Part shown: positions 1 to 33,911 of the stretch, in pieces
How the letters are laid out: the number at the start of each line of letters is the position of its first letter
How positions within the stretch are numbered: position 1 is the first letter of the stretch
Assembly (NCBI GenBank): GCA_016194975.1
Contig: JACQAM010000015.1
Coordinates: 1-33,911, forward strand
Length of the DNA: 33,911 nt
Source: Bacteroidota bacterium
GTDB lineage: Bacteria; Bacteroidota; Bacteroidia; Palsa-965
Direction of reading: 5' to 3'
The notes under the pieces: model-generated
Seen by the model: only the letters and a program-made list of their open reading frames with translations
Database searches by the model: none
What the model was told of the DNA's origin: nothing
Position numbers and translations under genes: made by a program

Positions 1-138
1 AATTGTTATGATGCCATTTTTGTTCAGCCGAGACGCATTTTGCAGGCCATAGTGGAGCGACTACGGCCAAGAAATGCAACGAAGGATGGACAAAAATGGC
101 GCATAACAAAACAGAAGGATGAAATTTAAACAGCCTCT
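1..138 (-). repeat. Fold-back MITE-like repeat, family A, copy 1 (cut by window edge)
   Basis: This stretch is the reverse complement of 6256-6393, with only three mismatches over 138 bases. It ends at 138 in the sequence TTTAAACAGCCTC followed by TCT/TAA, which corresponds to the terminal inverted repeat of the complete copy. The other end, about 27 bases, lies outside the window. The centre contains a hairpin in which GGCCATAGT pairs with ACTACGGCC. It encodes no protein that I would accept; open frames through it are a by-product of the repeat. Confidence 0.85.
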
Positions 139-320
139 AAATAAGCGAACCGAAAACAGTTTTCGCCGGTGATGCATCACTCCACACGATTCCATAAGTT
201 CAGAAAAATATTTTTTTTCGCCGGTATTTCACACTTCTTTTAACGGATTTATGGAAACATTATTCAGGTCGCATCCTATTGCTGAAATTAAACAACGACT
301 ATCCACTTAAATCCATAAAC

Positions 321-3300
321 ATGAACAAGCTCATTACCCGTAAATCGCTGGGATTCGCTACGCTGCTCATTGCAGCTTTTACCATGTTCGCATGGCTGTA
401 TCCCGCAGGATATTTCCAACTCCCGATGGAAAATGAATTTATTAAATCGGTGAAACAGAAATTATCCGATTACAACAAACAACTTCCTGAAGACCGCGTG
501 TATGTTTCTACTGACAAACCTTTATATAGTCCGGGAGAAACCATGTGGCTTTCTGTTTTTGTGCGCAACGGGCAAACGCTGAAGCCATCGAAAAAAAGTG
601 ACATTGTTCATGTTGATCTCATCGATCCCAAAGGAGCCGTAACACAAACAATAAATATCATTGCCAATAATGGTGTGGCTGCCGGCGATTTCTCATTCGC
701 AAAAGAACAGGCAGGCGGCTTGTACAAGATCCGCGCTTACACGAACTGGATGAAGAACGACGGAGAGAATAATTATTTTGAAAAAGAATTCCAGTTGCAA
801 CAAGTCATCCTTCCCAAACTGAAAATGAAACTTGAATTCGAGAAAAAAGCGTTCGGCCCCGGTGACGAGGTGATCGCAAAACTGGAAGTGAATACCAATG
901 AGAATAAACCGCTTTCGGATTATGCGATTCGTTATGTGAGTAACCTCAACGGAACTAAATTGCTGGAGAAAACAGAATCGACCGATGATTCGGGCGTGAA
1001 AATAATCCGCTTCAATCTTCCGAAAGATCTTGCCACGAACGACGGATTGCTGAACGTGATGGTGGATTATGAAGGAAGTACCGAAAGTGTTTCGCGTTCC
1101 ATTCCCATTGTGCTCAATAAAATTTCCATGAATCTTTTCCCGGAAGGCGGCGATCTCGTTAATGGAATGCAAAGCAATGTGGCATTCAATGCACTCAACG
1201 AATTCGGAAAACCTGCCGACGTGGAAGGAATTGTGGTAACAGAAAAAGGCAGCCAGGTTGCATCGTTCTCCAGTTTTCATAATGGAATGGGCGCCTTTAA
1301 TATTACCCCGCAGCCCAATGAAAAATATTATGCAAAGATCACGAAGCCCGAAGGTGTGAATGAAAAATTCGAATTACCGGCCGCACTTCCTAATGGATAT
1401 GTGATGAACATCGATAATTCAAAAAGCGGGGAAGTGGGCGTGAGTGTGAATTCAGGCGACATGGAAGATCTCTCTCTCCTTGCGCAGGTGCGCGGAAAAA
1501 TTTATTATTCCACCATCGTGAATGCGAAAAAAGGATTGAACAAATTCATTTTCTCTACCGAGAATTTCCCGATGGGCGTTGCGCAGATCACGTTGTTCGA
1601 TGCAAAAGGAATCGCACGCTGCGAACGTCTTGCCTTCGTGAACAAAGACCGGCAGATGAATATTTCCATCACTACTGACAAACAAAAATATCAGCCGAGA
1701 GAAAAAGTAGTGATGACACTCAACGTTACCGATAGCAAAGGAATGCCTGTGCCCGCCGATCTTTCTGTGGGAGTAGTGAATGATCAGTTGCTTTCTTTTG
1801 CCAATGATAAATCAGGAAATCTTCTTTCGCAGCTTTTGTTGCAGCAGGATGTGAATGGAAAGATAGAAGAGCCCGCTTATTACTTCGATCCGAAAGAAGC
1901 CGATGCCGATCAGTCGCTTGATTATTTACTCATGACTCAGGGATGGAGAAGATTCACATGGGAAAAAGTAATGAGCGACGATCTTCCCGCGGTCGCATAT
2001 CAGGGCGAGCGCGCAGTCATCAGCGGAACTGTGATCGATGCGTACACCGGCCAGCCCGTGCATCACGCGCATCTTATGATCAACAAAGGTTTCACTTATC
2101 TCGCCGACACGAACGGACATTTCACATTCACAAAACTCGATCTCAGTTCTGCAGTAACGATGGATATTTCTGCATCGAACTATACTTCGCAGGAAGTGCA
2201 ACTCACGCAATACGGAGAAGAACAGGTTTTCTATTTGTATTCCACAAATTATTATTACAAAAATAACTGGGGATGGGGATTTGGTGCCGGAGCTGCAGGG
2301 GCACCGCGTTCCGCCGGCCGTGTAGAATTGATGGATGCCGAAGATGCACCTGCTGCCAAGCAACCGGAAGAAAAGGAAGCGAATGTAGAAATGGATCGGC
2401 AAGTCGTTCTTGCCAATGAGAATGTGGTGGTACAGAATGCAGTGGATGCAGACCAACAGCACGCACAACCGGATGATAAATCGAAAGATGTGAAAGCAGC
2501 AATGGATCAGCAGGTGGATGATTTGCGCGATGGGCTTTTTGAAGTAGCAGCAGACACTTCTGTTATTGCGCGAATTGCAAATGGAGAACAGAATAATATT
2601 CAGCAAATGGTTTATTACCGCGCAAGAAAATTTTCCGGCCCTGTTTACAATGACAATGAAAATGTGGATGTAAGAACTGATTTCCGCAATACAATTTACT
2701 GGAATCCTGATGTGCAGGTTGACCGGACAGGCCGCAAGGTGATCGAGTTCTATGCTTCGGATGACATCACTTCATTCCGAACCACAGCAGAGGGAATTTC
2801 TTCAGACGGAACAGCAGGAAGAGCAGAAGCAAATTTCTATACGCAACTTCCGTTTGCCATGAGCACAAAAGTTCCGGTGGAAGTTGCAACTGAAGATCAT
2901 GTTTCCATTCCGCTCACGCTGAAAAATAATACGGATAAACCTCTCGGCGGAGTACTCACGATCACTTCTCCCGACGGATTAAAAGCGTTGAGTGTGATCC
3001 CGCAGGCGCAAACCATAATGCCCGGCGCAGCTAAAACAATTTATCTTGATTACGAAGTGCTGGATAAAATAGGTTATGGTGACTTTAAAATTTCTTTCAA
3101 GTCATGCGGACTCGGTGATGCCTTCACGCAGAATATTAAAATTGCGGCGAAGGGATTTCCGGTCAACGCCTCTTTCTCTTCGCAGGAAAAAGAAAAAGAA
3201 TTTTCTTTCAATCCGAAAAATATGGTGAAAGGTTCGCTGAAAATAAATTTCACGGCTTTCCCCAATGTGGTGAGTGATTTGATGAAAGGTGTTGCCGGAA

Positions 3301-4748
3301 TTTTACAGGAACCTTATGGCTGTTTCGAACAAACTTCCTGCACCGCTTATCCGAATGCGATGGTGCTCGATTATCTCAACAACACCGATAGTAAAGACGA
3401 TAAAACGATGGCGTATGCAAATGATCTGCTCAACCGCGGATACAAACGCCTCACCACATTCGAAGCGCCCGATAAAGGGTACGAGTGGTTCGGCGCAAAT
3501 CCGGGACACGAAGGACTGACTGCTTACGGAATTATGGAATTCACCGATATGAAAAAAGCAGGCGGAGATGTGGATCAGAAAATGATCGATCGCACTGCAG
3601 CGTGGCTCATGAGTCACAAAGATGGCAATGGCGGATTCAAACGCGAACAACATGCTTATCACAATTTCGGAATGATCAGCGATGAAATTCTGAATTCATA
3701 CATCGTGTTTGCATTGGCGGAAGCAGGATACACCGACATCAAAAAAGAATTCGAGGCCTCGTACAAAAAAGCGATGGATACAAAAGATCCGTACGAACTT
3801 GCGATGATGGCGAACGCTTCTTATTCATTGAACGATGTTGCAAAAGGAGATGATGCGATGAATGCGTTGATAAGCCAGCAGGCAAAAGACGGAAGCTTCA
3901 CCGGTAAAACACATTCCATCACTTACTCGCAGGGGCAATCGCTTACGATCGAAACCACTTCACTTTCCATTCTTGCAATGCTGAAAGCATCGGAAAAATT
4001 CGGATCGCATATTAATTCTGCAGTGCAGTTCATTGTAGGAAGCCGCAGCGGCGACGGAGTTTTCAGTTCTACACAGGGAACTATTCTTGCACTGAAAGCG
4101 CTTACCGAGTATGCGAAGTTCAGTAAGAAAACAAATGAAGACGGAACGATCGAAATTTATATGGACGGAAATAAAGTGGCGACAAAAACTTACAAAGCGG
4201 GAGAAAAAGGTGCGATCACTGTTGACAGTCTCGAACAATTTGTAAAAGGCGACGGAGAACATACATTGAAAGTGAAATATGTGAATGTAAAAACTCCTCT
4301 TCCCTATTCTGTTGCTGCCAACTGGAGCACTTCGCTTCCTGAATCGCAATCGCAATGCGCTGTGGATCTCACCACGAAACTTGCATCGGCAATCGCTAAT
4401 GTCGGTGAAACTGTTCGTTTGAATTGTGTGCTCACCAATAAAAAGAACGAAGAGATCCCGAGCACGATGGCTATCATTGGCATTCCTGCAGGATTCACCG
4501 TGCAGCCCTGGCAGTTGAAAGAATTGCAGGATAAAAATGTGTTCGACTATTATGAGATCAAAGGAAATAATGTGGCGATCTATTATCGCGGAATGGCGGC
4601 GAATGCTGTGAAAGAAATAAATCTCGATCTGAAAGCAGAAATTCCCGGTGAATTTGATGCGCCTGCATCTTCAGCGTATCTCTATTACACGAATGAATTC
4701 AAATGCTGGACATCAATGAATAAGATCACCATCAGGAAAAATAAATAA
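321..4748 (+). CDS. Alpha-2-macroglobulin family protein with intact thioester motif
   Basis: A 1475-residue envelope protein of the bacterial alpha-2-macroglobulin family, thought to trap proteases covalently through an internal thioester. An N-terminal hydrophobic segment (about residues 8-30) is a signal or anchor. Macroglobulin-like domains follow: one near 57 (STDKPLYSPGE) and one near 445 (TTDKQKYQPREK). A carboxypeptidase-regulatory-like beta domain starts near 565, an acidic low-complexity linker lies near 682-737, and the A2M domain starts near 788 (TIYWNPDVQVDRTG). The thioester motif GCFEQT places Cys1001 and Gln1004 in the expected spacing, followed by the alpha-helical complement-like domain and a C-terminal receptor-binding-like domain. 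I chose ATG 321 because it puts the hydrophobic segment at the N-terminus; a TTG at 279 would add 14 residues. The penicillin-binding protein 1C gene that often accompanies this family is not adjacent. The family call is secure; the protease-trap role is inferred. Confidence 0.9.
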   Translation: MNKLITRKSLGFATLLIAAFTMFAWLYPAGYFQLPMENEFIKSVKQKLSDYNKQLPEDRVYVSTDKPLYSPGETMWLSVFVRNGQTLKPSKKSDIVHVDLIDPKGAVTQTINIIANNGVAAGDFSFAKEQAGGLYKIRAYTNWMKNDGENNYFEKEFQLQQVILPKLKMKLEFEKKAFGPGDEVIAKLEVNTNENKPLSDYAIRYVSNLNGTKLLEKTESTDDSGVKIIRFNLPKDLATNDGLLNVMVDYEGSTESVSRSIPIVLNKISMNLFPEGGDLVNGMQSNVAFNALNEFGKPADVEGIVVTEKGSQVASFSSFHNGMGAFNITPQPNEKYYAKITKPEGVNEKFELPAALPNGYVMNIDNSKSGEVGVSVNSGDMEDLSLLAQVRGKIYYSTIVNAKKGLNKFIFSTENFPMGVAQITLFDAKGIARCERLAFVNKDRQMNISITTDKQKYQPREKVVMTLNVTDSKGMPVPADLSVGVVNDQLLSFANDKSGNLLSQLLLQQDVNGKIEEPAYYFDPKEADADQSLDYLLMTQGWRRFTWEKVMSDDLPAVAYQGERAVISGTVIDAYTGQPVHHAHLMINKGFTYLADTNGHFTFTKLDLSSAVTMDISASNYTSQEVQLTQYGEEQVFYLYSTNYYYKNNWGWGFGAGAAGAPRSAGRVELMDAEDAPAAKQPEEKEANVEMDRQVVLANENVVVQNAVDADQQHAQPDDKSKDVKAAMDQQVDDLRDGLFEVAADTSVIARIANGEQNNIQQMVYYRARKFSGPVYNDNENVDVRTDFRNTIYWNPDVQVDRTGRKVIEFYASDDITSFRTTAEGISSDGTAGRAEANFYTQLPFAMSTKVPVEVATEDHVSIPLTLKNNTDKPLGGVLTITSPDGLKALSVIPQAQTIMPGAAKTIYLDYEVLDKIGYGDFKISFKSCGLGDAFTQNIKIAAKGFPVNASFSSQEKEKEFSFNPKNMVKGSLKINFTAFPNVVSDLMKGVAGILQEPYGCFEQTSCTAYPNAMVLDYLNNTDSKDDKTMAYANDLLNRGYKRLTTFEAPDKGYEWFGANPGHEGLTAYGIMEFTDMKKAGGDVDQKMIDRTAAWLMSHKDGNGGFKREQHAYHNFGMISDEILNSYIVFALAEAGYTDIKKEFEASYKKAMDTKDPYELAMMANASYSLNDVAKGDDAMNALISQQAKDGSFTGKTHSITYSQGQSLTIETTSLSILAMLKASEKFGSHINSAVQFIVGSRSGDGVFSSTQGTILALKALTEYAKFSKKTNEDGTIEIYMDGNKVATKTYKAGEKGAITVDSLEQFVKGDGEHTLKVKYVNVKTPLPYSVAANWSTSLPESQSQCAVDLTTKLASAIANVGETVRLNCVLTNKKNEEIPSTMAIIGIPAGFTVQPWQLKELQDKNVFDYYEIKGNNVAIYYRGMAANAVKEINLDLKAEIPGEFDAPASSAYLYYTNEFKCWTSMNKITIRKNK

Positions 4749-4751
4749 TTT

Positions 4752-4848
4752 GAAAATTTGAAATTCGAGGATTTGAAATTCGAAGATTGGTTTTACCCGC
4801 GCTAATATTCAAATTTCAAATCCCGAATCTCAAATGTCGAATCAATAT
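4752..4848. repeat. Intergenic long imperfect inverted repeat downstream of the macroglobulin gene
   Basis: The left arm (about 4752-4790) repeats the words ATTTGAAATTCGAGG and ATTTGAAATTCGAAG. The right arm (about 4806-4843) is their approximate complement, with words such as AATTTCAAATCCCGAAT. The RNA would fold into a long AT-rich stem just after the stop codon at 4748, so it could act as a 3' stabiliser or weak terminator, although no clean U-tract follows. The same word set recurs in other spacers of this window. Confidence 0.6.
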
Positions 4849-4872
4849 TTCATGGGAAAGTATTACTGTCAA

Positions 4873-5031
4873 TAGAGTTTATTCCGAATAAGATACTAAA
4901 TGCGAAACAGGAAACTTTTTGACATTCAAATGAATCAGACTGAGCATCGGGAATACCTTGCAAATGCTCCGTTTTTAATAATGGAGCGCTTGCAATCATT
5001 GTTATGCAAATCTTAATCGATATAAACTCTA
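4873..5031 (+). repeat. MITE-like repeat, family B, copy 1 (159 bp)
   Basis: A 159-base element bounded by the perfect inverted repeat TAGAGTTTAT / ATAAACTCTA. A second copy of identical length lies at 22911-23069 in the same orientation, with about five substitutions. If TA is the duplicated target, the element ends are GAGTTTAT. It has an internal hairpin, with GCAAATGCTCC at 4960-4970 pairing to GGAGCGCTTGC at 4983-4993. Its right end abuts the ATG at 5032 directly, so the element supplies the whole immediate leader of the next gene. No transposase is encoded. Confidence 0.85.
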
Positions 5032-5445
5032 ATGAAAAAAACAATTTACATAGGAATAATAATTTTGCTCTTCGCAGTGAAAAGTTTCGCGGGAAATATT
5101 TCAGGCCCCGATTCGCTCGGCAAAAGCGATCCTAAGAACTGGGATCCGAACGATCCGAACTGTCCGTGCCACCAGTATCAGAAGCAGGCGGAAGATGAAT
5201 GGAATAAAATGAATCAGAATATTGTGGCGAACAATGCAGATTCCGCGGTAGTAAATGCAGATCCGGATTTAAATTCAATTCAACAAGTGCAATCAAACAA
5301 CGCTGTAACCCAACACCGGAAAAATTATTTCCACTTTGAAAAATTTCTCATTCAAAAAATTCACCGCATGAAACGAAATTTAATCGGCGGAACAAAACGA
5401 TCAGTGAAAGGTAAATTCCGGCTGGTCGATTGTTTTCATTTCTAA
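5032..5445 (+). CDS. Small secreted protein of unknown function
   Basis: A 137-residue protein I do not recognise. Residues 1-20 form a clear signal peptide (Lys-Lys, hydrophobic core, then SFAG), so it should be exported. The mature part begins with an Asp/Pro/Asn-rich stretch containing WDPNDPNCPCHQYQ, whose Cys-Pro-Cys-His could bind a metal or form a disulfide. It continues as a polar, Asn-rich region and ends in a basic Lys/Arg-rich tail (HRMKRNLIGGTKRSVKGK). The start codon touches the end of the family B repeat, so translation signals must come from that repeat. It converges on the aquaporin gene 16 bases away. The signal peptide and composition make a real gene likely, but function is open. 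Confidence 0.65.
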   Translation: MKKTIYIGIIILLFAVKSFAGNISGPDSLGKSDPKNWDPNDPNCPCHQYQKQAEDEWNKMNQNIVANNADSAVVNADPDLNSIQQVQSNNAVTQHRKNYFHFEKFLIQKIHRMKRNLIGGTKRSVKGKFRLVDCFHF

Positions 5446-5461
5446 CCGCAGATCACACGCA

Positions 5462-6082
5462 TTATTTTTCTTCAGGGTTCATCACCACGAAAAGAATTCC
5501 GGCAATACACGCGCCGCCGACCGGGCCAACGATGTACAACCACAGGTCCTTGAAAGTTCCTTTTCCGAAAATTACCTCGATGAGCGTCATTCCCGTTCCC
5601 ACAGCAGGATTGAATGCGCCACCCGAAATTTTTCCGGCACAAAAAGCGCAGGCCATTACGGTGAAACCAATCGCAAGCCCGTAAAAAGAATTACCGGCAG
5701 TTTTGGAATGCGTGGCAACATTGAGGACAACGAAGGCAAGTGCAAAAGTGCAAACCATTTCCATGAGCACCGGTTTGATCGGATTGATGGTACTATCAGG
5801 ATGCAGCGGAAAAGTTTTTCCGTACATATAATGCGCAAAAGTTGCAGCAAGTGTTGCACCCACTAATTGCACCAGAATGTAAATCAGCGCTTCTTTTATT
5901 TCAATTTTTTTGCGGATCCACACCGCGATCGTCACTGCAGGATTATAATGCGCACCGGAAATATGTCCGCCTATATGCACCATCACCATAAGCATACTTC
6001 CGATGGCCAAAGGATTTCCTGTAAGACAAATAGCGAATACCAGGAAAAATGTCCCGATCATTTCTGTGATGTATTTTTTCAT
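5462..6082 (-). CDS. Aquaporin / MIP-family channel lacking the usual selectivity-filter arginine
   Basis: A 206-residue integral membrane channel of the major intrinsic protein family, about the usual size, with six predicted transmembrane segments and two NPA half-helices. The first NPA is at residues 47-49 (SGAHYNPAVT) and the second at 158-160 (SGGAFNPAVG). In water-selective aquaporins and glycerol channels the second NPA is followed by an Arg that narrows the pore; here that residue is Val161. Several bacterial MIPs share this NPAV form, and the pore is probably wider or differently selective; the solute cannot be read from sequence. I use ATG 6082 (MKKYITE), which begins just before the first membrane helix, instead of the upstream 6109 start. 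A TAnnTTTG element lies 25 bases upstream. Confidence 0.9.
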   Translation of the reverse strand: MKKYITEMIGTFFLVFAICLTGNPLAIGSMLMVMVHIGGHISGAHYNPAVTIAVWIRKKIEIKEALIYILVQLVGATLAATFAHYMYGKTFPLHPDSTINPIKPVLMEMVCTFALAFVVLNVATHSKTAGNSFYGLAIGFTVMACAFCAGKISGGAFNPAVGTGMTLIEVIFGKGTFKDLWLYIVGPVGGACIAGILFVVMNPEEK

Positions 6083-6106
6083 GGAGATACGTTTTAGCGG
6101 TTTTGT

Positions 6107-6114
6107 CAAAAATA
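6107..6114 (-). promoter_or_regulatory. Candidate Bacteroidota -7 element for the aquaporin gene
   Basis: On the minus strand this reads TATTTTTG, an exact match to TAnnTTTG, 25 bases before the ATG at 6082. I see no TTG at the ideal distance upstream, so support is limited to the -7 box and its position. Confidence 0.4.
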
Positions 6115-6255
6115 GAAAAAGTTTGCAATGAAGGATGGGCTTGATCGCAAATGAGATTCACAATCGGGTGTTGATGAAAAAAGGCGCTTTTCAATTCTTC
6201 AGGGGAGGCTCCGGCGCGAAGTCTCATTAGTAATTTTGAGATAGCTTCTAATATA

Positions 6256-6420
6256 AGAGGCTGTCTAAATTTCATCCTTCTGTTTTGTTATGCGCCATTT
6301 TTGTTCATCCTTCGTTGCATTTCTTGGCCGTAGTCGCTCCACTATGGCCTGCAAAATGCGCCTCGGCTGAACAAAAATGGCATCATAACAATTCCAAAAA
6401 ATGAATTTTAGACAGCCTCT
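6256..6420 (+). repeat. Fold-back MITE-like repeat, family A, complete copy 2 (about 165 bp)
   Basis: The ends are inverted repeats, GAGGCTGTCTAAA on the left and its complement on the right. Each side is followed by TAA, which looks like a 3-bp target duplication. The interior is also palindromic along nearly its whole length: TTGTTATGCGCCATTTTTG near the left end has a near-perfect complement near the right end, and the centre pairs GGCCGTAGT with ACTATGGCC. The whole element could fold as one hairpin. An inverted copy lies at 1-138. TNA target sites and GAG ends are, as I recall, features of the IS1031 subgroup of IS5-family elements, so a non-autonomous derivative is plausible. It sits 8 bases past the stop of the mutase gene. 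Confidence 0.88.
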
Positions 6421-6428
6421 AAGATTAG

Positions 6429-9400
6429 TTACATATTTCTCCTGTACTGTCCGCCAACTTCGAAAAGCGCTTCCGTAATTTGTCCGAGCGAACAATATTT
6501 CACTGTCTCCATCAACTCTTCAAATACATTTCCATTCTTCACCGCCACATCCTGTAAACGTTTCAGCATCGTTGTCGACCCTGAGCTTGTCGAAGGTTTT
6601 TCATTCGCTTTGTGCAGATTTTTCAGCATCGTGATCTGGTATTCTTTTTCTTCAGTAGTTGCGCGTATCACTTCCTTCGGAAGAATAGTAGGCGAACCTT
6701 TTGAAGAGAGAAATGTATTTACGCCAATGAGCGGATATTCGCCGGTGTGTTTCTGATGTTCGTAGTAAAGCGATTCTTCCTGGATCTTTCCGCGCTGGTA
6801 CATGGTTTCCATTGCGCCGAGCACACCGCCGCGTTCACTGATGCGATCGAATTCCGTGAGCACTGCTTCTTCCACCAGATCGGTCAGCTCTTCAATTATA
6901 AAACTTCCCTGCATCGGATTTTCATTCTTTGCTAATCCTAATTCACGATTGATGATGAGTTGGATCGCCATCGCACGACGCACACTTTCTTCCGTTGGCG
7001 TGGTGATCGCTTCGTCGTATGCATTCGTGTGAAGTGAATTGCAATTATCATAAATCGCATAGAGCGCCTGCAAGGTTGTGCGGATGTCATTGAAATCAAT
7101 TTCCTGCGCGTGCAATGAACGGCCCGAAGTCTGAATGTGATATTTCAGCATCTGCGAACGTTCGTTTCCATTGTATTTATTTCTCATCGCCTTGCTCCAG
7201 ATGCGACGCGCCACACGGCCCAGCACAGAATATTCCGGATCCATTCCATTCGAGAAGAAGAAAGAAAGATTCGGTGCAAACTCATCGATGTGCATTCCGC
7301 GCGACAAATAATATTCCACGAATGTAAATCCGTTGGAAAGTGTGAGCGCGAGTTGCGTGATTGGGTTTGCCCCCGCTTCTGCAATGTGGTAGCCGGAAAT
7401 GGAAACAGAATAAAAATTCCGCACTTTGTGATCGATAAAATATTGCTGCACATCGCCCATCACGCGCAATGAAAATTCGGTGGAAAAAATGCACGTGTTC
7501 TGCGCCTGGTCTTCCTTCAGAATATCGGCCTGCACGGTTCCACGCACCTGCGAGAGCGTGTGCGCTTTTATTTTTTTGTAAACGTCAGCAGGAAGAACGC
7601 GCTCTCCGGTCATGCCGAGTAATAATAATCCAAGCGAATCATTTCCTTCGGGAATTTCTCCCTGATATTTTGGCCGCTTGATTTTATTCTTATCAAAAAG
7701 TTCTGCGATTTTTTTCTCAACTTCTTTTTCAAGTTTGTTTTCGCGGATATATTTTTCACATTGCTGATCAATGGCTGCATTCATAAAAAATGCTGCGAGA
7801 ATGGCGGCGGGGCCATTGATGGTCATCGACACGGAAGTTTTCGGATCGGCGAGATCGAAACCGGAATATAATTTCTTCGCATCATCGAGGCAACAAATGC
7901 TCACTCCCGAATTTCCGATCTTCCCGTAAATGTCGGGACGATGATCGGGATCTCTTCCGTAAAGTGTTACGGAATCGAAAGCAGTGGACAATCTTTTCGC
8001 CGGCATACCCAATGAAACATAATGGAAACGTTTGTTCGTGCGCTCGGGCCCGCCTTCGCCGGCGAACATGCGCGTGGGATCTTCGCCTTCGCGCTTGAAC
8101 GGATAAATTCCGCTCGTGTACGGAAATTCTCCCGGAATATTTTCCTGCAGCAACCAGTTGAGCAGATCGCCCCACGCTTCGTATTTCGGTGTACAAACTT
8201 TCGGAACCAACGTATGCGAAAGCGATTCGTAATGCGTTTTGATCTTCACTTCTTTTCCGCGCACATTGAATTTGTAAAATTCATTTTTGTACTGCTGCGC
8301 TTTTTCCGGCCACCCTTCAATGAGTTTTAAATTCTTCGGATCGAGTTCGGGTTTTAATTTTTTGTATTCTTTCTCGAGATCTGCTGCCGATTTTTCTGAT
8401 TTATTTTTTTTGAAAATATCAATTGATTTTTTCAGTGCGTAAAGATCCTGTGCTATTGCGGATTGTTGTTTTGCTTTTTTGTCGTAGCCGCGATTATTTT
8501 CCGTGATCTCACTCAGGTAACGCGTGCGCGCAGGAGGAATGATGTAAATCTTCTCCGACATTTCATCGGTGATCCTGAATGAAGATTTCAGTTTCGCGCC
8601 GGTCTTTTCTGCAATTTTATCAATGACTCTCCGGTAGAGGTGATTCATTCCCGGATCATTGAACTGCGAAGCGATAGTGCCGACAACAGGAAGTTTTTCA
8701 TCATCGGTCTTCCACAACTGGTGATTGCGTTTGAATTGTTTGCGCACATCGCGCAATGCATCCATCGCCCCGCGTTTATCGAATTTATTCAGCGCGATCA
8801 CATCAGCAAAATCAAGCATGTCAATTTTTTCGAGTTGTGTTGCTGCTCCGTATTCCGGTGTCATCACATACAAACTCACATTGCTGTGATCGGTGATCTC
8901 GGTATCACTCTGCCCGATGCCGGAAGTTTCGAGAATGATGAGATCGAAGTTGGCTGACTTGAGAATATCGATCGCTTCCTGCACGTATTTCGAAAGCGCG
9001 AGATTGCTCTGGCGTGTTGCGAGCGAGCGCATGTACACGCGTCCCGCGGAAAGTTCAGGATTGATCGCGTTCATGCGGATGCGGTCGCCGAGTAATGCGC
9101 CGCCGGTTTTTCTCTTCGAAGGGTCGACAGAAATAATACCGACTGTTTTTTCCGGGAAGTCGATGAGAAAACGACGGACGAGTTCATCTACCAATGAAGA
9201 TTTTCCTGCGCCTCCTGTTCCTGTGATTCCGAGTACGGGCGTTTTCGATTTTTTTGCGAGTGATTTTATTTCTGTGATGATGCCTTTATGTTTCCCGGAA
9301 AAATTTTCTACTGCAGAAATAAGCCGCGCAATGCCGATGTGATCTTTTGCATTGAGATGTTTTACTTCCCCGTTCAGATTCACGCCCGTTGCATAATCTG

Positions 9401-9827
9401 ATTTCTTCATGAGGTCGTTGATCATTCCCTGCAATCCCATAGAGCGGCCATCATCGGGATGATAAATTCTTTCAATGCCGTATTTCTGCAATTCTTTTAT
9501 TTCTTCAGGAAGAATGGTTCCGCCACCGCCACCGAAAATTTTTATGTGGCCACAACCTTTTTCTTTCAGCAGATCGTACATGTATTTGAAATATTCCATG
9601 TGCCCGCCCTGGTACGAAGTGATGGCAATAGCATTTGCGTCTTCCTGTATAGCACAATTCACAATTTCCGAAACACTCCTGTCGTGGCCGAGATGGATCA
9701 CTTCGGCGCCGCTCGACTGGATAATGCGGCGCATGATATTGATGGCTGCATCATGCCCGTCGAACAAAGACGCCGCCGTAACAATACGGATCTTGTTTTT
9801 GGGATGATATGGTTTTGCTTCTTGCAT
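6429..9827 (-). CDS. icmF: Fused B12-dependent acyl-CoA mutase (isobutyryl-CoA mutase IcmF type)
   Basis: A 1132-residue fusion of three parts. Residues 1-140 are the B12-binding domain (SLFDGHDAA, with His25 as the cobalt ligand). The MeaB-like GTPase chaperone domain follows (Walker [10 protein letters not shown] near 200). From about 540 comes the mutase barrel. This order is diagnostic of IcmF, which interconverts isobutyryl-CoA and n-butyryl-CoA and in some relatives other branched acyl-CoAs. The motif [17 protein letters not shown] fits IcmF substrate pockets rather than methylmalonyl-CoA mutase, which has Tyr/Arg there. It would act in the cytosol in branched-chain or short-chain fatty acid metabolism. 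Automatic pipelines often name such proteins methylmalonyl-CoA mutase family. Residues 1078-1084 (PSTSSGS) are encoded by an inserted repeat in a variable loop before the conserved C-terminus ([19 protein letters not shown]). A full consensus promoter precedes it. Confidence 0.93.
6571..6596 (-). repeat. Short repeat inserted in frame in the mutase gene
   Basis: The plus-strand sequence contains two direct copies of TTGTCGA around CCCTGAGC. Read on the coding strand it gives the widespread intergenic word CTTCGACAAGCTCAGGG. It encodes the peptide PSTSSGS (residues 1078-1084) in a gap between the mutase barrel and the conserved C-terminal helix. Because the frame is kept and the flanking residues are family-typical, it is best read as an insertion in a tolerant loop. 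Confidence 0.7.
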
Positions 9828-9852
9828 TATTTGAACCGGGAGAGAAGAAAGA

Positions 9853-9883
9853 CAAAGTTACGTTTTATGAGTGGTTTTGCCAA
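9853..9883 (-). promoter_or_regulatory. Consensus Bacteroidota promoter of the mutase gene
   Basis: On the minus strand TTG (9881-9883) is followed after exactly 20 bases by TAACTTTG (9853-9860), matching the TTG-N19-21-TAnnTTTG consensus used by the main sigma factor of Bacteroidota. The -7 box ends 25 bases before the ATG at 9827, giving a very short leader. Confidence 0.75.
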
Positions 9884-10087
9884 TGGAGAAAAGTGATCGG
9901 CATCCTATCGGTTAGTAAAAATTCATTCACACAGCCGGGATGAGCCCAACGAACGGCGAATGATGAAGAAACTTCAGTGCTACGAAAGGTGCTGTGTAGC
10001 CCCGGCCAACGGACGGGACGAAAGGAAATTTGAAGAACAGGTGTTGCGCTCCTCACCATCAATTAAAAAAAAATCCTTCTCCATCTA

Positions 10088-10966
10088 TCACTCGTCATAG
10101 ATGTCGAACTTATTATGATCGACAACCTGCCCGTTTTTATAATTCGTGTCTTCTTCTGTAAAAACAGGTTTGCCGGTTTCTTTATTTTTTAATTCTTTCA
10201 ATGTTAATGTTGTTTTGCGCAGGAGCTGGTAATGATCGTCGTAACAAAACTGCACGTTCATCACATCGCCTTTCTTGTATTGTTCTTTTTCGCATTCTTT
10301 TTTAATTCGCAATACCGTTCGTGAGGGAAGGTCCGGATCTTTATTGAAAAACGTAACATCTGCCTTGTTGTACACACCGTGATCATCGATAAATAAATAT
10401 TGCTGAGTAGTGTCGACAAGAAAATAAGATTCATCCGTGAGGTAATGATCACCGGAATGTTTGAGTGAATCGCGTTTTGCATACGGCAAACTATCGACAT
10501 ACATTTTCATGCAATGACTTTCAAATTTTTTTCTGGCGACACACAGATCGGAATCGTTGAATGCTTTCACTCTCCTGAGATGAATAATTTGAGGAACTAC
10601 GGAATTGGAATTGATGTGATACGTTTTATCCATATTCCATTTGCAAGATGAAGCGCAGATGACGATCGTACCATGCCCTCCCGGTTTTATCGGTTCATGC
10701 GGATATTCGCAATTGAAATCAGGATCTGATCCGCGCGAATAACCAACGAGCAAGGGTTCTTTTCCCGTGTTGGTAAAAGGAAAATCGTAATGATTTCGCT
10801 CCACCGTTTTTTCGCCGGGAGTAAGATCATCAATGGTAATCGAATCGATGATCTCCGTGCGATCGAATTTTATCTGCGGGCCGTTCGGATCGGTGGAAGG
10901 TTCGTAATCCTGGGAAAATGAAGGGAAATAAAAAAAAGTGAAGATGAAAAAAAATAAAACTTTCAT
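10088..10966 (-). CDS. Secreted protein with a degenerate DUF1573 domain and a unique C-terminal half
   Basis: A 292-residue exported protein; residues 1-18 are a signal peptide ending SFSQ. Then comes the DPNGPQIKFD entry motif seen in its neighbours and one DUF1573-like immunoglobulin-type domain (about 25-130), recognisable by FPFTNTGKEPLLV and PHEPIKPGGHGTI. The usual Cys-x-Cys motif is reduced to DFNCEYP, with one Cys. The second half (about 130-292) has no family I recognise; it is rich in charged residues and includes KNGQVVDHNKFDIYDE, perhaps MORN-like. Start ATG 10966 follows the stop of the upstream gene by two bases, so the two are translationally linked. It is the last and most divergent gene of the DUF1573 row. 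Confidence 0.8.
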   Translation of the reverse strand: MKVLFFFIFTFFYFPSFSQDYEPSTDPNGPQIKFDRTEIIDSITIDDLTPGEKTVERNHYDFPFTNTGKEPLLVGYSRGSDPDFNCEYPHEPIKPGGHGTIVICASSCKWNMDKTYHINSNSVVPQIIHLRRVKAFNDSDLCVARKKFESHCMKMYVDSLPYAKRDSLKHSGDHYLTDESYFLVDTTQQYLFIDDHGVYNKADVTFFNKDPDLPSRTVLRIKKECEKEQYKKGDVMNVQFCYDDHYQLLRKTTLTLKELKNKETGKPVFTEEDTNYKNGQVVDHNKFDIYDE

Positions 10967-10968
10967 GA

Positions 10969-11361
10969 TCAGTTCTTCGCTTTGAGCACAACACATTTGA
11001 AAGTGAGCGTGGCCGGCGAATTAGAAGCGTTTGATGTAACGGCGACTGTTCTCTCCTGGCGATCCATTGCACTCTTGCTGTCGTACGTGACTTTGATCGT
11101 TCCTTTCTGTCCTTTTGCAATGGGTTGTTTCGGAAAATCGACCGTCGTGCATTTGCATGCGACAGTTGCATCAGTAATAAGTAGCGGTTCGTCGCCGGTA
11201 TTCGTAAAATTAAAATCGTGAGAAACCACATCGCCCTGGTGAATGAAACCGAAATTGTATTTCACTTCGTCGAATGTCATCACGGCCGGGTTAGAGACGC
11301 GCATTCCGGAAAAAGCGGCAGCGATGAGCAGCAGGGGCAGTATGAATATTTTTCTTTTCAT
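10969..11361 (-). CDS. Single-domain DUF1573 secreted protein
   Basis: A 130-residue protein: signal peptide (about 1-20) then one DUF1573 domain filling the rest. Family landmarks are YNFGFIHQGDVV, FNFTNTGDEPLLI, VACKCTTVDFP and PIAKGQKGTIKVTYD. The Cys-x-Cys pair is kept as CKC. The start ATG 11361 precedes the basic-hydrophobic signal; the frame is open further upstream to 11421, but that part has no start context and overlaps the repeat spacer. DUF1573 domains have an Ig-like fold related to the ASH/HYDIN superfamily and are exported; no biochemical role is established that I know of. It is expressed with the gene two bases downstream. Confidence 0.85.
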   Translation of the reverse strand: MKRKIFILPLLLIAAAFSGMRVSNPAVMTFDEVKYNFGFIHQGDVVSHDFNFTNTGDEPLLITDATVACKCTTVDFPKQPIAKGQKGTIKVTYDSKSAMDRQERTVAVTSNASNSPATLTFKCVVLKAKN

Positions 11362-11379
11362 GAATGAAGAAGCAAAATC

Positions 11380-11480
11380 AAAAAAATAAAATTCAAATTC
11401 CAAAAAAGAAGCGCCGGTCACTGCGAGCGAAGTGAAGCAGTCTTGCGCGTTGGAATTTGAATTTTTCTTTTTTAATATTT
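11380..11480. repeat. Intergenic stem-loop with REP-like sequence in the loop
   Basis: Arms TTCAAATTCCAA (11392-11403) and TTGGAATTTGAA (11450-11461) are perfect complements and are extended by A-rich and T-rich flanks. The loop holds CACTGCGAGCGAAGTG (about 11419-11434), a GC-rich word like those in dispersed REP-type repeats, itself partly palindromic and flanked by GCGC. On the minus strand the closing arm runs into a T-rich stretch, so it may end transcription of the 11482-11955 gene or separate it from the next. Confidence 0.65.
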
Positions 11481-11481
11481 C

Positions 11482-11955
11482 TTAGTTCCCCCCGTTCGTG
11501 GGAGCGCCACCGCGCGAAGGATCGGGCGCACCCGGAGCAGGCGCAGCTGGGGCGGTAGTTACTGTTCCGCGCAAATGAATGATCACCGTACCATCTTTAT
11601 TATTGGAATTGATGGTTGCTGTTTTATCCTGGTAACCCATTTTTCCATTGGAATCGAAACGAACATGAATGACGCCGCTTTTTCCGGGAGCAATAGGTTC
11701 AGTAGAATAAGAAGGAACGGTGCAATGACAGGAACCGGAAGCGGAGGTGATCACGAGCGGAGTTTTTCCGGTGTTCGTGAATTTGTAATCGCGTTCAACG
11801 ATCGTTCCTTGTGTGACGGTACCGAAATTCATCGTATCGGTTTCGAATTTCATTACCGGTGCATTCGGATCAACGCTCGGTGTGGTCTGGGGTTGTGCAT
11901 TTGCGCCGAGCACGAACAGTGAGGCGAAAGAAGCGAGAAGCAGTATCTTTTTCAT
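11482..11955 (-). CDS. DUF1573 secreted protein with Pro/Ala/Gly tail
   Basis: A 157-residue protein with a signal peptide (about 1-20, ending GANAQ), the entry motif SVDPNAPVMKFE, one DUF1573 domain (NFGTVTQGTIVERDYKFTN, GSCHCTVPSY, PIAPGKSGVIHVRFDSNG) and a disordered Pro/Ala/Gly tail ending in NGGN. The Cys-x-Cys motif is present as CHC. It lies 58 bases downstream of the three-domain paralogue and shares the phrase GKMGYQDKTATI with that protein's second domain, pointing to local duplication. Confidence 0.88.
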   Translation of the reverse strand: MKKILLLASFASLFVLGANAQPQTTPSVDPNAPVMKFETDTMNFGTVTQGTIVERDYKFTNTGKTPLVITSASGSCHCTVPSYSTEPIAPGKSGVIHVRFDSNGKMGYQDKTATINSNNKDGTVIIHLRGTVTTAPAAPAPGAPDPSRGGAPTNGGN

Positions 11956-12013
11956 AGCAATGATTTAGAAGGTTAAGGTAAATATAATATTGCAAAAATT
12001 AAGCCACATAAAG

Positions 12014-13087
12014 TTAATTCCCATTGGCGGCTGGAATAATTTCTCCGTAAACGTGCAATACAATAATTTGTTCGGGATAGTAAGAGATCGTGATGGTTTT
12101 ACTCTGCGGGCCGCTCCTGCCGTTGGTATCGAGTCTGTATTTTATCACGCCTGATTCTCCCGGAGGAATCGGATCCTGCGGATAATTTGTGTTATCACAA
12201 TTGCATGCGGAGTGACATTCCATAATAACCAACGGTGTCTTACCCGTATTCTTAAAATGAAATTCGTGTTCAAGAATTTCTCCCTCATGAATTTTTCCGA
12301 AATGATACGATGTGGAATCGAATTTCATGAACGGAGCATTTGTTGTGTCGCGAATGACATGGCCACAGGTATGGATCACAATTCTATTTTCAGAATAATT
12401 AGTTTGAACTTCGCTATTGGTGAATGTGATCGTAGCTATTTTATCCTGGTAACCCATTTTGCCCTGCGTATCAAACCTGTAACGCACTGTCGCTGATTTT
12501 CCCGGCGGAACAGGTTCTTTCGAATATTCCTCATCATCACAATTGCATGAACCGGTTGCATTTGAAATTACAATCGGCAATTTCCCTTTATTCGTGAATT
12601 TGAAATCGTGCTCAATAATTGTTCCCTGCAGCACCGTACCGAAATCATAAACGACAGAATCAAAAACCGGGACTGGCGCATTGGGATCCGGAGGACGAAA
12701 AACATTTCCCTTAATTCGCAAAACGATCACTGAATCTTTCATTCCGCAACTGATAGAAAGCGAAGCTGTTTTTTCCTGTGGACCCATTTTCCCATTCGTA
12801 TCAAACCGATAACTTATTTTTCCGGAAACTCCGGGCCCAACAGATTCGAGTGGATAACTAACAATTGCAGCACTTGTTGAAGTATGTCCCTCGGTAAAAC
12901 GAAACGGTTCTCTTCCTTTATTGGTGAAATGAAAATCATGTTCGACAATGGTTCCCTGTTCAACCGAACCGAAATGATATTCCACAGAATCAAAAATGAT
13001 AAGAATTTCGTCGATTGCATTTTTTTTCTGCGCCTGTAAAAAAAGTGGAAATAAAAAAAAGAAAAGTAAGAGTGAATTTTTTTTCAC
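12014..13087 (-). CDS. Three tandem DUF1573 domains, secreted
   Basis: A 357-residue protein with a signal peptide from the GTG at 13087 (very hydrophobic, ending LQAQ). The frame stays open to an ATG at 13132, but those 15 extra residues would bury the signal, so GTG is preferred. Three DUF1573 domains follow, each about 100-115 residues. Domain 1 has lost the Cys-x-Cys motif (TSTSAAIVSYP instead), domain 2 has GSCNCDDEEY and domain 3 has SACNCDNTNY. All three keep the FGxVxxGTIxEHxFxFxNxG core and the DTNG/DTQGKMG turn. Triplication within one chain, next to single-domain paralogues, indicates growth by unequal crossing over. A beta-rich rod-like exported protein is the simplest inference. 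Confidence 0.85.
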   Translation of the reverse strand: MKKNSLLLFFFLFPLFLQAQKKNAIDEILIIFDSVEYHFGSVEQGTIVEHDFHFTNKGREPFRFTEGHTSTSAAIVSYPLESVGPGVSGKISYRFDTNGKMGPQEKTASLSISCGMKDSVIVLRIKGNVFRPPDPNAPVPVFDSVVYDFGTVLQGTIIEHDFKFTNKGKLPIVISNATGSCNCDDEEYSKEPVPPGKSATVRYRFDTQGKMGYQDKIATITFTNSEVQTNYSENRIVIHTCGHVIRDTTNAPFMKFDSTSYHFGKIHEGEILEHEFHFKNTGKTPLVIMECHSACNCDNTNYPQDPIPPGESGVIKYRLDTNGRSGPQSKTITISYYPEQIIVLHVYGEIIPAANGN

Positions 13088-13134
13088 GAAAACGTTTTCA
13101 CTTAAACTACAAAAATCACACCGCGATACCATAG

Positions 13135-13273
13135 ATTACGAAATACAAAAGGCCTCCCGCAAGATTGCTTCTCCCGATTAAAATCGGGATCGCAATGCCC
13201 CCCCGCGTTTCATATTTCGTAATTTTTTCCCGAACGCGTTCGGGATTTCGTATTTAGTAATCCCGCGCGGGCA
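13135..13273. repeat. Palindrome-rich spacer in the DUF1573 cluster
   Basis: The spacer contains ATTACGAAATA (13135-13145) with its exact complement at 13213-13223. It also contains the hairpin TCCCGATT/AATCGGGA with a 2-base loop (13172-13189) and the perfect 16-bp palindrome CCCGAACGCGTTCGGG (13229-13244). A further TTTCGTATTTAGTAAT and CCCGCGCGGG follow. It carries no gene. It splits the DUF1573 row into two transcription groups together with the terminator at 13276-13298. Similar inverted vocabulary recurs in other spacers. Confidence 0.7.
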
Positions 13274-13275
13274 TG

Positions 13276-13298
13276 AAAAAAGCCGGTCTCCCGCCGGC
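13276..13298 (-). terminator. Rho-independent terminator after the first three DUF1573 genes
   Basis: On the minus strand GCCGG and CCGGC pair around a 7-base loop and are followed by six T residues (plus-strand A-run 13276-13281). It lies about 25 bases past the stop of the gene at 13323-13763, so it ends the 14935-13323 transcript. Confidence 0.8.
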
Positions 13299-13322
13299 CT
13301 TCTTCCTGGTATTTAACCAAAC

Positions 13323-13763
13323 TCAGTTTCCTCCGGAGGTAGAGACACCGGCTGAAACTACATTGCCTTTTATTTTCACTTCCACATATCCACCCGCCAG
13401 ATTATTTGATGCATTGGAATAGACCATTACTTTTTTATCGAACATTCCGACACGCACGCTGGTATCATATTTCACTTTGAACGTTGCACTTCCTCCCGGC
13501 GGAATAGGATCTTTCGGATAATTATCAGGAAATGTTGTGCAACCGCATTGTCCTTTGATGCCTGAAATTACCAATGGAGTTTTTCCGGTATTCGTGATCT
13601 TGAAAGTGCGTACTTGTTCACTTCCCTGCTGCACCGTTCCGAAATCGATCACTTCTGTTTCAAAAGAAATGACCGGTGCATTCGGATCGGCTGATCCGGA
13701 AGTCTGCGCAGAAATTTTTATTCCTGCGAAAACAACTGCGATGGCAAGGAGAATTTTTTTCAT
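13323..13763 (-). CDS. DUF1573 secreted protein (CGCT type)
   Basis: A 146-residue exported protein with a signal peptide ending ISAQ, the linker SADPNAPVISFE, and one DUF1573 domain with the canonical GQCGCTTFP motif, PIPPGGSATFKVKYD and a final strand VEVKIKGNVV. The tail is short and ends SGGN. It differs from its neighbours in the stretch YDTSVRVGMFDKKVMVYSNA, where others have the NGKMGxQDK turn. The start is six bases past the stop of the upstream paralogue, so they are co-transcribed, and a terminator follows. Confidence 0.9.
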   Translation of the reverse strand: MKKILLAIAVVFAGIKISAQTSGSADPNAPVISFETEVIDFGTVQQGSEQVRTFKITNTGKTPLVISGIKGQCGCTTFPDNYPKDPIPPGGSATFKVKYDTSVRVGMFDKKVMVYSNASNNLAGGYVEVKIKGNVVSAGVSTSGGN

Positions 13764-13769
13764 TTCAAT

Positions 13770-14297
13770 TCAACCATTATTTACCGGCACACCTCCGTTT
13801 GAATTTCCATCTCCCGGTTGCGGGAATGGAGTCTCTGCAGGAGGGGCTTCAACAATTCCATGAATGTGCAGAATTGCGGGATCGGTTTTTCCGACGAAAG
13901 TTATCGTTACTGTTTTCTCAAATGGCCCAATGCGATTCGTATCATAATGAACTCTTATCGTAACAGTCTCGCCAGGTTTGATCGGCTCTTTCGTGTATTC
14001 GGGAATTGTACATCCGCAAGAGCCATGCGCTTCCTGTATCACGAGCGGTTGCTTGCTGGTATTTGTGAGTTTGAATTCGCAATATGGCTCGCCTCCTTTC
14101 TGGATCGTTCCGTAATCGTGCGTCATCACGTCAAACTTATAACCGGGATCTACAGTAGTTGCAGTAGTCTTGGTTGTTGTGCTGCTGCCCGTTTGTGCAG
14201 GGCCAGAATTAGCAGCAGGAGATTTTGTTGTTGCTGTCTGCGCGTGCAAACAAGCGAACAACAAAACCGGTACTGCTGATAGGATGAACTTTTTCAT
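13770..14297 (-). CDS. DUF1573 secreted protein with Thr/Ser-rich N-terminal linker
   Basis: A 175-residue protein: signal peptide (about 1-19, ending LHAQ), a Thr/Ser/Ala linker (about 20-50) likely unstructured, one DUF1573 domain (MTHDYGTIQKGGEPYCEFKLTN, GSCGCTIPEY, PIKPGETVTIRVHYDTN) and a Pro/Gly/Asn tail. It shares the phrase EAHGSCGCT with the next gene upstream, so these two are the closest pair of the row. An extra Cys in EPYCEFKL is not seen in the paralogues. It lies 26 bases after the upstream stop and six before the next start. Confidence 0.9.
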   Translation of the reverse strand: MKKFILSAVPVLLFACLHAQTATTKSPAANSGPAQTGSSTTTKTTATTVDPGYKFDVMTHDYGTIQKGGEPYCEFKLTNTSKQPLVIQEAHGSCGCTIPEYTKEPIKPGETVTIRVHYDTNRIGPFEKTVTITFVGKTDPAILHIHGIVEAPPAETPFPQPGDGNSNGGVPVNNG

Positions 14298-14323
14298 TGG
14301 AGAAAAAGAAAAACTCGTGAAAA

Positions 14324-14935
14324 TTAATTTCCGCCTGTGCTTGTTCCGTCTGCAGGTTTTGCAGGTGCGGTAGAAACTGTAGATGCTGTTTTTGGTGCTG
14401 GTTTAGCAGGAGCAGGAGCTGCTGTTCCATTTGTTGCGCCTGTTCCGCCACCTCCATTTGCAGGAGCTGCTGTTCCGCCACCCTGAGTTGAAGTTGCAGC
14501 AGGAGCTTCTACAGTTCCTGTAAGATGCAACACAACTGTTTGATCGGTATCATAAGTGATGGTAACCGTCTTATCCTGTTGTCCCATTTTCCCGGTAGAG
14601 TTGAACGTAACTTTAATTACGCCTTCTCCATTCGGTTTGATCGGCTCTTTCGGCCAATCAGGAACGGTGCATCCGCATGAACCGTGAGCTTCATTGATGA
14701 TCAACGGCTCTTTACCCGTGTTTTTGAATTTGAATTCTTTTGTAACAATATCACCTTGTTTGATCTTTCCGAAATCGTAGGAAGTGATCGTGAAGGTCAT
14801 CACCGGCCCGTTCTCGCGCTGCATTCCGGATGTGGAAGGTGCGGCAGTTGTGGTGGTGGTCGTTGTGGTGCTCTGCGCTTGTGCGAATGTCATTGCACCA
14901 ACGAGAAACACAGGAATGAGGAAAATCTTTTTCAT
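14324..14935 (-). CDS. DUF1573 secreted protein, first gene of the cluster
   Basis: A 203-residue exported protein with a signal peptide ending AQAQ, a run of eight Thr, one canonical DUF1573 domain (about 45-145: SYDFGKIKQGDIV, FKFKNTGKEPLII, GSCGCTVPDWP, KMGQQDKTVTITY) and a long tail of Ala/Pro/Gly/Thr (about 150-203) ending TGGN. Tail composition suggests a flexible, possibly O-glycosylated spacer; Bacteroidota glycosylate Asp-Ser/Thr sites in exported proteins, but I see no clear site run here. It heads the 14935-13323 transcription unit, with a candidate -7 box at 15016-15023, and is divergent from valS. Confidence 0.9.
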   Translation of the reverse strand: MKKIFLIPVFLVGAMTFAQAQSTTTTTTTTAAPSTSGMQRENGPVMTFTITSYDFGKIKQGDIVTKEFKFKNTGKEPLIINEAHGSCGCTVPDWPKEPIKPNGEGVIKVTFNSTGKMGQQDKTVTITYDTDQTVVLHLTGTVEAPAATSTQGGGTAAPANGGGGTGATNGTAAPAPAKPAPKTASTVSTAPAKPADGTSTGGN

Positions 14936-15015
14936 GTGATTGTTTGTTTGTTTTCTGGTTATAGTGTTTTACTTTTTTTCAGCTAAAATCGTGCCATAAA
15001 CCGGAACTTCCGAAG

Positions 15016-15023
15016 CAAAATTA
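15016..15023 (-). promoter_or_regulatory. Candidate -7 element for the DUF1573 operon
   Basis: The minus strand reads TAATTTTG, matching TAnnTTTG, 80 bases before the ATG at 14935. No TTG lies at the ideal 19-21 base distance upstream, so only half of the promoter is supported. Confidence 0.35.
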
Positions 15024-15071
15024 TTAGCTTTACGTCCCTCTGAAAATAGAGGAAAACGAATGTAGAGTAAA

Positions 15072-15160
15072 AATTCAAAACTAAAAATTCCAAATCCCAA
15101 AAAGATCCGTTTTTATATCCCGGAACCTGGTGCCTGGAATTTTATTTTTGTTTCTTTTTA
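15072..15160. repeat. AT-rich inverted word repeat in the valS leader
   Basis: The left arm holds AATTCAAAACTAAAAATTCC and AAATCCC; the right arm holds GGAATTTTATTTTTG, an approximate complement. The vocabulary matches the other repeat spacers and the insertion inside valS at 16466-16493. It occupies almost the whole region directly before the valS start codon, so it would form structure in the leader of that mRNA. Confidence 0.5.
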
Positions 15161-15166
15161 TCCGCT

Positions 15167-17860
15167 ATGGAGATCTCCAAAACATACGACCCGAAAGCCG
15201 CCGAAGACCACTGGTACAACTGGTGGATGGAGAAGGGATTTTTCCGATCCGTTCCTGATGATCGCGAACCTTACACCATTGTGATTCCTCCTCCCAATGT
15301 GACCGGTGTATTGCACATGGGCCACATGCTCAACAATACGATCCAGGATGTGCTCGTGCGTCGCGCGCGCATGCTCGGAAAAAATGCACTCTGGGTTCCC
15401 GGCACCGACCATGCTTCCATTGCTACCGAAGCGAAAGTTGTTGCATTGCTGAAAGAAAAAGGCATTTCTAAAAAAGATCTTTCACGCGAGGATTTTCTGA
15501 AGTATGCGTGGGAATGGAAAAAAAAATACGGCGGAATAATTCTCGAGCAACTGAAAAAACTCGGCGCTTCCTGCGATTGGGAACGCACGCGTTTCACTAT
15601 GGAAGAAGAACTGAGTGAAGCCGTGACCGATGTTTTCATTGATCTCTATAAAAAAGGATACATCTACCGCGGCACAAGAATGGTGAACTGGGATTGTGCC
15701 GCACTCACCGCGGTTTCCGATGAAGAGGTGATCATGAAGGAAGCAATGTCGAAACTTTTTTATGTGAAATACCAAATAGAGGATTCCAATGAATTTATGA
15801 CGATCGCAACTACGCGGCCGGAAACTATTCTCGGCGATACGGCTGTTTGTGTTCACCCGGATGATGAGCGTTACAAAAATTTAAAAGGGAAAAAAGTAAT
15901 TGTCCCATTGGTGAATCGTGCGGTCAACATTATTTTTGATGAATACGTTGACAAAGAATTCGGAACGGGCGCTCTTAAAGTTACTCCCGCGCACGACAAG
16001 AATGATTATGAACTTGGTAAAAAACACAAACTCGAATCGATCGATGTTCTGAATCCTGACGGGACGATGAGTAAAGCGGCGCAATTGTACATTGGCGCCG
16101 ATCGTTTCGCTTGCAGGAAAAAAATTATAAAAGATCTTGAGGAGAAGGGGCATCTTGTAAAAGTTGAGGAAATCAAAAACAATATTGGTTATTCCGAAAG
16201 AACGAATGCGGTGATCGAACCGCGCCTTTCCATGCAGTGGTATGTGTCGATGAAAGAAATTTCAAAACCGGCATTGGAGAATGTGGTGAATGCGAATATT
16301 AAACTCATCCCGGAAAAATTCATCAACACTTACAAATACTGGATGGAAGGTGTGCATGACTGGTGCATCTCGAGACAATTATGGTGGGGACAAAGAATTC
16401 CTGCATGGTATGACTCTGATGGGAATTTCGTCGTCGCAAAAACAAAAGAAGAAGCCATCGCGCAATTCAAAATTAAAAATTCAAAATTAAAAATTGAAGA
16501 TCTCATCCAAGACGAAGATGTAGTTGACACCTGGTTCTCTTCATGGCTCTGGCCAATTTCTGTTTTCGATCCGAAAGTTTTTGCGAACGGAAAACAAAAT
16601 GCAAATGCTGATCTGAAATATTATTACCCGACGAATGATCTTGTTACTGCTCCTGAAATTTTATTTTTCTGGGTGGCGCGCATGATCATTGCCGGTTATG
16701 AATACATGGGCGACAAACCTTTTTCGAATGTTTATCTCACCGGAATTGTCCGCGACAAGCAGGGAAGAAAAATGTCGAAGTCGCTGGGGAATTCTCCCGA
16801 TCCGCTCGATCTCATTGATAAATTCGGTGCCGATGGTGTGCGCGTGGGCATGCTCCTGTGCTCGCCCGCAGGAAATGATCTTCCGTTCGATGAATCGCTT
16901 TGCGAACAGGGAAGAAATTTTGCGAACAAGATCTGGAATGCGTTTCGTTTGCTGAGCGGATTTACCGTTGATAAAAATATTCCGCAACCAGATTCTTCGA
17001 AGATCGCCGTGGAATGGTTCAATGCTAAATTCAATTCTTCACTTGCAGAGATCAACGATCATTATTCTAAATTCCGTTTGTCGGATGCACTCATGTCAAC
17101 TTACAAACTGATCTGGGATGATTTCTGCGCGTGGTATCTCGAAATGATCAAGCCGGATTTCGTGGATGCCCGCCCGCCCGCCCGTGCCGGTACGGACGGG
17201 GATGCCCCAGGCGGACGGGGAAAAGCAAATCCAATTGATCAGAAAACATTTGATGCAACAACACTCATCTTCGAAAAGTTGATGAAAGTTTTGCATCCAT
17301 TCATGCCATTTATTACCGAAGAGTTGTATCATCATCTCGCAGAAAGAAAAGCAACTGACGCGATCATTGTTGCGCCGTGGCCGAAGGAAGAAAAATCTGA
17401 TACAGACATTATCGCCAAAGTTGAAGTGCTGAAAGAAATTGTTGGCACTATCCGTAATCTTCGTCAGCAAAGAAATATTTCTCCGAAAGAAAAGCTTGAT
17501 GTTTTTGAAATGAGTAAAGTGGAGCGCTCAACTCCTTGCCGTCTTGACCCGATTGTGATCAAACTTTCAAATCTTAACTCGTACAAGTACACTACGGAGA
17601 AAATTACAGGAGCTTACGGTTTCATGGTAAGTACTGTTGAATTGTTTATACCTATTCAAATCGACGCCGAAGAAGAGAAGAAACGTCTTGCGAAAGAACT
17701 CGAATACAATAAAGGATTCCTCGTTTCCGTTCAGAAAAAACTGGCGAATGAGAAATTCGTTTCAAATGCAAAACCCGAATTGATCGAAATGGAAAAAAAG
17801 AAACAGGCGGATGCGGAGAGTAAGATCAGGGCGATTGAACAACAGTTGGCGAATCTTTAA
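15167..17860 (+). CDS. valS: Valyl-tRNA synthetase, with two in-frame repeat insertions
   Basis: An 897-residue class I aminoacyl-tRNA synthetase that charges tRNA-Val. The HIGH signature is HMGH at 50-53 within PPPNVTGVLHMGHM. The editing (CP1) domain begins near TTRPETILGDTAV, and the KMSKS loop is at 535-539. The anticodon-binding domain follows (KLMKVLHPFMPFITEELYHH), and the C-terminal coiled coil is intact (AEEEKKRLAKELEYNKGFL). Two stretches do not look like family sequence: residues 433-443 (QFKIKNSKLKI), just before DEDVVDTWFSSW, and 668-684 (ARPPARAGTDGDAPGGR). Both coincide with repeats at DNA level and both preserve the frame, so the enzyme should still be functional. The leader and the trailer of the gene also hold inverted repeats. 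Confidence 0.96.
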   Translation: MEISKTYDPKAAEDHWYNWWMEKGFFRSVPDDREPYTIVIPPPNVTGVLHMGHMLNNTIQDVLVRRARMLGKNALWVPGTDHASIATEAKVVALLKEKGISKKDLSREDFLKYAWEWKKKYGGIILEQLKKLGASCDWERTRFTMEEELSEAVTDVFIDLYKKGYIYRGTRMVNWDCAALTAVSDEEVIMKEAMSKLFYVKYQIEDSNEFMTIATTRPETILGDTAVCVHPDDERYKNLKGKKVIVPLVNRAVNIIFDEYVDKEFGTGALKVTPAHDKNDYELGKKHKLESIDVLNPDGTMSKAAQLYIGADRFACRKKIIKDLEEKGHLVKVEEIKNNIGYSERTNAVIEPRLSMQWYVSMKEISKPALENVVNANIKLIPEKFINTYKYWMEGVHDWCISRQLWWGQRIPAWYDSDGNFVVAKTKEEAIAQFKIKNSKLKIEDLIQDEDVVDTWFSSWLWPISVFDPKVFANGKQNANADLKYYYPTNDLVTAPEILFFWVARMIIAGYEYMGDKPFSNVYLTGIVRDKQGRKMSKSLGNSPDPLDLIDKFGADGVRVGMLLCSPAGNDLPFDESLCEQGRNFANKIWNAFRLLSGFTVDKNIPQPDSSKIAVEWFNAKFNSSLAEINDHYSKFRLSDALMSTYKLIWDDFCAWYLEMIKPDFVDARPPARAGTDGDAPGGRGKANPIDQKTFDATTLIFEKLMKVLHPFMPFITEELYHHLAERKATDAIIVAPWPKEEKSDTDIIAKVEVLKEIVGTIRNLRQQRNISPKEKLDVFEMSKVERSTPCRLDPIVIKLSNLNSYKYTTEKITGAYGFMVSTVELFIPIQIDAEEEKKRLAKELEYNKGFLVSVQKKLANEKFVSNAKPELIEMEKKKQADAESKIRAIEQQLANL
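16466..16493 (+). repeat. AT-rich tandem repeat inside valS
   Basis: Two exact tandem copies of the 14-base unit TTCAAAATTAAAAA encode FKIKNSKLK (within residues 433-443 of the synthetase). Each unit alone is not a multiple of three, yet the total stays in frame. The same words occur in intergenic spacers of this window, so it is an insertion or replacement by intergenic-type repeat in a surface-exposed, length-variable region. Confidence 0.7.
17168..17220 (+). repeat. GC-rich palindromic insertion inside valS
   Basis: About 50 bases of very high GC content in a moderate-GC gene. They contain CCCGCCCGCCCG, the quasi-palindrome CCGTGCCGGTACGG and GGCGGACGGGG. They encode residues 668-684 (Ala/Arg/Pro/Gly/Asp only) between KPDFVD and KANPIDQ, which in relatives are almost adjacent. 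Composition, symmetry and position all indicate an inserted element that kept the frame. Confidence 0.75.
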
Positions 17861-17955
17861 TAAGGTATTAGGGTATTGGGGTAAGAAGGTATTCAGGCAA
17901 ATCATTTTAAAACGTAATAACTTAATACCCCCTTACCCTAATACCTCAATAACCC
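17861..17955. repeat. Intergenic stem-loop after valS
   Basis: The left arm (17861-17893) holds GGTATTAGGGTATTGGGGTAAG and the right arm (17917-17955) holds complementary words such as AATACCCCCTTACCCTAATA. The arms pair imperfectly over roughly 30 bases with an AT-rich loop. It begins at the valS stop codon and ends about 10 bases before the peptidase start; it may protect the 3' end of valS mRNA or reduce read-through. Confidence 0.65.
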
Positions 17956-17965
17956 GATCGAAGAG

Positions 17966-19681
17966 ATGAAAAAATTCTTTTTAGCGACAACTCTTATTAC
18001 AATAGCCGGCTGTTCTCTCATCGGCCTTCACTTCAACATTCACAATCCGCGCCGCGCAGGAAAATATCCGAAAAAAACAGAAGCGCTTCAGCTTTTCGGG
18101 AACCAGGATTCAAAATACAGAACGTGTTATGATGTGAAGTATTACGGGCTCGATGTAACATTCGGCGGAAATCTGCTCAAGGAAAATAATATTGAAACCA
18201 CCGTGCAGATGGATTTTGTTGCCACGAAAGATTTTGATACGATACAAACGGATCTTGCCCCGGTGATGAAACTCGAAAGCATTTATTTTACTTCCGATAC
18301 CAAAGCGAAAGAGCCGGTATTTTTCCGCAAGCACCAGGCGCTGATGCTGATCTTTCATGGCGAAAAAGGGAAAAAATATTCCATCACCATGGTTGCTGCG
18401 GGAACCCCGCTCGAAGCAAAACGTCCCCCGTGGTCAGGAGGATTCGTTCGGAAACAGGATGATCTGAAAAATCCGTGGTGGGGCGTGTGTGATGAAACGG
18501 AAGGAGCCAGCATTTGGTTTCCCTGCAAAGATGTAGTGAATGATGAACCGGATAGTGTTGACATGTATTATAAAGTTCCGGAACCACTTGTTGCAGTTGG
18601 AAACGGAAATCTCATTGGCAAAAAACAACTTGGAGGTTGCTGTAATCTCGATGAATACCACTGGCATGTTTCCTACCCGATCAATCTTTACGATATAACG
18701 TTTTACATTGGTAAATTCAAATTACTTCATGATGTTTACGTTTCTCCCGTTACGCACGATTCATTGCAGTTAAATCACTATGTGCTCGAACAACATTACG
18801 ACAAGGCGAAAAAACAATTTGAACAACTGAAAGATTATCTCGCGTTCTACGAACAAACGTATGGCCCTTACCCGTGGTACCGCGATGGATTTAAATTAGT
18901 GGAATCTCCGTATGAAGGAATGGAACACCAGACCGCCATCGCTTACGGAAATGGTTTCGCAACCGACCCCACTTACAAATTCGATTATATTATTCTTCAT
19001 GAGACTGCGCACGAGTGGTGGGGAAATTCGGTGACGGCCGAAGATCTCGCCGACGGATGGATACACGAAGGATTTGCAACGTACACCGAAGCGTTGTGGG
19101 TAGAACATAAATTCGGTCATGGCGCTTATGTCAATTACATGCTGAATTACAGGATAGAAATTATCAATCGCAGGCCGGTGGTTGCTCCTTACAACATCCG
19201 TTATTTCGATTATCACGATGAGGACATGTACACGAAAGGCGCGTGGGCGCTGTACACATTGCGCAACACGATCGGTGACTCTGTTTTCTTTGATGTGCTG
19301 AAAACTTTTTACGCACGCTACGCTTACAGGAACGCGCGCACGGAAGACCTGGAAAAAATTGTGAATGAAAAAACGGGCGAAGACTATCACTGGTTCTTTC
19401 AGCAATACCTGCATGATCGTTTTACTCCGGAACTGGAATATTGTGTGTGGGAGGGGAATTTCTTTTATCGCTGGGGAAAAACGGATTCCTCTTTTGTATT
19501 ACCGGTCAAAGTAAAATTCAACGATACTGAAAAGACCGGCTATGAATTGCGGCCGACAAAATATTTGCAGCGATTGGAAATTCCTTTAGATGCGACTTAT
19601 CCGTTTTTCAACGATGATCAATTACTGTTCAAGCCCGTTGAAAATAAAAATTTACGGACCATGATGAAATGGAGAACCTGA
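17966..19681 (+). CDS. M1-family zinc metallopeptidase lipoprotein
   Basis: A 571-residue protein related to aminopeptidase N (gluzincins). It begins with a lipoprotein signal (TIAGC, lipid-bearing Cys16), so it should be anchored to a membrane. The zinc site is HETAH (His345, Glu346, His349) with the third ligand Glu368 in WIHEGF, exactly the HExxH-x18-E spacing of the family. The substrate N-terminus motif is GMEHQ in place of the usual GAMEN, a variant that may change exopeptidase preference. It is shorter than full aminopeptidase N (about 870 residues) and lacks the C-terminal helical domain, as in many Bacteroidota members. It probably trims peptides outside the cytoplasm. Confidence 0.92.
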   Translation: MKKFFLATTLITIAGCSLIGLHFNIHNPRRAGKYPKKTEALQLFGNQDSKYRTCYDVKYYGLDVTFGGNLLKENNIETTVQMDFVATKDFDTIQTDLAPVMKLESIYFTSDTKAKEPVFFRKHQALMLIFHGEKGKKYSITMVAAGTPLEAKRPPWSGGFVRKQDDLKNPWWGVCDETEGASIWFPCKDVVNDEPDSVDMYYKVPEPLVAVGNGNLIGKKQLGGCCNLDEYHWHVSYPINLYDITFYIGKFKLLHDVYVSPVTHDSLQLNHYVLEQHYDKAKKQFEQLKDYLAFYEQTYGPYPWYRDGFKLVESPYEGMEHQTAIAYGNGFATDPTYKFDYIILHETAHEWWGNSVTAEDLADGWIHEGFATYTEALWVEHKFGHGAYVNYMLNYRIEIINRRPVVAPYNIRYFDYHDEDMYTKGAWALYTLRNTIGDSVFFDVLKTFYARYAYRNARTEDLEKIVNEKTGEDYHWFFQQYLHDRFTPELEYCVWEGNFFYRWGKTDSSFVLPVKVKFNDTEKTGYELRPTKYLQRLEIPLDATYPFFNDDQLLFKPVENKNLRTMMKWRT

Positions 19682-19771
19682 TTTTCTAAAAATTTAGGGC
19701 GATATTTTCCACGTTGCTGTTCGTTGGTTAAAACATAATATTGCCACAGATTTGCGCTGACTAAACACAGA

Positions 19772-19885
19772 TTAAGGGCATCTCTACTAACTTCGAACTG
19801 CTGCGTTGGGCTACATCCTCAAAATCCTCATTTACGAATAGTAAATTCCCGCCTTGCATTTCTGTGTTTTTAGAGATGCCCTTAA
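19772..19885. repeat. MITE-like element, family C (114 bp)
   Basis: Perfect 15-base inverted ends TTAAGGGCATCTCTA and its complement bound this element. TTAA on both sides may be the duplicated target, leaving GGG ends; as I recall, a YTAR target and GG ends are typical of IS5-type elements, so it may be a non-autonomous derivative. An internal hairpin ATTTAC-GAATA-GTAAAT is off-centre. It is the only notable feature of the 312-base gap between the peptidase and the next gene, and no transposase is present. Confidence 0.75.
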
Positions 19886-19968
19886 GACAATTGTATCCCG
19901 CAAATCATCCATTCATCGTCACTGTTTAACCTTCTGTCTGAATTTTTCCTTCCACAACATTCTATAGT

Positions 19969-19976
19969 TAACTTTG
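19969..19976 (+). promoter_or_regulatory. Candidate -7 element for the His-rich/TonB-receptor operon
   Basis: TAACTTTG matches TAnnTTTG exactly and ends 17 bases before the GTG at 19994. No TTG sits at the ideal distance upstream. It is the only such box in the gap before the gene cluster. Confidence 0.45.
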
Positions 19977-19993
19977 AATTTCAGAACTGCAAA

Positions 19994-20320
19994 GTGATCA
20001 CAAGACTAAAACAGGCATTCGCCATTTCTCTTTTAGTTTGTTTTTCGGTATTCCTTATTCCGCAAGAATTCGTACACGCGCTCTACGGGCACACCGACAC
20101 GCATCACGCACCTACAGGCGCAGGAGAAAAAAATACGTGGAGTAAAAAACATATTCACTGTAGTTTTCTCACTTACGAAGGATCGGCTTTTATTTCTTCT
20201 GATCACGCTGCCGGATCATTTACACAGAATTTTTTCTTCTTTCTTCCCGATGCAGATTTCAATTGCCCTGGATTAATTTTCCCTTCCCTTCCTGCTCCAC
20301 GCGGGCCGCCCATTGCCTGA
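19994..20320 (+). CDS. Small His-rich exported protein upstream of a TonB-dependent receptor
   Basis: A 108-residue protein starting at GTG, with a signal peptide or membrane segment (about 8-28). The mature part is rich in His (YGHTDTHHAPTG, KKHIHCSFL), has two Cys and ends PAPRGPPIA. I recall short proteins with a His/Cys-rich body and an R-x-PP end preceding outer-membrane receptor genes in Bacteroidota, probably as periplasmic metal-binding or accessory factors. The gene is 92 bases before the receptor start and has its own -7 box. Function is inferred only from composition and position. Confidence 0.65.
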   Translation: MITRLKQAFAISLLVCFSVFLIPQEFVHALYGHTDTHHAPTGAGEKNTWSKKHIHCSFLTYEGSAFISSDHAAGSFTQNFFFFLPDADFNCPGLIFPSLPAPRGPPIA

Positions 20321-20323
20321 AAA

Positions 20324-20368
20324 TTCATCAGCCCTGATGAAAATACTTTCCGTTGAATGAAACGGAAA
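20324..20368 (+). promoter_or_regulatory. Two tandem hairpins in the receptor leader
   Basis: TTCATCAG/CTGATGAA (20324-20341) forms an 8-bp stem with a 2-base loop. TTTCCGTT/AACGGAAA (20347-20368) forms a second 8-bp stem with a 6-base loop. They occupy the gap between the His-rich gene and the receptor ATG at 20413. Neither is followed by a U-tract, so processing, attenuation or a regulator site is likelier than termination. Confidence 0.5.
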
Positions 20369-20412
20369 TGCGGATCACATTATTCCTGATAAAATTTTCC
20401 GAAATCATTTCT

Positions 20413-22860
20413 ATGAAATTTTCAGTTCTCCAATACACTTTTGCCTTTCTCTGCATTTTTTTAATTACCAATTTAAACGCAGAAACTCCCGGCAAAGCAA
20501 CACTCTCCGGTAAGATCACCGATAACGCTGACAGTTCTGCTCTCATCGGTGCTGTCATTTATTTTCCCGATCTCAAAAACGGAACGCAGACCGACATCAA
20601 CGGAAATTATAAAATTGAAAACCTTCCTGTGGGAAGTTTTACAATAGAGGTCTCCTGCACCGGTTACGCAACGATCACAGAAAAAATTCTTCTCTCGGAA
20701 AATACCGTCATTAATTTTAAAATGGAATCAACACCAACCGAAATGCCGGGCGTGGTGATCACGGGTCAATCTTCCTCGGCAGATCCGAAAAAAATTCCTA
20801 CACCCATCAGCGTAGTGACTACACTTCAACTGCAACAGAATATTTCTACAAACATCATTGACGCGATCGCGAAGCAACCGGGAATTTCTCAGGTGGGGAC
20901 AGGCCCGGGAATTTCAAAACCGGTGATACGCGGACTCGGTTACAATAGAGTTGTTGTTGTGAACGACGGCATTCGCCAGGAAGGACAACAATGGGGCGAT
21001 GAACACGGAATTGAAATTGATGAGTACGGCGCTAACCGTGTGGAAATTTTAAAAGGCCCCGCGAGCCTCGCTTATGGTTCGGATGCGATGGCCGGTGTGG
21101 TAAATATTATTTCTGCTCCCACACTTTCACAGGGAACGGTCACCGGAAATATCATCAGTAATTATCAAACGAATAACGGGCTCGTTGCAGGATCGGCGAA
21201 CATTGCAGGAAATTTAAACGGTCTCACGTGGGACGCACGTTACACGCACAAGCAGGCGCACGACTACGTGAACAAATATGACGGAGGTGTTTTTGATTCG
21301 CGTTTCACCGAAAATGATTTCAGCGGAACGATCGGTTTGAATCGCAGCTGGGGATATTCAAATTTTATTCTTAGCTCTTATCATCTTTCTCCGGGAATAG
21401 TAGAAGGAAGGCGTGACAGTGCAACGGGAAAATTCATCAAAGAAGTCCGCGTGAATTCAACTACGATTGCAGACAGTCTTGCGAATACCGATGATCTTCA
21501 TTCTTACCAAATGGCGACTCCGCACCAGGAGATTCATCATTACAAGGCGATCTGGAACAGCAGTTTCATTGTTGGCGACGGGCAGATCAAAACTACTTTC
21601 GGTTTCCAGCAGAATCAGCGGCAGGAATTTGCTGACGTTCTTCATCCTGAAAATTATGGTTTGTATTTCCTGATGAACACGATCAATTACGATGTGCGTT
21701 ATATTTTCCCGGAAAAAAATAATCTGCAGATTACTTCGGGAGTGAATGGAATGCAGCAGGACTCGAAGAACAAAGGCGTTGAATTTCTTGTTCCGGAATA
21801 TTCGCTCTTCGACATCGGCACATTTGTGACAGCAAGAAAATCATTTGAGAAACTCGACATCAGCGGCGGGCTGCGCTATGATCTGCGCGAAGAACACACT
21901 GCCAATCTTTATCTCGACAGCAATGGAATTAAAACTTCTTCCTCCGATCCGGATGCCATTCATAAATTTTCTTCTTCCAGGAATTCTTTCTCCGGAATTT
22001 CAGGAAGCGCAGGAATTTCATACGAGCTCTCAAAAATATTTTACACCAAGTTCAACATTTCGCGCGGGTATCGCGCACCCGGAATAAATGAAGTAGGTGC
22101 AAACGGTGTGCATGAAGGAAGTTTACGTTACGAGCGGGGCAACCCGGAATTGAAAGCGGAAAACAGTTTACAGTTTGATCTTGCTTTCGGTGTTGATTCA
22201 AAACATGTTTCCGGCGAGATCGATCTGTTCGATAATAATATTCAGAATTTCATTTACGCAAGAAAACTCAGCAGTGTGAATGGCGGCGATTCTATAACGC
22301 AGGGATATTCAACTTTTAAATTTGTTTCGGGCAATGCACAACTGATGGGAGGAGAAGCGACGATCGATATTCATCCTCACCCGTTCGACTGGCTGCATTT
22401 CGAAAATTCCTTTGGATTTGTAATTGCACAGCAGAAAAATGCGACCGATTCCACGAAGTACCTTCCCTTTACTCCTGCTCCTGTATATCGCATGGAATTG
22501 AGAGCGAATATTCCGAAACCCGGAAGATCATTCCAGAATGTGTATGTGAAATTTGAAGTGGAAAATTATTTTGCGCAGAATAATATTTATTCGGCTTATC
22601 ACACCGAAACGGCGACCAAAGGATGCACCTTGCTGAATGCCGGATGCGGTGGCGACATCATCCGCAATGGAGAAACAGTGTGTTCCGTATTTTTCTCGGT
22701 GAATAATATTACGGACGTTGCTTACCAGAATCACCTCAGCCGCCTGAAATATTCCGACATGAATTATGTGACAGGAAGAACCGGCGTTTACAACATGGGA
22801 AGGAATTTTTCACTGAAATTGAATATTCCGTTGTATTTCAAAAAAGCAAAAACAAACTGA
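20413..22860 (+). CDS. TonB-dependent outer-membrane receptor, likely for a metal or metal complex
   Basis: An 815-residue outer-membrane transporter energised by TonB. ATG 20413 gives a clean signal peptide (about 1-23, ending LNAE). A carboxypeptidase-regulatory-like domain (about 29-110: LSGKITD, TDINGNYKIENLPVGSF) is followed by the plug (about 120-230: ISKPVIRGLGYNRVVVVNDG, VEILKGPASLAYGSDAMAGV) and a 22-strand-type barrel ending LKLNIPLYF. The plug phrase QQWGDEHGIEIDEYG, with acidic and His residues, resembles receptors of the ZnuD/metal type rather than the SusC glycan type, and there is no SusD partner. The preceding His-rich protein and the haem-motif lipoproteins after it fit a metal role, but the substrate is inferred. 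Confidence 0.9.
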   Translation: MKFSVLQYTFAFLCIFLITNLNAETPGKATLSGKITDNADSSALIGAVIYFPDLKNGTQTDINGNYKIENLPVGSFTIEVSCTGYATITEKILLSENTVINFKMESTPTEMPGVVITGQSSSADPKKIPTPISVVTTLQLQQNISTNIIDAIAKQPGISQVGTGPGISKPVIRGLGYNRVVVVNDGIRQEGQQWGDEHGIEIDEYGANRVEILKGPASLAYGSDAMAGVVNIISAPTLSQGTVTGNIISNYQTNNGLVAGSANIAGNLNGLTWDARYTHKQAHDYVNKYDGGVFDSRFTENDFSGTIGLNRSWGYSNFILSSYHLSPGIVEGRRDSATGKFIKEVRVNSTTIADSLANTDDLHSYQMATPHQEIHHYKAIWNSSFIVGDGQIKTTFGFQQNQRQEFADVLHPENYGLYFLMNTINYDVRYIFPEKNNLQITSGVNGMQQDSKNKGVEFLVPEYSLFDIGTFVTARKSFEKLDISGGLRYDLREEHTANLYLDSNGIKTSSSDPDAIHKFSSSRNSFSGISGSAGISYELSKIFYTKFNISRGYRAPGINEVGANGVHEGSLRYERGNPELKAENSLQFDLAFGVDSKHVSGEIDLFDNNIQNFIYARKLSSVNGGDSITQGYSTFKFVSGNAQLMGGEATIDIHPHPFDWLHFENSFGFVIAQQKNATDSTKYLPFTPAPVYRMELRANIPKPGRSFQNVYVKFEVENYFAQNNIYSAYHTETATKGCTLLNAGCGGDIIRNGETVCSVFFSVNNITDVAYQNHLSRLKYSDMNYVTGRTGVYNMGRNFSLKLNIPLYFKKAKTN

Positions 22861-22910
22861 TCAGGCATTCACCATCTTTCATCGCTTGAAAAAAAATAAG
22901 AACTTTGCAT

Positions 22911-23069
22911 TAGAGTTTATTCCGAATAAGATACTAAATGCGAAACAGGAAACTTTTTGACATTCAAATGAATCAGACTGAGCATCGGGAATGCTTTGCA
23001 AATGCTCAGTTTTTAATAATGGAGCGCTTGCAATCATTGTTATACAACTCTTAATCGATATAAACTCTA
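22911..23069 (+). repeat. MITE-like repeat, family B, copy 2 (159 bp)
   Basis: It has the same length, ends (TAGAGTTTAT / ATAAACTCTA) and orientation as 4873-5031, with about five substitutions. In this copy the substitutions create a perfect 9-bp stem, ACTGAGCAT (22977-22985) with ATGCTCAGT (23002-23010), while weakening the stem seen in copy 1. It ends 16 bases before the start of the cytochrome-like gene, again supplying a gene's leader. Confidence 0.88.
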
Positions 23070-23085
23070 CTCTAAACATTTTTTT

Positions 23086-23433
23086 ATGTTCAACAAAAAA
23101 TTCTTCGCCTGTATTTCGGTATTTGCGCTGATCGCAATTCTTCCTTTCGCGTGCATCACGCATAAAAAAGCAACACTGGATTGCACCACCATTGAATCTA
23201 CTTTTTCAAAAGACATTCAGCCCATTCTCCAGGAGAATTGTTACAAATGCCACGGCAAAGGTTCGATAAAAGGAGATTTCACAACTTATGAAGGAATTAA
23301 AATAAAAGTGGATAACGGTGAATTGGAAAACGAAGTGCTGCGGAAACAGGAAATGCCGCCCACAGGCCCGCTCCCGGAAGAAGAAAGAAAAAAAATCCGC
23401 TGCTGGCTGAATAATGGTGCGATGAATAATTAA
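23086..23433 (+). CDS. Mono-haem c-type cytochrome lipoprotein
   Basis: A 115-residue protein with a lipoprotein signal (LPFAC, Cys23) and one haem c site CYKCH (Cys52, Cys55, His56). The phrase QEMPPTGPLPEEERKKIRCW after it matches the family in which the Met of EMPP is the sixth iron ligand. It resembles the small cytochrome domains with the phrase DIQPILQENCYKCH that precede PSD1/DUF1549-type or beta-propeller partners. It likely transfers electrons at the outer face of a membrane. The last residues (MNN and stop) overlap a repeat that continues into the spacer. Confidence 0.85.
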   Translation: MFNKKFFACISVFALIAILPFACITHKKATLDCTTIESTFSKDIQPILQENCYKCHGKGSIKGDFTTYEGIKIKVDNGELENEVLRKQEMPPTGPLPEEERKKIRCWLNNGAMNN

Positions 23434-23522
23434 TAATGCATAATTGATGATTGAAAATAAATTTGTTACCCGTTTCGTTCTTTCATTAGCAATTATGCAT
23501 TATTCATTATTAATTCTTCATT
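23421..23522. repeat. Intergenic inverted repeat overlapping the end of the cytochrome gene
   Basis: The left arm (23421-23452) contains AATTAATAATGCATAATTGA and the right arm (23482-23522) contains its approximate complement, with AATTATGCATTATTCATTA. The left arm starts inside the coding sequence, so the last codons and the stop of the cytochrome are part of the repeat. It ends about 10 bases before the next start codon. Confidence 0.65.
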
Positions 23523-23532
23523 ACCTTTAAAC

Positions 23533-25026
23533 ATGCGAAAAAGTATTCTTTTCATCTGCATTCTATTTATTGCAGGATTGATTATTTACAGCGGTTGCAG
23601 AAAAGATCTTCCCGTGATAGATGTGCGTGACAGCAAGTACCCTGAAAAAATCGGCACGATCATTCTCACCAAATGCGCAGTGAGCGGATGTCACAACACG
23701 CAAAGCAAAGATGCATCTGCAGGACTTGACCTGAGTACATGGGATAAACTTTTCGAGGGATCGCGCAGCGGCGCAGTTTGCATTCCGTATTCGCACGATT
23801 TCAGCACGCTTTTTCTTTTCACGAATACTTATGATGATCTCGGCGGAAAATCTACTCCTACTATGCCGCTCAATGCCGATCCGCTTACGCATGATGAAGA
23901 AGTGGAATTGAGAAACTGGATAGATGCAGGAGCGCCCGATGCAAATGGATTCGTGAAGTGGTCCGACAATTCTCATCGCAAAAAATATTATGTCACACAG
24001 CAAGGTTGTGATAAAGTCTGCTCCATCGATCCTGAAAGCGGGTTGCAAATGCGTTACATAGATGTGGGGGCTGATGCTGCTGTAGAATCTCCTCATCTTA
24101 TCAAACTTTCTCCCGACAGCCAGTATTGGTATTGTTCATTTATTGCAGGACGTTATCTCGAAAAACACCGCACGAGCGATGATGCACTCGTCGGAAGAAT
24201 TCTGCTCGGCCCCACTGACAGCGCCGCTGTAGGATCGTGGAATACTTTCGCAATGACATCCGACGGACATTACGCTTACGTTGTGGACTGGAGTACGAAC
24301 GGAAGAATTGCGCGCGTTGATCTGCAGAATATGATCTGGCTGCAAACTTACCAGGGTTCCGGTTTATTCACTCAACCTCACGGATCATTCGTAAGTCCTG
24401 ATAACAACACGTTGTACGTTACTACAACCTCAGGAAATTTTATTTACAAAGTTGATGTGAGTTTGCCTCAACTGCCCAGTGTGAATCAGGTGATCATCGA
24501 CGGAAGTCCGTTCCCTATCAATACTTCTTCTGAAGACGGACACGACATTACATTTTCTCCCGACGGAACAAAATATTATATCACTTGCCAGAAATCAAAT
24601 AAAGTACGCGTGATGGATGCTGCGACGGATCAACTCATCGCAACAATTCCTGTTGGAGTTTATCCGCAGGAATTCGCAATTTCTACCAGCACTCCGTATT
24701 TGTATGTAACGTGCCAGGAAGATACCGCAACGTATCCCGGAATGCGCGGATCGGTTTACGTTCTGAATTACCAGACGAATACTTTTGTCGCGAGCGTTTA
24801 TTCGGGATGGCAACCGCACGGAATTGTAGTGGATGATGACCAGCAAAGAGTAATTGTCGCAAACAGGAATATTTTTCCCGGCGGACCTGCACCTCATCAC
24901 ACCACAAGTTGCGGTGGAAGAAACGGATACATCACGGAGATCGATATGAGTTCGAACACACTGATCAGCGGAAGTAAACGCGAACTCATCGCCGATCCTT
25001 ACACGTGCGCGTACCGGAGACGCTGA
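23533..25026 (+). CDS. Lipoprotein with cytochrome c motif and YVTN-type beta-propeller
   Basis: A 497-residue lipoprotein (YSGC, Cys22). An N-terminal cytochrome-like domain has the spaced haem motif CAVSGCH (Cys48, Cys53, His54), a Cx4CH form, and TPTMPLNADP downstream as the likely Met ligand region. From about residue 150 a beta-propeller of YncE/YVTN type follows, with repeated blades such as DNNTLYVTTTSGNFIYKVD, DGTKYYITCQKSNKVRVMD and QQRVIVANRN. The partner or substrate bound by the propeller is unknown. Its stop overlaps the start of the next gene by one base, so they share an mRNA. The pairing with the small cytochrome upstream suggests an extracytoplasmic redox complex. Confidence 0.85.
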   Translation: MRKSILFICILFIAGLIIYSGCRKDLPVIDVRDSKYPEKIGTIILTKCAVSGCHNTQSKDASAGLDLSTWDKLFEGSRSGAVCIPYSHDFSTLFLFTNTYDDLGGKSTPTMPLNADPLTHDEEVELRNWIDAGAPDANGFVKWSDNSHRKKYYVTQQGCDKVCSIDPESGLQMRYIDVGADAAVESPHLIKLSPDSQYWYCSFIAGRYLEKHRTSDDALVGRILLGPTDSAAVGSWNTFAMTSDGHYAYVVDWSTNGRIARVDLQNMIWLQTYQGSGLFTQPHGSFVSPDNNTLYVTTTSGNFIYKVDVSLPQLPSVNQVIIDGSPFPINTSSEDGHDITFSPDGTKYYITCQKSNKVRVMDAATDQLIATIPVGVYPQEFAISTSTPYLYVTCQEDTATYPGMRGSVYVLNYQTNTFVASVYSGWQPHGIVVDDDQQRVIVANRNIFPGGPAPHHTTSCGGRNGYITEIDMSSNTLISGSKRELIADPYTCAYRRR

Positions 25027-25427
25027 TGCCTGAAAAATATTCCATCGTTCTCTTCGATGGCGTGTGCAACTATTGCAACACGAAAGTAAATTTCATCATC
25101 CGTCACGATAATAAAGATCATTTCCGCTTCACTCCTCTTCAATCCGCTCTTGCAAAAAAAATTCTTACTGATCATGGATTGGATCCGGAACAGATGAACA
25201 GTTTTGTTTTGTATGAGAATGATAAATGTTTTTTTAAAACGACGGCGATACTCAGAATGGCAAAACACCTCGGGGGATTGTATCCGTTGCTGTATGCGCT
25301 GATCATTATTCCTGCGCCAATCCGCGATATTTATTACAACATCATTGCGAAGAACCGTTACAAATGGTGGGGAAAAAAAGAAAGTTGTATGGTGCCGACA
25401 CCGGAAGTGCGGAAAAAATTTCTGTGA
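25026..25427 (+). CDS. DCC-family thiol-disulfide oxidoreductase (DUF393)
   Basis: A 133-residue protein of the DCC family, named for the conserved N-terminal Asp-Cys-Cys motif; here FDGVCNYCN (Asp11, Cys14, Cys17). No signal peptide is visible, so the N-terminal part is probably cytoplasmic, and a hydrophobic stretch near 85-105 may contact the membrane. Family members are predicted thioredoxin-fold oxidoreductases. ATG 25026 overlaps the preceding stop (ATGA arrangement), which supports this start over one 21 bases upstream. Confidence 0.9.
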   Translation: MPEKYSIVLFDGVCNYCNTKVNFIIRHDNKDHFRFTPLQSALAKKILTDHGLDPEQMNSFVLYENDKCFFKTTAILRMAKHLGGLYPLLYALIIIPAPIRDIYYNIIAKNRYKWWGKKESCMVPTPEVRKKFL

Positions 25428-25473
25428 AATGAAAGGGTATTAATGCCAATGGAGATTTTTTTGCAGCATGGGC

Positions 25474-25487
25474 GTGCGAATCCGCAC
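25474..25487 (+). promoter_or_regulatory. Small inverted repeat upstream of the BNR-repeat protein
   Basis: GTGCG and CGCAC flank a 4-base spacer 38 bases before the ATG at 25526. The symmetry is short and GC-rich in an AT-rich gap, so it may be an operator or an mRNA hairpin. A near-match to the -7 box, TTAATTTG, follows close behind. Confidence 0.35.
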
Positions 25488-25525
25488 AAATGAATTAATT
25501 TGCATCACCAAAAAATTCATGCATC

Positions 25526-27370
25526 ATGAAAAATATTTTTACACTCACTGCTCTTCTTGCCACCACATTTTCTTTTTCGCAGAATGTGAATCACGCGCAA
25601 ATGGAAAAAGAAAAGATCTTCTTCGAAAAAACCGGGCTCACCCTGAATGATCTTCGTGAAATGGCAGCACATCCTGAAAAGAAAAATGAGATCCTGAAAA
25701 ACAGGAATGAAAATGAACGCAACGGAAATCCGAATACTCAACTCAGTAATGAAGTGATCGTAAGCGGAAGCACCGATATTGAATCTGAAATTCATGCGGC
25801 AATGAATCCGCTCGACTCCACGAAAATTGTTTGTTCGCCGAATACGCAGAACGGAAGTGGGCTCAGCAATCCAATTTATTATACTGGTGATTTTGCACAA
25901 ACGTGGAATCCTGCAACGTTCAATAACGATCCGGATATTTCCGGCGGGTTCACACTCGGCGGCGGAGATCCGATGTTTGCTTTTGACAATAACGGCATCG
26001 CTTATTACTCGTGGATCAGAATTTTTTTCGCCGGATCAAGAGTTTACGCTGCTATTTACTGGGCTTCTTCGAGCGACAATGGTGCAACATGGCAACGCGC
26101 TGCGAACGATCGTGTGGCCATCGACTCTTCCACTTCCATCATCACATTGCCCGACAAAATTTTTGACAAGCAATGGATGATCGCAGATCGAACTTCTTCT
26201 TCTCCATATTACAATGATCTGTATTGCGCCATGTACCAGCCGCAGACTTCAACCGGCACCACCAACATTGTCGTTTATAAAAAACCTGCTGCGGCAAGTG
26301 CATTCAACACAACATGGGGAGTAGTTTCCGATAATACATTCATGACGGTTCAGTTTTCTGACATCGTGGTGGACAACAGCGGAAATGTGCACGTTACTTT
26401 TTTTGGATCGCAGGACAATGTGAATTACGCAATATGGCATAGCGTTTCTACGGATGGCGGAGCAACTTTTTCTACGCCGAATAAAATTGCAGATACGCAT
26501 GTACCGCGTTTCAGCGCCGATCAGCCGAACGCAAATTTTGTAGGAATAGATCCGCAGCGTTTTTATCCTTGTCCGCATGTTGCCATCGATAATTCATCGG
26601 GGCCGAATGCAAATAATCTTTATGCAACATGGACAGCGAACGGTGCTTTGACTGCGAATACAACCGGGCTCGATATTTTCTTTTCACGTTCTACCGATGG
26701 AGGAATGACCTGGTCAACACCGGTGATCGTGAATAATGATACGGATCCGGCTGCTGATAATTTTTATTCTGCGATCACGATCAATACAGACGGAATTATT
26801 TTTCTCACCTGGTACGATCGTCGTCTTGATCCGGTGAATAATAAAACAACACATTATTATTTTGCGTATTCCGTTGACGGCGGACAAACGCTATTGGGAA
26901 ACCAGCAGATCACGAATGTGGCAACTGATTTTTCCACGATCGGTTCGCAGAATTCGAATTTCGGAATCGGCGAGTACACGCAGGTGGTGGCGGCGCGCGG
27001 GTACGCGATACCCGTATGGACAGACGGGCGCACGAATGACGGTGACCTGAATATTTATTGCGCCACTATTCCCTGGGCAACTTATAGCGGAGTTCATGAA
27101 TCAGTTGCGGTGAATCACCAGCACATCATTGCGGCTTATCCCAATCCTGTTTCGGACGATTTTTTTGTGACGCTGCATTTCGACAAAGAAGAAAATGTGC
27201 TGATGACGATCACGGATGTTGCGGGAAGAATGATAGAACAGAATTCGTGGACGTCGCACGCCGGAACGGAAAAAACAAGTTTCGATCTCACTCCTCTCAG
27301 CGCCGGTGAATATTTTTTCACTCTGCAAACTTCCGGAACGAAAGAAACTGTTCGTGTCACAGTAAAATAA
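25526..27370 (+). CDS. Secreted BNR/sialidase-like beta-propeller protein with T9SS type A sorting domain
   Basis: A 614-residue protein with a signal peptide (ending SFSQ). Its centre has several Asp-box (BNR) motifs: SSSDNGATWQ, SVSTDGGATFS, SRSTDGGMTWS and SVDGGQT, the hallmark of sialidase-like propellers. From about 535 the C-terminus (AAYPNPVSDDFF, DVAGRMI, LSAGEYFF, ending VRVTVK) is a type A sorting domain recognised by the type IX secretion system, so the protein is released or anchored at the cell surface. The catalytic Arg triad and Tyr of true sialidases cannot be placed with confidence, so an enzymatic role is not claimed. Confidence 0.88.
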   Translation: MKNIFTLTALLATTFSFSQNVNHAQMEKEKIFFEKTGLTLNDLREMAAHPEKKNEILKNRNENERNGNPNTQLSNEVIVSGSTDIESEIHAAMNPLDSTKIVCSPNTQNGSGLSNPIYYTGDFAQTWNPATFNNDPDISGGFTLGGGDPMFAFDNNGIAYYSWIRIFFAGSRVYAAIYWASSSDNGATWQRAANDRVAIDSSTSIITLPDKIFDKQWMIADRTSSSPYYNDLYCAMYQPQTSTGTTNIVVYKKPAAASAFNTTWGVVSDNTFMTVQFSDIVVDNSGNVHVTFFGSQDNVNYAIWHSVSTDGGATFSTPNKIADTHVPRFSADQPNANFVGIDPQRFYPCPHVAIDNSSGPNANNLYATWTANGALTANTTGLDIFFSRSTDGGMTWSTPVIVNNDTDPAADNFYSAITINTDGIIFLTWYDRRLDPVNNKTTHYYFAYSVDGGQTLLGNQQITNVATDFSTIGSQNSNFGIGEYTQVVAARGYAIPVWTDGRTNDGDLNIYCATIPWATYSGVHESVAVNHQHIIAAYPNPVSDDFFVTLHFDKEENVLMTITDVAGRMIEQNSWTSHAGTEKTSFDLTPLSAGEYFFTLQTSGTKETVRVTVK

Positions 27371-27429
27371 AAATTATTCGGGAATATTCGGGGCCGGCTA
27401 ATGGCCAACGCACGATGCAATCGGGAAAG

Positions 27430-27879
27430 TCATTTTTTCTTTTTCACTTTTTTCACTTCCCGCAGCCAGAGAATTTTTTTTTCGTAATCGATCACCGCTT
27501 TGTACCGGTGAAAAATATCACTGCCGATCACTCCGTCTATTTTCGGTAATCCGAGTTTGTGATACGTTTCATTCACGTGGCTCAGGTCGAGCACTACTGC
27601 CTGGTAATTCTGAATAACGATTTTTCCCAATGAGATCATCATGAGTTCCACCACATGGCTTTGCATCGTGGTTGTTCCAAGCCCGGTGGATAATTGTTCA
27701 TTGAGTGAAAATTTTTCCTTCCCCAGGAAATGTCCGATGCGCGTTTTATCAAAAACGGTTTTTGAAGCGCCGGTGTCGAGAATAGCATTCGCCGATTTCC
27801 CGTTAATCTTCATTTTCACAGCGAGATGATAACCGTCTCCTTCTATGCCGAGAAATCGTATGGGTATCCGAACCTTCAT
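27430..27879 (-). CDS. Retropepsin-like aspartic protease domain protein
   Basis: A 149-residue protein with the aspartyl protease signature AILDTGASKTVFD (catalytic Asp35, Thr36, Gly37) and the later flap/hydrophobic motif GVIGSDIF, as in bacterial single-domain retropepsin-like proteins that act as homodimers. It has no signal peptide, so it is probably cytoplasmic. The C-terminus is very basic (KKVKKKK). It lies downstream of mdh on the same strand, separated by a terminator, and converges on the BNR-protein gene. Confidence 0.85.
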   Translation of the reverse strand: MKVRIPIRFLGIEGDGYHLAVKMKINGKSANAILDTGASKTVFDKTRIGHFLGKEKFSLNEQLSTGLGTTTMQSHVVELMMISLGKIVIQNYQAVVLDLSHVNETYHKLGLPKIDGVIGSDIFHRYKAVIDYEKKILWLREVKKVKKKK

Positions 27880-27890
27880 GATGCTAAATT

Positions 27891-27918
27891 AAAAAAGCCG
27901 GAGACATTTCCGGCTTTT
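27891..27918 (-). terminator. Rho-independent terminator of mdh
   Basis: GCCGGA and TCCGGC pair around a 6-base loop (27897-27914). On the minus strand the stem is followed by six T residues; on the plus strand by four, so it is mainly oriented to end mdh transcription, 22 bases after its stop. It overlaps the leader of the retropepsin-like gene. Confidence 0.85.
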
Positions 27919-27939
27919 GTGAATTCTGATATAAAAAAA

Positions 27940-28881
27940 TTATGCCGTAACGATATTCATTCCATCGAGTACGCTCATGACTTCTTTCACGGCTTTTGCA
28001 GAATCGTCGAGTAATTTTTTTTCTTCTGCATTCAGTTTGAGTTCAATGATCTGCTCGATTCCTTTTTTACCCAACTTCACCGGAACGCCGAGATAAATAT
28101 TTTTCATTCCGTATTCTCCATTAAGCAAAGCACACACCGGGAAAATTCTTTTCTGATCGCGCACGATCGCTTCCACCATTTGTGCCGCTGCCGCGCCGGG
28201 AGCATACCATGCAGATGTTCCGAGAAGATTTACAATTTCTCCTCCCCCTTTTTTTGTGCGGTCGATGATGGCATCGAGTTTTGTTTTGTCAATGAGTTCG
28301 GTCACCGGAATTCCTCCAACTGTCGTGTAACGTGGAAGCGGAACCATCGTATCGCCATGTCCGCCCATGAGAACGGCCTGAATATCTTTCGGAGAACAAT
28401 TCAATTCTTCCGCAAGAAATGCGCGGTAACGTGCGGTGTCGAGAATTCCTGCCATTCCGAAAACGCGGCTCGAATCTATTTTCGCAGTGAGATAAGCGCA
28501 GTACGTCATCACATCAAGCGGATTGGAAACGATGATGATGATCGCATTGGGTGAATGTTTGATAATATTTTCAGTTACCGATTTTACAATGGCCGCATTC
28601 GTGGAAATAAGATCATCGCGGCTCATTCCCGGTTTACGCGGAAGACCCGAAGTGATCACCACCACATCAGAGTTCGCTGTTTTGGAATAATCGTCGGTCG
28701 ATCCTTTCACGCGTGTATCGTAAAGATTGATCGGCGCAGTTTGCCAGATGTCGAGCGCTTTTCCCTCGGAGAAATTCGGTTTGATGTCAACGAGAACAAG
28801 TTCGTTGCAGAGTTCTTTGTGTGCGATCACATCAGCGCATGTTGCACCTACATTACCTGCGCCTACTACAGTGACTTTCAT
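27940..28881 (-). CDS. mdh: Malate dehydrogenase
   Basis: A 313-residue NAD-dependent malate dehydrogenase of the lactate-dehydrogenase-like type, interconverting malate and oxaloacetate in the TCA cycle. The Rossmann motif is VGAGNVGA (6-13) and Asp near 32 (LVDIK) favours NAD. The substrate loop RKPGMSRDDL carries the two Arg residues that mark malate over lactate specificity, and the catalytic His175 is in GGHGDTMVPL. Length is normal. A TAnnTTTG box precedes it and a terminator follows. Confidence 0.97.
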   Translation of the reverse strand: MKVTVVGAGNVGATCADVIAHKELCNELVLVDIKPNFSEGKALDIWQTAPINLYDTRVKGSTDDYSKTANSDVVVITSGLPRKPGMSRDDLISTNAAIVKSVTENIIKHSPNAIIIIVSNPLDVMTYCAYLTAKIDSSRVFGMAGILDTARYRAFLAEELNCSPKDIQAVLMGGHGDTMVPLPRYTTVGGIPVTELIDKTKLDAIIDRTKKGGGEIVNLLGTSAWYAPGAAAAQMVEAIVRDQKRIFPVCALLNGEYGMKNIYLGVPVKLGKKGIEQIIELKLNAEEKKLLDDSAKAVKEVMSVLDGMNIVTA

Positions 28882-28926
28882 TTGAGTTTCGGATTAAGTG
28901 ATTGTTATGTGTACAGAAAAACGTTT

Positions 28927-28934
28927 CAAAATTA
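28927..28934 (-). promoter_or_regulatory. Candidate -7 element of mdh
   Basis: The minus strand reads TAATTTTG, matching TAnnTTTG, 45 bases before the ATG at 28881. The -33 region has TTT instead of TTG at the right distance, so it is a partial match. Confidence 0.45.
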
Positions 28935-29032
28935 GGAATAGAATCTTTGGAAAGCTGCACGTGGCATGATTTTTTCGCCCATTTACAAAGTTCATCAAAC
29001 TCCGGGTGAGCGTTCACGTACTTTAGTTACTG

Positions 29033-31396
29033 ATGAGAATCCCCATCATTCCTATTTTTTTCGCTGCGATACTGACCTTCGTCATTTTTCCCGCGCACGC
29101 ACAGGTTCCCACGAACCAGGATTGTCTCGATGCAATTCCTATTTGCCAGAATGTTTATTCCACTTCGGTTTCTTATAGCGGTGAAGGAACTTACCCGAAT
29201 GAGATCAACAATAATTCTTCCTGCCTCAACAGCGGAGAACTGAATGATGTGTGGTACACTTTCACCGTACAGACAACCGGGAACCTGAATTTCACCATCA
29301 CTCCTAACAACAGCGCGGATGATTATGATTGGGCCGTTTACAACCTGACGAATAATTCCTGTTCTGATATTTTCACAAATCCGGCAATAGAAACGAGTTG
29401 TAATTATTCAGCCACACCCGGAACAACGGGCCCTAATGGAGGATCAACACTCAACTCGCAGAATGCATCAGGAACTCCTTACAACCAGGTGGTGCCCGTT
29501 CTTGCCGGACAAACTTATGTAGTGAATGTGAGCAATTATTCTTCCACGCAATATGGATACACGATAAATTTCTCCGCTTCCACCGCAACAATTTTCGATA
29601 TCATTCCTCCTCAAATATTATCAGTGACCAATCCGGGTTGCGGAGGAAATACACTTACAGTAACTTTCTCTGAAAATATTCTGTGCAACACGGTGCAGGC
29701 CTCCGACTTTTCTTTCAGCGGCCCGAATGGAAATTACACAGTGACCACCGTAAATTCTGCAGCGTGCAATGCGGGCGCGCAATACGACAACACATTTACA
29801 TTTACAATTTCACCGGCAATAACAAGTGCCGGAACTTACACGGCAAATCTTGTCGGGCCTGTGACGGATCTCTGTGGCAATGTTGCAATTTATCCCGCGT
29901 CACTTCCATTCACTGTCGGATCATTCACATTTACGAATACAACAACTCCATCATCATGCGGAAGCAATAATGGAACAGCAAACATTACTGTGAATGGCGC
30001 CGGCCCCTTCTCTTATTCCTGGTCGCCTAATGTGAGTACCACTAATTCTGCCAATGGATTGCTGCCCGGATTTTATTCTGTAACCATCACGGATCAAGCG
30101 AATGGTTGCACGGGCGTTGATACATTTTCCGTTGCGTCGAATAATTCGCTCAGCGTTACAACTTCCGGAAATGATTCCATTTGTCCCGGAACTAATACAA
30201 CAATGACGGCGAATGTTGCAGGAGGAAATAATCCGATCACGTATGCGTGGAGTAATGGTTTGCCGAATCAATCTTCTGTAACGGTTACACCTGCATCAAC
30301 AACAACATACACACTGAATATTACCGATGCGTTAGGATGCTCTGCAGGTCCGCTGCTCTTTACTATTTCTGTTGCAGCACCGGTATCTCTTGTCGCAAAT
30401 GGCGCTTCTCCTATTTGTGCAGGAGGAGGAACAACTTTGAATGCAAATGCAAGCGGAGGAATGGGAACAATAAATTACAATTGGAATCCCGGAAATATTT
30501 CAGGAAATATTGTTCTGGTTACTCCGGCTTCTACCACAACTTACACTGTTACTGCAACCGATCAGTGCGGGCAAACAGCGACACAAACAGTGAATATCAT
30601 TGTGCAACAATCACCTGTTTTCAATTTCACAGCCGACACGAATTCCGGTTGCACACCATTGCTCGTGCATTTTTCGCTTGACACAACCGGTTTAGGCAAT
30701 GCAACATTTCACTGGGATTTCGGTGACAACGGGTCGACATCGAATGCAGCGGAGCCACAACATAACTTCATTTCGGCCGGGTGCCACAGTGTTTCGCTTA
30801 CGGTGTCTGTTCCGCCGGGTTGTGCTACAACACAAACCATTCCCTGCATGATCCGGACATTTGCACAACCGGTTGCTTCTTTCAGTGCAACACCAACGCT
30901 GACCGATATTCTCAATCCGCTGATTTATTTTACGAACACTTCTTCGGGAGCGAATACGTGGTATTGGTCGTACGGGGACAGTACAACGAGTACTCTTTAC
31001 CAGCAGAATCACACGTATGATTTTCCCGGAAATTACCCGGTATATCTTATTGTGCAGAATGATTCCGGTTGCAGCGATACCGCTTACATGAATATCGTGG
31101 TGAATGACTACCACACTTTTTATATTCCGAATGCATTTACGCCGAATGATGACAATCACAACGAGATCTTCATTCCTGTTTTTTCGAATATACTTTCGCA
31201 GGATTATGATCTGATGATATTCGATCGCTGGGGAAAAATTGTATTCGAATCGAAGGATCCGGAGGTTGGATGGAATGGAACCTGGCAGAATAAGGGGGAT
31301 AATGCTCCGGAAGATGTTTATGTTTACAAGATAGAATATACAGATAATTTATATAAACATTATAAAATGATTGGACATATTTCATTAATAAGATAG
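29033..31396 (+). CDS. Large secreted surface protein with SprB-like and PKD domains and T9SS type B sorting domain
   Basis: A 787-residue exported protein with a signal peptide ending AHAQ. An N-terminal jelly-roll-like region begins QDCLDAIPIC and contains ELNDVWYTFTV. An Ig-like region and SprB-type repeats follow (CGSNNGTANITVNGAGPFSY; SWSPNVSTTNSANGLLPGFY). PKD-type domains lie near 559 (HWDFGDNGS) and 643 (YWSYGDSTT). From about 697 the C-terminus (YIPNAFTPNDDNHNEIF, LMIFDRWGKIVFES, ending MIGHISLIR) is the gliding-motility-associated CHU_C sorting domain that targets proteins to the type IX system, usually for attachment to the surface. Probable adhesin or matrix protein; no enzymatic motif is seen. 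Confidence 0.92.
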   Translation: MRIPIIPIFFAAILTFVIFPAHAQVPTNQDCLDAIPICQNVYSTSVSYSGEGTYPNEINNNSSCLNSGELNDVWYTFTVQTTGNLNFTITPNNSADDYDWAVYNLTNNSCSDIFTNPAIETSCNYSATPGTTGPNGGSTLNSQNASGTPYNQVVPVLAGQTYVVNVSNYSSTQYGYTINFSASTATIFDIIPPQILSVTNPGCGGNTLTVTFSENILCNTVQASDFSFSGPNGNYTVTTVNSAACNAGAQYDNTFTFTISPAITSAGTYTANLVGPVTDLCGNVAIYPASLPFTVGSFTFTNTTTPSSCGSNNGTANITVNGAGPFSYSWSPNVSTTNSANGLLPGFYSVTITDQANGCTGVDTFSVASNNSLSVTTSGNDSICPGTNTTMTANVAGGNNPITYAWSNGLPNQSSVTVTPASTTTYTLNITDALGCSAGPLLFTISVAAPVSLVANGASPICAGGGTTLNANASGGMGTINYNWNPGNISGNIVLVTPASTTTYTVTATDQCGQTATQTVNIIVQQSPVFNFTADTNSGCTPLLVHFSLDTTGLGNATFHWDFGDNGSTSNAAEPQHNFISAGCHSVSLTVSVPPGCATTQTIPCMIRTFAQPVASFSATPTLTDILNPLIYFTNTSSGANTWYWSYGDSTTSTLYQQNHTYDFPGNYPVYLIVQNDSGCSDTAYMNIVVNDYHTFYIPNAFTPNDDNHNEIFIPVFSNILSQDYDLMIFDRWGKIVFESKDPEVGWNGTWQNKGDNAPEDVYVYKIEYTDNLYKHYKMIGHISLIR

Positions 31397-31587
31397 TATT
31401 TTACATTATTTTTTATTTTACATAATTATTTTTATTACTTTTTTATCCTATTCATTTGTTTGAATATTTATCAACAGATATTTTTCGACGAATTCCATAT
31501 TGTTTCATCTGAACAGCATTTTATAATCGGCAAATCGATGAATGTTAATTGCTGCCACTTCAATGGACTTTTATTATAGATATACCC

Positions 31588-31618
31588 TTGACTTCTTGCT
31601 TACGTTTTCATAGGTTTG
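31588..31618 (+). promoter_or_regulatory. Consensus Bacteroidota promoter of the SprB-repeat gene
   Basis: TTG (31588-31590), exactly 20 bases, then TAGGTTTG (31611-31618): a full match to TTG-N19-21-TAnnTTTG. It ends 34 bases before the ATG at 31653. The rest of the 31397-31652 gap is AT-rich, and I see no gene or clear terminator in it. Confidence 0.8.
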
Positions 31619-31652
31619 GTATTGGCAATCACATCCTTAACACAAGTTCTTC

Positions 31653-33911
31653 ATGATTAAATTTTTCTGCTCCAGAACAGGATTCTACGTCTTGTCTTTG
31701 TTTGCGTTTTTCTTTTTCGGTTCTCCGATAAAGGTAGAAGCGCAGCTTACCGTAACTCCGGGAGTTTCCGCTGCAACACTTATTGCAAGTCTTGTGGGAC
31801 AAGGTGTGACTGTGAGCAACGTTACCATCAATTGCCCTTCGAATGCTTACGGAACTTTTGCAAATGGAAATACCACGAACATAGGGATCACCAATGGAAT
31901 AATCATGACGACTGGTTCTGCAGTTAATGCAATCGGTCCGAACAATTCAACAAGCGCAGGAACTTGCAACGGAACTTCTGCGAATGATCCGCAACTCACT
32001 TCACTCGATCCGCAGGCTACTCATGATCCATGTATTATTGAATTTGATATTACGCCGGCATGCAATAATCTTCAGATAAGATTTGTTTTCGGTTCCGAAG
32101 AATATCCTGAATTTGTGAATTCCGGATTCAATGACGCTTTCGGACTTTTTATCACCGGACCCGGGCCTGCATGCCAGGCGGGATTTTACAACAACAGCAA
32201 TATGGCAACTTTGCCAAACAATACAACTATTGTTTCTATTGACAATGTAAATAACGTAACGAACAGCGCCTACTACATTGATAATACCGGCGGAGCTACA
32301 ATTCAGTATGATGGTTTCACTACGGTACTTACTCGCAACATCGGCTTATGTCCATGTCAGACTTATCACTGGAAACTTGCAATTGCTGATGCCTCGGATT
32401 GCATTTACGATTCCGGTGTATTCATTGATTTTCTTGCATGCTCGAATGCATTGACAATAACTCCGTCTCAAACAAACGCGGGCTGCTCTGCTTGTACAGG
32501 AACTGCTACGGTTACTCTCACCAATGGAGTTGGCCCGTTCACTTACTCATGGTCTCCTGCTCCGGGAGGTGGACAAGGCACAGCAACAGCAACTGGACTT
32601 TGCGCGGGAACTTACACTTGCACGATCAATGATGCACTTTCCTGCACCGCACCTTTTACTCAAACTTTTACGATCATCAGTTCGGGCAGTCTCACACTTT
32701 CAGGTACGCAAACCAATATTTCATGTTTTGGCAGTTGTACAGGATCGGCGACAACTAATATTGTTACAGGAACAGGACCTTTCACGTATTCGTGGGCGCC
32801 TTCCGGAGGAACTGCGGCTACTGCAAATGGATTATGCGCGGGCACATATACGTGTACCGTTACTGCTTCCGGGGGTTGTACTGCAACACAAACCTTCAAT
32901 ATCACTTCTAATCCGGCCATAACAGATGTTCCCTCTCAGGTGAATGTCACCTGTTTCGGAAGTTGCAATGGAAGTGCTACCGTTGTCGCTGCCGGCGGAA
33001 CTGGAACTTATACTTACGCGTGGGCTCCTTCAGGCGGAACTGCTGCAACGGCTTCTGCTCTTTGCGCGGGAAGTTACACGTGCACGATCAGTTCGCCTGC
33101 AGGTTGTACGCACACTCAAACTTTCACTATCACTCAACCAGCTGCTATCACTGATGTTCCTTCGCAGGTGAATGTTACCTGTAATGGAACCTGTAACGGA
33201 AGTGCTACAGTTGTCGCTGCGGGCGGAACAGGAACTTACACTTACGCGTGGGCTCCATCAGGCGGAACTGCGGCAACGGCTTCTGCTCTTTGCGCGGGAA
33301 GTTACACGTGTACGATCAGTTCGCCTGCAGGATGCACGCACACGCAATCCTTCACCATCACGCAACCTCCCGTAATTACTGCTACGCCTTCGCAGGTGAA
33401 TGTTACTTGTAATGGAACCTGTAACGGAAGTGCAACCGTTGTCGCTGCCGGCGGAACTGGAACTTACACTTATTCATGGGCACCATCGGGTGGAACGGCT
33501 GCAACTGCTTCCGGACTTTGTGCAGGAAGTTACACGTGCACGATCAGTTCGCCTGCAGGTTGTACTATAACACAAACATTTAAGCCCGCTGCTATCACCG
33601 ATGTTCCTTCACAGGTGAATGTTACCTGTAATGCATCTTGCAACGGAAGTGCAACCGTTGTCGCTGCCGGTGGAACAGGAACGTACACCTATTCATGGGC
33701 ACCTTCCGGTGGAACCGCTGCAACGGCTTCTGCTCTTTGCGCTGGAAGTTATACTTGTACGATCAGTTCACCTGCTGGTTGCACACACACGCAATCATTC
33801 ACAATTACACAACCAACTGTAGTTTCAACCACTTCTTCCCAGGTGAACGTTACCTGTTTCGGAAGTTGTAATGGAAGTGCTACCGTTACACCATCAGGCG
33901 GCACAGCGCCA
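31653..33911 (+). CDS. Cys-rich SprB-repeat surface protein with choice-of-anchor L domain (3' end outside window)
   Basis: The frame is open from ATG 31653 to the window end (753 residues, no stop), so the gene is truncated here only by the window. A signal peptide (ending VEAQ) is followed by a choice-of-anchor L domain (about 30-260: GIIMTTGSAVNAIGPN, FVFGSEEYPEF, FNDAFGLFITGPG). From about residue 270 come at least six SprB-type repeats of about 76 residues, the seventh being cut. Each carries five Cys (for example VTCNGTCNGSATV, LCAGSYTCT, AGCT), whereas common SprB repeats have about two. Such proteins are T9SS-exported adhesins related to the gliding adhesin SprB; the expected C-terminal sorting domain lies beyond the window. 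Confidence 0.9.
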   Translation, partial: MIKFFCSRTGFYVLSLFAFFFFGSPIKVEAQLTVTPGVSAATLIASLVGQGVTVSNVTINCPSNAYGTFANGNTTNIGITNGIIMTTGSAVNAIGPNNSTSAGTCNGTSANDPQLTSLDPQATHDPCIIEFDITPACNNLQIRFVFGSEEYPEFVNSGFNDAFGLFITGPGPACQAGFYNNSNMATLPNNTTIVSIDNVNNVTNSAYYIDNTGGATIQYDGFTTVLTRNIGLCPCQTYHWKLAIADASDCIYDSGVFIDFLACSNALTITPSQTNAGCSACTGTATVTLTNGVGPFTYSWSPAPGGGQGTATATGLCAGTYTCTINDALSCTAPFTQTFTIISSGSLTLSGTQTNISCFGSCTGSATTNIVTGTGPFTYSWAPSGGTAATANGLCAGTYTCTVTASGGCTATQTFNITSNPAITDVPSQVNVTCFGSCNGSATVVAAGGTGTYTYAWAPSGGTAATASALCAGSYTCTISSPAGCTHTQTFTITQPAAITDVPSQVNVTCNGTCNGSATVVAAGGTGTYTYAWAPSGGTAATASALCAGSYTCTISSPAGCTHTQSFTITQPPVITATPSQVNVTCNGTCNGSATVVAAGGTGTYTYSWAPSGGTAATASGLCAGSYTCTISSPAGCTITQTFKPAAITDVPSQVNVTCNASCNGSATVVAAGGTGTYTYSWAPSGGTAATASALCAGSYTCTISSPAGCTHTQSFTITQPTVVSTTSSQVNVTCFGSCNGSATVTPSGGTAP
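32472..33911 (+). repeat. Tandem 228-bp SprB coding repeats
   Basis: Equivalent codons of successive units start at 32472, 32712, 32940, 33168, 33396, 33615 and 33843. Periods are therefore 240, 228, 228, 228, 219 and 228 bases. Units starting at 32940 and 33168 are nearly identical in sequence, which indicates recent duplication or gene conversion. The unit at 33396 carries a 9-base in-frame loss near its end (TFKPAAI in place of TFTITQPAAI). The array continues past the window. Confidence 0.92.

Follow-up and report, generated by a model that had tools for sequence, protein, structure and literature searches.

The valyl-tRNA synthetase gene (valS) of a Bacteroidota bacterium carries a short GC-rich block of codons that its relatives lack, which raises the questions of what this block is, how it came to lie there and how the gene has kept its reading frame. 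The best-known selfish palindromes within reading frames are those of Rickettsia, where, according to the original papers of Ogata, Rickettsia palindromic elements (RPEs) reportedly lie in frame within genes, and the initial annotation of valS had drawn a parallel to these elements. The stretch of DNA analyzed here (the window) is a whole contig of 33,911 bases, taken from a genome of 4.10 Mb that is assembled in 28 contigs and is 99.78% complete. The evidence presented below comes from the gene itself, from the family of repeats to which the block belongs and from the genes that carry other copies.

The insert in valS

The product of valS scores 1118.5 bits with the NCBIfam model NF004349 (valine--tRNA ligase; cut-off 704) and matches the valyl-tRNA synthetase of PDB entry 1gax with an E-value of 2.9e-185. 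Among 30 aligned ValS sequences (that of the window and 29 relatives), the block is the sole multi-residue insertion in this protein that is absent from at least 80% of the others. One row (L026), taken from the wrong strand, was dropped, and none of the 28 readable relatives that are left has a counterpart to the inserted residues. The D/N/E and G that flank the insert are joined directly in 14 of these relatives, and in the remaining 14 the loop is still shorter, or is different beside the insert site. In the window the 51 bp stand between GTG GAT and GGA AAA, and in the valS of the nearest congener GTA GAT is followed directly by GGA AAA; the insertion is exact to the codon and the reading frame is kept. 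Compared with this empty site, a single ambiguous G is the only base that could be duplicated target sequence; with inverted ends present and a target-site duplication absent, the valS copy does not qualify as a MITE. The coordinates of the insert and its parts are collected in Table 1.

Table 1. Position and composition of the valS insert within the window
Feature	Position	Strand	Basis
valS, valyl-tRNA synthetase, host gene	15167..17860	+	ORF, 897 aa
Insert, 51 bp = 17 codons, residues 668-684	17168..17218	+	alignment with ValS relatives
Insert in hairpin register CCCG...CGGG	17169-17219	+	placement equivalent to 17168-17218
Outer 27-bp unit, left arm CCCGCCCG	17169..17176	+	21-copy alignment; unit without inner module elsewhere
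Inner 24-bp hairpin, nested	17177..17200	+	outer unit found without it; its core found without outer unit
Outer unit remainder including right arm (...CGGACGGG)	17201..17219	+	21-copy alignment, unit search

The inserted peptide is ARPPARAGTDGDAPGGR, and it consists only of Ala, Arg, Pro, Gly, Asp and Thr, in agreement with the initial annotation, which had described 17 in-frame residues of this composition. That annotation had placed the GC-rich block at 17168-17220; the insertion itself stands and its end moves to 17218, since 17220 would take in two bases of the Gly codon that follows. Its claim that the flanking stretches are nearly adjacent in related synthetases is borne out by the lack of counterpart residues in all 28 readable relatives, and the alignment with valS of close relatives that it had proposed yields a clean empty site. 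It had also named the occurrence of the same residues in many distant ValS proteins as grounds for rejecting an insertion, and these residues are found in none of the 28 relatives.

A search of Rfam with positions 16900-17500 gave nothing up to an E-value of 1. The AlphaFold model of ValS alone has a mean pLDDT of 37, which is too low for locating the insert loop. An AT-rich stretch at 16463 was considered as a second repeat insert in valS and was rejected, as this part of the gene is equally long in the closest relatives.

Hairpin structure and nesting

The base unit of the family is a 27-bp hairpin, CCCGCCYGRATGACNNNGTCGGRCRGG, with a length of 9 codons, and the modules of the family run from CCCG to CGGG. 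The 51-bp form consists of this base unit with 24 bp placed after its first eight bases, and it is found in valS, hisD, mutS, gatA and nadB (where it has diverged), as well as in intergenic copies. In a 78-bp form, the 24-bp module contains in its turn another 27-bp unit; this form is present in uvrA and in a nitrilase-like gene, both of this genome. The base unit also exists by itself, and the 24-bp module's core is likewise found without the outer unit, including within genes. Hairpins of this family nest within one another, each step adding 24 or 27 bp, and the palindromic element that had been proposed in valS is a member of the family made of two nested hairpins rather than one.

Folded as RNA, the single valS copy is on a par with shuffled sequences of equal base composition (z = -0.12), and folded as DNA with its flanks it shows palindromy within the expectation for its base composition (z = -0.15). 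It is the alignment of 21 copies that provides the evidence for a hairpin. In the 21-copy alignment 98.6% of the pair cells pair, with all 500 shuffles lower, and the covariation score likewise exceeds all 500 shuffles. Pairs changed on both sides number only one in these copies, as many as are reached by 395 of the 500 shuffles, and two of the five covariation measures are not above the shuffles. By eye, several intergenic units (L226 and L227 of genome G062, L305-L308 of G068) lie inside or beside unrelated hairpin-like repeats.

Distribution in this genome and across Bacteroidota

The search of the genome for the GC word, proposed in the initial annotation, found copies within and between genes, and a query of 111 bases likewise gave further copies in the source genome. 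The family was then defined by degenerate searches, by a covariance model (R1) built from 21 copies and by a pattern of the 27-bp unit. At E <= 0.1, R1 has at least 21 matches in this genome, at least 20 in G062 and at least 2-12 in 11 other bearers, all of them lower bounds from up to 150 first-look candidates scored per genome; at the same threshold it has no match in four congeners and one genome of the same family. The 27-bp pattern with up to three mismatches occurs 25 times in this genome, 42 times in G062, 25 times in G060, 40 times in G068 (two places being counted on both strands) and 14 times in G067. The same search gave no match in the congeners G001, G003 and G006, and a reversed-pattern control gave none in any of eight genomes.

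Across 84,980 species genomes, an exact 24-base degenerate pattern was found in 19 stretches, all 19 of them from Bacteroidota, and the bearers include Niabella aurantiaca DSM 17617 and Daejeonella sp. JGW-45, which are titled as strains and not as metagenome-assembled genomes. Counting this genome in both cases, the core pattern was matched in 2 of 59 relatives, and the unit with at most one mismatch in 6 of 395 genomes drawn evenly from the phylum. The pattern is absent from viral contigs in an exact-match search, and no family match was obtained in plasmids or, by BLAST with the low-complexity filter on, in phages. The hairpin family thus occurs in few genomes, with a patchy spread and high copy numbers in places, a distribution that a mobile element would be expected to show.

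Reading frame of the copies

For 143 copies from five genomes, the coding frame of the flanks was judged by codon usage with the element removed, using a codon model whose training set was ORFs from these very loci and which is thus mildly circular. This copy set omits 11 places of G068 and 4 of G067, all with three mismatches. Four copies at contig edges were dropped, and of the other 139, 63 are in frame and 42 intergenic, 30 have a coding flank on one side only, 3 lie between opposite genes and 1 was scored as a frame break. Three nested inner modules (L005, L006 and L117) and one same-site pair in two genomes (L240 and L277) are included in the 63 in-frame copies; the nadB copy, found by the covariance model only, is outside them.

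None of the 63 in-frame copies has a stop within the element. They are read mostly in one frame, 51 of them as ARPDDPVGRG-like peptides and the others in frames with 5, 4 and 3 copies; the commonest unit has five stop-free frames (of six), over which an even spread would put roughly 13 copies each. Half of the 30 one-sided copies (15) are spanned by an ORF of at least 180 codons, and this one-sided set could hide broken genes. The sole frame break (L290 of G067, 1001-1027) was judged by eye to fall where the C-terminal piece of a histidine-kinase-like sequence meets a different coding piece, and the unit there is placed as if at a rearrangement point.

Since a length of 27 bp keeps the frame by itself, an in-frame position shows only that the copy has no stop and that its flanks belong to one gene. 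In-gene copies show a flank preference, with RAYG before and GAAAA after the element, that is weaker outside genes, so the insertion may be aimed to some degree. The frame would owe more to selection than to aimed insertion.

Host genes and empty sites

The copy-bearing ORFs of this genome that score over curated NCBIfam cut-offs are valS, nadB, hisD, murF, cobA, ispE, uvrA and gcvT. With Pfam, the insert is inside the domain in an ETF subunit and a carbon-nitrogen hydrolase of this genome, and outside the matched part in an M20 peptidase (L048) and a histidine kinase (L231). In other genomes, MutS, GatA, PheS, polyphosphate kinase (ppk) and GlmM are over their cut-offs with the insert inside, and a beta-CASP nuclease is also among the copy-bearing genes. 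A TrpE-like ORF from another genome (L312) carries a copy and is under its NCBIfam cut-offs. The UvrA of another genome, which is cut by the end of its locus, has an insert site that differs from that of uvrA here.

Clean empty sites in congeners are available for valS, hisD and ispE. Six congeners were searched for each of the latter two, and 17 residues of HisD and 9 residues of IspE are missing in all five congeners with a match. Compared with solved structures, HisD, NadB, MutS and GatA each show a 17-residue gap, and uvrA encodes 35 residues where the solved chain has 5. For a GlmM-like ORF (L104) the best PDB alignment starts past the insert and is silent on the gap, while the NCBIfam model spans the insert; the L112 ORF has no PDB match at 1e-5 in the structure search. 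The residue that precedes the insert is Asp in valS, Asn in hisD, Lys in ispE and Asp in nadB, with Gly after the insert, which suggests that the insert sites are at turns. These turns are probably located on the protein surface.

Several copies share a site or a gene. The core module occurs in L144 (G068) and L153 (G062), around oriented base 1500-1600, in seemingly the same protein region and in opposite orientations, which suggests independent insertions at one loop. L240 (G062), whose ORF has an exonuclease/GIY-YIG Pfam match, and L277 (G060) carry the base unit at an identical ORF site with element sequences that differ; this common site could reflect either shared inheritance or repeated insertion. 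L232 (G000) and L271 (G060) each have two in-frame copies of the unit in one ORF.

Relation to known elements

Several known systems resemble the family in part. The parts of Di Nocera 2013 (PMC3733652) that concern repetitive extragenic palindromes (REPs) report that REPs of both the GTAG and the CGTC type also occur within genes, uvrA and tRNA synthetase genes among them, name Bacteroidetes among the bearers of CGTC REPs, present the CGTC REPs as lacking a dedicated transposase and place RPE-4 and RPE-6 of Rickettsia in the CGTC superfamily. According to the same parts, a CGTC REP has a terminal unpaired CGTC tag, an unpaired CCA tail, a stem of 8-9 bp and a loop of 4-5 bases. The family studied here is like the CGTC REPs, as portrayed there, in being composed of short hairpins, in having intragenic copies in uvrA and tRNA synthetase genes among others, in occurring in Bacteroidetes and in that no dedicated transposase was found; it differs in that only 11 of 125 units have the CGTC tag, in its nine-codon unit and in its nested forms. 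With the GTAG REPs and their RAYT transposases it has in common short dispersed palindromes of which some are within genes, but the 21-copy consensus has no GTAG and the presence of the family is not matched by that of a Y1 transposase.

RPEs are treated in sections of PMC3733652, PMC10969869 and PMC6649704. As characterized in these sections, they too are dispersed palindromes that lie in frame in unrelated conserved genes and also between genes, and the parallel to RPEs drawn at the outset is upheld by in-frame, stop-free copies in many unrelated genes. RPEs are about 150 bp long and belong to Rickettsia (as given in the relevant part of PMC10969869), whereas this family has a 27-bp unit and nested forms of 51 and 78 bp, belongs to Bacteroidota and grows by hairpin nesting in codon multiples. 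The portion of PMC12306157 around its REP-search table has rows for Bacteroidota and does not mention intragenic or in-frame copies. No description of this hairpin family was found in the open-licence literature searched. The behavior that the initial annotation did not know to be described for the family is not new as such, given the in-frame palindromes outside Rickettsia in the sections of PMC3733652 cited above. What is known is that REPs occur in frame in genes, and what would be new is a nested, codon-multiple family in Bacteroidota.

A further likeness lies outside bacteria. Yeast mitochondrial GC clusters and fungal double hairpin elements are GC-rich mobile hairpins that are sometimes in reading frames and sometimes nested; they are mitochondrial, and the likeness to them is one of description only.

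Interpretation and alternatives

A precise 51-bp insertion, a dispersed family and in-frame, stop-free copies in conserved genes, mostly in one frame, are observed. The valS insert is, with high probability, a non-autonomous REP/RPE-like mobile hairpin that entered the gene after the split from the congeners and left no visible target-site duplication. The insert is presumably translated and kept as a hydrophilic turn in a ValRS that still works; translation and tolerance are deduced because the family matches are intact with the insert inside. Intergenic copies would simply be tolerated. Under the proposed mechanism, a short DNA hairpin without a gene of its own would be copied to new places, perhaps by way of a single-stranded form at replication and an enzyme supplied in trans, which is the most conjectural part of the proposal. 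Copies that break genes would be lost, and copies would persist, and then be translated, if they have a length that is a multiple of three, a stop-free frame and a tolerant turn as their site.

A link to RAYTs was looked for through the presence of Y1_Tnp, which shows no correlation with the element: of 18 genomes searched, 17 have Y1_Tnp, congeners free of the element included, and the one that lacks it is the bearer G063 (RAYTs being pooled with other Y1 proteins in this count). The three Y1_Tnp genes of this genome adjoin none of the copies found.

That the insert is an ordinary lineage-specific loop of ValS with no mobile DNA would accord with the variable length of this loop among relatives, but it is refuted by the repetition of the same DNA in the genome, in and between genes, and has practically no chance of being correct. 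Misplacement of a repeat in valS during assembly deserves a thought where the window is the entire length of a short contig in a 28-contig genome; it is extremely unlikely for an insert that is codon-exact, whose pattern recurs in hisD, nadB and ispE and whose family turns up in assemblies made independently, two of which carry strain titles. The message of valS does hold a GC-rich hairpin, which might have been kept for regulation of this gene by attenuation, mRNA stability or a folding pause, yet the same element is in many unrelated genes, Rfam has no match in the region searched and the congener valS is without the element, all of which makes such a role highly improbable.

The byp elements of some yeast mitochondria are bases that stay untranslated, being skipped or cut out. 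A comparable fate here, in which the ribosome skips the hairpin or the mRNA loses it by excision, would fit a GC-rich hairpin in a gene that is exactly removable in comparison with relatives. A skipped element needs neither freedom from stops nor a common frame, however, and all 63 in-frame copies are stop-free with 51 in one frame; the one frame break scored in 139 copies, 30 of them one-sided, lies between two different coding pieces, and non-translation is accordingly rated very unlikely. Membership in the CGTC-tagged REP superfamily is unlikely as well, though less remote: the element shares its behavior, down to targets in uvrA and a tRNA synthetase gene, and its occurrence in Bacteroidetes with what the REP sections of PMC3733652 report for that superfamily, but the tag reads CGTC in 11 and GGTC in 40 of 125 units, and the bases flanking the unit fit no CCA tail on either side. 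Membership is mostly refuted on these grounds, and a common ancestor with the CGTC REPs is possible.

Beyond the reading of the valS insert as a mobile hairpin, a broader proposal can be put forward tentatively, at somewhat less than even chances. It holds that these are codon-multiple, mutually inserting hairpins that spread in and between genes by an undescribed mechanism acting on single-stranded DNA hairpins, keep adding the peptide ARPDDPVGRG or ARLNDEVGQG to essential enzymes of Bacteroidota and are subject to selection at the protein level. The family occupies essential single-copy genes of Bacteroidota, with tens of copies in some genomes and none found in the congeners searched, which shows that the phenomenon is bound neither to Rickettsia nor to its sequence. 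Since the copies can be counted, the family lends itself to the questions of how these elements move, why one frame wins and whether or not new protein loops arise from them. For annotators, an additional GC-rich loop in a conserved enzyme is a warning of possible mobile DNA.

Other repeats in the window

Three further repeats were observed in the window. Positions 1-138 and 6256-6393 form an inverted repeat of 138 bp with 98% complementarity, one arm of which is at the contig end. Positions 4870-5038 and 22908-23076 form a direct repeat of 169 bp that is 95% identical, with 18 kb between its copies. Positions 32583-33911 consist of tandem repeats of about 228 bp that run up to the contig end and are perhaps part of a truncated repeat-protein gene.
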